A DNA stretch of 64,000 bases from an uncultured Opitutia bacterium (GTDB lineage: Bacteria; Verrucomicrobiota; Verrucomicrobiia; Opitutales; UBA953). This document shows, one piece after another, positions 1 to 64,000 of the stretch. Within the stretch, counting starts at the first letter, position 1, and the number at the start of each line of letters is the position of its first letter. The notes under the pieces were generated by a model. That model did no database searches, had not been told where the DNA came from, and saw only the letters and a program-made list of their open reading frames with translations. The stretch is taken from assembly GCA_903919185.1 (NCBI GenBank), contig CAIXHF010000007.1:1-64000 (forward strand), read 5' to 3'. Both the position numbers and the translations under genes were made by a program.

Positions 1-1071
1 ATAACCGGCACGGTGGAAGGACGTTTGATTAGGTGAGTCGGGGAAGAGCCCCGGCTCGAGGCAGAAGCCGTGGCGGTAATTGAACTTTCGTTCCGCGCGA
101 CCAGTGATTGATCCATCGAGAAAATTGCCGGCGTAGAACTGAATCCCCGGGGCGTCGGTGAGGACTTCCAGCGAACGTCCAGAACTAGCTTCCGTGACGC
201 GGGCAGCGAGGCGGAGGCCGGCGGGGCTGCCGAGGTCGAAGCAATGGTCGTAGCCGCCGGCCAAGCGGAGTTGGCGGTGCTCGGCGTTAATATCTTGGCC
301 GATGCGACGCGCGTGGCGGAAGTCGAAGGGCGTGCCCTCAACGGTGGCACGTTCGCCCGTCGCAATCAACGTGGCGTCGGTCGGGATGAAGCGTTCCGCT
401 GGAATCGTCAGCGTGTGATCAAGGATGTCCCCCTTGCCGGCGAGGTTGAAGAACGCGTGGTTCGTTAGGTTGCACAGCGTCGGCGCATCCGTCGCTCCGG
501 CGAAGTCGATACGCAGTTCGTTGGAGTCGTGGGGCAGGGTGTAGGTGGCCGCGACCGTGAGGTTTCCGGGGTAGCCTTCGTCGCCCGCTGGGCTGAGGTG
601 GGTGAAGCGTACGGCGGTGGCCCCGCTGACGGACAGGACCTCCGCGGACCAGACTTGCGTGTGCATGGCGTGGGTGCCGCCGTGGAGGTGTTGGCCGTTG
701 TTATTTTGGGTTACTTGGAAGTCCTGTCCATCGATGGTAAAACGGCCGGCCCGGAGACGGTTGGCGTAGCGACCGACGGTGCTACCGAGGTAGGCGTTGT
801 GGTGGACGTAACCATCGACGTGGTCGTGGCCCAAGGTGACCTCGCCGACTTGGCCCCGGCGGTCGGGTAAGCGGACGGAGGTGAGGGTGGCGCCGTATTC
901 ACTGATCGCCACGCTCATGCCGCGTCCGTTGTTCAAGACGTGGAGGCGGACAGGCTTGCCGTTGACCTGGCCGTGGATGCGCGACCGATGACCGGAGACG
1001 CGCTGGCGAGCGAAGGCGACGACGAGCCCAATCAGGGAAAGAACGGCGACGGCAAACAAGGCTAGGTCCAT
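1..1071 (-). CDS. galM: Aldose 1-epimerase (galactose mutarotase), 3' end cut by window edge
   Basis: I translated this myself because the ORF runs off the left edge and is absent from the track. It interconverts the alpha and beta anomers of aldoses. The 357 visible codons carry the family signatures in order: NGQHLHGG, a TNHAFFNLAG catalytic-histidine block, GYDHCFDL, FYAGNFLDG, and a late CLEPGLFPDSPN block holding the catalytic glutamate. Residues 2-21 are hydrophobic (LALFAVAVLSLIGLV), so this copy is probably membrane-anchored or exported, unlike cytosolic GalM. Only a short C-terminal tail should be missing. It lies downstream of prc but is separated from it by a terminator. Confidence 0.93.
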   Translation of the reverse strand, partial: MDLALFAVAVLSLIGLVVAFARQRVSGHRSRIHGQVNGKPVRLHVLNNGRGMSVAISEYGATLTSVRLPDRRGQVGEVTLGHDHVDGYVHHNAYLGSTVGRYANRLRAGRFTIDGQDFQVTQNNNGQHLHGGTHAMHTQVWSAEVLSVSGATAVRFTHLSPAGDEGYPGNLTVAATYTLPHDSNELRIDFAGATDAPTLCNLTNHAFFNLAGKGDILDHTLTIPAERFIPTDATLIATGERATVEGTPFDFRHARRIGQDINAEHRQLRLAGGYDHCFDLGSPAGLRLAARVTEASSGRSLEVLTDAPGIQFYAGNFLDGSITGRAERKFNYRHGFCLEPGLFPDSPNQTSFHRAGY

Positions 1072-1110
1072 GCCCACAAGTTGGTGGGCAGGCGGGTCAG
1101 AGCCAAGAAA

Positions 1111-1132
1111 AAGCCCCGCGGTGGCGGGGCTT
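1111..1132 (-). terminator. Rho-independent terminator after prc
   Basis: A perfect 9-bp stem, AAGCCCCGC with GCGGGGCTT around a 4-nt loop, is followed on the minus strand by a T-rich run (TTTTTCTT). It lies 8 bases past the prc stop codon and ahead of galM, so it should end the clpP-rhomboid-prc transcript. Confidence 0.85.
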
Positions 1133-1139
1133 CGTAGGC

Positions 1140-3341
1140 TTATTTGGTGGTCTCGGCTGGCTTGGCGCCGAGGGCCTTGGTCCAGTCGGCCGCAATCCGG
1201 ACCGCTTCCTGGAGCTGGATATCGTAGTCGGGCCAGTCTTCGTCTTCGAGTGGGTCGCGGACGCGCGACATACGCTTCGACTTACTAGTCCACTCGGCCC
1301 CTTCCTTTTTCTCCTGCTCGAGGGCGGCGTCTAGTTTCACGTCGGTGGTCTTGATCGCTTTGGTCGCTAGCAGGGAGAGTTCCTTGCGCACCTGCTCACG
1401 GAAGACGAGGTCATCGCTGCGCTCTTGGCGGCGCTGGTCAAGGGAGAGGGAGACTTCCTTGCGGACCTGCCGGCTCTTGGTCCACTCGATGGAATGGGTC
1501 AGTGTGAGAAATTCCGGCATTTCGGCCTGACGCTTAGCGGAAGCATCGCCCAGCAGTTTGACTAGGCCGTCGGAGAGTTTGGCCTTCAGCCAATCGCCTT
1601 CATCGGGCTTCGTGAGGGAGGGTGGAATGGAGTCCCACGCCAACGGATGCTCTAGGTCGGATTCTGCCACGGGTAGAACCGAGAAGACGGACGGCACGAC
1701 GATATCGGCCGGGACGCCCTTGAGTTGGATAGAGGAACCGCTGGGGGCATACCATTTTTGGATGGTCACCTTGACGGCGGACTTCACGTCGAGCCCGCGG
1801 AAGACGCGGTTTAATTCGATGATATTCTGGACCGAGCCCTTGCCGTGGGTCGTCGTATCGCCAACGACGAGGGCGCGGTGGTGGTCTTTCATGGCACCGC
1901 AGAAGATTTCCGATGCGGAAGCGGAGAGCTTTGACGTGAGCACGATGAGCGGTCCATTCCAAGCGACCATTTCATTTTCATCGCGGTAGTCTTCGATTCG
2001 TCCTTGGCTGTCGCGGACCTGGAGGATGGAGCCCTTAGGAATGAATAAGCCAGAGAGGTCGACGGCTTCAGTCAGGAGGCCGCCCCCGTTTTTACGGAGG
2101 TCCATGATGAGGGCCTTAATGCCGAGCTTCTTCATCTTCTCGATCAGCTGTTCGACGTCCTTGGTCGGGCTAGAGCCCGTGCCGTCGGGGTTCTTGCCGT
2201 AGAAGGCGGGGAGATCGATGACGCCGACGGTCACGTTGCCGTTGCCGTTCGGGGCCTCGAAGCAACGGGCGGAAGCCATCTGGCCGACGAGCTTGATTTG
2301 ATCGCGCTTGAGGGCGACCGTCTTACGGACGCCGGCGGTATCGATGAGCAATTTGACGGTGGTGCCTTGCTTGCCGCGGATACGGCTGATCGCCTTCTGC
2401 AGGCGGAGGCCGACGATGTCATCCATTTCGCCCGCTTCGCCTTGGCCGACGGCGATGATGCGGTCACCCGTCTTCACTTGGCCGGAGAGGTCAAGCGGGC
2501 CGCCTGGAAGTACTTCCTTGATGGTGCAGTAGCCATCTTCGTCCGACAGGGTGGCACCAATACCGCACAGCGAGTTGCGCATCGCGATCTCGAACTCCTC
2601 GAGCGACTGTTGAGAGAAGAAGATTGAGTGTGGATCGTACTGCGTGGAGTAGGCGTTAAGGAAAAGCTCTTCCACTTCCTGCGGGTCAAACGTCAGGTAG
2701 ATGCGAATCTTTTCGTAACGCTTCTTCAGGCGGGCGACGGCTTCCTTGACCTTCTCCGGCGTGATAACTGGGGCCGTCGTCTCATGCGAAGGCTTGGCTT
2801 TGGGCCCGCCGGTGGTGCCTGGCTTATCTTCACCGAGTAGTTCGGAGAGGATATCGAGGCGGAGGCGCCGGGCCCAGAGGTCATCGGCATCGGCATCGCT
2901 CGCTGGCCAGCTGCCCTTCCGGCGGTCGGTCGGGAAGACGCCGGGTTGGCTGAGGTCGATTGGTTGGTTGAGGGCGGCGAGGGCTTCGTCCGTCCGCAGG
3001 ACGACCTTGGCCTTGAAGGCCTTGTAGATTTCAAACGCCGGCGTCAGGTTACCGCGCTGTAAATAGAGATCGAGGCTCTTGGCGTAGCGAGCGGTGAACT
3101 CATCGACTTCCTTCTGCGTGAAGTACATTTTCGCTGGGTCGAGGCTTTCGAAGTAAGTCTTGATAACTTCGTTGGTATCGATCGACGACATCTCCTTTTT
3201 GCTGATGTGGAGCTTCTCGAGCAACGCGACGGTCGCCCGGGTCTCGTTCTGCATGAGCTCCGTCGTCGTGTAGTTCTGGGTCGTCTGACCGAAGGCGGCA
3301 GCCGACAGCAGGACCAGCAAAGACGGGGGAAGGAATCGCAT
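1140..3341 (-). CDS. prc: Carboxy-terminal processing protease (Tsp/Prc type, S41A)
   Basis: Periplasmic serine-lysine protease that trims or degrades exported proteins from the C-terminus. The 733-aa product starts with a signal peptide (about residues 1-19, ending AAAFGQ). It has a long N-terminal helical region and a PDZ domain at roughly 250-345. The catalytic serine is in SASASE near residue 474 and the lysine in HGKGSVQ about 25 residues later, the spacing of E. coli Prc. A C-terminal DUF3340-like helical tail follows, so this is the large Tsp type rather than a short CtpA. It is the last gene of a clpP-rhomboid-prc run and ends at a terminator. Confidence 0.93.
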   Translation of the reverse strand: MRFLPPSLLVLLSAAAFGQTTQNYTTTELMQNETRATVALLEKLHISKKEMSSIDTNEVIKTYFESLDPAKMYFTQKEVDEFTARYAKSLDLYLQRGNLTPAFEIYKAFKAKVVLRTDEALAALNQPIDLSQPGVFPTDRRKGSWPASDADADDLWARRLRLDILSELLGEDKPGTTGGPKAKPSHETTAPVITPEKVKEAVARLKKRYEKIRIYLTFDPQEVEELFLNAYSTQYDPHSIFFSQQSLEEFEIAMRNSLCGIGATLSDEDGYCTIKEVLPGGPLDLSGQVKTGDRIIAVGQGEAGEMDDIVGLRLQKAISRIRGKQGTTVKLLIDTAGVRKTVALKRDQIKLVGQMASARCFEAPNGNGNVTVGVIDLPAFYGKNPDGTGSSPTKDVEQLIEKMKKLGIKALIMDLRKNGGGLLTEAVDLSGLFIPKGSILQVRDSQGRIEDYRDENEMVAWNGPLIVLTSKLSASASEIFCGAMKDHHRALVVGDTTTHGKGSVQNIIELNRVFRGLDVKSAVKVTIQKWYAPSGSSIQLKGVPADIVVPSVFSVLPVAESDLEHPLAWDSIPPSLTKPDEGDWLKAKLSDGLVKLLGDASAKRQAEMPEFLTLTHSIEWTKSRQVRKEVSLSLDQRRQERSDDLVFREQVRKELSLLATKAIKTTDVKLDAALEQEKKEGAEWTSKSKRMSRVRDPLEDEDWPDYDIQLQEAVRIAADWTKALGAKPAETTK

Positions 3342-3352
3342 AGTGGGGGTAT

Positions 3353-4267
3353 TCAGCGGAGGCGGGCGCTGAGTTCTTCAAGTTTGCGTTTCTCGCTCTC
3401 CGTGAGCGAGCCGAAACCCTTCTCGGAGATCTTATCCAGCAAGTGGTCGAGCTCCGCCCGGGCTTGGCCCCGCGAAAGTCCGCCCGTAGAGCTTTTGGTG
3501 GCTGTTTCGGGGTGGTAGGCTTCAGGGGAGGCGGACATGGGCTGGCTTTGTACGACGTAAGCGCCGCCGGCCTCTGGAATTGTCCGTCCCAACCAGCGCC
3601 ACATGAGCCAACCTGAAAATAAACCGCCTAAATGGGCCGAATGGGCGATGGCTTCTTCGGGGTTCATCTCCCAGGCGGGATTCCAGAAGGTCCACTCATG
3701 CCGGCTGGGGAGTTCGAGGAAGACCCAGCCGAGCGTCGCGAGGCCGGCGGAGAAAATCAGGACCCAGCGGGCCTTGATGTTCACCGGGAAGAAAAGAATC
3801 AGCAACGAGATGATGTTCTCTAGTCGGTCGAGCAGGGCGACGACCATCAACGCGTAGACGCCGCCGGAGATACCCAGTAGGTGCACATTACTGCGTGGCC
3901 CACCGACTCCCGTGAGCCACCAGACGATGGCTCCGAGGAGGACGCCACCGAGGAGTGTTTGTAGGTACGCGCGGCGCCCGTAGCTTTCTTCAACGAGGTT
4001 GCCCAACCACCAGAGGCCGAAGGCGTTCATTAAGAAATGCCAAGGCCCGCCATGGACCAGCGCATAGGTCAGCCATTGCCAGGCTTGGGGCGCGGCATTG
4101 TTTAACTCCAGTGGTTCCAGGAAGTTGTAGCCCTTGAAGCGCGTGCTCCAGTCAATCAGGCCGAGGATACCAAAGGCCAGCAGCACCCCGAGCGTCCAAG
4201 CCGTCGCAGTCAGCTGCCGGCGTTCCGGCGTGCTGTCGCGCATGTAGGCTCGGTCACCGATGCCCAC
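3353..4267 (-). CDS. Rhomboid family intramembrane serine protease
   Basis: Multi-pass membrane protease cleaving transmembrane substrates. Residues 72-95 match the family pattern HGGPWHFLMNAFGLWWLGN. The nucleophile Ser134 lies in GISGGVY and the partner His212 in HSAHLGGLFSGW, so the catalytic dyad is complete. After the last membrane segment there is a soluble tail of about 80 residues ending in a charged helical segment (LDKISEKGFGSLTESEKRKL), seen in other rhomboids of this lineage as I recall. The start could also be Met9. It begins 12 bases after the clpP stop, so co-transcription is likely. The substrate is unknown. Confidence 0.9.
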   Translation of the reverse strand: MGIGDRAYMRDSTPERRQLTATAWTLGVLLAFGILGLIDWSTRFKGYNFLEPLELNNAAPQAWQWLTYALVHGGPWHFLMNAFGLWWLGNLVEESYGRRAYLQTLLGGVLLGAIVWWLTGVGGPRSNVHLLGISGGVYALMVVALLDRLENIISLLILFFPVNIKARWVLIFSAGLATLGWVFLELPSRHEWTFWNPAWEMNPEEAIAHSAHLGGLFSGWLMWRWLGRTIPEAGGAYVVQSQPMSASPEAYHPETATKSSTGGLSRGQARAELDHLLDKISEKGFGSLTESEKRKLEELSARLR

Positions 4268-4279
4268 GGCTGGTTCGGC

Positions 4280-4888
4280 TTAGAGCTTCTTCACGATCTC
4301 GTCGGCGAGGCCATACTCGATGGCCTCCTCGGCGGTCATGTAGAAGTCGCGGTCGGTGTCCTTGGTGACTTTTTCAATCTTTTGCTTCGAGGCCTTCGCA
4401 AGGATTTCGTTCAGTTCGGAGCGGAGACGTTCCATCTCCAAGGCCTGGATGTGGATGTCCACGGCCGGGGCTTGGATGCGTCCCATGATGAGGGGCTGGT
4501 GAATCATCACGCGGGCGTGCGGGAAGACGAGGCGCTTGCCCTTGCCCTTGGGCGCCTGGAGGAGGATTGAGCCCATCGAGGCGGCCATGCCAGTGACGAC
4601 GACCGTGACGGGCGAGCTGATGAGGCGGATGGTGTCGTAGACAGCCATGCCCGCGGTGATCGAGCCGCCCGGGGTGTTGATATAGAAAGTGATATCCTTA
4701 CCGGGATCCGAGGTCTCCAGGTAGAGGAGCTTCTCCACGATGTCCTTGGCGGAGGCATCGTCGACGGCGCCCCAGAGGAAGAGCTTACGCTGTTCCAGGA
4801 ACTTCTTCTGGATAAGCATCGCGCTGGGCGAAGCTTCCTTGGGAGCTGCGGGGGTCTTCTCGTCCTCGTCTTCGTCGTCGTGAGCCAT
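4280..4888 (-). CDS. clpP: ATP-dependent Clp protease proteolytic subunit
   Basis: Barrel-forming serine peptidase that degrades proteins fed by ClpX or ClpA/C. I place the start at the ATG of MAHDDEDEDEK (202 aa); the track ORF extends 26 codons upstream from a TTG with unrelated sequence. Motifs seen: YINTPGGSITAGMAVYDTI, Ser104 in GMAASMGS, His130 in VMIHQP and Asp181 in TDRDFY, a complete triad. The N-terminus is unusually acidic (DDEDEDE). No clpX or tig lies next to it; instead it heads a run with rhomboid and prc. No Shine-Dalgarno is visible upstream. Confidence 0.94.
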   Translation of the reverse strand: MAHDDEDEDEKTPAAPKEASPSAMLIQKKFLEQRKLFLWGAVDDASAKDIVEKLLYLETSDPGKDITFYINTPGGSITAGMAVYDTIRLISSPVTVVVTGMAASMGSILLQAPKGKGKRLVFPHARVMIHQPLIMGRIQAPAVDIHIQALEMERLRSELNEILAKASKQKIEKVTKDTDRDFYMTAEEAIEYGLADEIVKKL

Positions 4889-5055
4889 GGGAAGCGTTAA
4901 CTTGGCACAAAAGGGAGCGGAGGCAAGCGTCTCGAGGAGGGTTTTTATGCACAATTCTTGGCTCAATCCTTAGCGTGTGGGGTCGAAATCTGGGTTTGCC
5001 CAGCCCTCGTGCCGCTGGCGCTTGCGCCGAGGCCAGACTTCCGACTAATGGGGGC

Positions 5056-6126
5056 GTGCTTTCCGTTCGTGTCACTGGTCTGCGTCGGCGCCTTGGTTCT
5101 GCCGAGGTCCTGAGCGGCGTCGACCTCGCCGTTGAGGCCGGGACGCTCTACTGCCTCGTGGGCCCTTCGGGGAGCGGCAAGACGACGTTACTGAAAATCC
5201 TGGCTGGTCAGTCGGAGTCAGATGGCGGCCTGGTCCTCCTGGGTGGCAAGGACCTCAAGGCCCTCGACCCGCGTGACCGGGCGACGGCGATGGTCTTCCA
5301 GAACTACGCTTTATTTCCGCACCTGACGGCCCTCGAGAACGTCGCTTTTGGCCTGGAGGCCTTGGGTTTAACGGAGTCGGCAATCCGGACCCATGCCCTC
5401 GAGGCGCTGACGGCCGTCGGGGCGGAGGCTTGGGCTATGCGTCGCCCACAGGAACTTTCCGGCGGCCAGCAGCAACGCATCGCCTTGGCCCGGGCCTTAG
5501 CCGCGAAGCCGAAACTACTCCTGCTCGACGAGCCTCTGAGTAATCTCGATGCCGCGGCGCGCATAGAACTCCGGGATCGGCTGCGAGCGCTCGTTCGCTC
5601 GCAGGGCTTGACGGTCATCTGCGTACTCCATGACCAGAAGGACGCGCTGGCGATGGCGGATCAGTTGGGTGTGATGCGGCAGGGCAAGATTATCCAGTCA
5701 GGTGCACCCATTGACGTGTATCGTCGGCCGGTCGACAGTTGGACTGCTACCTTCCTGGGTTCGGCCAATCTTTTTCCAGGGACGGTCGTGCATGCGGCCG
5801 CGGGCGAATTCATCGCGAGCACTGCTCTAGGTGAAGTGCGCGGGGCACTCTCCCAGCCGGCGCAGCCGCCAGCGGTCGGTGCAACGCTCGTCGTCTGCAT
5901 CCGCCCCGAATGCCTGCACCTGGATGCAATGGCGCCAGATGAGAATGCCTTCGCGGGCAAGGTCACGGACTCGCTATTCCAAGGCGATCTTGCGGTCCAT
6001 CGGTTCACGACCCCCGCCGGACTGGTCTTGCAGGTGGCGGAGCTCAACCCCCGCCAGCGGCTGGGTTCCAAGGCGACGGTCTATGCCTGGGCGGAGCCCG
6101 AAGACGTAGTTGGCTTAGTAAAATAG
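5056..6126 (+). CDS. ABC transporter ATP-binding protein with C-terminal TOBE-like region (PotA/CysA/UgpC type)
   Basis: Nucleotide-binding subunit of an importer. It shows Walker A GPSGSGKTT, the Q-loop VFQNYALFPHLT, signature LSGGQQQRIALARAL, Walker B LLLLDEPLSNLD and H-loop VLHDQ. A C-terminal region of about 120 residues resembles the TOBE substrate-sensing domain of spermidine, iron, molybdate or sugar importers. I prefer the GTG at 5056 (after a GGGGG stretch) to the track's GTG at 4975, because conserved sequence begins at VLSVRVTGL. No permease or binding protein is adjacent, so the substrate cannot be assigned. Confidence 0.85.
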   Translation: MLSVRVTGLRRRLGSAEVLSGVDLAVEAGTLYCLVGPSGSGKTTLLKILAGQSESDGGLVLLGGKDLKALDPRDRATAMVFQNYALFPHLTALENVAFGLEALGLTESAIRTHALEALTAVGAEAWAMRRPQELSGGQQQRIALARALAAKPKLLLLDEPLSNLDAAARIELRDRLRALVRSQGLTVICVLHDQKDALAMADQLGVMRQGKIIQSGAPIDVYRRPVDSWTATFLGSANLFPGTVVHAAAGEFIASTALGEVRGALSQPAQPPAVGATLVVCIRPECLHLDAMAPDENAFAGKVTDSLFQGDLAVHRFTTPAGLVLQVAELNPRQRLGSKATVYAWAEPEDVVGLVK

Positions 6127-6205
6127 GCTTTAAAAGCGTTTAGTAATGGCCGTGGAGGGGGTGGAGCGGGGTTGCGTTTTATCGTAATGGGTATTTAGTA
6201 CGTTT

Positions 6206-9200
6206 GTGGACCACCCCGCCCACCAGACTGTCGCCCGACGCCCCGGCTTTTCGCTGGTGCTGTCGTTGATGGTGACTGCTGTCCTAGTCCTCACGCTGAT
6301 CGTCCTCGCCAGTTTCATCCGCGTGGAGTCGCAGCTCGCCTATAATCGGCATGCGGTGTTGCGCGCCCGCCTGAATGCCTTGGCCTCGATGCGGCTCGCG
6401 GGGGCTGCCTTGCAACAGTTTGTCGGTCCAGACACCCGGGTCACGGCACCTTCGTCACTCTTTGAGGACCCCGCTGTCACGACCGGTCAGTATACTTATC
6501 CAGTGCTGGGTGTTTGGCAAAGCTGGCAGGGCCGTGACCACGATACGGGCGGGCGTTACGCGGGTCGCCCGTATCGGCCGGACTATAATTTCAAAGCCAC
6601 CAACTACACGGATAACTTCGGGGTAATTGGATCCGGTCGATTCCTGACCTGGCTGACGTCTTCGTCGTTTGGGTATTACGTGGCGGCGTTGACGCCGCCC
6701 CCGCCGACTCCGCCGCCGGTGGTGATTGTTCCGAAACCCGTGGTTCCAGGCGTGCCTGGGACGATACCGCCACCCCCACCGCCCCCCGCGCCGCCGCCGA
6801 ACAAGCCGACGCCACCGCCCGTCAACCCGAAGCCGACCGCTCCGCCGAAGGTCACCCCCGCTTACGATTCGTCTGCCCTCGGGCCTTGGCGTTTTGCAGC
6901 TATCCGGCCGCCGTTCGGCCACTTCAACTACATCTCACCTTTGGTGGGTCCAGCCACCACGGCCGTGCCGACGGGTCGAATCTATCTGACCCCGAACGCC
7001 TTTCCCGATGGGACCGGAGCTTTCGCTTGGTGGATCTCGGGCGAAAACCAAAAGGCCCTGCTGCATCCAGCCGACAATCCAGCGGCGCCCGCGCCCACCA
7101 TCGATGAGGCCATGCAGCGCGTGCGTACTTATGGGAATACCGACTTGGCCGCCCTTGGCCTGGTCGGAACTTCCCCCGGCACTTCCTTGCCGACCCGTGG
7201 CACCGCCGCGCTCGTGCCGGTGGCGACCGTTGGTAAGTCCGGCTTCCATGACTACACGACTTACTCCGTTGGGTTGCTCACGAACACCGCTAACGGTGGC
7301 GTCCGGAAGGACTTATCGTTACTCGCCGAAACGTGGGATTGGATGGACGAAGTGGACCCCCGTCGTGAGGTGAAGTTGCCGCTGTTCCGGGCTCGTCCCC
7401 GGGTGGCGGCTTCGTCGGCGGCCGTTGCGGACCTCTATTATGCGCGTCCTAAGTCCACGGAAGTAGAGGCGACTGCAGCTGGTAATCGCGGCCGCCATAC
7501 CTTGATGTACTGGTGGTCCGATTACGGTTCCAGTGGCGGCTCGACGAGTTACAACGCCGGGACCTTTGGGTCGTTGACGTATATTCCACCAATCCGCAGC
7601 TGGAATACCTTGGTCGACTACACCTTGCAGTATCGCAAAGCCGTCGTGAACCGGAGCGCGGGTGGTTTGGTCGAGATGGCGCCGTCGCAAGCGGGCAGTA
7701 GCCCGCTCTTCAGTTACCACGAAACGGTTTACCGGCAGCCGGTCGTCGCCCGCGTGCAGTTCGTCTTTGCGCAAGCCGCCACCGATAGTGGCGTTCTCGA
7801 CGGCACGCAGTGTCGGGCCATCTTGGCTCAGCCCGTCGTCACGGTTTGGAATCCCTATAACGTCCGGATGAAAGTAAAGAATTTCTCGCTGACAATGAAG
7901 GGGAATAGCCTGCCCGTGGCTTTCGAGTTATCGCCGGTTTCTACTGCGGGTGGACCGATACCCATGGGCTCGTGGTTCAACGGCAACTGGGGTTCGTTGG
8001 GCCTATCCTTGCAGGATCCCTCGGGGCAGATCGACCTCATGCCGGGAGAGACCCGGGTCTTTTCTGCGTCGACCGAAAGTGCCCAGCTCTCGCTCGCCTC
8101 GCCTAGCTCCGTCAGCCTGCCGTTAACTCCGGGGTATGCGGCCGGTCGCCCGATTGGCCTCTTTTTAAACTTGGAGAACCTGCAGGGCAGTACGCGTATC
8201 TCTGCACGCATGCTCAAGATGAATACGGGGCGCGATGCCATCGCGGCAGATATCAATATTCCGGGATGGACGCGCGGGACGCCGATTCGACTGAGCTTCC
8301 GTAATAATGACCCCATCGCGGCGGCCTTCATCTTTACGACGCTATATGGACCCGACGATCCGCCTGGCCCCGAGGCGACTTTGGTCGACGTGCGGACCAG
8401 CCCTCGTCCGTTTGGGACTTTCTCTTTCGGTCTACGGGCGGCTAATGACGGCACGGTGAAACTCGACCGGGGTGTTGTTTCCCGCGGCACAATCCAGTCC
8501 AGTCCGTTCTCGGGCTATACGGAGCTCGGAGATAAGTCACGTGAGGTGCTCACGGACCTATCGCCGACGACTAATCAGGTGACCGCCCTCGGCGATGGTA
8601 TCCAATATCAAGGGGCACTCCACCCAGTGAACGCACCGTTTGACCTCTACTACCGTCCGCTGACCGGCTGGATGGATAGCTACGCGCCGCAGGTCGACGC
8701 TGGTCAGCGTGGGTTTATTGTTTCCGGGTTGGATGCCTCCAGCGGCTTAAGCCGAGCGGTCGTGGCGGAACTGCCGACGGTCCCGCCCCTGTCGCTCGCT
8801 GACTTGCAAGGGTGGGATGCGCGTGGCTTCAATCCTGCCCCGCCATTTCAATACGGCTTGATTGGTAATTCCGATGCCTCGCCGATTCTGCCCGCCGAGG
8901 ACGTCGTCGGCCGTTGGTTTGATAACGCTGGTAATTACCACCTCCGCACGGAGCTCTCGACGACTTTCTTGCAGCACGACGATAGTTTTTGCCTGAACCA
9001 CGTGCTCTTTGATGATTGGTTTGTTTCTTCGCTCGCTCCCGATCAGTCCGCCTGGGACCGTCTTAACGCCTCCGCGACTGGCAGTCAGGTCGTCGCTGAA
9101 CTTAAGCTATCCTATCAAAAATACTTGGCTGGCAAACCTATGCCTAATGGGTGCTATTCTTTGGGTGCAGATGCACCGAACTTTTCGCCAGACAGCGTGG

Positions 9201-10087
9201 ATGCGACGAAGTTCCCGGACGCTTATCTCCGCTTCGGTGCCTACCTGACGGTCCCCGGACAGTTCAACGTGAACAGCTGCTCTGTGCCAGCTTGGCGGGC
9301 GGTCCTCGGGCACTTACGCGACCAACAGGTGCCCGTGGCCAAGACCGCGTCGGGTGATGTCGCCCTCGAGAAGTCGCGCCACCCGATTCCGCGCATGTTG
9401 CCATCCCCGGAAGCTTCGACCAGCAGCGGCACCCCGGCGGCGGCCCTGACGGGTTTCGCTGCCTTGACGGATGCACAGTTAAATCAACTGGCCATCGAAA
9501 TCGTCAAGCAGGTGCGTGCCCGCGGCCCGTTCCTTTCGCTCTCCGAATTCGTCAATCGTCGGCTGCGGCTCTACGACGGCACGGACAAGGATTTGGCGCT
9601 CAATGGCGCTCTGCAGGCGGCGTTGAAGGACTTGGAGCAGAAGCCGGCACTCCATCCCGCCGCGCGGGCCGCTGCGTTGGGTAAGCCGACGACCCCGCCG
9701 GGGGATGATCGCTTGTCGCCGGCCGGTTACCCGAGTGATTACATCAACCCGCGCGCCTCCGTCGGTAACTCAACGCATGGTTTGCCTGGCTGGCCTCGGC
9801 AGGCCGATTTACTGCGTGGTTTGGCCCCGATCATTTCCGTTCGGGATGACACCTTCATCGTGCGTTGCCTTGGTGAATCCCCGCACGGCGAGGGCACTGC
9901 CCGTGCTTGGTGTGAGGCGGTCTATCAACGCGTGCCCGAATACGTCGATAGCCGGATTCCGGCTTACGAGGCACCCTTAGGTGATAAGCCTGATCCGACC
10001 AAGCCGACCGTTGGCTTGGTGAACACCGTGCTTGGTCGCCGGGTTAAGTTAGTATCCTTTCGCTGGCTGCGCTTCGACGAAATCTAA
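6206..10087 (+). CDS. Verru_Chthon cassette protein A-like pseudopilin-type surface protein
   Basis: A 1293-aa protein with a PilX/prepilin-like N-terminus: basic n-region, GFSLVLSLMVTAV, then a long hydrophobic helix and an amphipathic stretch (residues about 10-70). This suggests prepilin-peptidase processing and insertion through a type II or IV pilus-like machine. The block LQQFVGPDTRVTA after it, and RAWCEAVYQRVPEYVD near the end, match what I recall of the Verrucomicrobia-specific Verru_Chthon cassette protein A family. Residues about 155-215 are a proline-rich linker. Start is GTG. Partners B, C and D, usually adjacent, are not in this window. Function is unknown. Confidence 0.75.
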   Translation: MDHPAHQTVARRPGFSLVLSLMVTAVLVLTLIVLASFIRVESQLAYNRHAVLRARLNALASMRLAGAALQQFVGPDTRVTAPSSLFEDPAVTTGQYTYPVLGVWQSWQGRDHDTGGRYAGRPYRPDYNFKATNYTDNFGVIGSGRFLTWLTSSSFGYYVAALTPPPPTPPPVVIVPKPVVPGVPGTIPPPPPPPAPPPNKPTPPPVNPKPTAPPKVTPAYDSSALGPWRFAAIRPPFGHFNYISPLVGPATTAVPTGRIYLTPNAFPDGTGAFAWWISGENQKALLHPADNPAAPAPTIDEAMQRVRTYGNTDLAALGLVGTSPGTSLPTRGTAALVPVATVGKSGFHDYTTYSVGLLTNTANGGVRKDLSLLAETWDWMDEVDPRREVKLPLFRARPRVAASSAAVADLYYARPKSTEVEATAAGNRGRHTLMYWWSDYGSSGGSTSYNAGTFGSLTYIPPIRSWNTLVDYTLQYRKAVVNRSAGGLVEMAPSQAGSSPLFSYHETVYRQPVVARVQFVFAQAATDSGVLDGTQCRAILAQPVVTVWNPYNVRMKVKNFSLTMKGNSLPVAFELSPVSTAGGPIPMGSWFNGNWGSLGLSLQDPSGQIDLMPGETRVFSASTESAQLSLASPSSVSLPLTPGYAAGRPIGLFLNLENLQGSTRISARMLKMNTGRDAIAADINIPGWTRGTPIRLSFRNNDPIAAAFIFTTLYGPDDPPGPEATLVDVRTSPRPFGTFSFGLRAANDGTVKLDRGVVSRGTIQSSPFSGYTELGDKSREVLTDLSPTTNQVTALGDGIQYQGALHPVNAPFDLYYRPLTGWMDSYAPQVDAGQRGFIVSGLDASSGLSRAVVAELPTVPPLSLADLQGWDARGFNPAPPFQYGLIGNSDASPILPAEDVVGRWFDNAGNYHLRTELSTTFLQHDDSFCLNHVLFDDWFVSSLAPDQSAWDRLNASATGSQVVAELKLSYQKYLAGKPMPNGCYSLGADAPNFSPDSVDATKFPDAYLRFGAYLTVPGQFNVNSCSVPAWRAVLGHLRDQQVPVAKTASGDVALEKSRHPIPRMLPSPEASTSSGTPAAALTGFAALTDAQLNQLAIEIVKQVRARGPFLSLSEFVNRRLRLYDGTDKDLALNGALQAALKDLEQKPALHPAARAAALGKPTTPPGDDRLSPAGYPSDYINPRASVGNSTHGLPGWPRQADLLRGLAPIISVRDDTFIVRCLGESPHGEGTARAWCEAVYQRVPEYVDSRIPAYEAPLGDKPDPTKPTVGLVNTVLGRRVKLVSFRWLRFDEI

Positions 10088-10148
10088 GCCCTAATAGCCT
10101 GCGGGATTTTCTCGCCAACCCGCTCGGTTACTTGCCTCCTGTGGGGGC

Positions 10149-11513
10149 TTGGAAACCTCGCCTACTATTCGTTCGGAAATCGGACCCACACTTAAGTTGG
10201 CGATTCCCATCATGCTCGGGATGTTGGGCTATGGGCTAATGTTCTACGTCGACGTCGCGATGGCCGGGCACTTGGGCGAAACCGCCCTGGCGGCCTCCGC
10301 GCTGGCCTCGAACCTGAATTATATCCCTTATGTTTTTGGCATCGGCGTAGTCGGGGCGGTCGCCGTCTACCAGTCGCAGGACAACGGTGCGGGCGTGGCA
10401 GAGTCTGCCCCGGCCATCTTGCGGCACGGCATGGCGCTAGCGCTGGCGATCAGCGTTGTTGCCGCGGCGTTGAGCCATGCGCTGGTGGGCTGCCTGCCGC
10501 TCTTAGGCTCTTCCGAGAAGGTTACGGCCGAAGCCCGCGAGTTCTTCATCCTAATGTCCTGGGCCATGGTGCCGGGCCTACTATTCCATGCCTTGCGTGG
10601 GCATCGCGATTCGCAGCATCAGCCCTGGATTTCGTTGGCCTGGTTGAGTGTCGGTATCCTCGCGAATATTTTCCTCAATTGGCTCTGGATGTTTGGTCAC
10701 TGGGGCTTCCCGGCCTTGGGTCTGGCGGGGGCAGGGTGGGCCACCTTAGTGGCGCGCTGCGTGATGCTGATTGGCCTCTGGCTCACCCCGGGACGCGGGG
10801 AGGTCCATTGGGCGGAAGGCCTGCAGCTCGCCGTGTTGCGCCGTTTACTCAAGACCGGCTGGCCCGCGGGCCTGCATAGTTTGAGCGAAGTGGGCATCTT
10901 TGCGGTCGTTCCAATTATGGCCGGCTGGCTTTCCCCGACGGCGCAAGCCGCCCACCAAGTCGCCATCAGCACGGCCTCCGCGGCCTTCATGTTACCCTTG
11001 GGCTTAGGCATCGCTGCCGGGATTCGCGTCGGCGAAGCCTATGGCGCCAAGGACCCGCGTCGGGTTCAGGCAATCGGCCACGGTGCCTTGATCTTGGGGG
11101 GGCTCATCATGTCCCTCTACGGGCTCGTTATGGTGCTCACCCGGCCTTGGTTGATGCAGACCTATGGCGTGGCCGGGACGGACATCGCCACGGTCGCCTC
11201 GGCACTGCTGGTCTTCGCCGCTCTCTGGGCTCCCTTTGATGGTTTGCAGGTCGTCGCGGCTTACCTGCTTCGCTCAGTCAACTGTGCCAGCTGGGCTTCT
11301 TGGAGTGTCTTCTTGGTCTATTGGCTCTTTTGCCTACCGTTCTCCTTGGCCTTGGCTTTTCCGCGCGGGTTCACGCTCTTCGGTTTGCCCGTCGGCTGGT
11401 ATGGCCTCGGCCCAACGGGCATCTGGATTTCCTTAGCGACTGGCTTGATGCTTGTGGCCTTGGCGATGACCTGGAAGTTCCGTCGCGTCGCCCGGGCTGG
11501 CGTTACTGACTGA
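10149..11513 (+). CDS. MATE family multidrug/cation efflux transporter
   Basis: A 454-aa membrane protein with about 12 hydrophobic segments, coupling Na+ or H+ entry to export of organic cations or drugs. The N-terminal segment LKLAIPIMLGMLGYGLMFYV followed by DVAMAGHLGETALAASALA is the classic MATE opening. The second half repeats the pattern (GWPAGLHSLSEVGIFAV, then HQVAISTASAAFMLPLGLGIAAGIRVGEAYGA). Start is TTG shortly after GTGGGGGC. It begins 61 bases after the cassette-A gene and may be co-transcribed. Substrate is not determinable from sequence. Confidence 0.9.
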   Translation: METSPTIRSEIGPTLKLAIPIMLGMLGYGLMFYVDVAMAGHLGETALAASALASNLNYIPYVFGIGVVGAVAVYQSQDNGAGVAESAPAILRHGMALALAISVVAAALSHALVGCLPLLGSSEKVTAEAREFFILMSWAMVPGLLFHALRGHRDSQHQPWISLAWLSVGILANIFLNWLWMFGHWGFPALGLAGAGWATLVARCVMLIGLWLTPGRGEVHWAEGLQLAVLRRLLKTGWPAGLHSLSEVGIFAVVPIMAGWLSPTAQAAHQVAISTASAAFMLPLGLGIAAGIRVGEAYGAKDPRRVQAIGHGALILGGLIMSLYGLVMVLTRPWLMQTYGVAGTDIATVASALLVFAALWAPFDGLQVVAAYLLRSVNCASWASWSVFLVYWLFCLPFSLALAFPRGFTLFGLPVGWYGLGPTGIWISLATGLMLVALAMTWKFRRVARAGVTD

Positions 11514-11611
11514 AAAACCGTCACGCGTTCGACACTTCGTTGCGGTGCAATCTTAACTCGCCCCGGGCTTTGCAGGCCAAGGTGGGCGGTTAGTCTTTAG
11601 GGGCACCCCAA

Positions 11612-11887
11612 ATGCACCTCACTCAAGAAATCAAAGACTCCTGGGAGATGGAAGAAGATCCGGAATACGGCTACCGCGAGGTAGCCGAAGCAGACGTCAC
11701 CCTCATGTCACTCGAAAAAATCCAGTTACTCATCGCCGAGCTGCGTGTACTGGAAGGCACTCATGGCCTACCGAGCGAAGCAATGGAACGCGTCTGCGAT
11801 TATGTGGCGCGAGACCCCGTGTACTCTGCGTCCACCCGTTTACTCTTCCGTTCGACCATCGATCCACTCCGGCCGCACGCTGGATAG
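11612..11887 (+). CDS. Small hypothetical protein (91 aa)
   Basis: I do not recognise this protein. It is acidic at the N-terminus (DSWEMEEDPEYGYREVAEAD), predicted mostly helical, with no signal peptide, membrane segment or cysteine pair. The central segment LMSLEKIQLLIAELRVLEG could form an amphipathic helix for protein contact. It has its own ATG and about 100 bases of upstream spacer, and is followed by a short CCTAGG-AAAA-CCTAGG hairpin and the rpmA terminator on the other strand. Confidence 0.6.
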   Translation: MHLTQEIKDSWEMEEDPEYGYREVAEADVTLMSLEKIQLLIAELRVLEGTHGLPSEAMERVCDYVARDPVYSASTRLLFRSTIDPLRPHAG

Positions 11888-11911
11888 CAGCCGTCTTTAG
11901 GACGCGCGCGA

Positions 11912-11927
11912 CCTAGGAAAACCTAGG
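11912..11927. repeat. Short inverted/direct repeat CCTAGG-AAAA-CCTAGG
   Basis: Two copies of the palindrome CCTAGG separated by AAAA can fold as a 6-bp hairpin. It sits 25 bases after the 91-aa gene and before the rpmA terminator. There is no T tract, so it is not an obvious terminator. Function unknown. Confidence 0.4.
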
Positions 11928-11950
11928 CAGGGGCAGTGTCGTCGTGGCAC

Positions 11951-11976
11951 AAAAAAACCGACCTTGCGGCCGGTTT
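11951..11976 (-). terminator. Rho-independent terminator of rplU-rpmA
   Basis: On the minus strand AAACCGGCC, a GCAA loop and GGTCGGTTT form a stem with one imperfect pair, followed by TTTTT. It lies about 22 bases after the rpmA stop. Confidence 0.8.
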
Positions 11977-11998
11977 CAGAAGCGAACTTTTGTTCGGC

Positions 11999-12265
11999 TT
12001 AGAGCGAACAGGCCGTCGAAGCGACCGGGACGATTTCCACCTTGCGGTGTTCGCTGTCCCACTTCACGAGGCCGTCGGCCTTAGCGAAAAGGGTGTGGTC
12101 TCGACCCATACCCACGTTGCGACCGGCACGCATCTGCGTCCCGCGCTGGCGGATAAGGATAGAACCGGCAGAGGCGAATTCACCGCTGTAGAGTTTGACG
12201 CCGAGGCGCTTGGAGCGAGAGTCGCGTCCGTTGCTGGAAGTGCCGCCACCTTTCTTTGTTGCCAT
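11999..12265 (-). CDS. rpmA: Large subunit ribosomal protein bL27
   Basis: The 88-aa bL27 stabilises tRNA at the peptidyl-transferase centre through its N-terminal tail. The product starts [15 protein letters not shown], followed by [22 protein letters not shown] and [14 protein letters not shown], all typical. The lysine/glycine-rich tail is present directly after the start Met, so no protease-removed N-terminal extension of the Firmicutes type is seen. It follows rplU in the usual order. Confidence 0.97.
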
Positions 12266-12291
12266 GGTAGTGTCTGGTTAAAGGGGGTTAA

Positions 12292-12606
12292 TTAGGCAGA
12301 GATGGTCTCGACCTTGATCACGGACAGCTCTTGGCGGTGGCCGCGACGACGGTAGTAGCCCTTACGGCGACGGTGCTTGAAGATGTCGATCTTCTCGCCG
12401 CGCTTGTTCTCCAAGATCTTGGCGGTGACCGTCGCGCCAGCGACAGTAGGGGTACCGATCTTTGCATCGGCTCCTTCCCCCACAAGGAGGACTTGGTCAA
12501 AGGTAAGGAGATCCCCTTTGTTCTTACCAGGGTACTGGTTAACAATGAGAACGTCGCCTGGCTTGACGGTGAACTGGCGACCGGAGGTGATAAATGTGGC
12601 CTTCAT
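12292..12606 (-). CDS. rplU: Large subunit ribosomal protein bL21
   Basis: bL21 (104 aa) binds 23S rRNA early in assembly. The real start is the ATG of [11 protein letters not shown]; the track ORF adds 26 unrelated codons upstream. Seen: [14 protein letters not shown], the VLLVGEG loop and the C-terminal [15 protein letters not shown] rRNA-binding block. It is the first gene of the rplU-rpmA pair. obgE, a frequent third member, is absent. Confidence 0.96.
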
Positions 12607-12655
12607 GGCTGTCGGAAGGTCGGAGCAAACGGAGGGAAGGGGGGTTGGCAAGGGG

Positions 12656-12684
12656 ATTTTAGGTCCGAGGGCGATTAAACCCAA
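12656..12684 (-). promoter_or_regulatory. Candidate sigma-70-type promoter for rplU-rpmA
   Basis: On the minus strand TTGGGT, 17 bases, then TAAAAT. The -10 box matches 5 of 6 consensus bases and the -35 box 3 of 6. Predicted transcription start is about 43 bases before the rplU ATG. Position and spacing fit, but the -35 is weak. Confidence 0.4.
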
Positions 12685-12763
12685 AATTGCCCGGGAGAAT
12701 GGCCTTGGAGGGCTTTAAAGCGGGGTTTTCGGAGATCTTATTTGATTCGGGCTTTCCTGCTCA

Positions 12764-13366
12764 TTGCCCTCCGCCACAGTCCAAGGGGTGAACCCGTTCC
12801 AGTCCGCCCCCCATTCCTTCGGAGATTTGCCCGATAAAGACGAGGAACTCTCCCGGGAGCTCACCCGGAACCTCGCCAAAGGGCCCACGGTGCATGCCGC
12901 TGCCTTTGTCCACGCTAAGGCTGTGGTGATCGGCAACGTGACGATCGGCGCGAAGGCCAGTATCTGGCCCTGCGCAGTCCTGCGTGGTGATATTGCCCCC
13001 ATCAGCGTTGGCGAAGGGACAAACATTCAAGATGGCGCGGTCGTCCATGTGGCCGATCGTCTGCCCGCACTGATCGGCCAGCGCGTGACGGTCGGGCACT
13101 TGGCCATGATCCATGCATGCACGATCGGCGACGAATGCCTCATCGGTATGCATGCGACGATTCTTGATGGTGCCGTCATCGGCGCACGTTGCATCATCGG
13201 CGCGGGCGCGTTGGTCACCAAGGGCACCATCATTCCGTCTGGTTCGATGGTCTTAGGTTCTCCCGCCAAGGTCGTGCGTCCCTTGACGGACGCGGAGCAG
13301 GCCAGCCTGCCTGGTTGGGCTGAGAAATATGTGAAGGTCGCCGCGCACCATCGCCGTTTCGAGTGA
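12764..13366 (+). CDS. Gamma-carbonic-anhydrase-like hexapeptide-repeat protein
   Basis: A 200-aa left-handed beta-helix protein of the YrdA/PaaY/CamH class. Repeats such as VVIGNVTIGAKASIW, AVLRGDIAPISVGEGTNIQDG and CLIGMHATILDGAVIG are visible. The three zinc-ligand histidines are in GAVVHV, GHLAMIHAC and GMHATI, so metal binding is likely. Carbonic anhydrase activity is not certain for this subclass. The track start is a TTG; a GTG at 12788 after AAGGG is also credible, since the first 35 residues are poorly conserved. It overlaps the next gene at GTGA. Confidence 0.85.
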   Translation: MPSATVQGVNPFQSAPHSFGDLPDKDEELSRELTRNLAKGPTVHAAAFVHAKAVVIGNVTIGAKASIWPCAVLRGDIAPISVGEGTNIQDGAVVHVADRLPALIGQRVTVGHLAMIHACTIGDECLIGMHATILDGAVIGARCIIGAGALVTKGTIIPSGSMVLGSPAKVVRPLTDAEQASLPGWAEKYVKVAAHHRRFE

Positions 13367-14253
13367 CCGTCCCGGGCGTCCAGTCGGCGGAAGTAGTGCT
13401 CGGGCCAGAGGCCTGGCGCCCGCGGCGTGATGCCCATCAAGCCCGTGGGGCGGCCCTCGGGGACGCCCGGCGGCAGCGCGCCGCGACCGCTACCCGCGAG
13501 CCAGTGGAGGATTTCCTTTTCACGTATTATCCCTTTCGCCTCAGCGCACTCCAGCGGTGGACGCCGGGAGTAGGCGTGGCGCTAGTCGACGCCGATGAAT
13601 TACTGGTGGATGGACGCTTCCAGCGTGGTGCCGATGGGTGCGTGCGCGTCGTGTCGCCAGATGAATTGGAGCGCTCCCGCTTGACCTTTACGCGCGACCT
13701 GTGCGTGGCCGTTGCCGGTCGCCCCGCGTTCCTCGGGTGCTTCGGTCTGCACGAATGGGCGATGGTTTATCAGCAGGCCGCCGAGCGCCGCCATCAAGGC
13801 TGGCCGCTGCGGCTCGGGTCGGAAGGCACCGATACGGTTGTGCAGGCCTTACCCATTCGTTGCACCCATTACGACGCGTTCCGCTTCTTCACGCCGCCCG
13901 CTCGGCCGTTGAATAAACTGAATCCTGACCTCGATGGCCGCTTGGTGAACGAACAGCCGGGCTGCGTCCACGTCACGATGGATCTCTACAAGTGGGCGAT
14001 GAAGTCGGCGCCGTGGGTGCCCGCCGAACTGGCCGCCGATTGCTTCGAGCTCGCCCGTGATGCGCGCTCGGTCGACATGCGCGCGAGCCCTTATGATTTC
14101 TCCGCCGTTGGTCTCGCGCCTATCTGCATTGAGACGCCGGAAGGGCGCAGCGAGTATGAGCAGGAGCAACGTCGGCTCACAAAAAAGGCGGAACCCTTAC
14201 GGGCCCGCCTGATTGCGGCGCTGAACGATGCGCTCAGCGTTTCGGTTCAGTAA
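13363..14253 (+). CDS. Conserved protein of the family often labelled 3-methyladenine DNA glycosylase
   Basis: A 296-aa protein with the motifs PVEDFLFTYYPFR, GLHEWAMVY and HYDAFRFFTPPARPLN. I recall these from actinobacterial proteins named 3-methyladenine DNA glycosylase. No HhH-GPD or AAG fold signature is visible, so that name should be treated as unproven. Invariant-looking aromatic and His/Asp residues suggest an enzyme. Start is GTG, overlapping the previous stop (GTGA), which implies translational coupling. The gene ends abutting the converging DUF1080 gene. Confidence 0.6.
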   Translation: MTVPGVQSAEVVLGPEAWRPRRDAHQARGAALGDARRQRAATATREPVEDFLFTYYPFRLSALQRWTPGVGVALVDADELLVDGRFQRGADGCVRVVSPDELERSRLTFTRDLCVAVAGRPAFLGCFGLHEWAMVYQQAAERRHQGWPLRLGSEGTDTVVQALPIRCTHYDAFRFFTPPARPLNKLNPDLDGRLVNEQPGCVHVTMDLYKWAMKSAPWVPAELAADCFELARDARSVDMRASPYDFSAVGLAPICIETPEGRSEYEQEQRRLTKKAEPLRARLIAALNDALSVSVQ

Positions 14254-14904
14254 TTAAGGCAGCAGCTCGACCTTGATGTCCTTGTAGTCGACCTTGCAGC
14301 CTGGGTCGTGCGCCTGCAGGGCGAACGTGCCCGCGCCGACCTTGCGGCCAGCCATGCCCTTCGGTGGAGTCCAATCCGCTGCTTCGGTGAAGTCGACGGT
14401 CTGCTTGCCGTTAATCCAGATTTGGATGTGCTTCCCTTCGACGCGGATACGGTAGTCGAACCACTCGTCGTCTGGGGCCGGGGAGACGTCCATGACGTCC
14501 TTCACCGCGTAGAGGCCACCGGTCTTCTTCTTGTCGGCGTGCGTGGCGTTCACCTGGCACTCGTAGCCCGCGGCTGGCCAGCCAGCGTCTTGGTAGGCGG
14601 TATGGAAATAGATGCCCGAGTTAGCTCCCTTGTAGGTTTTCACTTTGGCGCTGAAGTCGAAGTTCTTGAAGGAGGCCTTCCCGTCGGTGCCGACGAAGTA
14701 GAGGTGGCCTTGGCCGCCGCGAATCTGCAGCACACCGTCGGCGACCTTGTAGGTGCCTTCGGGGGAGTTCTTCGAGGGCTTCCAGCCCGCGAGGGACTTG
14801 CCGTCGAAGAGGGTGACGGCGTCGGCGGCGAGGCCAGCGACGGCACTGAGGAGGAGGGCGCACGCCGAAGCGGCGAGGGTCCGGAGGTAGGCACGGGGTA
14901 TCAT
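14254..14904 (-). CDS. Exported DUF1080 (3-keto-disaccharide hydrolase-like) protein
   Basis: A 216-aa exported protein with a concanavalin-like jelly-roll fold typical of DUF1080. Motifs: VTLFDGKSLAGWKPS, GVLQIRGGQGHLYF, GANSGIYFHTAYQ, GYECQVNATHADKK, GGLYAVKDV and WFDYRIRVEGKHIQIWING. Some members hydrolyse 3-keto-glycosides. I start at MIPRAYLRT, giving a signal peptide that ends near GLAADA; a GGGAGC Shine-Dalgarno precedes it. The longer track ORF would overlap the upstream regulator gene. DUF1080 genes are abundant in Planctomycetes and Verrucomicrobia. Confidence 0.85.
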   Translation of the reverse strand: MIPRAYLRTLAASACALLLSAVAGLAADAVTLFDGKSLAGWKPSKNSPEGTYKVADGVLQIRGGQGHLYFVGTDGKASFKNFDFSAKVKTYKGANSGIYFHTAYQDAGWPAAGYECQVNATHADKKKTGGLYAVKDVMDVSPAPDDEWFDYRIRVEGKHIQIWINGKQTVDFTEAADWTPPKGMAGRKVGAGTFALQAHDPGCKVDYKDIKVELLP

Positions 14905-14950
14905 AACGGCTCCCAGCAAAGCCTCTCCCCGGCAGTTCGGAAGTCTTAAC

Positions 14951-16447
14951 TTAGCTGAACACCTTGATGCCGGCCTCGCGCATCTCAATGAGCCGCTTCT
15001 TGAGCGTCGAGCGGTTGATGCCGAGGATCATGGCAGACCTGAGTTGGTTGCCGCGGGTTTCTTCCATGGCTCGACGGATCATCTCCACTTCGATGGTGCT
15101 GAGGATGTTCTGGCCCTCGTTGAGCCGGTTCTGGCGGTAAATGGCTTCGTACGCGGCGGCCATCGAAGTTCCGGCCACCGGCGCGTTCTCGGTCAGCGGG
15201 GCGGCCGTGGGTGCCACCGCAAAGGTCGTCACCGCTGTGGTGGGGACTGCAGTACGGCGTGGGTTGAGCACTTCTTGCGGTAAGTCCTTCGCGAGGATAG
15301 TTTCGCCTTTCGCCAAGACGTTGGCGCGCTGCACAACGTTCTCGAGTTCGCGGACGTTTCCTGGCCAATCGTGCGCCATAAGGGCGTCGAGGGCCTCGTT
15401 GGAGAGGCGCTTCGGACGTAGCTTCTTCGCCGCGGCCTGTCGCTGCAGCATATAGTCGATGAGTAGCGGGATGTCGTCCTTGCGCTGACGCAGCGCGGGG
15501 AGACGAATACGGAAGACGTTGAGACGGTAGAAGAGGTCTTCGCGGAAGAGGCGGGCTGCGACCATCGCTTCAAGGTCCTTGTTCGTCGCGGCAACGAGGC
15601 GAACGCTCACTTTGAGCGTGGTCGTTCCACCGACCCGCTGAATCTCACCATCCTGGATGGCGCGGAGGACCTTGGTCTGCGTCGGGAGTGACATATCCCC
15701 GATTTCATCGAGGAAAATCGTGCCACCATCGCAGAGTTCAAACTTCCCGGGCTTCATGGCGGCCGCTCCGGTGAACGCGCCCTTTTCGTGGCCGAAGAGT
15801 TCGGACTCAATGAGGTTTTCCGGGATGGCTGCGCAATTGACGGCCATGAACGGTCCCTTGGCGCGCAAGGAGTGCTGGGCGATGCAACGGGCGACGAGTT
15901 CCTTGCCTGTCCCGCTTTCGCCGGTGATGAGGACCGTCGCGTCGCTGGCGGCGACCTGGCCGATTGACTTGAGGACTTCCTGCATTGGCTCGGAGCTGCC
16001 GACGATGCCTTCCTTGTAGTCGGCTGGATTGACGAGGGAGCGCGCCGATTTACCAGCGGACGCAAGATCTCGGCGGGCGCCGAGGGCGCGGTCGACCAGC
16101 GCAATAAGCTTCGCCTGGTCAAAGGGCTTCATGACGTAGTCGTAGGCGCCGAACTTCATCGCCTCGATCGCGGTCTGGGTCGTGCCGAACGCGGTCATGA
16201 GGATTACCATCGCCTGCGGCTGCGCACCACGGAGCATCTGCAAAGTCTCGATGCCGGTCATCCCGCCCATGCGGTTATCGAGAAGGATGACATCGGGCTG
16301 GTCGCGCTTGGCGAAGGCGACGCCAGTTTCGCCACTGTAGGCTTCAATCACCGTGTGCCCCTGACCAGCGAGGGCTCGCTTAAGCGAGTAGCGCAGGTCC
16401 TTGTCATCATCGATGACGAGTACTTTGTCGGGAACGGTTGAACTCAT
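14951..16447 (-). CDS. Sigma-54-dependent response regulator (NtrC family)
   Basis: A 498-aa activator. The N-terminal receiver ([13 protein letters not shown], then LLDNRMGG with the phosphoacceptor Asp, and the switch block DYVMKPFD) is followed by an AAA+ domain with Walker [11 protein letters not shown], the sigma-54-contact loop GAFTGA, and Walker [14 protein letters not shown]-terminal Fis-type HTH follows ([21 protein letters not shown]). No histidine kinase is adjacent, so its sensor is elsewhere. It lies upstream of the DUF1080 gene on the same strand with a 46-base gap. A repeat-bearing AT-rich region precedes it. Confidence 0.94.
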
Positions 16448-16511
16448 GAATAAAAGTAGGCAGAAAGCGTGCCAGAGAGCGGATACAGTTTATTTTGCCT
16501 CTTATGAGTCG

Positions 16512-16545
16512 TTAAGCAACAGGGTCGTGCTTATTTTTAAGCAAC
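16512..16545. promoter_or_regulatory. Repeats in the divergent promoter region of the NtrC-type regulator and the DUF218 gene
   Basis: The 149-base AT-rich divergent spacer (16448-16596) has two copies of TTAAGCAAC with starts 25 bases apart. One lies in the near-palindrome GTTAAGCAAC, and the other is the right arm of GCTTA-TTTT-TAAGC. This could be an operator for the regulator or a neighbour. No clear -24/-12 element was found. Confidence 0.35.
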
Positions 16546-16596
16546 TTAACTTCAAAAAGGACTTTTCATAGGTTTTTAACGGGTTTAGCGTGGGTC

Positions 16597-17229
16597 GTGC
16601 CTAAAAACCTCCGCCAAAATCTTCAGATTAGTGCAGGTTTTTTAGTAGCTTTGGGGCTATTTACGAATGTCTGGCTTTGGTCGGCCGGGGTCGGTCGGTC
16701 TTACACGCACCTCGAGCAAGTCCCGCCGGGGTCCATCTTGGTGCTCCTCGGGACCAATGAGTTCGTCGGTCAAACCGAGATTCCCACCGGCACTTATCGT
16801 CCGCGCATCGCGGCGGCCGCGGAGCTCGCCAAGTCGGGTCGGGTGAAGGTCGCGGTGGTCTCCGGTATCGAAACGCAGACATTCACGATGGCCCGCGACC
16901 TGCGCGCCGCTGGCGTCACTTGTCCCATCGTCCGTGATCCGTATGGCTGGCGGACCCTCGACTCGGTTCATCGCGTAGCGGCGAGTTATCCTGGTGAGCC
17001 AGTGGTCTTTGTTTCTCAAGGTTGGCATTGCGACCGAGCGCTCTGGCTGGCGGATCGCTTGCAGCTCCGCGCCTGTGCTTATCCTGCGGCGTTCGGTGAT
17101 GGCTGGCGTCCGCTCTGGGGTGCCGCGCGCGATTTACTCGCCAAGCCTAAAGCCGTTTGGGATTGGCTCACCGGCAGTGAACTCTCGACGCCGCAGCCGG
17201 TCGCCACGGGCAATGTGCCGGCGCGCTGA
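16597..17229 (+). CDS. SanA/YdcF-like DUF218 membrane-anchored protein
   Basis: A 210-aa protein with an N-terminal membrane segment (ISAGFLVALGLFTNVWLW). A DUF218 domain follows: SILVLLGTNEF, TYRPRIAAAAELAKSGRVKVAVVSG, then VFVSQGWHCDRALWLADRL. This layout matches SanA-type proteins linked to envelope integrity and vancomycin exclusion in enterics. The biochemical role is not established. Start is GTG. It is divergent from the NtrC-type regulator, and its stop abuts the converging dprA stop. Confidence 0.78.
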   Translation: MPKNLRQNLQISAGFLVALGLFTNVWLWSAGVGRSYTHLEQVPPGSILVLLGTNEFVGQTEIPTGTYRPRIAAAAELAKSGRVKVAVVSGIETQTFTMARDLRAAGVTCPIVRDPYGWRTLDSVHRVAASYPGEPVVFVSQGWHCDRALWLADRLQLRACAYPAAFGDGWRPLWGAARDLLAKPKAVWDWLTGSELSTPQPVATGNVPAR

Positions 17230-18315
17230 TTAGCTGCGTTCGTGCCGGCCGTCGCTGCGGCGGAGTAAGTGGCCTTTGATTTCTAGCATAGTCAGGGCGA
17301 CGGCCGCTTCCGCCTGCGAACACTGGGTCAGCTGGGCCAGCGATTCGGAATCATGCGCAGTGCCTCCGCCAAAATGCTTGAGCCAACGCGCGTCCGCGGC
17401 ATCCAGTTTTTCGAGGGGCAGCGTGAGTTGGCCCCGCGCTTCGCCGAGTTCGGCCAAGATGTCGTCGAGTGACGAGACCAACGTCGCCCCGTCGCGGATG
17501 AGCGCATGGCAGCCGCGGCTGGTCGGGCTGTCGACTCGGCCCGGCAAGGCGCAGAGGGTCTTGCCTTGTTCGCCAGCGAACCGCGCGGTGATCATGCTGC
17601 CGCCATCGACATCGGTTTCGACCACGATGACGGCCTGGACGAGCCCCGCGACGATGCGGTTACGCTGGGGAAAACTTTGCCGATCCGCTGGGCGGCCCAA
17701 GGGGAATTCGGCCAACACGCAGCCCCGCTCAGTCATGCGTTGGCGGAGTTTAAAGGCCTCCGGTGGGTAGGTGAGGTCAAGGCCATGCCCTAAGATGGCG
17801 GCGGTGCGGCCCGCCGCTTCCAAAGCCCCTTCGTGCGCGGCGAAATCGATGCCGCGGGCGAGGCCGCTGACGATCCACCAGCCGAGTTTAGCCAGGTCGC
17901 GCGCCAAACTACGGGCGAGGCCCGCCCCATAGGGCGTGCAATGCCGTGAGCCGATGATAGCGACGGCGCGTTCATCGGGTACGGCGGCGCCTTCCATGTA
18001 CAGGACCAGCGGGGCATCCCAGAGCTGTCGGAGCGAGGCGGGCCAAATGGCATCGCCCTCATGCAGGATACGAAAGTTTAGGGCATTGGCGCGCTCGAGC
18101 TCGGCCACATAATCGAAATCGCGACGCAAGAGGCTGGCCACCATCGGAGCCGTGAGCCCTTTGACTTGTTGGAGTGCCTTCATATCGGCCGACAGGGCAC
18201 GGCGCAGATCGCCGTCAAAAGCTTCTTGTAGCCGTCGGGCGGAGACTGGGCCGATCCCAGTGAGTCCGTTCAAAAGGAGACGCAGGGTGCGAACGTCGGA
18301 AGGCAGCGGGTGCAT
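17230..18315 (-). CDS. dprA: DNA processing protein DprA
   Basis: A 361-aa protein that loads RecA on incoming single-stranded DNA during natural transformation. Domains in order are an N-terminal HhH/SAM-like part (NGLTGIGPVSARRLQ), the Rossmann-like core (AIIGSRHCTPYGAGLA, SGLARGIDFAAHEGAL, PQRNRIVAGL, VVETDVDGGSMITARFA, LPGRVDSPTSRGCHALI), and a C-terminal winged-helix region. All core motifs are intact. It is the last gene of the long minus-strand run, 20 bases after the decayed nnr gene. Confidence 0.95.
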   Translation of the reverse strand: MHPLPSDVRTLRLLLNGLTGIGPVSARRLQEAFDGDLRRALSADMKALQQVKGLTAPMVASLLRRDFDYVAELERANALNFRILHEGDAIWPASLRQLWDAPLVLYMEGAAVPDERAVAIIGSRHCTPYGAGLARSLARDLAKLGWWIVSGLARGIDFAAHEGALEAAGRTAAILGHGLDLTYPPEAFKLRQRMTERGCVLAEFPLGRPADRQSFPQRNRIVAGLVQAVIVVETDVDGGSMITARFAGEQGKTLCALPGRVDSPTSRGCHALIRDGATLVSSLDDILAELGEARGQLTLPLEKLDAADARWLKHFGGGTAHDSESLAQLTQCSQAEAAVALTMLEIKGHLLRRSDGRHERS

Positions 18316-18335
18316 CCCGCCGATTCGTGGCGGCC

Positions 18336-18595
18336 TCAGCGTGGCCGCAAGACCTGCGATAACCTAGGAAGAAGCCCCGTGGTGCGGATAGCTTCTTCCC
18401 CTCGTTGCTCCCTGAGGAGCTCCGCGGCTTGCGCTTGCCAGGTGACGGCCGCGACGACGGCGTCGAACGCGGTTAGGCCCAAGCGGCGGCGCGGCAGATC
18501 AACGCGAGGGACTTCGTTTCACTCCCACGCAGGAACGCCTTTTCTTGCTGAGCGGCGAGCGCGCAGGAAAGAACCGGTAAGCGTGCGCGCGACAT
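18336..18595 (-). pseudogene. Remnant of bifunctional NAD(P)H-hydrate repair gene (nnr/yjeF) with internal deletion
   Basis: An ATG one base after the acpS stop (TAAAATG) opens a 40-codon frame, with PVLSCALAAQQEKAFL and ALICRAA resembling the start of the NnrE epimerase domain. It then stops. In another frame the rest of the spacer reads LGLTAFDAVVAAVTWQAQAA, then ELLREQRGEEAIRTTGLL and LSQVL. This aligns without gaps over 43 residues to my memory of the very C-terminus of E. coli NnrD (LSPYDAACAGCVAHGAAADV). The catalytic middle (about 400 residues) is missing. I read this as a bifunctional nnr gene collapsed by an internal deletion and a frameshift. Confidence 0.65.
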
Positions 18596-18596
18596 T

Positions 18597-18992
18597 TTAG
18601 CGGACAATCACCGCGAAGGCTTGGGCGAGGTCGTCGGTGTGCGTGAGCGAGACGAGCACGCGCGTGCCTCCTTGGCGGGCCAGTAAGGCGCGGGCCTTTT
18701 CATCCAGCACCACGAGCGGGCCTTCCTCAGGGCCGTGGAGAACCGAAACGCTCGTCAGGTGGAGGTCCGCGCCTAAGCCCGTGCCAAACGCCTTGCTGAC
18801 GGCTTCCTTGGCGGCGAAACGGGCGGCGAGGGAAGGATAGGGGTTGGCTTTGGCTAAGCACAGTGCCTGTTCGGCAGGCGTGAAGACTTTGTCGAGGAAG
18901 GCGGCACCATGTTTCTCATGGGCGGAGCGGATGCGGGCGACCTCTGTGAGGTCCACGCCAACACCAATCACGTTGCCGCCTTCGAGGTTCAT
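18597..18992 (-). CDS. acpS: Holo-[acyl-carrier-protein] synthase
   Basis: A 131-aa enzyme that transfers 4'-phosphopantetheine from CoA to the serine of acyl carrier protein. Motifs: GVDLTEVARIRSAHEKHG with the metal-binding Asp, VFTPAEQALC, and RFAAKEAVSKAFGTGLG with the catalytic Glu/Lys. The C-terminal VLVSLTHTDDLAQAFAVI completes the fold. Its ATG overlaps the pdxJ stop (ATGA), implying translational coupling; pdxJ-acpS is a common bacterial pairing. Confidence 0.96.
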   Translation of the reverse strand: MNLEGGNVIGVGVDLTEVARIRSAHEKHGAAFLDKVFTPAEQALCLAKANPYPSLAARFAAKEAVSKAFGTGLGADLHLTSVSVLHGPEEGPLVVLDEKARALLARQGGTRVLVSLTHTDDLAQAFAVIVR

Positions 18993-19738
18993 ACGCCGCG
19001 GAGTAGGTGGGCCTTCATCTCGGCCACCGCGGCCCGGGCACCCGTGAGGAGCGAGCGGGCGACGATGGTATGGCCGATGTTCAGCTCATGCAGGTGCGGG
19101 AGCGTGAGGATGGCCCGGATATTGTCGTAGTTGATGCCGTGGCCCGCGTTGACGATGAGGCCGAGCCGATGTGCTAACTCGCAGCCGGTGCGGAGTCGGG
19201 CGAGTTCCTCGTCGGCTGTCGGGCTCCGCCAAGCGTTAGCGAAGGCCCCGGTATGGAGTTCGACGACCGGTGCGCCGATGGCATGGGCGGCTTCGATTTG
19301 GGCGGCCTCCGCGCCGATGAAAAGAGAAACCTCAATGCCGACATCTTTGAGGGCGGCGACAGTGCCCGCCACGCGCTCGCGTTGACCAGCGACTTCGAGG
19401 CCACCTTCGGTGGTGACCTCTTCACGAGATTCTGGGACTAGGCAAACAGCCGCCGGGCGGAGGCGGCGCGCAAAGTCCGTCATCCAAGGCGTGCAGGCCA
19501 TCTCGAGGTTAAGGCGGACGCCCGGCAACTGGGCGATGGCGAGCACGTCCTCTTCTTGAATGTGCCGACGGTCTTCACGGAGATGGACCGTGATGCCATC
19601 GGCCCCGCCAGCTAAGGCCTCACGGGTGAAGGCGAGTGGGCTCGGTTCGGCGTGTATCGAACCATGCGTGCCGCGGTAACGCGCTTGGCGGACCGTCGCC
19701 GCGTGGTCGATGTTAACGCCGAGGAGGATACGACTCAT
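18989..19738 (-). CDS. pdxJ: Pyridoxine 5'-phosphate synthase
   Basis: A 249-aa TIM-barrel enzyme condensing 1-deoxyxylulose-5-phosphate with aminoacetone phosphate in the DXP-dependent vitamin B6 route. Seen: LLGVNIDHAATVRQARY, GADGITVHLREDRRHI, LNLEMACT, LVPESREEVTTEGGL, VELHTGAFAN and NAGHGINYDN, all conserved active-site blocks. It overlaps the upstream transglutaminase-like gene (ATGA) and the downstream acpS gene (ATGA), so three genes are chained. Confidence 0.97.
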   Translation of the reverse strand: MSRILLGVNIDHAATVRQARYRGTHGSIHAEPSPLAFTREALAGGADGITVHLREDRRHIQEEDVLAIAQLPGVRLNLEMACTPWMTDFARRLRPAAVCLVPESREEVTTEGGLEVAGQRERVAGTVAALKDVGIEVSLFIGAEAAQIEAAHAIGAPVVELHTGAFANAWRSPTADEELARLRTGCELAHRLGLIVNAGHGINYDNIRAILTLPHLHELNIGHTIVARSLLTGARAAVAEMKAHLLRGV

Positions 19739-22053
19739 TGCTTCTTCAGCTTATCGAGTTCCTTCTGAATCTTCGCCTTATCGCGTTCAAATTCCTTCTT
19801 CATCTCGGGCTGGTTGCACTTATCGAAGTAAGGTTCCATCGTCTCGATCAAACCCAGCACTGTCTTCATGCGGAAGACGTCGTGCCCCGTGTCGGCCATT
19901 TCATTTTGATAGAGCCGGCGGATTTCGCGCACATAACTCAGCTCCAAGGTGGCGTTGCCTTTGACCGTATCGTAGAAGTTATCCAAGAGGCTCCGGAACG
20001 TCGGGAGATGTTCGATGTTATCCTTCAAGCCGTGGCGCATGAAGAAGAAGAGGGTTTCCTGGCCCTTGGCCGACTTGTCCTTCACGAGCTGACGGGCGGT
20101 GCGTTCGACAGCGACCACGATGAGGTCGTAGCGCGTCTTATCGAAGGTCTGGCTCTTGATGCGCTTCTTCTCGCTCATGAACTGGTTGTAGGAGTTCTTA
20201 CATTCCATGTACACTTGCTCGGCGGTCATTTTAGGGTCCGTCCAAATGTGCTTCTCGGCGAAGTCATCGGCGATTTTGATCATGTCGGGCCAACGCTTAT
20301 CTTCTTCAAAGACATGGAACGCCGAGCGCATAGACATAACGAATTCGCGCCAGCGGTCATAGGAGATCTTCGTGTCCATCGCTTCTAGGCAGGAAGCGGT
20401 CTCGAGCCACGCATCCAGGGACATCTTGGCGACCTGGGTCGAGAACTGCAGGCATTCCAATTGGCCTTCTTGGTCTTTGTTGCCTTGGAAAACTTTGGCG
20501 GCGAAGCGGAGGCGGAGGCTCTTGGGGTAGTGCTCGGACATACGGCGCTCGGGGTCGCCCGTGAGTTGAACCTCGAATTCGCCGATACCCTTGCCGGTCT
20601 GCGGATCCCTAGTGTGGCCATTGGCGTAGCCATCAGCGTAGCGGCCCGTGCCAGGAAGATTGCGCGGTTCGTTGAAGGGGTGGAAACTGTTCCCCATGTT
20701 CCACTGGTTAGTGGGCATCATGTACGCGAACCAGGCGTGACCGCCGCGGTTGCCGTCACCGCCGACGGAGGCGGCGGGGATACCGTAGGCGCGGGCGGCG
20801 GTGGTACCAAAGTGCGATTGGTCCATGCAGATGCCGCCGACTTCATGGATTTCTTCCAAGGTCCCCCGCGTGAAACTCTCGACGAGCGGCTTGTAGGCCT
20901 TCTTGCCAGGCGGAGCCTTCGGTGGCTTGGCACCGGTGACGAAGTCCATACGGTAGTTGATCATCGGGTAGGCTTCACTCCAGTCGTTCTTCTGGTCAGC
21001 CGTGACGAGCTTGAGCTTTTTCAGGTCGTTTTCCTTGAGGGCCCATTCCATTTCCTCTGCGGTGGCTTCGGCACTGACCACCCAGACGAGTTCATAGGGC
21101 TCCAGCCGCTTGATGTCGGTTTCGAGGCGTTGCCGCTGTGCGTTGTCGCGGAAATAGCGGTAGCGCTCGAGCGGGTTGACGGTGAAGGACTCGCCCTTGG
21201 GGTCGCGGGCGCGGCGGAAGCGGAACTTCTGGTCGAAGACAAAGGCCACGGCGAGCTGGAGGTTGACGTACTTACCTTTGAGTTCTTTGGCATCGTCGGC
21301 CACGAGCTTGGCCCAGACTTTAATGGCTTCGCTAGCGTTATCCTCGGCCTTGATATTGGCCAAGAATTTCTCCATCAGCTCGGAGTTTGCCATGAGTTCC
21401 TGCAGGAACGGTAGGGTCTCTTCCTGCGTGCTGAAGGTGCGCAAGGTGGCCGGCGTGACGCGCTGGATGAACGCGTATTGGGTCATGCCCAGCGCGAAGT
21501 AGGGACTCTCCCAAAGGCTGTCAAAGCGGCGGACGCCATCGTTCTTCGAGGTGCCGGTGAGTGCGGGATAGAGGCCGTACTTGACGCGATCGGAGTGGCT
21601 TTCCCACTTCCCGTCGAAGGTGCGTGCCTTCGTGTCTTTGAGGAGCGTGGCTAGACGTTGCGGGTCGCGGAGGTCCGGTCCCGTGAAGGGGTAAGGCTGC
21701 AGGGCGAGCGACGGTAGGGGTTCTTCGACGACCTTGGGTGGCACTACGACGATGGGCTTAGCTGGCTCGGGCTCGATGGTCGGTTTCGGCGGGACGATAA
21801 CCACCGGGGCGACTTCGGGCTTCGCTTCAATGCCTTCAGCTGGGCGGAAGACGCCCGCGAGGTTATCGATGAGGCTACGTTCCGCCTCGGGCGGGAGTTT
21901 GGCCTGCGCTGTAGCGCGTTCATAAACTTGCCAGCCGAACCAGCCACCGACGACGAGGATTGGGAAGAGAATGCCGATGATCCACAGATCGGCATTATTG
22001 CGCGGCTGGGGTGCGGTGACGCGAGGGCGCGGTTTTTGAGGGGAGCCAGACAT
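19735..22053 (-). CDS. Membrane-anchored transglutaminase-like protein of unknown function
   Basis: A 772-aa protein with a cytoplasmic basic N-tail, one membrane segment (LWIIGILFPILVVGGW, about residues 24-40), a Pro/Val-rich linker (about 75-110) and a large extracytoplasmic part. Near residues 405-440, GGICMDQSHFGTTAARAYGI followed by GGHAWF fits a transglutaminase/papain-like Cys-His core, the third residue being less clear. The last 200 residues are helical and highly charged. Specific function unknown; peptidoglycan or protein processing in the periplasm is a guess. Its stop overlaps the pdxJ start. Confidence 0.65.
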   Translation of the reverse strand: MSGSPQKPRPRVTAPQPRNNADLWIIGILFPILVVGGWFGWQVYERATAQAKLPPEAERSLIDNLAGVFRPAEGIEAKPEVAPVVIVPPKPTIEPEPAKPIVVVPPKVVEEPLPSLALQPYPFTGPDLRDPQRLATLLKDTKARTFDGKWESHSDRVKYGLYPALTGTSKNDGVRRFDSLWESPYFALGMTQYAFIQRVTPATLRTFSTQEETLPFLQELMANSELMEKFLANIKAEDNASEAIKVWAKLVADDAKELKGKYVNLQLAVAFVFDQKFRFRRARDPKGESFTVNPLERYRYFRDNAQRQRLETDIKRLEPYELVWVVSAEATAEEMEWALKENDLKKLKLVTADQKNDWSEAYPMINYRMDFVTGAKPPKAPPGKKAYKPLVESFTRGTLEEIHEVGGICMDQSHFGTTAARAYGIPAASVGGDGNRGGHAWFAYMMPTNQWNMGNSFHPFNEPRNLPGTGRYADGYANGHTRDPQTGKGIGEFEVQLTGDPERRMSEHYPKSLRLRFAAKVFQGNKDQEGQLECLQFSTQVAKMSLDAWLETASCLEAMDTKISYDRWREFVMSMRSAFHVFEEDKRWPDMIKIADDFAEKHIWTDPKMTAEQVYMECKNSYNQFMSEKKRIKSQTFDKTRYDLIVVAVERTARQLVKDKSAKGQETLFFFMRHGLKDNIEHLPTFRSLLDNFYDTVKGNATLELSYVREIRRLYQNEMADTGHDVFRMKTVLGLIETMEPYFDKCNQPEMKKEFERDKAKIQKELDKLKKQ

Positions 22054-22199
22054 GGTGCTAGGCCGAGAGATAACCCGAAACTAGGGCGGGTCAAAGCGAA
22101 CCTAGTGCGAAAGCGCGACGAGAAGGTTACGAATGCAGTGGGGCAGGTCGTATCGTTCGCTATTCGTAGGCATTCCTGCCTGCGGCTAAGGTATTTCCT

Positions 22200-25100
22200 T
22201 CAGGCTTTCTTCTTGGGCGCGGCCTTCATCTTCCCGCGTTTTAAGGTCAAAGCCAAGGCGGGTGCCGTGGGGGAGCCTTTCTTGGCCGCCAGGGACTCGG
22301 GATCGCCTTGGTGGACGAGTTGCCCGCCTGCCTGGCCGCCCTCAGGTCCGATTTCCACGACCCAATCCGCTTCCGCGATAACATCCGGGTGGTGCTCGAT
22401 GACCACCACGGTGTGCCCTTGGTCAACGAGGGCGTGCAAGAGCTCGATGAGGCGACGGCAATCGGATTGGTGCAGCCCGATGGTCGGTTCCTCGAGGAGG
22501 TACAGGTTAGGACGAATCTGTCCGCGTGCACGCTCCCGGAAGGTCGGTAGTCCCTTGGCGAGTTCACTGACGAGCTTGAGGCGTTGAGCTTCGCCACCGG
22601 AAAGTGTCGGGCTGCTTTGTCCGAGCGTTAGGTAACCCAAGCCGGTCTTGGTCATCAACCCGCAGAGGTCGCGCAGCTTGGCGTCGAAGGAGAAGAACTC
22701 GGCGCCTTCCTCGAAGGTCATCGCCAGCAAGTCGGCGGCGGATTTTCCGTTCCAGCGGATCGCGCGAGCGACGGTGCCGTAGCGCGTGCCCTGACATTCT
22801 TCGCAAGGTACATAGGTGTCCGGTAGGAAACTCATTTCCAGTTTGATCCGCCCAGCGCCGGAGCAGGCTTCACAGCGACCGCCAGAGGTGTTGAAGGAAA
22901 AGAAGCCGGCGCCATGTCCACGAATCGAGGCTTCGGGCAACGCGGCTAAGCGTTCACGGATTAAATCCCAGGCGCCGATATACGTCGCCGGCGTCGAGCG
23001 CGGCGTCTTGCCGATGGGCTCTTGGTCGACAATCACGAGTTGGCGGAAGGACTTCAGGCCAGTCAGATTTTGGAACGCTGGCTTGCCGCCGTTGGCGATG
23101 ACTTCGGTGGCTTCCTTCCCGTGCAGGCCGTCCTTCTTCTTGGAAATGGCGAGGCGTGCCGCCGGGGCGACCAAGTCCGTCATGAGGGTGCTCTTCCCAG
23201 CGCCCGATACGCCACAGACCACCGAAAGTCGTCCGGTCGGGAAGGCCACATCGAAGTGCTTGAGGTTGCGCAGCGAAGCTTGTTTCACACGAATCCATTC
23301 CGCGGGCGCATCCTTACCGGCAATGGCCCGGCGCGTCCCGCGCAAAGGGTGCGGAATGGCTGACTTCAGTGACTGTCCGGTGACCGAAGCAGGATTACTT
23401 TCGAGGTCGTGCGCCGTGCCCTCGGCGATGATTCGTCCGCCGTGGACGCCCGCGCCCGGCCCGAGGTCGATGATGCGATCGGCGGCGCGCATGGTGTCTT
23501 CGTCGTGTTCGACCACGAGGACGGTGTTGCCGCGGTCGCGGAGGTCACGGAGCGACTCGATGAGGCGGTCGTTGTCCCGCGGGTGCAGGCCGATACTGGG
23601 TTCATCGAGAACATACAGCGCGCCCGAAAGGGTCGAACCGAGCTGAGCGGCGAGACGGATGCGTTGGGCTTCACCACCCGAAAGTGTGTCGGCGCCACGG
23701 TCCAAGGCGAGGTAGCCTAGGCCCACGGAACTCAGGAACTTCAGGCGGGCGGCAATCTCAGGCAGGAGCGCTCCGACCACCGCCTTTTCGCGGGGGCCCA
23801 AGGTTAGGCCGCCGAGGTAAGTGAGTGCCTCATCGGGTTGGAGGCGCAGGAGATTCGGGAGCGAAAGGCTCTTGCCGCCCTTGCTGTGTAATTTAACCGA
23901 GCGGCCGATGGGACCCAGGCGTTCGCCTCGGCATGTGGGACAGACGGCTTCACCGACGCGATCGGCCAGCGCATTTTCGTTCAGGGTTTCTTCTTCGTCG
24001 GCGGCGAAAGTAGTGACTTCGAGACCGTGCCCGCGACAGTCCGGACACCAGCCACGAGGGGAGTTCCAAGAGAGATGCTTGGGGTCGACCTCTGGATAAG
24101 ATTCGCCGGTCGCGGGGTCGCTGCGTGAGGTGGAGAGGAAGGCGACCTGCTGGCCACGTTCGTCAATAAGCAGACAGGCCCCTTTGCCAGCGAGGAGCGT
24201 CACGCGCACCAGCGTGCGTAGGGCTTTCTCTCCGCTCTCTTCGGTTTCATCGGGGTGTACGATGGTGCCGTCTGCACGCAGCACCGCGAAGACCGCGTCG
24301 ACATCGTGTTCGCGGTATCGGTCCAGCCCTTCGAAGCCGGCGACGGGCGTCAGTTTACCGTCGCAGCGCATGAGGCGGAGCCCCTTGTTTTCCGCCCATT
24401 CGGCGAGTGGACGGTGATGGCCTTTGCGGGACCGAACCAGCGGCGCCGCCAAGAGTAACTTGCCTTTCTTTAAAGCCTGTAAGCGTTTGGCGACGAGTCG
24501 GATGACGGCGTCTTCCGTCATCTCCTCCAGTGGTTCGCCGGTGACGGGGCTATGGAGTACGCCCGCTCGCGCGAACAAGACGCGTAGGTATTGGGCGACT
24601 TCCGTGACGGTGGCGACGGTTGACTTAGAGGAGCCCCGCGTGACGCGCTGTTCAATGGCCACGGTCGGCGGCAGGCCAGTTAAGGAGTCGATGTCTGGCT
24701 TAGGTAACTGCTCGACGAATTGGCGCGCGTAGGCGGAGACGCACTCCAGGAAGCGCCGTTGGCCTTCGGAGAAAAGAATATCGAAAGCTAAGGACGATTT
24801 GCCCGAGCCCGACACGCCGGTCATGACCGTTAGGGAGCCGTGCGGAATCTCGAGCGAGACATCGCGCAGGTTATGCTCACGGGCGCCTCGCAAGGAAATA
24901 CTGGTTGGTCGAGGTTTGGCTGTCCGCGTATCCGGCGTCGCAAACGCAGCGTCGCCCGCCGCCAGAAAATTCCCCGTCGTCGTACCCGCTTTGGCCACCT
25001 GTGCGGGCGTGCCTTCGGCGACCAGCAGGCCGCCGCCAGGGCCGGCTTCGGGGCCCATTTCTAAAATCCAGTCGCAAGCCTTGAGCACGTCGAGGTGGTG

Positions 25101-27764
25101 CTCCACGACGATGAGCGAATGGCCAGCGTCAGCTAGACGATGGAGCAGAGCAATCAAGCGGGCGACGTCTTCGCGGTGCAGGCCGGTCGTTGGTTCATCG
25201 AGCAGCAACAAGGCGCCGGGCTTACGTGGGTCGAGGCGACCGAGGTAGCGGACGAGTTTGAGGCGCTGGGCTTCGCCGCCGGAAAGTGTGGTCAGCGGTT
25301 GTCCGAGTGAAAGGTAGCCGAGGCCGACCTCCTCCAGGACAGCGAGCTGTTGGCTGGCTGGCGTCCGTCCGCCGAGGAACGCCCGCACTTCCGTGACAGA
25401 CATGGCCATGAGGTCCCCCACCGACTTGCCGTCAAACTGAAAGGCCAGCACCTCGTCCCGGAAGCGCTTACCGTTACAGGATGGGCAAGGCAGCGCCACG
25501 TCGGAGACGAATTGCATCTCGACCGTCTCCCAGCCTGCGCCGCCGCAGCGCTCGCAACGCCCTTCGCCGGCGTTGAACGAAAAGTGCGAAGGCGTTAAGC
25601 CCGCGGCCTTCGCCTCTTCGGAGTTACCGAGTAAGTTACGAATCGCATCCCAAGCCCCTACATACAATGCAGGGTTCGAACGTGGGGTGCGGGTCGCGGG
25701 TGATTGGTCGACGAGCGCAACTTCCTCGTGCTCGCGATCGAACTTGAGTTTCCCATGCCCTTGGGCCGATGTGTCGCCTGATTCTGGATCACGGCGGCCG
25801 ATGACTTGGTGCAAGAGCGTGGATTTACCTGAGCCGGAAACGCCGCAGAGGCCGACGAGCCGACCCAGCGGGAGGGAGCAGGAGAAGTCGCGTAGATTGT
25901 TGACGGTGGCGCCTTCAATGCGGAGGCGCGGCGTGGTGTCGGTGACCGGGCGGGGCGCCCGCGTGGCCGGTTGGCTGCGGCCGCTCAGCCAGGCGCCGGT
26001 TACGGAATCTTTGGCCTTGAGGATACCTGTTGGCTTCCCCGCGTAAACGAGATGACCACCGGCTGCCCCTGGCCGTGGACCGATTTCGATGAGCCAATCG
26101 GCCGCGCGCATGACGGATTCATCATGTTCGACGACGACAACGGTATTTCCTTGTTCGACGAGGCTGCGGAGGATTCCGACCATCCGTGAAAGGTCGCGTG
26201 CGTGCATGCCGACGCTGGGTTCATCGAGCACGAAGACCGTATCCGCTAGGCAGGCGCCGAGGCAGGAGGTCAGGTTCACGCGTTGGACTTCGCCGCCGGA
26301 AAGCGTCCGCGAGAGACGATCGAGCGCGAGGTAGCCGAGGCCGACGGCTTCGAGGTAGCCCAGGCGGGCGAGCATGGCCTCGAGCGCGTGGTCGGCTGGG
26401 TGGCGCGAGTCCTTGGGCGCGTAGGGGCGGAGGAGCGTTCGCAGTTCGGTCACCGGCAGTGCATAAAGTTCTGGCAGGCTCCGGCCTTGCCAGCGCCACC
26501 AGAGCGACTCCTCGCGGAAACGTTGGCCACGACACTTGGGGCATTCCTCGTAGGCGCGCCAGCGCGACAGGAACACGCGGACGTGCATCTTGTAGGTGCT
26601 TGATTCGAGCCAGCGGAAAAAGCCACGGATGCCATACCACTTCGACTCCCATTCGCCGGGCACGTACGTAGGGTCACCGTCTTCAAGGTAGCGACGGTGG
26701 GCTGCGGTCAGTTTATTCCAAGGTACATCCAGCGGGATACCTTTCTTCTTACACGCCTTGGCTAAATCACGCTGGCTCTCGCCGTAGACATTTCCTTGGA
26801 AGGGAGCGACCGCGCCTTCGGTGAGCGTGAGCTTGGGGTCTGGGATGATTTTCTTCCAGTCGAGGCCGATGACGCGGCCAAAGCCCCGACAATCGGGACA
26901 AGCACCGATGGGGGAATTAAACGAGAAGAGTGCTGGCGTTGCTGGGCGGAAGCGGCGGCCATCGACTGGGGATTCGAGGATCTCGCTAAAGCGCCCGATC
27001 TCGACGCCCCCGTCCGTCAGCAGGCGCATGCGGCCACCGCCAAGACGGAAGGCAACCAAGGCGGCTTCATGGAAGCGCGAAGCCTCTGCGGCGGAGATGG
27101 TCAGGCGATCTTGAATGATGAGCGCCTCGTCGGCGGCCTCAGGAATGGCTTCTTCGCCGAGGCGGAGCCGTTTACCGGACACGAACGCCCGCGTGAAACC
27201 GGCGCGCACAAATTCTTCGGCGATGGTTGGCCAAGCCAGCCCAGCTGGCTTCTGCACGGCGAAGGCTAGGACGACCGCTTGGCCGACGTGTGCTTGTAGA
27301 CAAGTATCCCAAGCGGCCGCAGGGCCTTGCGGGATGACGGGTTGACCGCTGGCGGGATCAAGCAATTCCGCGCGGTGGGCGAACCAGACCTTAAACCAAT
27401 CGCAAAGTTCGGTCATCGTTCCGACCGTTGAGCGCGAGGTCCGGACCGCATTGCCTTGTTTGATGGCGACGGACGGACGGACGTTTTCGGCCGAATCGAG
27501 GGCGGGCGCTGGCAGGAGCTCGAGGAATTGCCGGACGTAGGGGCTGAAGGTTTCGACGTAACGGCGTTGGCCCTCGGCATGCAAAGTGTCGAAGACGAGC
27601 GAGGATTTACCGGCACCGCTGAGGCCCGTCACGACCACCAGCTTCCCGATGGGGATATCGATATCGAAACCCTTTAGGTTGTTCTGGCGGACTCCGCGGA
27701 GTCGAATGGCATCGGGTTGGGCGGCAGGCATCGGCGACTCGCCAAAGGACATGAAACCGCCCAA
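22200..27764 (-). CDS. uvrA: Excinuclease ABC subunit UvrA, tandem-fused double-length form
   Basis: An 1854-aa protein equal to two UvrA proteins joined end to end. Four ABC modules are seen, with Walker A GLSGAGKSS, GVSGSGKST, GVSGSGKSS and GVSGAGKST, and signatures LSGGEVQR, LSGGEAQR (three times). CxxC pairs appear in each (CPDCRGFG/CPKCRGQR; CERCGGAG/CPSCNGKR; CPDCRGHG/CPTCRGER; CEACSGAG/CEECQGTR). Both halves keep the UvrB-interaction region. The fourth Walker B reads LLEEP rather than LLDEP. It is started by TTG, 8 bases after a perfect AGGAGG overlapping the upstream stop. A similar double UvrA is known in Chlamydia. Confidence 0.95.
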   Translation of the reverse strand: MGGFMSFGESPMPAAQPDAIRLRGVRQNNLKGFDIDIPIGKLVVVTGLSGAGKSSLVFDTLHAEGQRRYVETFSPYVRQFLELLPAPALDSAENVRPSVAIKQGNAVRTSRSTVGTMTELCDWFKVWFAHRAELLDPASGQPVIPQGPAAAWDTCLQAHVGQAVVLAFAVQKPAGLAWPTIAEEFVRAGFTRAFVSGKRLRLGEEAIPEAADEALIIQDRLTISAAEASRFHEAALVAFRLGGGRMRLLTDGGVEIGRFSEILESPVDGRRFRPATPALFSFNSPIGACPDCRGFGRVIGLDWKKIIPDPKLTLTEGAVAPFQGNVYGESQRDLAKACKKKGIPLDVPWNKLTAAHRRYLEDGDPTYVPGEWESKWYGIRGFFRWLESSTYKMHVRVFLSRWRAYEECPKCRGQRFREESLWWRWQGRSLPELYALPVTELRTLLRPYAPKDSRHPADHALEAMLARLGYLEAVGLGYLALDRLSRTLSGGEVQRVNLTSCLGACLADTVFVLDEPSVGMHARDLSRMVGILRSLVEQGNTVVVVEHDESVMRAADWLIEIGPRPGAAGGHLVYAGKPTGILKAKDSVTGAWLSGRSQPATRAPRPVTDTTPRLRIEGATVNNLRDFSCSLPLGRLVGLCGVSGSGKSTLLHQVIGRRDPESGDTSAQGHGKLKFDREHEEVALVDQSPATRTPRSNPALYVGAWDAIRNLLGNSEEAKAAGLTPSHFSFNAGEGRCERCGGAGWETVEMQFVSDVALPCPSCNGKRFRDEVLAFQFDGKSVGDLMAMSVTEVRAFLGGRTPASQQLAVLEEVGLGYLSLGQPLTTLSGGEAQRLKLVRYLGRLDPRKPGALLLLDEPTTGLHREDVARLIALLHRLADAGHSLIVVEHHLDVLKACDWILEMGPEAGPGGGLLVAEGTPAQVAKAGTTTGNFLAAGDAAFATPDTRTAKPRPTSISLRGAREHNLRDVSLEIPHGSLTVMTGVSGSGKSSLAFDILFSEGQRRFLECVSAYARQFVEQLPKPDIDSLTGLPPTVAIEQRVTRGSSKSTVATVTEVAQYLRVLFARAGVLHSPVTGEPLEEMTEDAVIRLVAKRLQALKKGKLLLAAPLVRSRKGHHRPLAEWAENKGLRLMRCDGKLTPVAGFEGLDRYREHDVDAVFAVLRADGTIVHPDETEESGEKALRTLVRVTLLAGKGACLLIDERGQQVAFLSTSRSDPATGESYPEVDPKHLSWNSPRGWCPDCRGHGLEVTTFAADEEETLNENALADRVGEAVCPTCRGERLGPIGRSVKLHSKGGKSLSLPNLLRLQPDEALTYLGGLTLGPREKAVVGALLPEIAARLKFLSSVGLGYLALDRGADTLSGGEAQRIRLAAQLGSTLSGALYVLDEPSIGLHPRDNDRLIESLRDLRDRGNTVLVVEHDEDTMRAADRIIDLGPGAGVHGGRIIAEGTAHDLESNPASVTGQSLKSAIPHPLRGTRRAIAGKDAPAEWIRVKQASLRNLKHFDVAFPTGRLSVVCGVSGAGKSTLMTDLVAPAARLAISKKKDGLHGKEATEVIANGGKPAFQNLTGLKSFRQLVIVDQEPIGKTPRSTPATYIGAWDLIRERLAALPEASIRGHGAGFFSFNTSGGRCEACSGAGRIKLEMSFLPDTYVPCEECQGTRYGTVARAIRWNGKSAADLLAMTFEEGAEFFSFDAKLRDLCGLMTKTGLGYLTLGQSSPTLSGGEAQRLKLVSELAKGLPTFRERARGQIRPNLYLLEEPTIGLHQSDCRRLIELLHALVDQGHTVVVIEHHPDVIAEADWVVEIGPEGGQAGGQLVHQGDPESLAAKKGSPTAPALALTLKRGKMKAAPKKKA

Positions 27765-27776
27765 TAGGCAAACCTC

Positions 27777-28358
27777 CTAGCGAGAGACCTTAGGCACCAC
27801 TCCAGCCGGGGTGACGATCGCATGGAGGCAGTAGTCGTGGCTTTCGACCGGGACCTCGGGGGCGACTTGGAACTCGAAGCCATAGCCCACGGTGAAAGCG
27901 GTCGGCTTGGCTTGGTTGAGCAGACGATCGTAAAAGCCAGCGCCGTAGCCCAGGCGGTGTCCGTCGGCGGCGAAGGCGAGCCCGGGGACTAAGAAGAGGT
28001 CGACCTCGGGTACGTCGCGTCGCGGTGCGTCGGGGGCAGGCTCTAAGATTCCGAGATGAGAGGAGGTCAGGGAACTCAGGTCGGAGACCTCGTGCAGGCT
28101 CAAGGTGCCGTCGGGCCGGGCGCGTGGCAGGACTAGGACCTTGCCTTCACCTAACGCCGTCTGGAGTAATCGGTGGGTCCCTAGTTCGTGTTTAAATGAT
28201 GCGTAGAGGCAGACGACTCGGGCTACTGACCACTGCGGTAATGATAATAGGACACTTGCCGCTTGGGCCGCCTGCTGCTCGTGCGCTGCAGGCGAGAGCT
28301 CAGCCCGTAACGCTTTCATTTCGGCGCGGAACTGGGCTTTGGCCGCACGCAAGTCCAT
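27777..28358 (-). CDS. fthC: 5-formyltetrahydrofolate cyclo-ligase
   Basis: A 193-aa enzyme converting 5-formyl-THF to 5,10-methenyl-THF with ATP. The signature LVPGLAFAADGHRLGYGAGFYD is present, with earlier VVCLYASFKHELGTHRLL and VLVLPRA blocks and the late SHDYCLHAIVTPAG. It begins 4 bases after the ctaB stop, and its own stop forms part of the Shine-Dalgarno of uvrA, so it is in the middle of the operon. Confidence 0.93.
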   Translation of the reverse strand: MDLRAAKAQFRAEMKALRAELSPAAHEQQAAQAASVLLSLPQWSVARVVCLYASFKHELGTHRLLQTALGEGKVLVLPRARPDGTLSLHEVSDLSSLTSSHLGILEPAPDAPRRDVPEVDLFLVPGLAFAADGHRLGYGAGFYDRLLNQAKPTAFTVGYGFEFQVAPEVPVESHDYCLHAIVTPAGVVPKVSR

Positions 28359-28362
28359 GTCC

Positions 28363-29289
28363 CTAGAAAAGCCGATTTAACGTCAGAGTCAACAGGACCA
28401 CCGGGAGGTAGAGAATCGACGCGAGGAAGAATGGTTTAGCGACCTCTGCCCGGCGGTGCGGCAATGCGAAGTCGAGGCTCAGTTTGAAGAACCACGCCCC
28501 CGCGAGCAGCGAAATCCAGAGATAGGGGCTCTTGAAGCCTCCGAGCTGCCCGGTGTAGCCCGGCTCGAAGAACGTCATCGCGATCTTACCTGCGACGAAA
28601 ATCATTGGGATGATGAAGGCCGTGGCCCAGAGCGAGGCGGATCGGCCGGAGGGGTCATCGACGGTCGCTACCTTGAAGCCGCCGCGGGCGTAGTCGTCGC
28701 GGCACATCACGGCGAGGGCCATGAAATGCGGAATCTGCCAGCAGAATAGCAGGGCGAAGAGGAGCCAGCCCATGGCATCGATATCGCCATTCGGATGGTC
28801 TTGGCCGAGCTTGGCGGCCGTGCCGATAATGGGTGGGATGGCGCCGGGCAAAGAGCCGACGAGCGTGCACCAAGACGTCACCGACTTAAGTGGTGTGTAA
28901 AAAAGCAGGTAGCTGACGATGGTGGCCAGCGTCAGGAAGCCCGCGAGGGCGTTGGCGCCGAACCAGACGAGCGTCACGCCGGCGATGCAGAGCGCGCCCC
29001 CGAAAAGCAAGACGACCCCTGGGGGGATGACCTTGGCAGGAATGGGGCGGTTTTTCGTCCGTTCCATCCGCGCGTCGGCTTCGCTTTCCCACCACATGTT
29101 CAGCGCGCCACAACCGCCAGCGGCCAAGGCCGTGCCCACGGCGAGCGAGACGAGTACGCGGGCGTCGGTTAAGCCTTGGGGATTACTGCAAAAGTAGCCG
29201 GCCAGCGCCGTCAGGACGGAAAGGAACGACAACCGGGGCTTGGTTAACTCCCAGAGGGCGGCAGGAAGAGATCCAGCGCGTTCGCTCAT
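28363..29289 (-). CDS. ctaB: Protoheme IX farnesyltransferase (heme O synthase)
   Basis: A 308-aa UbiA-superfamily membrane enzyme that attaches farnesyl to heme B. The first Asp-rich motif reads NMWWESEADARMERTKNRPI and the second DDYARGGFKVATVDD. About nine hydrophobic segments are present. It lies just downstream of ctaA, which makes heme A from heme O. The terminal oxidase genes themselves are not in this window. Confidence 0.95.
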   Translation of the reverse strand: MSERAGSLPAALWELTKPRLSFLSVLTALAGYFCSNPQGLTDARVLVSLAVGTALAAGGCGALNMWWESEADARMERTKNRPIPAKVIPPGVVLLFGGALCIAGVTLVWFGANALAGFLTLATIVSYLLFYTPLKSVTSWCTLVGSLPGAIPPIIGTAAKLGQDHPNGDIDAMGWLLFALLFCWQIPHFMALAVMCRDDYARGGFKVATVDDPSGRSASLWATAFIIPMIFVAGKIAMTFFEPGYTGQLGGFKSPYLWISLLAGAWFFKLSLDFALPHRRAEVAKPFFLASILYLPVVLLTLTLNRLF

Positions 29290-29344
29290 GCACTTGTCGT
29301 GGCGACTTTCCTCAACGGGTTAAAGGTAAATCGGAGCGCGGCGC

Positions 29345-30295
29345 TCAGGCTTCGGAAGACTTAGCTCGGTGGACCAGGGCGGCATGGGCGCAAAGGGTCG
29401 AGAATAAGGCGGCACCCACTACTAGGTGAATGGTGCGGACGTGCGGATTAAGCGGGAGGCGGATGCTAAGAACACCCAGCGAAATCTGGAAGCCTAGGAG
29501 CAGGGCGAGTGGCACCCATCGACTGGCGCGTCTTTCCCCGGTGGCGGCAAAGACGAGTACCGTTACGCCGGCGACGAGCGCGCCGGAGCGGTGGAATAGA
29601 TTCATTAACCAGGGCAGCCCGTCGCCGGCCGGCAGGAACAGTTCGGTGAGGCTTCCGCTAGTCACCCAAGAGGTAAAATGGTTCTGGCGCATAATCGCCC
29701 CAAAAATGATGACCGCCAAGACCGCCCCGGCGGCGATCTTGGCGGCGAGCCGTTCCTGCGGTTGGGTTGGGTTCGCTTGACGCCAGGCGAGCGTATGGCT
29801 GGCGGCGATGACGGCGAGCAGTGCGATGGTGAGCTGGGCATTGACCGCATGTCCAATGGCAAAACAGATGGCCTTCAGGTTGCCATCTCCGCCGATGTTC
29901 AGTTTATCGAGCAGCACGCGTAGGCCGCCGAGTCCACCTTGTAAAATGACCAAGCCGACTAAGCTGTAGGCCGCGAGACGCACACCGCGGCGCGGTTCGC
30001 GACTGTAATGCAGGATCGCGATGGCGATACAAAGTAGACCGAGTCCGGTGGCGGCTAGGCGGTGCGAATGTTCGGCGAACTTATCGATTTCGGTTAGCCA
30101 ACCCGGTGGGTTGGCGGAGCCGTTGGAGAGCGGCCAATCGAGGAAGGCCATGCCCGCGTGGATACTGGTAGTGAAGCCGCCCGCTTGGAGAACCAAGACG
30201 GCCCAGGCCAGCGTTGCAAAGCAGAGCCACTTCAGCCACGCATCCGGCTGTCCCGAGGACGCCGTGGAGGAGGTTGGGTTAGCCGACGTTTGCAT
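29345..30295 (-). CDS. ctaA: Heme A synthase (CtaA/COX15 family)
   Basis: A 316-aa membrane protein with about eight hydrophobic segments that oxidises the C8 methyl of heme O. The heme-ligating EHSHRLAATGLGL motif follows GGFTTSIHAGMAFLDWPLS. Later histidines are in IGHAVNAQL, LFHRSGALVAG and RTIHLVVGAA. I start at MQTSANPT; the track ORF adds 20 unrelated codons. The extracytoplasmic cysteine pair of Bacillus CtaA is not evident. Confidence 0.88.
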   Translation of the reverse strand: MQTSANPTSSTASSGQPDAWLKWLCFATLAWAVLVLQAGGFTTSIHAGMAFLDWPLSNGSANPPGWLTEIDKFAEHSHRLAATGLGLLCIAIAILHYSREPRRGVRLAAYSLVGLVILQGGLGGLRVLLDKLNIGGDGNLKAICFAIGHAVNAQLTIALLAVIAASHTLAWRQANPTQPQERLAAKIAAGAVLAVIIFGAIMRQNHFTSWVTSGSLTELFLPAGDGLPWLMNLFHRSGALVAGVTVLVFAATGERRASRWVPLALLLGFQISLGVLSIRLPLNPHVRTIHLVVGAALFSTLCAHAALVHRAKSSEA

Positions 30296-30363
30296 CCCTT
30301 CATCAGACTTGCGGAGGCCGAAGGTGCAAATCCGTTTCGATGAAATCCACCCCATCGGGCGTT

Positions 30364-30777
30364 TTAGCGGCCCGCGACTTGGCCGAAGGCGCGGATTTTA
30401 CCGACTAAATTGGTGAGACCGTTGCGGCGATTGGGGGAGAGGTGTTGGGTCACGCCGACTTCGGCAAGGAAGTTGGCGTCCGTGGCGGCGACCTCCTGAG
30501 GGGAGCCCCCGTCATAGAGTTCGCAGACCAGCGAAGCGATGCCCTTGGTGATAAGCGAGTCTGCGTCGCAACGGAAGCGGCAGACGCCATTATCGAGCGA
30601 CGGCAATAGCCAAAGATTAGAGGTGCAGCCCTCGACGAGGAAAGCGTCGAGCTTGAGTGCGGTGTCGAGCCCTGGGGCGGTCTTCGCGCGGTCGATGATG
30701 TATTGGAAGCGTTCGTGGTGGTCGCCGAACGGTTCCAGTTCGGCGATTAGTTGCGCACGCTTGGCGGCGAGGCTCAT
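30364..30777 (-). CDS. sufE: SufE-like cysteine desulfurase sulfur acceptor
   Basis: A 137-aa protein that accepts persulfide sulfur from SufS/CsdA for Fe-S cluster assembly. The active cysteine is in EGCTSNLWL; other family blocks are FRCDADSLITKGIASLV and LSPNRRNGLTNLVGKIR. I start at MSLAAKRAQ; the track frame's first 45 codons overlap the TPR gene and look unrelated. No sufBCDS genes are nearby. It is 5 bases downstream of the TPR gene. Confidence 0.92.
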   Translation of the reverse strand: MSLAAKRAQLIAELEPFGDHHERFQYIIDRAKTAPGLDTALKLDAFLVEGCTSNLWLLPSLDNGVCRFRCDADSLITKGIASLVCELYDGGSPQEVAATDANFLAEVGVTQHLSPNRRNGLTNLVGKIRAFGQVAGR

Positions 30778-30782
30778 GTTGT

Positions 30783-32570
30783 TTAGCGACCGTTGAGCGC
30801 TTCTTGATCGAGGTCCGGACGGGCCAGCGGTGTGATGGCTCGGTCTAGGCGCTCGGCCTGTTCCTTGGGAAGCTTCGCCTCGCTGCGCAGCCAGGAAAGG
30901 GCTTCGTGCCAAATGAGTGGCGACGGCCGGCGCATCTTCAGTAGTTCCTCCAGTTCATCGGCGACGGATTGGCGGGTGCCGTAGCTGTCGGTTTGGCCAG
31001 CCAGTAGGCGGGCGCCGATGTAGTCGGCGCGCAGTTGGGCGTAGCGGGGGAAGAGTTGGACTCCGGCTTCCAGCACGCGGACTGCGGCCTCGGTGGCGCG
31101 GATGCGTTTTAGGTGCTTACCGACGGAGCGATAGGCTTCGGGCCCGAGGTTCTTTGCCGCGAGGAACTCTTTGAGATAACGGTCACCGATATTGCGGTCG
31201 CTCTTGGCGGCGACTTCATCCTTCTTCGTCCGTGCATGGTAGGAGATGCCCAGCAGGGCATTGACGATCGGCTGGTTGGAGGAGAAGTAGCCGCGGTCGG
31301 CGGCGTTCACTTGCTGATATTGCGAGATCACCTGCTCGGGCTGCTGTCCGTTCAGTAATGCTTCTAGGTGGAGGGCCGCGAACGTAGAACGCTCGAAGCC
31401 GCGACTGGCGGAAGCCTCGGCCAAGGTGGAAGTGAGGCCATCGTAGCCGCGTTCGGCGGCGAAATTCGCGAGCGCAATCATCGCCCCGGCGTTACCGGAA
31501 AAACGTTCGGCGATTAACTGCAGCTCTTTGTCGTATTCGTCTTTAAGATTCAAGCGGTCGAGTAGCATCAACCGCTGGATATGCGGGAAGGGGGCCTTGT
31601 CATCGATGGCGATGCGCTCATTGGTCACGGTCAAGGCGACCTTGGATTTACCGAGCAAGATTTGGAAGCGGGCCTGTTGGGCGTAGAGGGCGTCTTTGGC
31701 CGAGCCACTAAAGAGCGATGTCTTGGATTCGAGCAGGCTGACCGCTTCCTGGGTCTTGCCCCCGTCGAAGAGGGCTTTCGCTTTAAGCAAAAGTCCACCG
31801 ACATTAGCATCTAAGTTGTTAATATTGATGATGTTAACTGACTCTGCGTAACGGCCAACCCAGTAAAGTGACGTCGCGGCGGCGAGGGCAATGGTCTGGC
31901 GGGTGGATGGGGGGAGGTCCTTCCCCTTTTGGAGTAGTTTTAGGCTTTGATCGACCACTTCAGCGTCGCGCTCGCGGAGTTGCAGGAGCTGGAAATAGCG
32001 ATCGAGATAATCCCGGCCGAGCGGGTCATTGACGTTAAGGAATTCAAGGCCGTGTCGCAGAGTCTGGATACCGTCGTCTGTCCGGTTAAAGTTACTATGT
32101 AAGATGTTGGCAAAGAACAACTTACCTTTTACATTACCTGGGCTGATACGGACCGTAATTTGGGCCAATTTAAAGGCCTCATCAATCCGGTTGGCCTGCA
32201 GGGCCTCTTGCGCTTGGCCCAAGAAGTACTCGCCCACTTTGATGAGGTGCTCCTCGCGAATGAGGGCCGCCTTATCGGGTTGATCTTCGATGCGGGAGAG
32301 GGCGAGCCGGACCCATTGGCGCAGGACGACGTCCTTAACCAAGTCGGACTTTACATAGGTCAGGCGGCTGTAGCGGAGAATCTCTTCCGTGGATTTGGTA
32401 ATTGGCAGCCCTGCTAGGATGATGAACTCGGCATCGACCTCCTCCTTACTGTTGATCGGGGCGGCCGGCTTATCTTTGCTTGCGGCAGGGGCGGGGGCAG
32501 GGGATTGGGCCCACCCCTGTAAGCAAAGGGCGCACAGGCTGAAGACGAGAAGCGGGCGGGGGGGGGACAT
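30783..32570 (-). CDS. Exported TPR-repeat protein of unknown function
   Basis: A 595-aa protein with a signal peptide ([16 protein letters not shown]) and an Ala/Pro linker. A long all-helical body looks like degenerate TPR repeats, e.g. [41 protein letters not shown] and [19 protein letters not shown]. It is probably a periplasmic scaffold or adaptor; no catalytic motif is visible. It is the first gene of the long minus-strand run, divergent from rpsL across 173 bases. Confidence 0.75.
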
Positions 32571-32743
32571 ACGAGGACGGGCATCATGGGAAACCCGCCC
32601 TCAATTGTCTCGCCCAAAAACGGGGAGGGGGAGGGCCTAGCCAGCACTCGAGTAAAGAAATCTTAAAACCTGCGCACTTTCCGCTTGCACGAGGTCTCCC
32701 GAACCCTATGCCCAAACCCTCTTTTCCCTATTTCCTTCGGTCC

Positions 32744-33127
32744 ATGCCTACCATCAACCAGCTCGTCCGCAATCCACGCGTACAACCCAAGTCCAAGTCC
32801 AAGTCCCCGGCCTTGAACAACTCCCCCTTCCGCCGTGGCGTCTGCGTGCAGGTCATGATCCGCACGCCTAAGAAGCCGAATTCGGCTCAGCGTAAGGTCG
32901 CCAAAGTGCGCCTCACGAATGGCCAGGAAGTCATTTCCTACATCCCCGACGAAGGCCATAAGCTCCAAGAGCACTCGGTCGTCCTCGTCCGCGGTGGTCG
33001 CGTGAAGGACCTTCCTGGCGTCCGTTACCACATCGTCCGTGGTCCGCTCGATTGCTCCGGCGTCGAAAAGCGTCGTCGCTCCCGCTCCAAGTATGGCGTG
33101 AAGCGCCCGAAGGAAAAGAAGGCCTAA
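32744..33127 (+). CDS. rpsL: Small subunit ribosomal protein uS12
   Basis: uS12 (127 aa) lies at the decoding centre and controls accuracy. I start at [12 protein letters not shown]; the 12 extra codons of the track ORF are not conserved. [17 protein letters not shown] and [22 protein letters not shown] are intact. The streptomycin-site lysines are wild type, and the aspartate of KDLPG is the usual methylthiolation site. It is the first gene of the whole ribosomal cluster. I found no convincing promoter in the 173 bases upstream. Confidence 0.97.
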
Positions 33128-33159
33128 TCTCAGTCCCTAACTTTTAGCACACCCTCCTC

Positions 33160-33633
33160 ATGTCTCGTCGTCGTAAAGCAGTTAAGCGCGTCCACCAGCC
33201 GGACGCTCGTTATGGTAGCCCTCTGGTCAGCCAGCTCATCAACATGGTGATGAAGTCGGGCAAGAAGTCCATCGCCCAAACCATCGTCTACGGTGCGATC
33301 GAGAAGGTTTCCGAGAAGCTCATGAAGGGCAACCCGGTCGAGCTCCTGCTCGGCGCCCTTGAAAACTGCCGTCCGAAGCTGGAGGTCAAGAGCCGCCGCG
33401 TCGGTGGTGCCACTTACCAAGTCCCCGTCGAAGTCAGCCACGAACGTCAGAACAGCATCGCCCTCCGCTGGGTCGTCCTCGCTGCCCAAGGCCGCAAGGG
33501 TTCCCCGATGGCCGAAGCCCTCGCCTCTGAAATCGTCGATGCCTATAACAACACGGGCAACGTCGTGAAGAAGCGCGAAGAAACGCACAAGATGGCTCAG
33601 GCCAACCGTGCTTTCGCTCACCTCCGCTGGTAA
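33160..33633 (+). CDS. rpsG: Small subunit ribosomal protein uS7
   Basis: uS7 (157 aa) nucleates assembly of the 30S head and contacts E-site tRNA. The start MSRRRKAVKR and the end THKMAQANRAFAHLRW are typical, as is KKSIAQTIVYGAIEKVSEK. It lies 32 bases after rpsL, and the upstream sequence (ACACCCTCCTC) is pyrimidine-rich without Shine-Dalgarno. Confidence 0.97.
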   Translation: MSRRRKAVKRVHQPDARYGSPLVSQLINMVMKSGKKSIAQTIVYGAIEKVSEKLMKGNPVELLLGALENCRPKLEVKSRRVGGATYQVPVEVSHERQNSIALRWVVLAAQGRKGSPMAEALASEIVDAYNNTGNVVKKREETHKMAQANRAFAHLRW

Positions 33634-33672
33634 TTCGACCCCTCCTTTCCCGTCTGATTTTTGGTTCCGACC

Positions 33673-35838
33673 ATGGCTAAACTTTCCGAGCTCAACTCTC
33701 CGTCCCGCGCGTTCCCCCTGGAGCACACGCGCAATATCGGTATCGCTGCCCACATCGACGCCGGCAAGACGACCACCACGGAGCGGATTCTTTTCTACAC
33801 GGGCGTCGTCCATAAGATGGGCGAAGTGCACGATGGTACTGCGACCACCGACTGGATGGAGCAGGAGCGCGAGCGTGGTATCACGATTACCGCGGCCGCT
33901 ATTTCCGCTGGCTGGACGACCAAGGAAGGTCACTTCGCCAATATTGATCACCGCATCAACATCATCGACACCCCTGGTCACGTGGACTTCACGGCCGAGG
34001 TGGAGCGCTCCTTGCGCGTCCTCGATGGTGCGGTTGCCGTCTTCTGCGCCGTGGCCGGCGTTCAGCCCCAGTCCGAAACGGTCTGGCGCCAGATGAACAA
34101 GTACGGTGTACCGCGCGTTGCTTTCGTCAATAAGATGGACCGTACCGGTGCCGATTACTTCGGCGCCGTGGACGACATCCGCACCAAGCTTAAGGGCAAT
34201 GCCCACCCGCTCTTCATCCCTATCGGCCAGGGCGAAGACTTTAAGGGCATGATCGACCTGATCAAGAACGTCGCTTACGTTTACGACGAGACCGACCCGA
34301 AGGGGATGAAGTTCGACACTGTCGAAATCCCCGAAGGCCAGAAGAAGGAAGCCGCTGAATGGCGCACCAAGCTCATCGAAGGGCTTGCTGACTTCGACGA
34401 CGTTCTCGCCGCGAAGTACCTCGACGGCCAAGAAGTGACCATTGAGGAGATGCGCACTGGCATCCGTAAGGCCACCCTGTCCTTGAACTTTATCGGCGTC
34501 ATCCCAGGTTCGGCTTTCAAGAACAAGGGTGTCCAGATGCTCCTCGACTGCGTCGTCGACTTCCTCCCCTCCCCGGTCGACATGCGCCCCCAGAAGGCGT
34601 TCACCGACGGCGGTGACACGGAAATCACGATCGGTCCCGACGACAAGGCCAAGGTCACCGGCCTCTGCTTCAAGCTTTGGTCCGACCCACACGTCGGCCA
34701 GTTGGTCTTCTACCGCGTGTACCGCGGTCAGCTCAAGAAGGGCGAAGCCCTCTACAACCCACGCACCCGCAAGAACGAACGCGTCTCCCGCATCGTGCTC
34801 CTCCGTGCGATGGACCGCGAAGAAATCGACGTCGCCTACTCGGGTGACATCTGTGCCATCATTGGCCCGAAGGACATCGCCACCGGCGACACGCTGACCG
34901 CCGAAGATGACCTCATCCTCGAAAAGACCACCTTCGCTGAGCCGGTGATCTCGATGTCGATCGAGCCGAACTCGAAAGGTGACCAAGAACGTCTTTCGCT
35001 CGGCTTGCAGCGCCTCGCTCAGGAAGACCCGACTTTCCGCGTGACCTCGAATCCTGAGACGGGCCAGACCCTCATCTCGGGCATGGGCGAGCTCCACCTC
35101 GAAATCATCGTTGACCGTCTGAAGCGCGAATTCCGCGTCGAAGCGAAGTCCGGTAAGCCACAGATTTCCTACCGCGAAACCATCACGGCCAAGGCCGAAG
35201 GCGTGGGCAAGTTCATCCGCCAGTCCGGTGGTAAGGGCCAGTACGGCCACGTTGAGATTAAACTCGAACCAAACCCAGGCTCCGCCCGTTTGCCTGGCGT
35301 TCCCGGCGAAGAAATCATCAACGAAATTGTGGGTGGCGTCATCCCCAAGGAATTTATCAAGCCGACCATCGAAGGCATCAAGGATGCCGCAAAGAACGGC
35401 ACCATCGCCGGCTATCCGGTCATTGATTTCAAGGTCAGCATCGTCTTCGGTTCCTACCACGAAGTGGACTCGAACGAAATGGCCTTCAAGATGGCAGGCA
35501 TCTTCGCGTTCAAGGACGCCATGAAGGATGCCAAGCCTCAGCTCCTCGAGCCCGTCATGAAGGTCGAAGTCGTGACCCCGGAAGAATACCAGGGTGACAT
35601 CATGGGTGACTTGAATCGCCGCCGCGGCCAGATTCAGGGCATGGAAACCAAGATGGGCCTCTGCAACATAGAGGCGCGTGTCCCGCTCGCCGAAATGTTC
35701 GGTTACTCGACCGACGTCCGTTCCCTTTCCAAGGGCCGTGCCTCCTACTCCATGGAGCCTGCCACTTACGAGCGGGTTCCTGAACAGATCCTCAAGCAGG
35801 TCGTCGAGACTTCCTCGCGCGCCCCTGCCCGTACTTAA
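33673..35838 (+). CDS. fusA: Elongation factor G
   Basis: A 721-aa translocation GTPase. G1 AHIDAGKTTT, G2 RGITITAAA, G3 DTPGHVDF and G4 NKMD are present, followed by domains II-V (SGMGELHLEIIVDRLKREF in domain III, RGQIQGMETK near the C-terminus). I start at MAKLSELNS, four codons inside the track ORF. The gene is followed directly by rpsJ; tuf, often between them, is missing here. Confidence 0.97.
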   Translation: MAKLSELNSPSRAFPLEHTRNIGIAAHIDAGKTTTTERILFYTGVVHKMGEVHDGTATTDWMEQERERGITITAAAISAGWTTKEGHFANIDHRINIIDTPGHVDFTAEVERSLRVLDGAVAVFCAVAGVQPQSETVWRQMNKYGVPRVAFVNKMDRTGADYFGAVDDIRTKLKGNAHPLFIPIGQGEDFKGMIDLIKNVAYVYDETDPKGMKFDTVEIPEGQKKEAAEWRTKLIEGLADFDDVLAAKYLDGQEVTIEEMRTGIRKATLSLNFIGVIPGSAFKNKGVQMLLDCVVDFLPSPVDMRPQKAFTDGGDTEITIGPDDKAKVTGLCFKLWSDPHVGQLVFYRVYRGQLKKGEALYNPRTRKNERVSRIVLLRAMDREEIDVAYSGDICAIIGPKDIATGDTLTAEDDLILEKTTFAEPVISMSIEPNSKGDQERLSLGLQRLAQEDPTFRVTSNPETGQTLISGMGELHLEIIVDRLKREFRVEAKSGKPQISYRETITAKAEGVGKFIRQSGGKGQYGHVEIKLEPNPGSARLPGVPGEEIINEIVGGVIPKEFIKPTIEGIKDAAKNGTIAGYPVIDFKVSIVFGSYHEVDSNEMAFKMAGIFAFKDAMKDAKPQLLEPVMKVEVVTPEEYQGDIMGDLNRRRGQIQGMETKMGLCNIEARVPLAEMFGYSTDVRSLSKGRASYSMEPATYERVPEQILKQVVETSSRAPART

Positions 35839-35859
35839 CTCCCCACACTTCCTCCCAAG

Positions 35860-36171
35860 ATGGCCAGCAAAACCAAGATTCGTATTAAGCTTAAGGGCTT
35901 CGACTACCGCATGGTGGATCACTCCGCCAACGAGATTGTCGACACCGCCAAGCGTACCGGTGCCCGTGTTTCGGGCCCGATCGTTCTCCCGACCTCGATT
36001 GAGCGTCTCACCGTTAATCGTTCCCCGCACGTCGACAAGAAGTCGATGGACCAGTTCGAGATCCGCACCCACAAGCGCCTGATCGAAATCATCGATCCGA
36101 ACTCCCAGACGGTGGATGAGCTGCGTAAGCTCAACATGCCCTCCGGCGTGAATTTCAACATCATCGCCTAA
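35860..36171 (+). CDS. rpsJ: Small subunit ribosomal protein uS10 (NusE)
   Basis: uS10 (103 aa) is part of the 30S head and, as NusE, links transcription antitermination with Nus[19 protein letters not shown] and [21 protein letters not shown] are typical. It sits 21 bases after fusA and is followed by a 140-base spacer, the longest in the first half of the cluster, holding a structured leader for rplC. Confidence 0.97.
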
Positions 36172-36220
36172 CCCTCACCTTCAACCTCAACCCCCAAAGC
36201 AGGCGCCACGCGACCCTACG

Positions 36221-36301
36221 ACAGGACCAAGATTCCGCAAGGACATCCAAAGCCTAACGCAGGTCATCACTGACCTAAAGATTCCGCAAGGAATCACCTG
36301 C
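36221..36301 (+). promoter_or_regulatory. Structured RNA leader upstream of rplC (three hairpins, alternative pairing)
   Basis: Within the rpsJ-rplC spacer, hairpin 1 is GATTCC-GCAA-GGACATC with a bulged C (36231-36247). Hairpin 2 is AGGTCA-TCAC-TGACCT (36261-36276). Hairpin 3 is GATTCC-GCAA-GGAATC, a perfect 6-bp stem with a GNRA loop (36280-36295). In addition GCAGGT (36259-36264) can pair with ACCTGC (36296-36301), which would compete with hairpin 2 and enclose hairpin 3, ending 10 bases before the rplC ATG. This looks like a regulatory leader, possibly for autoregulation by an encoded ribosomal protein. Confidence 0.6.
36229..36292 (+). repeat. 15-base direct repeat AAGATTCCGCAAGGA, two copies
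   Basis: Identical copies at 36229-36243 and 36278-36292, 49 bases apart start to start. Each forms a hairpin with a GCAA tetraloop, so the repeat is probably an RNA structural element rather than a mobile-element trace. Confidence 0.8.
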
Positions 36302-36311
36302 CTCTTAGAAA

Positions 36312-36944
36312 ATGAAGCACCAACTACTCGGTAAGAAAATCGGAATGACCCAGGTATACGACGGGGAAAATAACCTCGTCCCTGTTACGGTCGTCCAAGC
36401 TGGCCCGTGTCCCGTCACACAGGTTAAGACCGTCCTCAGCGACGGTTACAACGCCGTCCAGATCGGCTTTGGCGAACAGAAGGAGAGCCGTCTCACTGGC
36501 GGCGAACTCGGCCACCTTAAGAAGGCTGGCGTCACCCCGGTCAGCCACCTTCAGGAAATCCGCCTCTCGGCCGCCCCTGAAGTCAAGGTAGGCGACATCT
36601 TCACCGTTGAGAAGTTCACCGTCGGCCAGATGGTCGACGTCATCGGCACCGTTAAGGGCCGCGGCTTCCAAGGCGTTATGAAGCGCCACGACATGGATGG
36701 CCAGCCGGACTCCCACGGTCACATGATGCACCGCCGTATCGGCTCGATCGGTATGCGTCAGACCCCTGGTCACGTCTTTAAGGGTAAGCGTATGCCGGGC
36801 CACATGGGCTCCGTCCAGCGCACCGTCCAAAACCTTCGCGTCGTGCAGGTGCTCGCCGAGAAGAATCTCCTCCTCATCAAGGGCAGCTTCCCTGGTGCCA
36901 ACGGCGAGCTTGTGCTCGTTCGTCCGGCCAAGAAGTCCAAGTAA
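36312..36944 (+). CDS. rplC: Large subunit ribosomal protein uL3
   Basis: uL3 (210 aa) is an early assembly protein reaching to the peptidyl-transferase centre. LLGKKIGMTQVYDGENN, VKGRGFQGVMKRH and IGMRQTPGHVFKGKRMPGHMG are conserved. The glutamine in the last block is the PrmB methylation site in E. coli. The gene is preceded by the structured leader rather than the usual 20-30 base spacer. Confidence 0.97.
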   Translation: MKHQLLGKKIGMTQVYDGENNLVPVTVVQAGPCPVTQVKTVLSDGYNAVQIGFGEQKESRLTGGELGHLKKAGVTPVSHLQEIRLSAAPEVKVGDIFTVEKFTVGQMVDVIGTVKGRGFQGVMKRHDMDGQPDSHGHMMHRRIGSIGMRQTPGHVFKGKRMPGHMGSVQRTVQNLRVVQVLAEKNLLLIKGSFPGANGELVLVRPAKKSK

Positions 36945-36966
36945 CCCCTAACGTACTTACGCAGCC

Positions 36967-37593
36967 ATGAAGCTTAAAGTTTATAAGACCGACGGATCCT
37001 CCTTCACGGAGCAGGAATTCGACATCACTTCCTTTGAAGGCGACAAGGGTGTCGCCCTCCTGAAGCAGGTCATCGTCTCCTACCAGGCCAACAAGCGCCA
37101 GGGTACTTCTAAGACCAAGGACTACGGCGAAGTCGCCGGTTCTGGTAAGAAGATGCTCCCGCAGAAGGGCTCCGGCGGTTCCCGCCACGGTGACAAGCGC
37201 GCTCCGCAGCTCTACAAGGGTGGTATCGTCTTTGGCCCGCGTCCGCGCGATTGGTCCAAGACCATCACCGTGCAGGCCAAGAAGATCGCTCTCCAGCGTG
37301 CCCTCTTCGACCTCGCCACCGACGGCGGCCTTGCCGTTATCGAGCGCTTCGAAGTCGCTAAGCCCAAGACTGCCCTGTTCGTGAAGGTGCTCAAGAACGT
37401 CAGCCCTGAAGGCAAACGCCTCCTCGTCGTCGACAGCACTTGGAGCGAGCCGGTTCTCCGTGCGAGCCGCAACATCAGCCGCGCCCTGTTCTCTAATTCC
37501 TCCAACCTCAACGCCCTCGACCTCGTCAAGACCCCCCGCGTCCTGATCACCCTCGAAGGTCTCACCAAGGTGCTCGAGCGCACCAAGAACTAA
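36967..37593 (+). CDS. rplD: Large subunit ribosomal protein uL4
   Basis: uL4 (208 aa) lines the exit tunnel. The tunnel loop GSGKKMLPQKGSGGSRHGDK and GGIVFGPRPRDWS are recognisable, with the globular C-terminal part including VDSTWSEPVLRASRN. In E. coli uL4 represses the S10 operon, so it is the first candidate ligand for the nearby rplC leader (inference). Confidence 0.96.
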   Translation: MKLKVYKTDGSSFTEQEFDITSFEGDKGVALLKQVIVSYQANKRQGTSKTKDYGEVAGSGKKMLPQKGSGGSRHGDKRAPQLYKGGIVFGPRPRDWSKTITVQAKKIALQRALFDLATDGGLAVIERFEVAKPKTALFVKVLKNVSPEGKRLLVVDSTWSEPVLRASRNISRALFSNSSNLNALDLVKTPRVLITLEGLTKVLERTKN

Positions 37594-37600
37594 TCGAACA

Positions 37601-37888
37601 ATGAAGCCCGCTTCCGAAATCATCAGCCGCCCGATCCTCACGGAAAAGGCCTCCGGCTTGGCTGAAGCCAACAAGTACGTCTTCGAGATCCTGCCCGGTT
37701 GTGACCGCGCCCAGGTGAAGACCGCCATCGAGGCCGCCTTTAAGGTGTCCGTCCTCAAGGTGAACATCCTTATCCGCAAGGGTAAGATGCGCCGCAGCCG
37801 CCTCAGCGGTGGCTCGGTCTACCAAGAGACCCGCTCGCGTCGTGCCATCGTCACCCTGAAGAAGGGCGACGTCATCTCCCTCGCCTAA
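37601..37888 (+). CDS. rplW: Large subunit ribosomal protein uL23
   Basis: uL23 (95 aa) lies at the tunnel exit and docks trigger factor and SRP. IISRPILTEKAS, YVFEILPGCDRAQVKTAIEA and VLKVNILIRKGKMRR are typical. Only 7 bases separate it from rplD. Confidence 0.95.
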   Translation: MKPASEIISRPILTEKASGLAEANKYVFEILPGCDRAQVKTAIEAAFKVSVLKVNILIRKGKMRRSRLSGGSVYQETRSRRAIVTLKKGDVISLA

Positions 37889-37908
37889 TTTTCGGAGTAG
37901 ACACCGCC

Positions 37909-38769
37909 ATGCCAATCGTCACCCATCGTCCTATCACCCCCGGCACACGCTTCCTCGTTCGCGTGAAGACCGAGGGCCTGCACCCTGGTCGCCCTGAGCG
38001 CTCCCTTACGGAGAGCAATCACCGCGCCATGGGCCGTAATTGCTACGGCCGCATCACCTCCCGCCGTCGGGGTGGAGGTCATAAAAAGCTCTATCGTACC
38101 ATCGACTTCCGTCGTGATCGCTTGGACGCTCCGGCCACCGTGCTCCGTATCGAGTACGATCCTAACCGTACCGCGCACTTGGCTCTCATTGAGTACGCCG
38201 ACACGACCCACTCGTACATTCTCGCCCCTGATGGCCTGAAGGTCGGTGATGTTGTCGTCAGCACCACGAAGCCGCAGGAGCGTTTGACCCCTGGTCTTTC
38301 GCTGCCGCTCCGTCTGATTGCTCCGTCAACCTTCATCCACTGCATCGAACTCGAGCCCGGCAAGGGTGCCCAGGTCGCCCGTTCCGCTGGCGGCTTCGCG
38401 CAGCTCCTTGGCATCGAAGACGCCCGTGCGATTCTCCGTATGCCTTCGGGCGAACAGCGTTACATCAACGCGGATTGCCGCGCCACCGTCGGTATCGTCG
38501 GTAACGTCGATCACCATAACGCTAGCCTCGGTAAGGCCGGTCGTAGCCGCTGGAAGGGCATCCGCCCTCGTCAGCGTGGTATGTCCATGAACCCGGTCGA
38601 CCACCCGAACGGTGGTGGCGGTGGTAAGAAAAAGGGTGGTGGCGGTCGCCAGCACCTCAAGTCCCCCTGGGGTCAGCTTGCGAAGGGTTTCCCGACGCGC
38701 ACCAAGGCCAAGGCTTCCAACAACCAAATCATCCTGCGCCGCAACGGCCGCAAGACGAAGAAGGTCTAA
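37909..38769 (+). CDS. rplB: Large subunit ribosomal protein uL2
   Basis: uL2 (286 aa) is needed for subunit joining and peptidyl transfer. The RNA-binding part (RGGGHKKLYRTIDF) and the C-terminal NPVDHPNGGGGGKKKGGGG loop with the conserved histidine are present; the glycine-rich loop is a little longer than usual. It is one of the few genes in the cluster with a possible Shine-Dalgarno (CGGAG about 13 bases upstream). Confidence 0.97.
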   Translation: MPIVTHRPITPGTRFLVRVKTEGLHPGRPERSLTESNHRAMGRNCYGRITSRRRGGGHKKLYRTIDFRRDRLDAPATVLRIEYDPNRTAHLALIEYADTTHSYILAPDGLKVGDVVVSTTKPQERLTPGLSLPLRLIAPSTFIHCIELEPGKGAQVARSAGGFAQLLGIEDARAILRMPSGEQRYINADCRATVGIVGNVDHHNASLGKAGRSRWKGIRPRQRGMSMNPVDHPNGGGGGKKKGGGGRQHLKSPWGQLAKGFPTRTKAKASNNQIILRRNGRKTKKV

Positions 38770-38791
38770 CTCTTAAACGTTACCCAAGCAC

Positions 38792-39070
38792 ATGGCACGC
38801 TCTCGTAAAAAAGGTTTCTTCGTCGACCCGCATATCCTCGACAAGGTTATGGTGGCCCAAAAGGCCAACAGCCGTAAACCAATCAAGACTTGGTCCCGTC
38901 GCTCGACGGTCACCCCGGACTTCATCGGCCTCAACCTAGAAGTCCACAACGGCAAGGCCTTCGTTCCCGTCTATGTGACGGAAAACATGGTCGGCCACAA
39001 GCTCGGCGAGTTCGCTCCGACGCGTACCTTCCGCCAGCACACCCAGCCTTCTCGTAAGGAAGCCCAATAA
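38792..39070 (+). CDS. rpsS: Small subunit ribosomal protein uS19
   Basis: uS19 (92 aa) of the 30S head. [32 protein letters not shown] and [20 protein letters not shown] are typical. It is normally followed at once by rplV; here a gene for an exported protein intervenes 8 bases after its stop. Confidence 0.97.
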
Positions 39071-39078
39071 TCCTGTTC

Positions 39079-39417
39079 ATGCGCTTCGCCCTCTCCATGT
39101 CGGTCTTGCTCGCTTCCGCTGCTGCGGTTTGCGCAGGCAACCGTACGTTGGGGTCGGCCGAGTCGAATGGTCAGGCCAATGTCGTCGAAGTGGTCGTCGG
39201 TCGCAGTGCGGACCTTGTGGTCCTCGCCAGCGGTTATGACGCAGGTCTCCGTCCGGGTACCGTTTGTACGGTCTTCCGCGCGGGCCAAGCCTTCGGTTCG
39301 ATTGTCGTCGCTGATGCCTCTGAGCATCGCGCCGTGGCCTTGATTCTTTCGCTCGACGGCGGCGCCCGCATTAATCCGGGCGACACCGTTACTCTTCGCG
39401 CTAATCCCCGCATCTAA
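39079..39417 (+). CDS. Small exported protein of unknown function inserted in the S10 operon
   Basis: A 112-aa protein starting MRFALSMSVLLASAAAVCAG, a clear signal peptide with likely cleavage near residue 19. The mature part (about 93 residues) is beta-rich: VVEVVVGRSADLVVLASGYD, AGLRPGTVCTVFRAGQAFGS, and NPGDTVTLR near the end. This resembles the small beta-domain of FlgT C-terminal type found in many verrucomicrobial secreted proteins, as I recall. It lies 8 bases after rpsS and 24 before rplV on the same strand, so it must be transcribed with ribosomal proteins. It is not a ribosomal protein. Function unknown. Confidence 0.8.
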   Translation: MRFALSMSVLLASAAAVCAGNRTLGSAESNGQANVVEVVVGRSADLVVLASGYDAGLRPGTVCTVFRAGQAFGSIVVADASEHRAVALILSLDGGARINPGDTVTLRANPRI

Positions 39418-39441
39418 CCTAAACACCCTTTTATAACCGTC

Positions 39442-39780
39442 ATGGAAGTCCACGCTCTCACCCGTTTTGCCCGCATGTCGCCCCAGAAGGTGCGCGAAGT
39501 CGCCCGCCAGATTCAGGGTCTCCCTGCCGAGGAAGCCGTCCAGCTCCTCCGCTTCATCCCTCGCAAGTCAGCTCGCCTCCTGTCCAAGACCTTGGCCAGT
39601 GCGATTGCCAACGCCGAGAACAACCACCAGCTCTCCAGCGCTGATCTCATCATCGTTTCCGCCACGGTGAACCAAGGTCCCGTGCTTAAGCGCTCGATGC
39701 CGGCCGCGCGCGGCTCGGCCCACCCAATCCACAAGTCTATGAGCCACATCCGCATCGCGCTGGGCTCGGCCACTAAGTAA
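39442..39780 (+). CDS. rplV: Large subunit ribosomal protein uL22
   Basis: uL22 (112 aa) forms part of the exit-tunnel constriction. RFARMSPQKVREVARQIQG, the hairpin region KRSMPAARGSAHPIHKSMSH and ASAIANAENNHQLS are typical. Without the upstream inserted gene, the gap to rpsS would be 371 bases. Confidence 0.96.
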   Translation: MEVHALTRFARMSPQKVREVARQIQGLPAEEAVQLLRFIPRKSARLLSKTLASAIANAENNHQLSSADLIIVSATVNQGPVLKRSMPAARGSAHPIHKSMSHIRIALGSATK

Positions 39781-39799
39781 CCCCCTTACAAACCACACA

Positions 39800-40447
39800 A
39801 TGGGACAGAAAGTAAATCCGATCGGCTTCCGTCTAGCCGTCCGCCGCAACTGGGAATCTCGCTGGTTCGCAACGACGCGCGATGGCGCCTTCGCTCGCAA
39901 CATCCTCGAGGACTACCGCATCCGCGAGTTTCTCAAGGAAAAGCTCCGCCAGGCTGCTGTCCCCCGCATCTTCATCGAACGCGCCGGCCCGAAGGTCCGC
40001 GTCCGTATTTGGACCGCCCGTCCGGGCGTCGTCATCGGCCGCAAGGGCGATGAACTCAAGAAGCTCCGCGAGGAAATCGCCGTCGTCGCCGGTAAGGCGA
40101 AGGCCGAGGACGTCATCCTCGAAGTCAACGAAGTGAAGCGCCCCGACCTCGTGGCCCAGCTCGTGGCCGAAAACGTCGCCCTGCAGCTTGAGCGCCGCAT
40201 CTCTTTCCGCCGCGCTATGAAGAAGGCCATCCAGTCCACGATGCAGAACGGTGCCGATGGCATCCGTCTCCGCCTCGGCGGTCGCCTCGGTGGTGCTGAA
40301 ATCGCCCGTGTTGAGTCCGCGCGCGTCGGTCGCGTTCCGCTCCACACCCTGCGCGAGAACATTGACTACGGTTTCGCCGAAGCCCGCACCCTCTACGGCA
40401 AACTCGGCATCAAGTGCTGGATTTGCGCTAAGGACTCCGAGTTCTAA
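39800..40447 (+). CDS. rpsC: Small subunit ribosomal protein uS3
   Basis: uS3 (215 aa) sits at the mRNA entry site and helps unwind mRNA. MGQKVNPIGFRLAV is the canonical start. The KH domain with GRKGDELKKLREEI follows, and the C-terminal LGGRLGGAEIARVESARVG is conserved. Confidence 0.97.
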   Translation: MGQKVNPIGFRLAVRRNWESRWFATTRDGAFARNILEDYRIREFLKEKLRQAAVPRIFIERAGPKVRVRIWTARPGVVIGRKGDELKKLREEIAVVAGKAKAEDVILEVNEVKRPDLVAQLVAENVALQLERRISFRRAMKKAIQSTMQNGADGIRLRLGGRLGGAEIARVESARVGRVPLHTLRENIDYGFAEARTLYGKLGIKCWICAKDSEF

Positions 40448-40484
40448 ACCGCCCCCGTCCCCCTCTAACTAAAGACCCGCTTCC

Positions 40485-40913
40485 ATGGCCAATCTTCAAC
40501 CCGCCCGCACTAAGTGGCGCAAACACCGCAAAGGCAAGATTCGCGGTAATGCCACGACCTGCAACACCCTCGCTTTCGGTGATTTCGGTATCCAGTCGCT
40601 GGACCGTGCCCGTATTCCTGCCAACCAGATCGAGGCTGCCCGTATCGCCATCTCCCGCGCCTTGAAGCGTAAGGGCAAGATGTGGATGCGTATCTTCCCC
40701 CACACCCCGGTGACCCGGAAGCCCGCCGAAGTCCGAATGGGCTCTGGTAAGGGTAGCGTCGAGTACTACGTGGCTGTGATTAAGCCTGGCACCATGCTTT
40801 TTGAGGTGGGTGGCGTGACGATCACCGTCGCCCGCGAGGCCATGCGCCTAGCCGACACGAAGCTCCAGGTCCGTTGCCGCTTCCTCGCCCGTGAAGAACT
40901 CGAAAAGTATTGA
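40485..40913 (+). CDS. rplP: Large subunit ribosomal protein uL16
   Basis: uL16 (142 aa) orders A-site tRNA. KWRKHRKGKIRGNAT and FPHTPVTRKPAEVRMGSGKG are conserved; the arginine in the second block is the hydroxylation site in E. coli. The spacer before it is 37 bases without Shine-Dalgarno. Confidence 0.97.
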   Translation: MANLQPARTKWRKHRKGKIRGNATTCNTLAFGDFGIQSLDRARIPANQIEAARIAISRALKRKGKMWMRIFPHTPVTRKPAEVRMGSGKGSVEYYVAVIKPGTMLFEVGGVTITVAREAMRLADTKLQVRCRFLAREELEKY

Positions 40914-40954
40914 TGCCTAAGGCCTTCCTCACTCATAACTGACCTCTTTTCCCG

Positions 40955-41179
40955 ATGCGTACCTACCAAAAAGGCAAGCCTTCCCCCGCCTCCGCGCTGC
41001 GTCCCCTCGCCGCCGCTGAGCTCCTGAAGCGCGTGCGCGAAGCCCGCGAGGAACTCCTCCAGCTCCGTCTTCGTAAGGCGACCGGCGCTGTCGAAAACTC
41101 TGCCCGTTTCCGTTTCCTCCGCGCCGACATCGCCCGATGCCTGACGGTGCTGAAGGCTCAGGCCACCGCCGCTAAGTAA
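40955..41179 (+). CDS. rpmC: Large subunit ribosomal protein uL29
   Basis: uL29 (74 aa), a two-helix protein near the tunnel exit. ELLKRVREAREELLQLRLRK and FRFLRADIARCLTVL form the helices. About 15 extra N-terminal residues (YQKGKPSPASALRP) make it slightly longer than typical. Confidence 0.92.
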   Translation: MRTYQKGKPSPASALRPLAAAELLKRVREAREELLQLRLRKATGAVENSARFRFLRADIARCLTVLKAQATAAK

Positions 41180-41198
41180 CCCTTAAACCATTATTCCG

Positions 41199-41483
41199 AT
41201 GTCCGAGACCCGCTCCAACCGCAAGACCCTCATCGGCTTCGTCGCCACCCGTTCGGGCGACAAGTCCGTGAAGGTTAATTTCCAATACACCGTCCTTCAC
41301 CCCGTTTACGGCAAGGAAGTGAAGCGCCGCACCGTGCTCCACGCCCATGACGAGAAGAACGAATGCAAGGTGGGCGATAAGGTCGAGATTATGGAGACTC
41401 GCCCACTGTCCAAGCTCAAGCGCTGGCGCGTGATTCGCGTCGTCGAAGCCGCGAAGGTGGCTGCCCAGCCGATTGACGGCTAA
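41199..41483 (+). CDS. rpsQ: Small subunit ribosomal protein uS17
   Basis: uS17 (94 aa), an OB-fold primary 16S-binding protein. RKTLIGFVATRSGDKSVKV, KRRTVLHAHDEKNECKVGD and METRPLSKLKRWRV are typical. Standard position after rpmC. Confidence 0.96.
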   Translation: MSETRSNRKTLIGFVATRSGDKSVKVNFQYTVLHPVYGKEVKRRTVLHAHDEKNECKVGDKVEIMETRPLSKLKRWRVIRVVEAAKVAAQPIDG

Positions 41484-41504
41484 TCACCCCCACTACCTAC
41501 TTTT

Positions 41505-41870
41505 ATGCTTCAGATGCTTTCCCGACTCGACGTCGCCGATAATACCGGCGCTCGTCAGGTCCAGATGATCCGCCGCCTTGGCCAGATCACCGACACCGCC
41601 GGTATCGGCGACGTCATCATTTGCTCCGTCAAGGACTCGACCCCCGATGCCCAGTGCAAGAAGGGCAGCGTTGTCCGCGCCGTCATCGTTCGCACCGTAG
41701 CACCGATTCGTCGTAACGACGGCAGCTACTTGCGCTTCGACTCGAACGCGGTCGTCATCCTGGACGACAACGGCAACCCGAAGGGTACCCGCATCTTCGG
41801 GCCCGTCGCCCGCGAACTCCGCGGCAAGAACTTCATGAAGATCATTTCCCTCGCTCCCGAGGTCCTCTAA
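41505..41870 (+). CDS. rplN: Large subunit ribosomal protein uL14
   Basis: uL14 (121 aa) is at the subunit interface and is the binding site of Rsf[37 protein letters not shown] and [20 protein letters not shown] are conserved. Confidence 0.97.
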
Positions 41871-41876
41871 TCCGCC

Positions 41877-42149
41877 ATGTCTAAGACTGATATCAAACGA
41901 GGCGACGAAGTCGTCATCATCGCCGGTGCCGATAAGGGCAAGCGCGGTGAAATCCTCACCTACGATCGGGATGCGGAACGCGTCACCATCAAAGGCCTTA
42001 ACCTCGTCAAGCGCCACCTTAAGCGCACGCAGGAAGGCACTGGCGGCATCACCGAGAAGGAAGCTCCGATTCATCGCTCGAACGTGATGCTCGGTTCCCT
42101 CTGGGACGCTCGTCGTGCCAAGAAGCCGGCCAAGAAGGCCGCTAAGTAA
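41877..42149 (+). CDS. rplX: Large subunit ribosomal protein uL24
   Basis: uL24 (90 aa), an assembly initiator with a KOW motif (KRGDEVVIIAGADKGKRGEI). A lysine/alanine-rich tail follows. It starts 6 bases after the rplN stop, the tightest spacing in the cluster. Confidence 0.94.
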   Translation: MSKTDIKRGDEVVIIAGADKGKRGEILTYDRDAERVTIKGLNLVKRHLKRTQEGTGGITEKEAPIHRSNVMLGSLWDARRAKKPAKKAAK

Positions 42150-42181
42150 CCCCGACGAAACCACCCGAGATTTACACGAAG

Positions 42182-42766
42182 ATGTCTACCAAGCCCTACC
42201 TTAAGAAGGCCTACCTCGAGAAGGTCGTCCCCGAGCTCATCAAGGCCCGCGGTTACAAGAACGTCCACCAGGTCCCGAACCTCACCAAGATTGTCCTTAA
42301 CTCAGCTTTTAAGGCTGAAGCTGATAAGGCCCACATGGCCGAAGTCGTGAAGGAAATTACCAAGCTGTCCGGTCAAAAGCCGATCATCACCTACGCTTCC
42401 AAGAGCGTCGCGAGCTTTAAGGTGCGTGAAGGCATGCCCCTCGGCTGCGTGGTTACCCTCCGGGGTGCCCGCATGTGGGAATTCATGCTCCGCCTCACCG
42501 CGGTGGCTCTCCCGATGATTCGCGACTTCCGCGGCGTCAGTAACCGTCTCGACGGTCGGGGTAACTTCTCCCTCGGGATTGTGGACCACACCATCTTCCC
42601 CGAAACCCAAGCCGACGGTTCGCAGCGTGCGAATATCGGCATGGACGTCGTCATCGTGACGACCGCCACGACCGACGACGAAGGCCGCGAACTACTCCGC
42701 ATGCTCGGCATGCCGTTCCGCCGCTCCTCTGCCGCCACCGAAGCCGCCGCCACCGCGAAGGCCTAA
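42182..42766 (+). CDS. rplE: Large subunit ribosomal protein uL5
   Basis: uL5 (194 aa) of the central protuberance, binding 5S rRNA. Seen: PNLTKIVLNSAF, LSGQKPIITYASKSVASFKV, RDFRGVSNRLDGRGNFSLGI and GMDVVIVTTATTDDEGRELL. The C-terminus has a short Ala/Thr-rich extension. Confidence 0.97.
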   Translation: MSTKPYLKKAYLEKVVPELIKARGYKNVHQVPNLTKIVLNSAFKAEADKAHMAEVVKEITKLSGQKPIITYASKSVASFKVREGMPLGCVVTLRGARMWEFMLRLTAVALPMIRDFRGVSNRLDGRGNFSLGIVDHTIFPETQADGSQRANIGMDVVIVTTATTDDEGRELLRMLGMPFRRSSAATEAAATAKA

Positions 42767-42787
42767 CCCCTCACCTTACACACCAGT

Positions 42788-43093
42788 ATGGCCAAGAAGT
42801 CTGTCATTCAACGCGCCCTCAAGCGCGATCGCCTCGTCGCCAAGCACGCTGCCAAGCGCGCTGAGCTCAAGGCAATCCTCCTCAGCCCGAAGACCACTGA
42901 GGAAGAATTCTACGTTGCCCAGCGCAAGCTCACCGAGTTGCCCCGCAACTCGTCGAAGGTTCGTCATAAGAATCGCTGCGCCATCTCGGGTCGTCCACGT
43001 GCGTTCATTCGCAAGTTCGGCCTCTCCCGTATCACCTTCCGCGAACTGGCCCTTGGTGGCCAGATTCCTGGTGTCACCAAGGCATCCTGGTAA
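42788..43093 (+). CDS. rpsN: Small subunit ribosomal protein uS14, zinc-free long form
   Basis: uS14 (101 aa) with [20 protein letters not shown] at the rRNA-binding region. The CxxC pairs of the short zinc-type are absent, so this is the C-minus form that needs no zinc. No second copy is in the window. Confidence 0.96.
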
Positions 43094-43111
43094 CCTCCGA
43101 CCGCAACGACT

Positions 43112-43510
43112 ATGTCCGCTTCTAACGATACCATCGGAGATTTCCTGACCTCCATCCGCAACGCATCTAAGGCCGAGAGGGCTACGATTGTCGTCCAGTG
43201 GTCGCGCCTCCGCGAAGGCGTGGCCCGCATCCTCACGGAGGCCGGCTACGTTGCCAGTTTCCGCAAGGCTGAGCGCGAAGAAAAGCCCGTCCTCGAACTC
43301 ACCCTCAAGTACGTCTCTGGCGTGCCTGCTATCACCAGCATCGAGCGCGTCTCGACCCCTGGCCGCCGCGTCTACGCTGGCTACACCACCGTGCCGAAGG
43401 TGATCGGTGGCATGGGTGTCTCCATCCTTACCACTTCCCGTGGCGTCATGACCGATGCCGAAGCTCGTCGCCAGAAGGTTGGCGGCGAACTCCTCGCCAA
43501 GGTCTGGTAA
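43112..43510 (+). CDS. rpsH: Small subunit ribosomal protein uS8
   Basis: uS8 (132 aa), a central-domain 16S-binding protein. DTIGDFLTSIRNASKA at the start and TSRGVMTDAEARRQKVGGEL near the end are diagnostic. In E. coli uS8 represses the spc operon; no equivalent leader is visible before rplE here. Confidence 0.96.
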   Translation: MSASNDTIGDFLTSIRNASKAERATIVVQWSRLREGVARILTEAGYVASFRKAEREEKPVLELTLKYVSGVPAITSIERVSTPGRRVYAGYTTVPKVIGGMGVSILTTSRGVMTDAEARRQKVGGELLAKVW

Positions 43511-43533
43511 CCCAACCCCCTAACAAAAAAGTC

Positions 43534-44070
43534 ATGAGCCGCATTGGCAAACAACCCGTCCCCGTCCCCGCCTCCGTCAAGGTAGCGATTAACGGTCAGA
43601 CCATCTCTATCGAAGGCCCGAAGGGTAAGCTTTCGCACACGTTCCCTGCCCAGATTGGCGTGACCGTCGACAAGTCCGTCGTCCAAGTCGCTGACCTCTC
43701 TGAAAAGAAGGACGCTGGTCCTGTCTTTGGTACCACTCGCGCCATCATCCGTAACATGGTGGAAGGCGTTGAGAAGGGCTACAGCAAGACCCTCCTCATT
43801 GAAGGCGTCGGTTTCAAGGCCGCCCTCAAGGGTAACGTCCTCGATCTCGCCCTCGGTTACTCCCACCCGATTCGTTATACCGTACCTGTGGGCGTCACGG
43901 TCGTCGTCACCGACGGCACGAAGCTCCTCATCTCCGGTGCCGATCGCCACATGGTTGGCCAGGTCGCTGCCTCCATCAAACTCTACAAGCCGGTCGAGCC
44001 TTATAAGGGCAAGGGTGTTCGCGTCGAAGGCGAATACGTCCGCCGCAAGGAAGGCAAGAAGACTGCCTAA
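43534..44070 (+). CDS. rplF: Large subunit ribosomal protein uL6
   Basis: uL6 (178 aa) near the factor-binding site. It has two similar domains: SRIGKQPVPVPASVKVAING at the start, and the C-terminal EPYKGKGVRVEGEYVRRKEG block. Confidence 0.97.
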   Translation: MSRIGKQPVPVPASVKVAINGQTISIEGPKGKLSHTFPAQIGVTVDKSVVQVADLSEKKDAGPVFGTTRAIIRNMVEGVEKGYSKTLLIEGVGFKAALKGNVLDLALGYSHPIRYTVPVGVTVVVTDGTKLLISGADRHMVGQVAASIKLYKPVEPYKGKGVRVEGEYVRRKEGKKTA

Positions 44071-44090
44071 CCCGCTCGCCACTCACCTTC

Positions 44091-44453
44091 ATGAATATTT
44101 CCAAGAAGAACCTGCTCGTGCAGAAGCGCCGCTGGCGCATCCGCAAGACGGTGCAAGGCACCGCCGCCCGTCCGCGCCTCGCGCTCAAGCTGACCCATCT
44201 CCACCTCTACGCCCAAGCGATCGACGACGACCGTGGTGTGACCCTCGTGGCCACTGCCACTACCTCGAAGGATTTCCGCGGCCAAAAGCTCCGTCCGACC
44301 GTCGCCGGTGCCACCGCTTTCGGTGCCGCTTTCGGCGCGAAGGCCAAAGCCGCTGGTCTCACCACCGTGGTCTTCGACCGTGCTGGTCGCCGTTACCATG
44401 GCGCCGTCAAGGCGTTTGCCGATGCCGCCCGCGCCGCTGGCCTCCTCTTCTAA
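44091..44453 (+). CDS. rplR: Large subunit ribosomal protein uL18
   Basis: uL18 (120 aa) binds 5S rRNA with uL5. Seen: [38 protein letters not shown] and [20 protein letters not shown]. Confidence 0.95.
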
Positions 44454-44463
44454 TAAAAATTCC

Positions 44464-45105
44464 ATGAGCGAAGAAACCAAGAAAGCTGCGGCCCCAGCCA
44501 CCCCTGCTGGCAACACCAGTCCTGCTGGTAACGCCGGTCCTGGCCCTGGCGGCGACCGTCGTGGTCCTGGCGGTAACAATAACCGTCGTGGTCCTGGTGG
44601 CCCGGGCGGTCCCCGCGGCCCACGCCGCGACAACCGCAACGAAGGTCCTGCTTCCGAATACAACGACAAGGTCGTGCACATCAACCGTTGCTCGAAGGTC
44701 GTCAAAGGTGGCCGTCGTTTCAACTTCGCTGCGCTCATCGTGGCCGGTGATGGCAAAGGTCGCGTCGGCGTCGGTTACGGCAAGGCCAAGGAAGTGCCCG
44801 ATGCTATCCGCAAGGGTACCGACCGTGCTCACCGCGCCCTCGTCCACGTCAATCTTCGCAATAACACCATCCCGCACGAAGTCATCGGCCGCGCTGATGG
44901 TGGTGTCGTCATGCTCCGTCCGGCTTCGCCAGGTACCGGCCTCATCGCCGGCGGCGGCGTCCGTGCTGTCCTCGAAGTGGTCGGACTTAAGGACGTCCTC
45001 TCGAAGTCCATGGGGTCTAATAACCCTCAGGCCATCGTGAAGGCGACCCTCGATGGTCTCGCCCAGCTCCGCACGCTCGAACAAATCAAGTCCCTCCGCG
45101 CTTAA
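44464..45105 (+). CDS. rpsE: Small subunit ribosomal protein uS5 with long disordered N-terminus
   Basis: uS5 (213 aa) of the 30S body. The conserved core starts near residue 67 ([20 protein letters not shown]) and continues with [20 protein letters not shown] and [16 protein letters not shown]. The first 66 residues are low-complexity, rich in Gly, Pro, Arg and Asn ([20 protein letters not shown]), about 50 residues longer than usual. I place the start at [10 protein letters not shown]; the 52 earlier codons of the track ORF overlap rplR. rpmD (L30), normally next, is absent. Confidence 0.95.
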
Positions 45106-45120
45106 GCGGACCTCCCAACT

Positions 45121-45582
45121 ATGAAGCTCCATTCTTTGCCCGCTATTAAGGGCTCCACTCACCGTCACAAGATCCTCGGCCGCGGCCGCGGTACGGGTCA
45201 CGGTAAGACTTCCGGTCGTGGTCACAAGGGCATGAAGGCCCGTTCTGGTGGCGGCCACCGCCCCGGTTTCGAAGGCGGCCAGATGCCCCTTTACCGTCGT
45301 CTGCCTAAGCGTGGTTTCAATAACGTGAACCGTATTGATTACGCCGTGGTTAACCTCCGCGATATCGAAGCGCTCGAAGGCTCCACCCTTGGCCTCGCTG
45401 AGTTCAAGGCCCAGGGCGTACTCCGCTCCAACGCCCCGCTCCTTAAGGTGCTGGCAACGGGCGAAATCACCCGCGCCGTCACCGTTTCGGCCCATCGTTT
45501 CTCCGAAGCTGCTAAGCAGAAGATCCTCGCCGCTGGCGGTAAGGTCATCGAGCTCGCAGTCAAGGCGACGAAGGCGGAGTAA
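45121..45582 (+). CDS. rplO: Large subunit ribosomal protein uL15
   Basis: uL15 (153 aa), a late assembly protein. The glycine-rich LGRGRGTGHGKTSGRGHKGM and FEGGQMPLYRRLPKRGFNN are typical. It begins 15 bases after rpsE. Confidence 0.96.
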   Translation: MKLHSLPAIKGSTHRHKILGRGRGTGHGKTSGRGHKGMKARSGGGHRPGFEGGQMPLYRRLPKRGFNNVNRIDYAVVNLRDIEALEGSTLGLAEFKAQGVLRSNAPLLKVLATGEITRAVTVSAHRFSEAAKQKILAAGGKVIELAVKATKAE

Positions 45583-45586
45583 CCTT

Positions 45587-45603
45587 CGGAAAGACGCCTT
45601 CCG
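45587..45603 (+). promoter_or_regulatory. Hairpin just before the secY start codon
   Basis: CGGAA, a 7-base loop and TTCCG form a 5-bp stem ending 2 bases before the secY ATG. It could shield the initiation site or simply be chance. Confidence 0.3.
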
Positions 45604-45605
45604 CG

Positions 45606-47144
45606 ATGTTTTCGGCTTTTGCCAATTGCTGGAGGATTCCTGAACTCAGGGCCCGTCTGCTAGCGACGGTCGCCCTCGTGTTCGTGGCGCGTATCGGGGC
45701 GAACATCCCGTTGCCGGGCATCGACCCGAAGGAGATCATGGACTACTACCACACGTTATCTGACAGGTCGTCGGGCGGCGTGGTGGCCATGTATAACATG
45801 TTTACAGGCGGTGCGCTCCTCAAGGGCGCCATCTTCTCCTTGGGTATCATGCCCTACATTAGTGCTTCGATCATCATGCAGTTGATGTCGGCGGTGGTGC
45901 CTTCCATCGCCCGCCTCCAGCAGGAAGGCGATGTCGGCCGCCAAAAGGTCGCCCAGTATTCCCGCTATCTGACCATTATCATCGCGGTAGTCCAGTCGGC
46001 CTTACTATTAGGCGCCTTCTGTAATCCTGGTAAGGCTGGTATGGCCCTCGGCTTAAATGGCTTCGCCGGCCAGATTGTGATCATGGAGAATAAGACTCTC
46101 TTCGTTTGTCTCGGCGTGACGCTCCTGACTGCCGGTTCCATCGTCATGCTGTGGTTGGGGGAGCAAATCACCCAGCGCGGTATTGGTAATGGCACTTCCG
46201 TTCTGATTACCATTGGCATCTTGGCCGACATCCCCGGTGCGATCACCAGTTTTGTCGATATGACTTTTGGAGGTAAAATCGGCGCCGCCGCCGGGGGCGG
46301 CCATGGGTGGGAAAAGGCTGCGGGCATGATTATCCTCTTCGTCCTCGTGACTGCGGCGATGGTCGCCATCAATCAGGCCGTCCGTAAGATTCCTATCCAG
46401 TACGCCCAGCGCATGGTCGGGAAAAAGATGTATGGGGCGCAGACTAATTACCTGCCGCTCAAGGTGAACTATGCGGGCGTGATGCCGGTTATCTTCGCCG
46501 GGGCGATTCTCAGCTTCCCGCCGATGCTCCTCAACCCATTGAGTACGCTGCCAACCCTCAAGCGATCTCACGTCGAATTCCTGCGCGGTTTGGCTGATCT
46601 CTTCCAGAGTCGCGGTTGGTTCCACTACATCTCGTACGCGGTCCTCATCTTCGGCTTCAGTTACTTCTGGATTTCCATCATGTTCCGCCCGGTGCAGATC
46701 GCGGATGACCTCAAGAAGAACAACGGTTACATCCTCGGCGTGCGTCCTGGCGAACACACCGCGGCCTTCCTAGATTTCGTGATGACCCGCCTGACGGTGG
46801 CGGGTTCACTCTTCCTGCTCATCATCGCGCTGATGCCTGACTTGTTCATGCTGCAGCTGGAATTCCCGGCTCGTCTCGCTACCTTCCTCGGTGGCACGGG
46901 TGGCCTCATCACCGTTGGCGTCATGCTCGACACGATGCGCCAGATTGAGACCTACCTCCTGCAGCGTAACTACGACGGTTTTTTGAAAAAGGGTCGGATC
47001 GGCAGCTTGCCAGTGCCGGCTCCTGCCCAGCGTCCGGCTGATTCCGCTTCCGCCCTCGGTTCCATGGAGAGGACCTGCATGGTGCTCTTCGTCCTCGGGG
47101 TGGCCGCTTGGATTGCCAACCACTGGGGTTCGTTCGCTAAGTAA
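45606..47144 (+). CDS. secY: Preprotein translocase subunit SecY
   Basis: A 512-aa, ten-segment channel protein of the Sec translocon. It opens ARLLATVALVFVARIGANIP with the plug region GIMPYISASIIMQL, and carries IPIQYAQRMVG and GVMPVIFAGAILSF. The loop around residues 220-240 is rich in Gly (GGKIGAAAGGGHG) and somewhat longer than in E. coli (443 aa total). The gene follows rplO with a short hairpin in the 23-base gap. Confidence 0.97.
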   Translation: MFSAFANCWRIPELRARLLATVALVFVARIGANIPLPGIDPKEIMDYYHTLSDRSSGGVVAMYNMFTGGALLKGAIFSLGIMPYISASIIMQLMSAVVPSIARLQQEGDVGRQKVAQYSRYLTIIIAVVQSALLLGAFCNPGKAGMALGLNGFAGQIVIMENKTLFVCLGVTLLTAGSIVMLWLGEQITQRGIGNGTSVLITIGILADIPGAITSFVDMTFGGKIGAAAGGGHGWEKAAGMIILFVLVTAAMVAINQAVRKIPIQYAQRMVGKKMYGAQTNYLPLKVNYAGVMPVIFAGAILSFPPMLLNPLSTLPTLKRSHVEFLRGLADLFQSRGWFHYISYAVLIFGFSYFWISIMFRPVQIADDLKKNNGYILGVRPGEHTAAFLDFVMTRLTVAGSLFLLIIALMPDLFMLQLEFPARLATFLGGTGGLITVGVMLDTMRQIETYLLQRNYDGFLKKGRIGSLPVPAPAQRPADSASALGSMERTCMVLFVLGVAAWIANHWGSFAK

Positions 47145-47156
47145 GCCTTTCCTCGG

Positions 47157-47918
47157 ATGATTGATCTAAAGTCGGAGGAGGAGGTAAGCCGGATGCGGGC
47201 TGCTTGTGCCGCTGCCGCCCGGGTACTCCAAGATCTCTCGTCTCTGGTTGTTCCAGGCGTTTCGACCGCTGGCCTCGACGCCGCCGCCCGCGGCCTCATG
47301 ACTCGCCATGGCTGCGAGAGCGCCTGCCACGGCTACGTGGTGGGCCGCCTGACCTACCCCGGTTACGTCTGCATCTCCGTGAACGACGAAATCGTCCATG
47401 GGATCGGTGCCCCTGACCGAATCATCCGCGACGGTGACCTGGTCTCGCTCGACGTTGTCGTCCGCCGCGATGGGTTCATCGGCGACAACGCCCGAACCAT
47501 CGTGGTCGGTAACGCCCCCGCCGAAGCTCAAGCCCTCTGCCGGGATACCCAAAATGCTCTCCATGCCGGCATCGCGGCCGTGAAGCCCGGGAATAGGGTG
47601 GGGGACATTTCGGCCGCCATCCAGGCAGCCTTAAGCCCCCAAGGGTATGGCATCGTCCGCGACTTCGTGGGCCATGGTGTTGGGCGCCACATGCACGAAG
47701 AGCCGCAAATCCCTAATTTTGGCAAGGCGGGTACGGGTGCTAAACTATTGCCTGGTATGGCTTTAGCTATTGAGCCGATGGTTAATTTAGGCACCCACAA
47801 GATCGTCATGGGTGCAGACGGTTGGACCGCCCGGACCGCTGACGGGAAGGTTTCCGCCCACTTCGAACACACAGTTTTAGTGACCGAAAATGGGGCTGAA
47901 ATCCTGACCCTGCCATAA
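47157..47918 (+). CDS. map: Methionine aminopeptidase, type I
   Basis: A 253-aa metalloenzyme removing initiator Met. Metal ligands are in the expected blocks: [18 protein letters not shown] (Asp, Asp), [14 protein letters not shown] (His), AIEPMVN (Glu) and the final [12 protein letters not shown] (Glu). It replaces the common adk-map-infA-rpmJ arrangement: here only map remains between secY and rpsM. Confidence 0.96.
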
Positions 47919-47997
47919 AGTATATTTTTTGCTTCCAAATCCACCCAGAACCTTCAAGTTCCGACCTCTTTCCCACCTTCCAACCAGCACGGACACC

Positions 47998-48378
47998 ATG
48001 CCACGAATCCTCGGCGTAGACATTCCCAACAACAAGAAAGTAGAGTACTCGCTCCGCTATATCTATGGTATCGGCCCCTGCCGCGCCACAGAGATTTGCG
48101 ATGCCCTCGGCTTCGACCCCGCCATGCGCGCGTCGAATCTGTCGGAAGAGCAGCTCAACAAGATTGTCGAGTACATCGTCCGCATGGGCTACAAGTGCGA
48201 GGGTGACCTGCGCCGTGACATCGCGCAGAACTTGAAGCGCCTCCAGGCCATCAAGTGCTACCGCGGCCTCCGCCACTTCCGTGGCCTCCCGGTCCGTGGT
48301 CAGCGTACCCGTACCAACGCTCGTACCCGTAAGGGTAAGCGGAAGACCGTCGGCGTCGCCGCGGCCCCTGCTAAGTAA
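47998..48378 (+). CDS. rpsM: Small subunit ribosomal protein uS13
   Basis: uS13 (126 aa) of the 30S head, bridging to the 50S. I start at [14 protein letters not shown]; the track ORF extends upstream without conservation. [14 protein letters not shown] and [20 protein letters not shown] are diagnostic. The 79-base spacer before it has no rpmJ or infA. Confidence 0.97.
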
Positions 48379-48405
48379 ACATTTAACCACTACATATATT
48401 TCCCG

Positions 48406-48966
48406 ATGAGCGAAGAAGCCCCCAAGACCCCCAAGGCACGCAAGCCTAAGGCTGCCGCGCCTGATGCTGCTGCCCCTGTTACCGCACCGGTGACCGACGT
48501 GACCGCTGCTGCGGGCGCTGCCCCCGCGGCCGCTCCTGAGCGCAAGGAGATCACGGCCAAGGAACTCCTTGGCGAAGAAATCGGCGAGATCAAGGTGCGT
48601 CGCGCCAAGGGCTCGAAGAACATCACCGTTGGTATCGTCCACGTCCTCGCGACTTTCAATAACACCAAGGTTACTATCACCGATGCCAACGGCAACGTGA
48701 TTTCTTGGGGTAGCGCCGGTCGCCACCAGTTCCGTGGTTCCCGCAAGTCCACCGCTTACGCCGCTCAGGTTGTCTGCCAAGAAGCCGCCAAGCTCGCCAT
48801 GGCCCACGGCCTCAAGGACGTCTCCGTTCGCGTGAAGGGTCCAGGTATGGGTCGCGATAGCGCCATCCGTGCCTTGCAGCTCCTCGGCCTCAATGTCTCT
48901 TCGATCGTCGACACCACGCCGATCCCTCACAACGGCTGCCGCCCGCCCAAGCGTCGCCGCGTCTAA
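48406..48966 (+). CDS. rpsK: Small subunit ribosomal protein uS11 with Ala/Pro-rich N-terminal extension
   Basis: uS11 (186 aa; usual length about 130) of the 30S platform. The core begins near residue 60: [40 protein letters not shown] and [16 protein letters not shown]. The extra 58 residues are Lys/Ala/Pro-rich ([20 protein letters not shown]) and probably disordered. Confidence 0.95.
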
Positions 48967-48994
48967 GTCTTTCCCGCTTTCCGCATCACCGTCC

Positions 48995-49007
48995 GGTTAT
49001 GGCAACC
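48995..49007 (+). promoter_or_regulatory. Short hairpin in the rpsK-rpsD spacer
   Basis: GGTT-ATGGC-AACC, extendable to CCGGTT/AACC(C)GG with one bulge, lies in an 86-base spacer, longer than most in this cluster. It may regulate rpsD or rpoA. Evidence is structural only. Confidence 0.3.
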
Positions 49008-49052
49008 CGGGCGGGTCCTTCCCTCCGCCACCTCTACTCATAAAAAACTCCT

Positions 49053-49661
49053 ATGTCTCGTTACACCGGTCCCACTACGAAGCTTAACCGTCGCTTCGGT
49101 CAGAATATTTTCCCCACCTCCAAGGGTGAAGAGCGCCGTCCATACCCTCCGGGTATCCACGGTAAGACGACGCGCCGCAAGGTGTCCGAATACGGCGTCG
49201 GCCTCAATGAGAAGCAGAAGCTTCGCATGATGTACGGCATGACTGAAAAGCAGTTTCGCCTTTCCTTTGAACGCGCTAAGCGCCAAGGCGGCGTCGCCGG
49301 CGACAACTTCCTGCGCATCTTGGAGACCCGCCTCGACAACGTCGTCTTCCGCCTCGGTTTCGCTAACTCCCGCTCCGCTGCTCGCCAACTCGTCTCCCAC
49401 GGCCACGTCCGTATCGATGGCCGCAAGGTGGACGTCGCCAGCTTCACCGTCGCCCCCGGCCACGAGATTGAAATCCGCGACCGTACCTCCTCTAAGCAGC
49501 TCGCCACCCGCGCCATCGAAGAAGGCCAGGGTCGGGCCGCCCCGGCTTGGCTCGTCACCTTGACCGATCAGCTCAAGGGTCAGATGGTTCGTGAACCCGC
49601 GAAGGAAGAACTCCCGCGCGACATCAACGTCCAGATCATCGTCGAATTCTACAGCCGCTAA
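49053..49661 (+). CDS. rpsD: Small subunit ribosomal protein uS4
   Basis: uS4 (202 aa) initiates 30S assembly. It opens SRYTGPTTKLNRRFGQNIF and has an S4-type RNA-binding domain (RLDNVVFRLGFANSRSAARQ, HGHVRIDGRKVDV). The N-terminal zinc cysteines of some uS4 proteins are absent. Confidence 0.97.
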   Translation: MSRYTGPTTKLNRRFGQNIFPTSKGEERRPYPPGIHGKTTRRKVSEYGVGLNEKQKLRMMYGMTEKQFRLSFERAKRQGGVAGDNFLRILETRLDNVVFRLGFANSRSAARQLVSHGHVRIDGRKVDVASFTVAPGHEIEIRDRTSSKQLATRAIEEGQGRAAPAWLVTLTDQLKGQMVREPAKEELPRDINVQIIVEFYSR

Positions 49662-49691
49662 CCCCCAGCCCATCCTCACGGAACCAACGTC

Positions 49692-50708
49692 ATGTCTAAG
49701 CGACTCGGAAAATTCGAACTCCCCAAGGGCCTCAAGAAAGAGGAAGCATCCGCTTCCGGCACTTTCGCCCGTTACAGCGCCGAGCCTTTTGAGACAGGCT
49801 TCGGTCACACGATCGGCAATTCGTTGCGTCGCGTGCTCCTGAGCTCCATCGAAGGCGCCGCCATCTCGGCTGTCACCATCGAAGGCGTCCAGCATGAGTT
49901 CCAGCCGATCGAAGGTGTCGTCGAAGACGTCACTGAGATCGTTCTGAATCTCAAGAAAGTCCGCATCCGCACCGAAGCGAACAAGCGCGAGGCCTTCAAG
50001 GGCACGATCGACGTCAATAAGGCCGGCGTCATCAAAGCCTCCGATATCAAGTTTGAGACCAAGGGCGCTTCGGTGTCCCTAGTCAATCCCGACACCGTTA
50101 TCTGCACGCTCGACCGCAAGCGCCGCTTCTTCGCTGAAGTGGAAGTGAGCATCGGCCGTAGCTGGGCTTCCGCCGAGGAAAACAAGAAGCCTGAACAGGC
50201 GATCGGCTCGATCCCTGTCGACTCGCTCTTCTCGCCGGTCACCGTCGTCAAGTACGCCGTTGAAAGCACCCGCGTTGGCCAGATGACCGACTACGATAAG
50301 CTGGTTCTCGAAATTTCCACGGACGGTCGCATCACCCCGGACGAAGCCCTCAAGGAAGCGTCCGCCATTCTGCGTCACCACCTCGCCGTATTCGATACCG
50401 TCTCCGCCGAGCCGGTCGAATTCGAATCCGGTAAGTCCGAGGTCACCGAAGAGGTCAATCGCCTCCGCAAGCTTCTCAATATGTCGGTCAACGAAATCGA
50501 GCTCTCGGTTCGTGCCGCTAATTGCCTCAACAACGCCAACATCAACACCGTGGGTGAACTGGCGATGAAGACGGAGCAGGAGATGCTCAAGTATCGCAAC
50601 TTCGGCAAGAAGTCATTGAACGAAATCAAGGCTAAGCTCGAACAGCTCGGCCTGTCCCTCGGCCAGAAGATCGACGAGCGCCTGCTCGACAAGGGCGTTA
50701 ACTCCTAA
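49692..50708 (+). CDS. rpoA: DNA-directed RNA polymerase subunit alpha
   Basis: A 338-aa subunit that dimerises to scaffold beta and beta'. The N-terminal domain has GFGHTIGNSLRRVLLSSIEG. The C-terminal domain, which contacts UP elements and activators, begins near NMSVNEIELSVRAANCLNNA and ends with the HhH-like block FGKKSLNEIKAKL. Normal position in the alpha operon. Confidence 0.97.
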   Translation: MSKRLGKFELPKGLKKEEASASGTFARYSAEPFETGFGHTIGNSLRRVLLSSIEGAAISAVTIEGVQHEFQPIEGVVEDVTEIVLNLKKVRIRTEANKREAFKGTIDVNKAGVIKASDIKFETKGASVSLVNPDTVICTLDRKRRFFAEVEVSIGRSWASAEENKKPEQAIGSIPVDSLFSPVTVVKYAVESTRVGQMTDYDKLVLEISTDGRITPDEALKEASAILRHHLAVFDTVSAEPVEFESGKSEVTEEVNRLRKLLNMSVNEIELSVRAANCLNNANINTVGELAMKTEQEMLKYRNFGKKSLNEIKAKLEQLGLSLGQKIDERLLDKGVNS

Positions 50709-50723
50709 TCACCACACCCTCTC

Positions 50724-51185
50724 ATGCGTCACCGCACTCACCACAATGTCCTGGGGGTCAAGACGGCCCACCGTCGCTCCCTCGTCGCGAATCTCGCGGC
50801 TGCGCTCTTCACCAACGCTCGCATCACGACCACGCTTGCCCGTGCCCGTGCTGTCCGTCCGTATGCTGAGCGCCTCATCACGCTCGCCAAGAAGGCTGAA
50901 CAGGCCACCGACAAAGGCGTCAAGCTGCACTACTACCGTCTCGCCCTCGCCCGTATCCGTAACGAGGACGCTTGCCACCTGCTCTTCACTGAGCGCGTGA
51001 AGCAGTTCCTCGCCCGTAACGGCGGTTTCACCCGAATCTACAAGATCGGCAACCGTAAGGGTGACGCTGCGGAAACGGCGCTCATCGAGCTCGTGGGCAA
51101 GGACGACAAGACCCCGGCCATGACGCCCAAGGCCAAGACGGCCCGTAAGCCTAAAGTGAAGAAGGAAGTGGCCGCACAGGCCTAA
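50724..51185 (+). CDS. rplQ: Large subunit ribosomal protein bL17
   Basis: bL17 (153 aa) at the tunnel exit region. It opens MRHRTHHNVLGVKTAHRRSL, has RITTTLARARAVRPYAERLI, and a Lys/Ala-rich tail of about 35 residues. It is the last gene of the ribosomal cluster, followed by a strong terminator. Confidence 0.96.
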   Translation: MRHRTHHNVLGVKTAHRRSLVANLAAALFTNARITTTLARARAVRPYAERLITLAKKAEQATDKGVKLHYYRLALARIRNEDACHLLFTERVKQFLARNGGFTRIYKIGNRKGDAAETALIELVGKDDKTPAMTPKAKTARKPKVKKEVAAQA

Positions 51186-51208
51186 CCTCCTTGGCTTAGG
51201 CGCCTATC

Positions 51209-51250
51209 CGAGACGCGTTCGCCTTCACTGGCGGCGCGTCTCGCCTTTTT
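51209..51250 (+). terminator. Rho-independent terminator of the ribosomal cluster
   Basis: CGAGACGCG (51209-51217) pairs with CGCGTCTCG (51235-51243). An inner CGCC/GGCG stem follows, with a TTCACT loop and a downstream CCTTTTT. It lies 23 bases after the rplQ stop. Confidence 0.9.
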
Positions 51251-51270
51251 AACCCCTCCCACCACCAGCC

Positions 51271-51507
51271 ATGCTTCAGCCCGTCGACCTCAGTGTCTTC
51301 CTGGCCTTTGTCGCCGGGCTCGTCGTGCTGGGGCTGTTTGGCCTCCAAACTTGGTATGATCGTCGGGATGCCCTCCTGTTCGATCACCGCCGCCTAAATT
51401 CGGCGTTCTACTGCACCCGGTGCTCCCTGACCTTTGTGCGGCCGCGTCGCCGCGAAGAGGCAACCTGCCCCCGCTGCGGCTGGAACAATGTTCGCCTCAA
51501 GTTCTGA
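51271..51507 (+). CDS. Small membrane-anchored zinc-ribbon protein
   Basis: A 78-aa protein with an N-terminal membrane helix ([20 protein letters not shown]) and a C-terminal zinc ribbon (YCTRCSLTF, then CPRCGWNN; CxxC-x15-CxxC). It lies between the rplQ terminator and guaA. I do not recognise the family; the ribbon suggests a structural or nucleic-acid/protein-binding role at the inner face of the membrane. Confidence 0.75.
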
Positions 51508-51527
51508 ACCCCTTTAACTTTCCTTCC

Positions 51528-53084
51528 ATGGCTCCCCAGTCCATCGCGATTCTCGATTTTGGCTCCCAGTTGACCAAGGTCATTGCCCGCCGCGTCCGCG
51601 AGTGCAACGTCCACTCCCGCATTTATCCCTTCGGCGTCACGCCCGAAACCCTGCGCGCTGATGGCGTCGTTGGCGTCATCCTCTCCGGTGGTCCCGATAG
51701 TGTGAAAGCGAAGGGTTCGCCGCACCCGCACGCTGGTATCTTTGAGATGGGCCTGCCGGTCTTAGGCATCTGCTACGGGGTCCAACTGATGGGCCAGATG
51801 CTTGGCGGTAACGTCGCCAGCAGCTCGCACCGCGAATACGGTCATGGCACTCTGTCGTTTCGCAAGGGTTCGCAACTGCTCCAAGGGCTTAAGTCTCCGT
51901 TACGCATCTGGAATTCTCACGGCGACAAGATCACGCGCCTGCCGCATGGCTTCAAGGCCGTCGCCTCTACCGAAAACTCCGAGTGTGCGGTGATTGAGGA
52001 TCCGAAGCGTCGTTTCTATGGGATTCAGTTCCATCCGGAAGTGGCCCATTCGGAACGCGGCATCGATATCCTCCGCAACTTCTTGTTCCGCATCTGCGGC
52101 GCCAAACCGACCTGGAAGATGGACGACTACGTCGAAACGGCCGTACGCGAAATCCGTGAGAAGGTGGGTAAAGCCCAAGTCATCCTTGGACTATCCGGCG
52201 GCGTCGATTCCTCCGTGGCCGCGGCCCTGATTCAGCGCGCCATTGGCAAGCAACTGACCTGCGTCTTCGTCGACAACGGCCTGCTCCGTCTCAACGAGCG
52301 CGCCCAGGTTGAGAAAATGTTCCGCGGCAAGTTCAAGGTCGACCTCCGCGTGGTCGACGCTTCGGAGGCCTTCCTCCGTAAGCTCAAGGGCGTCACTGAC
52401 CCCGAGCGCAAGCGCAAGATCATCGGCCATGAGTTCATCAAGGTCTTCGAGCGCTCCATCAAGGAGGTCCAGGGAAAGAAGAAGGGGAAGGTCGAATTCC
52501 TCGCCCAAGGGACGCTCTACCCGGACGTCATTGAATCGCTTTCGCCTAACGGCGGCCCTGCGGCCACCATCAAGAGCCACCATAATGTAGGCGGCCTACC
52601 CAAGCATATGAAACTGAAGCTGCTCGAGCCTTTGCGCGAGCTCTTCAAGGATGAGGTCCGTGCCCTCGGCGAAGCCCTCGGCCTGCCGCATGACATGGTC
52701 TGGCGTCACCCGTTCCCAGGCCCTGGCCTGGCCGTCCGTATCTGCGGCGATATCACCAAGGAGCGCCTCGAGGTGCTCCGTAAGGCCGACGACATCTTCA
52801 TCAGCGAACTACGTACCTCGGGGCAATACGCCAAGGTCTGGCAAGCATTCGCTGTCTTCCTCCCGGTCCGCAGCGTTGGTGTCATGGGCGATGGTCGCAC
52901 CTACGACAATGTTTGCGCCCTACGCGCGGTGACTTCTTCCGATGCCATGACGGCCGATTGGGCCCGTTTGCCCTATGATGTCCTCCAGCGTGCCTCGACG
53001 CGTATCATTAACGAAGTGAAGGGCATCAATCGCGTGGTCTACGACGTCTCTTCCAAGCCGCCGGCGACTATCGAATGGGAATAG
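51528..53084 (+). CDS. guaA: GMP synthase (glutamine-hydrolysing)
   Basis: A 518-aa enzyme turning XMP to GMP. The class I glutaminase domain has [16 protein letters not shown] (Cys) and [14 protein letters not shown] (His/Glu). The ATP-pyrophosphatase has the PP-loop [15 protein letters not shown], and a dimerisation domain ends [18 protein letters not shown] start at [14 protein letters not shown]; the 36 earlier codons in the track overlap the zinc-ribbon gene. No guaB is nearby. Confidence 0.97.
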
Positions 53085-53137
53085 GCTGAGGTTTGCCCCG
53101 TTGACACCTTCGCCGCGCCCCTTTTCCTTGCAGGCTC

Positions 53138-54688
53138 GTGGCTGAACCCGCTTTCCAGGTCATCGCGCGCCGCTGGCGCCCCCGCCGCTTCGACGAACTC
53201 GTCGGGCAGGAGCACATCGTGCGGACCCTCCGGAACGCCTTGACGAGTAAGCAGCTGGCCCACGCCTACTTGTTCGTGGGTCCGCGTGGCACGGGTAAGA
53301 CGACGACGGCCCGCGTGCTCGCCAAGGCCTTGAATTGCTCGGGTGGCCCTAAAGCCGACTTTTCCTTGGATGACCCGGTCTGCCTGGCCATCGAAGCCGG
53401 CAGCTGCCTCGATGTCATCGAAATCGACGCCGCTTCCAACCGTAAGCTCGAGGACGCCCAGAAGATCCGCGAGGAGTGCCAGTTCGCTCCCTCTAACTGC
53501 CCGTATAAGGTCTTCATCATCGACGAAGTCCACCAACTGACGAAGGAGGCCTTCAACGCTTTGCTCAAGACGCTCGAAGAGCCGCCGCCCTGGGTGAAGT
53601 TTATCTTAGCGACGACCGAGGCCGATAAGGTCCTCCCGACGATCACTTCGCGTTGCCAGCGTCTTGAATTCCACCCGATCTCTGAGGAAGTCATCGCCGC
53701 CCAGTTGACGCGCATCGTCAAGGCCGACGGCGTCACGGCCGATCAGGATGCGCTTACCGCCATCGCCCGTCTCGCCAATGGCGGGATGCGTGACTCGCAG
53801 TCCATCCTCGACCAAGTCATTTCGTTCGCCGGCAAGAAGGTCACCGAAGCCGATGTGCTTTCGATTTACGGCCTCGCTTCCGCCCAACAGGTCCAAGACC
53901 TCGGGAAGGCTATCGCTACGGGCGACGGCAAGACGGTTTTGGCTTTGTGCGACGCCTTCCATGCCGAAGGCCGCGACTTACTCCGGGTGCTGGCCGACCT
54001 ACAAAGTCGTGTCCGTCAGACGGTCTTGGACTCGGTGAAGTCGGGTGGCACGAGCGCCCTGTTGGGCGGTAGTTTGGCGACCGAGCAGTTGGTGCGTCTT
54101 TTGGAATGCCTGCAGGCGGGCGAGCAGGGGATTCGCCAAGGGCTTTCGCCTCGGGCGAACTTCGAGGTGACGTTATTGAAGGCCATCGAGCAAAGTAGAT
54201 CGCGATCTATCGATAGCCTCATCAAAGACATCGCCGCTGCCGCAGCCGGTCTCCCTCGGGAGCCCGGCCAAAAAAAAATAAACCCATCGCCGGCGACACC
54301 AGCGGTGACGGTGGCGGCACCACGGTCGCCTGAGTCGATGCCTAGCCCCGTGGCCGAACCCGTCATTGTGGTCGCCAAGCCCGTGTCCATGTCCGTTGCT
54401 GCTTCACGCGTAGACGAGGCCGAAGAGTTGCCGATTCCTCAACTGTCAGAGGAGGAGACCATCATCGCGGAAAACCGAGAAGCGGAATCCTTCAACTTCG
54501 TTTTACCCGCCTTACCCGCGGTCACCGTTGCGGAGGTCGGCAAGGCGTCCTTCCCGGGCGAAGAGGATTTCGATAATGCCCTGGCTTCACTGCCGCCGGG
54601 GCTCGCCGAGAAGCTGCGTATCACCTTGGGCGCCGAGTTCACGGCCTTGCGCCCCATTCCCGCCGGTAAGCTCCGCAAGCCGCTCTAA
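53138..54688 (+). CDS. dnaX: DNA polymerase III subunit tau/gamma
   Basis: A 516-aa clamp-loader ATPase. Domain I has Walker A GPRGTGKTTTARVLAKALNC and Walker B FIIDEVHQL, with LEEPPPWVKFILATTEADKV and the arginine-finger block ITSRCQRLEFHPI. Domain III ends near residue 365 (TLLKAIEQSRSR). A Pro/Ala/Val-rich linker and a short C-terminal domain follow. Start is GTG. An A9 run at codons 378-381 can yield a gamma-length product. The C-terminal region is shorter than in E. coli tau (643 aa). Confidence 0.94.
   Translation: MAEPAFQVIARRWRPRRFDELVGQEHIVRTLRNALTSKQLAHAYLFVGPRGTGKTTTARVLAKALNCSGGPKADFSLDDPVCLAIEAGSCLDVIEIDAASNRKLEDAQKIREECQFAPSNCPYKVFIIDEVHQLTKEAFNALLKTLEEPPPWVKFILATTEADKVLPTITSRCQRLEFHPISEEVIAAQLTRIVKADGVTADQDALTAIARLANGGMRDSQSILDQVISFAGKKVTEADVLSIYGLASAQQVQDLGKAIATGDGKTVLALCDAFHAEGRDLLRVLADLQSRVRQTVLDSVKSGGTSALLGGSLATEQLVRLLECLQAGEQGIRQGLSPRANFEVTLLKAIEQSRSRSIDSLIKDIAAAAAGLPREPGQKKINPSPATPAVTVAAPRSPESMPSPVAEPVIVVAKPVSMSVAASRVDEAEELPIPQLSEEETIIAENREAESFNFVLPALPAVTVAEVGKASFPGEEDFDNALASLPPGLAEKLRITLGAEFTALRPIPAGKLRKPL
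54269..54282 (+). other. A9 slippage site in dnaX giving a gamma-length product
   Basis: In frame the bases read CAA AAA AAA ATA AAC. Loss of one A gives CAA AAA AAA TAA, an immediate stop after about 380 residues, right after domain III. Gain of one A reads on for about 20 codons to TGA. Thermus dnaX uses an A9 run for transcriptional slippage in the same way, so production of both tau and gamma is likely. Confidence 0.7.
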
Positions 54689-54690
54689 AC

Positions 54691-55149
54691 GTGGCCAAGG
54701 TTTTCGAGGTCGGCCTGATTTCTGATACGCACGGGAAGATGCGCCCCGAAGCACTCACAGCGCTCGAAGGCTGTGCGCTTATTTTTCACGCGGGCGATGT
54801 GTGTGGTGCGGCCGTCTTGGCTGATCTCGCGGCATTGGCTCCATGCCACGCCGTGGCCGGTAATTGCGACACTGATCCCGAACTACCTCTGACGATTCAG
54901 CAGGAGGTCGCCGGTATCCGGGTGCTCATTCATCATGGCCACTTGCCAGTAGATATGGCCCGTTTCCGTCCCGATGTTGTGGTGACAGGTCATACGCACG
55001 TCCCCAAGATCGAGCAGGTCGGCTCCGTGCTTTATATTAACCCGGGTAGTGCGGGGCCGCGCCGTTTCAATCTTCCGGTGACGGTCGCGCGGCTCACGAT
55101 TTGCGCTGGCCGCCCGACCGCCCGAATCATCGAACTCGCTGTCGTATGA
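54691..55149 (+). CDS. YfcE/MJ0936-type metallophosphodiesterase
   Basis: A 152-aa calcineurin-like phosphoesterase. Metal ligands are in GLISDTHG, IFHAGDVCG, VAGNCD, LIHHGH and VTGHTHVP, so the dinuclear centre is complete. Start is GTG, 2 bases after the dnaX stop. Its stop overlaps the hrpB start (ATGA). The natural substrate of this subclass is uncertain. Confidence 0.9.
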   Translation: MAKVFEVGLISDTHGKMRPEALTALEGCALIFHAGDVCGAAVLADLAALAPCHAVAGNCDTDPELPLTIQQEVAGIRVLIHHGHLPVDMARFRPDVVVTGHTHVPKIEQVGSVLYINPGSAGPRRFNLPVTVARLTICAGRPTARIIELAVV

Positions 55150-57677
55150 GCCAGGCTTTACCCATCGACGCCCTGAGAGAGCCATTGGTCGCGGCCTGCG
55201 GACGTACCCGCCGGATTGTGCTCCGGGCCCCGACGGGGTCGGGTAAGTCGACCCGGATTCCGCAGATGCTTTTGGACCTCGGCTTAGTGCAGGGGCAAAT
55301 TGTCGTCCTACAGCCTCGCCGTATCGCTGCGCGTCTCTTGGCCGCACGGATTGCCCAAGAGCGTGGCGTTAAGCTGGGTGGTGAAGTCGGTTACCAGATA
55401 CGATTTGAGCGCGTCGAATCCGCGGAGACGCGCATCAAGTTTGTCACCGAGGCCTTGCTACTGCGGCAGATGGCTTCGGATCCACAACTCAAGGGTATCG
55501 GCGCGGTGGTCTTTGATGAATTCCATGAGCGGAACTTACATTCTGACGTCGCCTTGGCGTTGGCCCGTCAGCTCCAGGAGTCCGGTCGGCCGGACCTACT
55601 CATTATCGCGATGTCTGCTACCCTCGACACGGAAGGCGTGGCTCGCTGGATGGGCAATGCCGAGACCTTAGCTGCCGATGGCCGGGCTTACCCGGTTGAT
55701 GTCGAGTATGTGCCGGTCGCCCGCACGTCCACGCGTCCGGTCTGGGATCTGGCGGCTGAGCAGGTCGGCCGCATCCTGCACGAGGAACCGGAGGGCGACG
55801 TCCTCGTCTTCATGCCGGGAGGCTATGAGATTATGCGCACCATTGGTGCGGTTCGTAACCTCCGCGAATCTGGCGGCGTCGATATCTTGCCGCTCTATGG
55901 CGAATTACCCCCGGAGGAACAAGACCGCGCCGTTCGCCCTGGCCCCCGCCGTAAAGTCATCGTCGCGACCAATGTCGCCGAGACCTCGCTGACCATCCCG
56001 GGCGTCCGTGCGGTCGTTGATGCCGGCTTGGCCCGCATCGCCCGTTTCGACGCCTTGCGTGGCATCGATACTTTGATGGTCGAAGCGGTCTCGCAGGCTT
56101 CCGCCGAACAGCGTGCCGGCCGCGCGGGCCGGACGGGGCCCGGGCGTTGCATCCGCCTCTGGTCCCATACAGATCACCAAGCCCGCCCCTTGCGGGAAGT
56201 CCCGGAAATAAAACGCGTCGACTTGGCGGAGACTATCCTGCTGCTGCTCTCTTCCGGTTGGGGCGACCCAGCGACCTTCCCCTGGTATGAAAAGCCCGAG
56301 CCGATAGCGCTACAGCGCGCGGTCACCGTCTTGACGGACCTAGGGGCTTTAGATGGGCGTGGCGCGTTAACCACGTTGGGTCGGCGGATGGCCATCTTTC
56401 CGGCGCACCCACGTTATGCCCGCATGCTCATGGCAGCGGATGAGTTGGATTGCGTCGCCGAAGTAGCGGCCATCGCCGGTCTTTCCCAAGGGCGGGATTT
56501 GATGCTACGCAAAGTCGATGAACGTGCGGAGCGTGAACGCGACGCCATCCCGGCCGAAGAAGGCTCCGATTTCTTCACCCGCTTGGCCTTGCTGCAACGG
56601 GCGTCGGAGTTAAAGTTCGACCCCGATGCCTGCGACCGGATTGGCGTGCATGGTCAGGCTGCCCGCCAGGCCGAGCAGGCCGCCCGACAATTCCTGCGCT
56701 TAGCGCAAGGGCAGGGGCTCCGTGTATCCGACCGAGCAGCGGCTCCAGAAAATATCCGTCGCTGCCTGCTGCTCGGCTTCTCGGACCGACTCGCGGTACG
56801 GCTCGACGCCGGTACATTACGGTGTGCGCTCGTCCATGGCCGGCGCGGCGAACTACGCCGCGAGTCCTCCATTCGCTCTGCGAAATTACTCGTCGCCGCT
56901 GAAGTCGACGAGATCCAGACGCGCGGTGAAGTTACCACCTACCTCTCCTTGGCCACCGCCATCGAAGAGGCTTGGCTGCAGGAACTCTTTCCGGCGGATT
57001 TCTCCGAAGTCTGTTCCGTGCGTTACGACGCGACCCAGCGAAGGGTCCTCACGCGGACGGAGCGTCGGTTTCGTGACCTTGTGCTGACCGCCATCGAACG
57101 CGATGATGCTTCTTCCGATGCGGGCAGCCGAATCTTGGCGGACGAAGTCAGTGCCGGCCGGCTCGAACTTGAACGGTGGGACAGTCAGGTCGACGCTTGG
57201 ATTCGCCGCATGAACTTTCTGGCGAAGCATTGCCCCGAACTGGGTATCCCGCCCTTCGACGACGCAGGGCGGCGCTTGGTGATCGAAGAAATCTGTGCGG
57301 GCGCCACGGCCTACCGGGATATTCGGGAGAAGCCCGTTTTTCCTATCGTGCGTGGCTGGTTGACCCATGAGCAAGCCATGGCCTTGGAGTCCTATTGCCC
57401 TGAGAAAATTATTCTCCCCCGCAAGAAGCACCCCGCGAAGATCGAGTATACCGAGGACGGTGAAGCTGAAATCGAGGCCACCGTTCAGGAGCTCTATGAT
57501 TTTCCGGGAAGCAAGCTTCGGGTCTGCCAGGGGAAGGTGCCCATGATCATCTGTATTCAGTCGCCTGCTCGCCGGACCCAGCAGCGGACGCGCGACCTAG
57601 ATGCCTTTTGGAAGGGCTCCTACGAATTGGTGAAGAAAGAACTTCGGGGTCGCTACCCCAAGCACGAGTGGCGATAG
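55146..57677 (+). CDS. hrpB: ATP-dependent helicase HrpB
   Basis: An 843-aa DExH-box helicase. Motif I APTGSGKSTRIPQML, motif II DEFHERNLHSD, motif III MSATLDT and motif VI QRAGRAGRTGPG are present. The C-terminal HrpB-specific domain ends GRYPKHEWR. I start at MSQALPIDAL (ATGA overlap with the phosphodiesterase); the track's 15 extra codons are spurious. The cellular role of HrpB is poorly defined; RNA metabolism is assumed. Confidence 0.94.
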   Translation: MSQALPIDALREPLVAACGRTRRIVLRAPTGSGKSTRIPQMLLDLGLVQGQIVVLQPRRIAARLLAARIAQERGVKLGGEVGYQIRFERVESAETRIKFVTEALLLRQMASDPQLKGIGAVVFDEFHERNLHSDVALALARQLQESGRPDLLIIAMSATLDTEGVARWMGNAETLAADGRAYPVDVEYVPVARTSTRPVWDLAAEQVGRILHEEPEGDVLVFMPGGYEIMRTIGAVRNLRESGGVDILPLYGELPPEEQDRAVRPGPRRKVIVATNVAETSLTIPGVRAVVDAGLARIARFDALRGIDTLMVEAVSQASAEQRAGRAGRTGPGRCIRLWSHTDHQARPLREVPEIKRVDLAETILLLLSSGWGDPATFPWYEKPEPIALQRAVTVLTDLGALDGRGALTTLGRRMAIFPAHPRYARMLMAADELDCVAEVAAIAGLSQGRDLMLRKVDERAERERDAIPAEEGSDFFTRLALLQRASELKFDPDACDRIGVHGQAARQAEQAARQFLRLAQGQGLRVSDRAAAPENIRRCLLLGFSDRLAVRLDAGTLRCALVHGRRGELRRESSIRSAKLLVAAEVDEIQTRGEVTTYLSLATAIEEAWLQELFPADFSEVCSVRYDATQRRVLTRTERRFRDLVLTAIERDDASSDAGSRILADEVSAGRLELERWDSQVDAWIRRMNFLAKHCPELGIPPFDDAGRRLVIEEICAGATAYRDIREKPVFPIVRGWLTHEQAMALESYCPEKIILPRKKHPAKIEYTEDGEAEIEATVQELYDFPGSKLRVCQGKVPMIICIQSPARRTQQRTRDLDAFWKGSYELVKKELRGRYPKHEWR

Positions 57678-57694
57678 TTCATCTGCCTCCTGCC

Positions 57695-57823
57695 ATGCGT
57701 CGCCGCGACTTCCTCACTACCGCCTCTACGCTGTCGCTGGCCATAGCCTTGGGCGCCCAAGTCGCTCCCGTCACTAAGCCTTCCCGGAAGAAGGGCCTCG
57801 GGGATTATTACCGCACCCTCTGA
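57695..57823 (+). CDS. 42-aa protein consisting mainly of a Tat-type signal peptide
   Basis: MRRRDFLTTASTLSLAIALG is a twin-arginine signal with its hydrophobic core. Only about 20 residues follow (to GDYYRTL) before a stop. It starts 17 bases after hrpB and ends 2 bases before the exonuclease ATG, so it fits the operon. It could be a genuine tiny exported peptide or the stump of a lost Tat substrate. No Shine-Dalgarno. Existence as a protein is uncertain. Confidence 0.5.
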   Translation: MRRRDFLTTASTLSLAIALGAQVAPVTKPSRKKGLGDYYRTL

Positions 57824-57825
57824 CT

Positions 57826-58506
57826 ATGAGCCGGCCGTCTCCTCTGTGGACCGAGATCCCCATTCATGTCGTCGACTTTGAAGGAAGTCTGCGCACCGGG
57901 GTGGTCGAGTATGGGGTCGCGACGTTGTTAGGCGGTGACATCATCAATACCTCGACGAGGTTACATGCCGCACGGACGCCGGTACCGCCGATCGACACTC
58001 AATGCCACGGACTCTCGGAGAAAGAGCTCAAAGGGCTGCCCCCCTTCGAGTCCGAATGGGATCTCTGGGTGTCGCTCCGGAAGACTGGACTCCTGGCTGC
58101 GCATAACGCCTCGGTGGAGTCAGGCCTACTCCGCGGGACCTGGTTGCGGCCGCCGGCGGTCTCCTCCTTTATCGACTCCGATACCGAGGTCGCCGAGTGG
58201 GGGGCTTGGGTGGATACCTGCCGCCTCGCTCGGGCTTGGGTCCCGAGCTTAGGGGACTATCGCCTACAGGCCTTGGTATCGGTCTTTCGGTTAGGTGCCC
58301 GGCTGGATTCCCTGGCCGCCAAGCATTGTCCCCCGAATCGCCGTAAATACCATTGTGCGCTGTACGATGCCTTGGCTTCGGCCTTGGTCTTACGGGCGCT
58401 TTGCTCGGTCGAAGGGCGTTCGGCGGCGACCTTGGCGCAATTGGCGAAGGACAGCCTTTCGGCCCCGGCGGCGGACGACTTGTCGCAGGGCGAGTTGGGT
58501 CTCTGA
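57826..58506 (+). CDS. DnaQ-like 3'-5' exonuclease family protein
   Basis: A 226-aa DEDDh-type nuclease. ExoI is IHVVDFEGS with the DxE pair, and ExoIII is HCALYDALAS (His and Asp). The ExoII block reads AAHNASVESG, where the usual aspartate is replaced by glutamate. The early HGLSEKELKGLPPF is typical of the epsilon/DnaQ family. Substrate unknown. It follows hrpB and the 42-aa ORF. Confidence 0.8.
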   Translation: MSRPSPLWTEIPIHVVDFEGSLRTGVVEYGVATLLGGDIINTSTRLHAARTPVPPIDTQCHGLSEKELKGLPPFESEWDLWVSLRKTGLLAAHNASVESGLLRGTWLRPPAVSSFIDSDTEVAEWGAWVDTCRLARAWVPSLGDYRLQALVSVFRLGARLDSLAAKHCPPNRRKYHCALYDALASALVLRALCSVEGRSAATLAQLAKDSLSAPAADDLSQGELGL

Positions 58507-58555
58507 CTTTTCCGCTTCACACCTTGGTCGGTCCGTAACTAGATAGGCCTTCACC

Positions 58556-59557
<1,002 letters not shown>

Positions 59558-59574
59558 GTTACGGACCAACTTGC

Positions 59575-59612
59575 AAGGGGCGATTGAGGCTAGGCCTCGG
59601 TCGCCCTTTTTT
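59575..59612 (+). terminator. Rho-independent terminator of mdh
   Basis: GGGCGA pairs with TCGCCC, with an inner GAGGC/GCCTC stem, followed by six T. It lies about 18 bases after the mdh stop. The converging DUF362 gene ends just beyond it. Confidence 0.88.
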
Positions 59613-59621
59613 GTTGGGTCC

Positions 59622-60638
59622 TTATTCGGCCGCGAGACGAACCAACTTAATTTCAGACGGGCGGCAGGTGCCGAGGCGAATCTCGCCGGCATTGGCCGCC
59701 GAGAAGATAGGGGGCTCGGGATGGATAATCGCGACAGCTCTGGCCGTCCGGCCGGCATTGATTTTTTGCAGCCCGATAAAATCCAGAATCACGGGATTAG
59801 CGCTGGCCAGAATAGTCTTCTCAGAGAGGCACCAGTTAGCATCAAACCCAGGGCCACCGAGGATTTGGTAGCGTTCCAGTGAGAGGATCGTCAGGACATT
59901 CTTCTTCGCTAGTCCGGGGATGGCGCAGACCTCGATGGCGGCCTTGGTGGCGCTAGCGGGGTTATCCAAGAACCGTTCGGCGTTGGCCATATTGCCAAGC
60001 GAGGCGGCGGCGATAGCGCCATGCACACCCAAGGACTTGCTGTCGCTCAAGACGGGCAGGTTAATCCAGAAGTCGACCTCGTCGAACAGCGTCTTCGGGA
60101 GGACGCTGATGCGGGCATCACCCCACGGCGGAGTCGGGACGCCTGGGCGAGGGAGGACTTGGTTCTCGAACCAGAGTTTCTTTTCTTCGGCCCACTTTGG
60201 GGCGTTCGGTTCATAGGCGACGACGGGGAAGCCCTCGAAGTTCTGTCGTTCCGTGCTGAAGGGCGGGAGGAAGCCGCACTGTTGTAGGCTCTGCTGCCGG
60301 ACGTCGCAGAGGATGATCGCGTCCTGGGTAAAGCCGCGCTTTATGAGGCCGGTGCCGAGGGCGCGTATCAGTGGCTTGGGCGTGGCCAGCCCGAGCCCAG
60401 CCTCCGAGGAGATTTTGAGACCGCACTTGCGTAGGGTGCCAGGCTTGAGGCCGACCCCCGTGCTGAGCTCAAACTCGGCGAGGAGTCGCTCGACGGCCGG
60501 CGCATAATCCCCGTCGCTAAAGCCTTTCAGTTTTTGTTCGATGAGGAGTAACTTGGGGTCGGTGGCCGCCATGGTTTGGCCCCAGCCAGCGAGAAGGAGG
60601 AGAAGGACGGACAGTCGCATCTCGCTATTCTTGGCCAT
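59622..60638 (-). CDS. Exported DUF362 protein
   Basis: A protein of about 338 aa with a signal peptide (MAKNSEMRLSVLLLLLAGWG). The DUF362 blocks are AIILCDVRQQSLQQCGFL, VDFWINLPVLSDSKSLGVHG, a GGPGF turn, and a final ASANPVILDFIGLQKINAGR. The cysteine-rich ferredoxin part of some DUF362 proteins is absent. Starts at 60638 or 60620 are equally plausible; the track start at 60776 is inside the divergent MFS gene. Function unknown. Confidence 0.75.
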   Translation of the reverse strand: MAKNSEMRLSVLLLLLAGWGQTMAATDPKLLLIEQKLKGFSDGDYAPAVERLLAEFELSTGVGLKPGTLRKCGLKISSEAGLGLATPKPLIRALGTGLIKRGFTQDAIILCDVRQQSLQQCGFLPPFSTERQNFEGFPVVAYEPNAPKWAEEKKLWFENQVLPRPGVPTPPWGDARISVLPKTLFDEVDFWINLPVLSDSKSLGVHGAIAAASLGNMANAERFLDNPASATKAAIEVCAIPGLAKKNVLTILSLERYQILGGPGFDANWCLSEKTILASANPVILDFIGLQKINAGRTARAVAIIHPEPPIFSAANAGEIRLGTCRPSEIKLVRLAAE

Positions 60639-60702
60639 CTCGGGGTGCTCGCAAGGCCGCTCTTTTGTTTGCGGTTCAGGGGGGCATGCCCATTTTGACC
60701 GC

Positions 60703-62097
60703 ATGTCTGCCAGTTCCCCGTTACCCCAACGCCGCATCCTCGGGCTGATTTTCCTGACGGTCTTCATGGATATCATCGGGTTCAGTATCGTTATCCCGCT
60801 GTTCCCCCACCTCCTGGATTACTACATCAAGGCCGAAGGGTCGGCGGGGACCTTGATTGGAGCCTTGAACGCGGCCGCTGAATGGATGGGTGGGGACACA
60901 GACTTTAAGAAGACCGTACTTTTCGGGGGGTTATTGAGCACTCTCTACTCACTGTTACAGTTTATATTCTCCCCGCTGTGGGGTGCACTCTCCGATCGGA
61001 TCGGCCGTCGCCGAGTCCTTACCCTGACTTTGGCCGGGAACGCCTTGTCCTACCTGGTTTGGATTTTTGCCGCGCAGTTTTGGGTCGTCGTGTTAACCCG
61101 GTTGGTCTGCGGCATGATGGCTGGTAATATTGCGGTTGCGAGCGCTGCGGCGGCGGACGTCACCGACGAGAAGGATCGTACTAAAGGGATGGCAGTGGTC
61201 GGCATCGCGATTGGCCTCGGCTTCGTGTTCGGACCAGTTATCGGCGGATTGGCGTCGTCTGTCACCCCCGCCGATTTCCTCGGCTTCTTCGGGATTGATC
61301 CCAAGTCCTTGCAATTAGCCCACGGAACGTTCCTCGGTTCCTTCGGGCTTAACCCTTTCTCGGTGCCGGCCCTCATCGCCGCGTCGATGGCGCTTCTAAA
61401 TTTTCTATTGGTCGTGAAATTCTTCCCGGAGACCTTGGCCCCAGAGCGACGGGCCGCCGCCGATGCCAAGCGGCCCTCGATTTTCGACCTCGCCACGGTC
61501 CGTTCTTCCGCCGTCCGTCGCACGTCCTTCGCCAATCTGGTTTACCAAGTCGCCTTCACCGGCATGGAGAACACCATCGTGTTCCTGACCTTCGCGCTGT
61601 TCGTCTACAGTCCGCGCGATAATGCGTGGCTCTTCCTTTTCAACGGCGCGTGCATGATCTTCGCCCAAGGCCTCGCCCGCCAGCTCGTCAAGCGACTGGG
61701 GCAGCGCAAAGTCATCATGCTGGGGATGCTGATCGCCGCCGTCGCCTTCTTCGTGGTCGCCTGGATTCCGGCCACGCCCGCCGTCGCCGGCGATGGCGCC
61801 AAGACGACCTTCTATCTTGGACTTGGCCTGATCTCCTTTGCGACGGGCCTGATCTTGCCGAGCGTATCGGCCCTCGTCTCGCTCTACTCGGATGCTTCCG
61901 AGCAGGGCCGTAATCTTGGCATCCTGCGTTCCGCTGGCTCATTGGCACGCGTCATCGGTCCGGTGACGGCAGCCTTACTTTATTTTCACTTCGGGTCTCA
62001 CTTCTGGGTCTACATCGGCGGCGCGTTGCTGATGTTGCCTGCGATCTGGGTCGTCCGCGGCCTACCTGAACCAGAATCCGAGCGACTAAAGGCTTAA
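60703..62097 (+). CDS. MFS transporter, TetA-like DHA1 family
   Basis: A 464-aa protein with about 12 membrane segments. It opens ILGLIFLTVFMDIIGFSIVI, and motif A reads GALSDRIGRRRVLTLTLAGN. The segment MAVVGIAIGLGFVFGPVIGG fits the TetA group. Two insertions (about residues 35-70 and 185-215) make it longer than typical TetA. I start at MSASSPLPQRR; the track's upstream codons overlap the divergent gene. Substrate unknown; resistance should not be assumed. Confidence 0.87.
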   Translation: MSASSPLPQRRILGLIFLTVFMDIIGFSIVIPLFPHLLDYYIKAEGSAGTLIGALNAAAEWMGGDTDFKKTVLFGGLLSTLYSLLQFIFSPLWGALSDRIGRRRVLTLTLAGNALSYLVWIFAAQFWVVVLTRLVCGMMAGNIAVASAAAADVTDEKDRTKGMAVVGIAIGLGFVFGPVIGGLASSVTPADFLGFFGIDPKSLQLAHGTFLGSFGLNPFSVPALIAASMALLNFLLVVKFFPETLAPERRAAADAKRPSIFDLATVRSSAVRRTSFANLVYQVAFTGMENTIVFLTFALFVYSPRDNAWLFLFNGACMIFAQGLARQLVKRLGQRKVIMLGMLIAAVAFFVVAWIPATPAVAGDGAKTTFYLGLGLISFATGLILPSVSALVSLYSDASEQGRNLGILRSAGSLARVIGPVTAALLYFHFGSHFWVYIGGALLMLPAIWVVRGLPEPESERLKA

Positions 62098-63437
62098 CCT
62101 TTAGCCAAGGATCGTCCGAGGGCGTCGCCGGCGCGGATGACGTGCATCAAGGCGATACCGCCGCGGAAGGCGCCGTGGAAATGGAGTCCGGGATTTTCTG
62201 CTTCGGCCCGGGACAAGGCCGCTTCGCGGCGTGATTGGTCGACGCCGTACTGAGGAATCGCCCGGTCCCAGCGTTGAATCCATTCCTTCTCGGGTGGGCC
62301 GCTGACGCCAAGGGTTTCCGAGAGTTCGCGGTCGACGGCGGCGCGGAGCTGTTCGTCTGTCTGGCGGGCGAGGGCGGGATAGCGAGCGCCGCCAATGAAG
62401 CAGCAAAGCAGGACTTTGCCGTCGGGCGTGCGGCCCGGGAGTACCGTGGAAGGGAAGAGGCACCCGAGGATTTGCCGCTTTTCCTTACCAGGGATGAGAT
62501 AGCCGAAACCATCGAGCGGATGGGCGACGGCCGAGCGGTCGTAGCCGCGAGCGACGACGGTCACGGGCGGCGCTTCGGCCCGCTCCCATTCCCGGAAAGT
62601 CTTTTTCAGTTCTTCATCGAAGGGCAGGGAAGCCCACTGCCAATGTGGCGCGGTCACAATCAGGTGTTTTGCGAAGGCACCTTCGTCTTGTCCCTGGGCG
62701 TTACGCCAAGCTACGTTCCAGCCGCGCGCGTCTTTTCGGATGAGCGTCGCCATCGAGCCTAACTGCAGCGCCTCGGTCTGGAGCGGGGCGGCCATAGCGT
62801 CGGCGAGTTGCTGCATGCCGGCCGGGAAGCCAATAATCTGTCGGCCCTTGGGCGGTTGGCGCATGAGCCCGAGGATGACGGAGCGGTGGCTGGCCTCGAG
62901 GGCTGGAATGGACGGGAAACTATTCGCCATGCACAGACGGCTCGGGTCGCCGGCGTGCACACCTGAAACCACGGGGTCCATGAGGAGGTCCGCGGCTTCG
63001 GCTCCAAAGCGCCGCGTCATGAACGCTTGCACCGTTTCTTCGGCGGTGCCGCCGCAGGGCCGGAAGATTTCCGAGATAAAGCGGAGCTTACCGCGCCAGC
63101 TAAGCAGGTCGCCTTTGAATAGGGACGTCGGCTTATTGGTCAGCGCATGTAGCTTCCCTTTCGATAAGATGAAACGCTGGGCCGAGGCATGGTCCGCCAC
63201 TTGTACAGCCTTCCCCAGGCCGTAGCCGTCAAGGAGGGCTTGGTCCGCTTCTCCTTCGATTTGGAGCGTGTTGGGGCCCGTCTCGACGAGCCAGCCCGCC
63301 TCACGGACGGTCCGAATCGATCCGCCCGGACGGTTCGATGGTTCGATGACCTTCACTTGGGCCCCTTTTCTCACCATGGCATTGGCCACCGCCAAGCCGG
63401 CGGGACCAGCGCCCAAGATGATGGCATCCAGTTGCAT
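62094..63437 (-). CDS. hemG: Protoporphyrinogen oxidase (oxygen-dependent, HemY type)
   Basis: A 447-aa FAD enzyme oxidising protoporphyrinogen IX. The dinucleotide motif is AIILGAGPAGLAVANAMVRK, followed by RPGGSIRT and VETGPNTLQ. The C-terminus carries the second FAD block HFHGAFRGGIALMHVIRAGD. I start at MQLDAIILG; the 134 earlier codons of the track are antisense to the next gene. It converges on the MFS gene with overlapping stops (TTAA). It links to ctaA and ctaB in making heme. Confidence 0.93.
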   Translation of the reverse strand: MQLDAIILGAGPAGLAVANAMVRKGAQVKVIEPSNRPGGSIRTVREAGWLVETGPNTLQIEGEADQALLDGYGLGKAVQVADHASAQRFILSKGKLHALTNKPTSLFKGDLLSWRGKLRFISEIFRPCGGTAEETVQAFMTRRFGAEAADLLMDPVVSGVHAGDPSRLCMANSFPSIPALEASHRSVILGLMRQPPKGRQIIGFPAGMQQLADAMAAPLQTEALQLGSMATLIRKDARGWNVAWRNAQGQDEGAFAKHLIVTAPHWQWASLPFDEELKKTFREWERAEAPPVTVVARGYDRSAVAHPLDGFGYLIPGKEKRQILGCLFPSTVLPGRTPDGKVLLCCFIGGARYPALARQTDEQLRAAVDRELSETLGVSGPPEKEWIQRWDRAIPQYGVDQSRREAALSRAEAENPGLHFHGAFRGGIALMHVIRAGDALGRSLAKG

Positions 63438-63504
63438 GCTTCTAGGACAACGGCCCACACGAAGGTTGGCAACCCTGCGTCCATTGGTATGTCTGGATTC
63501 CTTG

Positions 63505-64000
63505 ATGAAGCACTTCTGGCTACTCTTTGCCCCCCTCTGGGTATTTGCCGATACGGTGACTTTGTCGGATGGCACTTTCTTACGCGGTAAAATTGAGCGC
63601 GCTGCCGATGGGTATCTGGAGGTCAGCGTGCCCGCGCTCGGTGGCTTACCGCAACGGATTCCCCTGACGAAAGTCGAGTCATTCCGGACTGAGTCCGCGG
63701 TCGCCGTCAGTGTGGGCGGAGTGGTGCAGCGAGGCATTGCCTCGGCGGTCGCGGGTCGAGTGGCCTCTTCCGGGGGCGTTGAAACTTGCGACCTTAACGG
63801 GAAGTTCGAGCTGTGGCGTGAGCCGGAGCTCCGGCCCATGGAGCTGCGCGGACAGCGTCAGTGGACCATCCAGGCGGACTTCGACCTTTCGGGTCGCTCG
63901 GGTGCGACACAAGGCAGTGGCTTCAGCGCGGGCTTTCAAGCGAAGGGCGTCCGCGAGGTTGATACGCTCCTGGCGAGCATCCGGGTTGTACGCACGAGCG
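63505..64000 (+). CDS. Exported DUF481-type protein, 3' end beyond the window
   Basis: I translated this partial gene directly; it is missing from the track. The visible 165 codons start with a signal peptide (MKHFWLLFAPLWVFAD). A small beta part follows (TVTLSDGTFLRGKI), then WTIQADFDLSGRSGATQGSG, which matches the start of the DUF481/YdiY outer-membrane beta-barrel family. It is divergent from protoporphyrinogen oxidase. Confidence 0.75.
   Translation, partial: MKHFWLLFAPLWVFADTVTLSDGTFLRGKIERAADGYLEVSVPALGGLPQRIPLTKVESFRTESAVAVSVGGVVQRGIASAVAGRVASSGGVETCDLNGKFELWREPELRPMELRGQRQWTIQADFDLSGRSGATQGSGFSAGFQAKGVREVDTLLASIRVVRTS

Follow-up and report, generated by a model that had tools for sequence, protein, structure and literature searches.

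The open reading frame between rpsS and rplV in the window (the whole stretch of 64,000 nucleotides analysed) is best explained as the short form, found in Opitutales, of a predicted exported protein family that occurs phylum-wide before rplV in the S10 operon. This slot gene, named here for its position, is an old, selected arrangement across much of the Verrucomicrobiota. Few bacterial gene orders are as well conserved as that of the S10 operon, whose usual content is translation genes together with secY; it is unexpected to see several classes of a single phylum retain a predicted exported structural protein there, and retain it next to rplV even where rpsS no longer lies upstream. The fold of the protein is known, while the family and its phylum-wide S10-operon setting are undescribed as far as the open-access literature shows, in which we found no report of the slot gene or of an rpsS-rplV insertion in Verrucomicrobiota. 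The window comes from a draft genome of 2.29 Mb, whose named relatives are mainly freshwater Opitutae/Opitutales. Its relevant features are:

38792..39070, + strand: rpsS (uS19), upstream neighbour (Pfam Ribosomal_S19, E=1e-34; NCBIfam rpsS_bact)
39071..39078, + strand: 8-nt spacer between rpsS and the slot gene, lacking a Shine-Dalgarno-like motif (from sequence)
39079..39417, + strand: slot protein gene, 112 codons plus stop, ATG start; conserved open reading frame that 29 same-genus genomes carry in this slot
39079..39135, + strand: predicted signal peptide, residues 1-19 (Kyte-Doolittle 2.49; helix 3-18 of low confidence; type I-like cleavage between VCA and G, read by eye)
39172..39396, + strand: six-stranded FlgT_C-like beta barrel, residues 32-106 (AlphaFold pLDDT >90; FlgT 3w1e top PDB fold match; profile match to TsaP, E=4e-4)
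39418..39441, + strand: 24-nt spacer between the slot gene and rplV (from sequence)
39442..39780, + strand: rplV (uL22), next gene downstream and the neighbour with the more lasting linkage (Pfam Ribosomal_L22, E=2e-35; NCBIfam)

Conservation and selection within the genus

Computational comparison with 36 further same-genus genomes recovered the slot gene in 29 of them at 50–99% identity, and each of the 29 copies was flanked by rpsS and rplV and had the same orientation; the seven genomes without it are drafts with a completeness of 62–85%. In most of the genus relatives that were inspected, 5–9 nt separate the gene from rpsS. Over 427 pairs of relatives, dN/dS had a median of 0.28, with values of 0.22 for the barrel and 0.61 for the signal-peptide region, and third codon positions took most of the substitutions in close pairs. 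The slot gene thus evolves under purifying selection. The initial annotation had called a real gene here, a call to be abandoned if relatives carried only a non-conserved or frameshifted spacer or if the codon pattern looked neutral. Neither was found, and the conserved slot together with purifying selection bears the call out. We give next to no credence to a chance open reading frame or a foreign or phage insertion, in whose favour nothing speaks beyond the odd location, whereas the slot is conserved, the gene is under selection, and the family tree broadly tracks taxonomy. A chance origin is ruled out by conservation and dN/dS, and a phage or mobile origin was rejected, as none of 50,697 phage records matched. 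The third-position GC content of the gene, close to that of its neighbours, also argues against foreign insertion.

No family for the slot protein was found in Pfam or NCBIfam, Pfam giving only a sub-threshold match to TrkA_C, and neither scan returned a ribosomal protein family. The operon-like spacing (8 and 24 nt) and shared strand pointed out in the annotation were confirmed, the spacing being kept in relatives, and secY follows later in the same series of genes. Spacing and strand suggest that the slot gene is cotranscribed with the ribosomal-protein genes. A clear Shine-Dalgarno sequence was seen at none of five S10-operon starts inspected in the window (37909, 38792, 39079, 39442, and 39800).

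When a codon index was trained on the window's ribosomal-protein genes, the slot gene scored 0.52, compared to 0.63–0.76 for the ribosomal-protein genes and a median of about 0.46 for other long open reading frames, with the index tested on its own training genes and the comparison frames possibly including spurious ones. None of the ribosomal-protein genes tested there scored as low as the slot gene, a rough sign that the latter is not tuned to ribosomal-protein output. This weakens the proposal that the gene benefits from strong expression.

Distribution across the Verrucomicrobiota

The rpsS-rplV region was retrieved from one or a few genomes per family within the class, 90 in all; the class and phylum tallies given below count hand-picked representatives rather than a random sample. 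The two genes, described in the annotation as nearly always adjacent, form an exception here, and the slot is often filled across the phylum. The comparison of rpsS-rplV spacing among relatives, proposed at the same time, showed that the trait reaches beyond one genome and is phylum-deep. Other families of the order carried diverged homologs in the same slot (30–41% identity in the first search). Among 50 genomes inspected from other orders of the class, 32 had the slot filled by a long form of 217–359 aa, which begins with a hydrophobic N-terminus, continues as a helical region resembling a coiled coil, and ends in the same barrel. Seventeen of the remaining 18 had a normal, short rpsS-rplV junction of 0–43 nt. 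Locus L094 (genome G109) had a gap of 552 nt and no recognisable slot-gene homolog, possibly marking a decayed copy.

Of 38 genomes inspected from the other classes, 23 had the gene. Nine of these carried it between rpsS and rplV, and 14 immediately ahead of rplV without an rpsS in the 2 kb upstream; the remaining 15 of the 38 had no such gene before rplV. Several of the 14 loci were preceded by open reading frames that look non-ribosomal. Because the gene stays before rplV even where rpsS is missing from the upstream 2 kb, the linkage to rplV outlasts that to rpsS. A coil-barrel gene immediately before rplV, with rpsS not within 2 kb upstream, was noted at L212-L215, L220, L221, L224, L231-L233, L235, L242, L244, and L248, suggesting that the S10 operon is split in these genomes. 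A coiled coil carries the barrel in most lineages other than the order of the window, where it is absent. Genome G147, which we take to be Akkermansia muciniphila ATCC BAA-835, encodes a slot protein of 236 aa on the minus strand, at about 357.2-357.9 kb and flanked by rpsS and rplV, and G140, presumably Opitutus terrae PB90-1, has an empty slot. Losses leaving a clean junction occurred in many free-living lineages, for example in most Opitutaceae and in the Methylacidiphilaceae-like family f29. These repeated clean losses indicate that the slot gene is dispensable and that ribosomal-protein expression is independent of it.

A separate element was observed in family f14 (probably Opitutaceae), in which a conserved stretch of about 50–75 nt lies directly upstream of rplV with the layout AAAAGGGCAGGG-hairpin-CTGCTGTCGCC-hairpin-GGAATC. 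It occurs at L135, L136, and L149-L153, where there is no slot gene, and at L054, L056, and L058, where the slot gene is present. RNAalifold predicted 14 pairs, six of them with changes on both sides, and Rfam returned no match at the gathering threshold. A strict pattern for the element was found in two of 12 genomes, solely at the site before rplV, and the element does not occur in the 24-nt gap between the slot gene and rplV in the window. The element is a candidate cis-regulatory RNA of rplV.

Predicted export signal, predicted barrel fold, and similar envelope proteins

The N-terminus of the slot protein, MRFALSMSVLLASAAAVCA followed by GN after the putative cleavage site, opens with positive charge, continues into a hydrophobic core, and ends at a type I-like site, the sequence features expected for Sec export. 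Its hydrophobicity (2.49) is typical of a signal peptide, in line with the clear signal peptide described in the annotation, and is higher than in any of the 17 N-termini of ribosomal proteins tested (at most 1.93). Within the N-terminal 55 residues, 64 of 68 family members had a stretch reaching the hydrophobicity threshold, or 65 when one just under it is counted; the other three, without a signal-like N-terminus, probably have mis-called starts. The N-terminal helix (residues 3–18) was of low confidence in the AlphaFold model, as expected of a signal peptide. Export of the slot protein across the inner membrane is thus predicted from its sequence.

The AlphaFold model, built from an alignment of the slot protein and 42 relatives, showed six strands with pLDDT >90 over about residues 31–100. 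In the structural search proposed with the annotation, Foldseek ranked FlgT (3w1e) first in the PDB (E 2.6e-3, probability 1.00, TM 0.51), the LPHT flagellar ring containing FlgT second, and MreC (7EFT) fourth, followed by many ATPase barrel domains. The match is moderate at this E value and TM score, and unrelated proteins also contain barrels of this kind, ATPase N-domains among them. The first two names returned from a viral model library were a type IV pilus ring protein and the FlgT C-terminal domain. A profile of the domain matched PDB sequences best at TsaP of Myxococcus (E=4e-4, over both barrel halves), and a profile made from members of the order only gave a non-significant match of TsaP type (E 0.14). 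Pfam FlgT_C matched five of 14 long-form proteins (judged by E value only, the best being 6.2e-5) and eight of 30 domain sequences, four of which 30 were matched, weakly, by the MreC barrel model. The beta-rich, FlgT_C-like domain claimed in the annotation is therefore supported, both by the top fold match and by the FlgT_C matches in long-form relatives. The likeness is one of fold and interaction-module class, not of membership in a named family.

FlgT is part of the H ring of Vibrio (PMC7693769). Its C-terminal domain (PF16538; flagellar H-ring, PDB 3W1E) was the best PDB match to the slot-protein model, and by fold (AlphaFold, Foldseek) the slot protein falls with FlgT_C; by sequence it had no Pfam FlgT_C match, so it lies below the gathering cut-off of that family. 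FlgT also has N and M domains, whereas the slot protein consists of a signal peptide, a short linker, and a single barrel. TsaP is described as binding peptidoglycan and belonging to the type IV pilus machine (PMC7545093). The C-terminal FlgT_C-like domain of this secretin-associated protein (PDB 3JC8) was matched by the slot domain profile, and TsaP is an exported envelope protein, as the slot protein would be by its predicted export signal. TsaP differs in carrying LysM, which Pfam scans found in neither the short nor the long slot form, and in its length of 411 aa compared to 112 aa for the slot protein, whose gene lies in a ribosomal operon. The long form matches the rod-shape scaffold MreC (PF04085) in its order of hydrophobic N-terminus, coiled coil, and barrel. 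This plan is confined to the long-form relatives, the short form of the window having a single barrel and no coiled coil, and a PF04085 search of the host genome matched only G000:C90 (E=2e-23), the true MreC, and not the slot gene.

A second Verrucomicrobiota family (L252-L266) shares the barrel and coiled-coil plan of the long form. It differs in that it is likely membrane-anchored at the N-terminus, lies outside the S10 operon, and is present in many genomes, slot-empty ones included; its genes stand near dnaX/radC-, queE-, or rsmI-like genes (sequences read by eye). In Akkermansia-like genomes, two copies of this family were seen side by side. A domain tree, limited to 85 columns and with many unresolved forks, placed 18 second-family proteins in one set together with one very long-branched slot protein (L159), and slot proteins broadly grouped by taxon, largely apart from the paralogs.

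It is very improbable that the slot protein is a cytoplasmic ribosome or translation factor, with an N-terminus that is hydrophobic without being a signal peptide and a barrel that binds RNA or the ribosome. Its ribosomal operon company would fit such a role, barrel folds are common in translation proteins, and single family members gave weak, sub-threshold matches to KOW, EF-P C-terminal, and OB-type models. However, its N-terminus is more hydrophobic than those of the 17 ribosomal proteins, envelope proteins give the strongest matches by profile and by fold, and the mature protein, with a pI of about 6.8, is not basic.

Possible role of the slot protein and of its position

The reading we prefer, at somewhat less than even confidence, is that the slot protein is the short member of an exported family and acts as a periplasmic adaptor of the FlgT/TsaP/MreC-barrel type, with a supply tied to growth by its operon position. 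The signal peptide would direct the protein across the inner membrane, and outside that membrane the conserved barrel would serve as a protein-docking module. The protein may thereby work as a structural adaptor docking on an envelope assembly, as the C-terminal domains of FlgT and TsaP or the MreC barrel do, and its place in the S10 operon would make its supply rise with ribosome production and growth. Computation shows the gene, its conservation, its slot, the selection on it, and the fold, whereas export, the docking role, a partner, and growth coupling are what we infer.

Possible partners were sought by co-occurrence in 80 genomes of the class. Secretin, which TsaP binds in the form of PilQ, was present in 77 and MreC in 76, whatever the state of the slot; both are near-universal, so co-occurrence gives no hint of a partner, and neither secretin nor MreC co-varied with the slot gene in these genomes. 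All three genomes without secretin were slot-empty (hypergeometric p of about 0.06 by hand, two of the three coming from one family). The PF04085 MreC was not found in the Akkermansia-like genomes G147 and G211, as opposed to the 76 of 80 genomes that have it.

A rival explanation, which we consider rather unlikely, is that an envelope gene entered the ancestral S10 operon and stays there because rearrangement is costly, its position having no regulatory meaning. The clean losses in many lineages, a codon use not tuned to the ribosomal-protein level, and the presence of same-domain paralogs beside unrelated genes elsewhere in the genome are consistent with such a hitchhiker, an option already raised in the annotation. 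It is weakened by phylum-wide retention: the gene has been kept before rplV across several classes, even without rpsS upstream, although loss is possible. Retention in this place despite possible free loss suggests some advantage of the position.

Another rival reading concerns translation of the signal peptide itself, which would recruit SRP/Sec and pull the S10 polycistron to the membrane, so that ribosomal proteins and the downstream SecY would be made there and the barrel would matter less. The signal-like N-terminus is general in the family and poorly conserved in sequence (dN/dS 0.61), as a need for hydrophobicity only would predict, and secY lies downstream in the same gene run. Nevertheless, we regard such tethering as quite improbable, since conservation is strongest in the barrel (dN/dS 0.22), indicating that selection guards the mature protein, and since at the rpsS-less loci the gene seems to come first, not directly preceded by ribosomal-protein genes.

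That the gene ties envelope output to ribosome synthesis, as the annotation had suggested, is not established. A more ambitious proposal, to which we assign a low probability, is that the Verrucomicrobiota have an ancestral ribosome-envelope link, in which an S10-encoded periplasmic adaptor, through a dose that follows ribosome synthesis, determines the capacity of an envelope-growth machine. We know of no bacterium in which ribosome production is coupled to the envelope through an adaptor encoded in the S10 operon. The slot gene gives a tangible way into the question of how envelope growth may be matched to ribosome content and, if G147 is correctly identified, its long form in the gut microbe A. 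muciniphila would make this testable in a cultivated organism.
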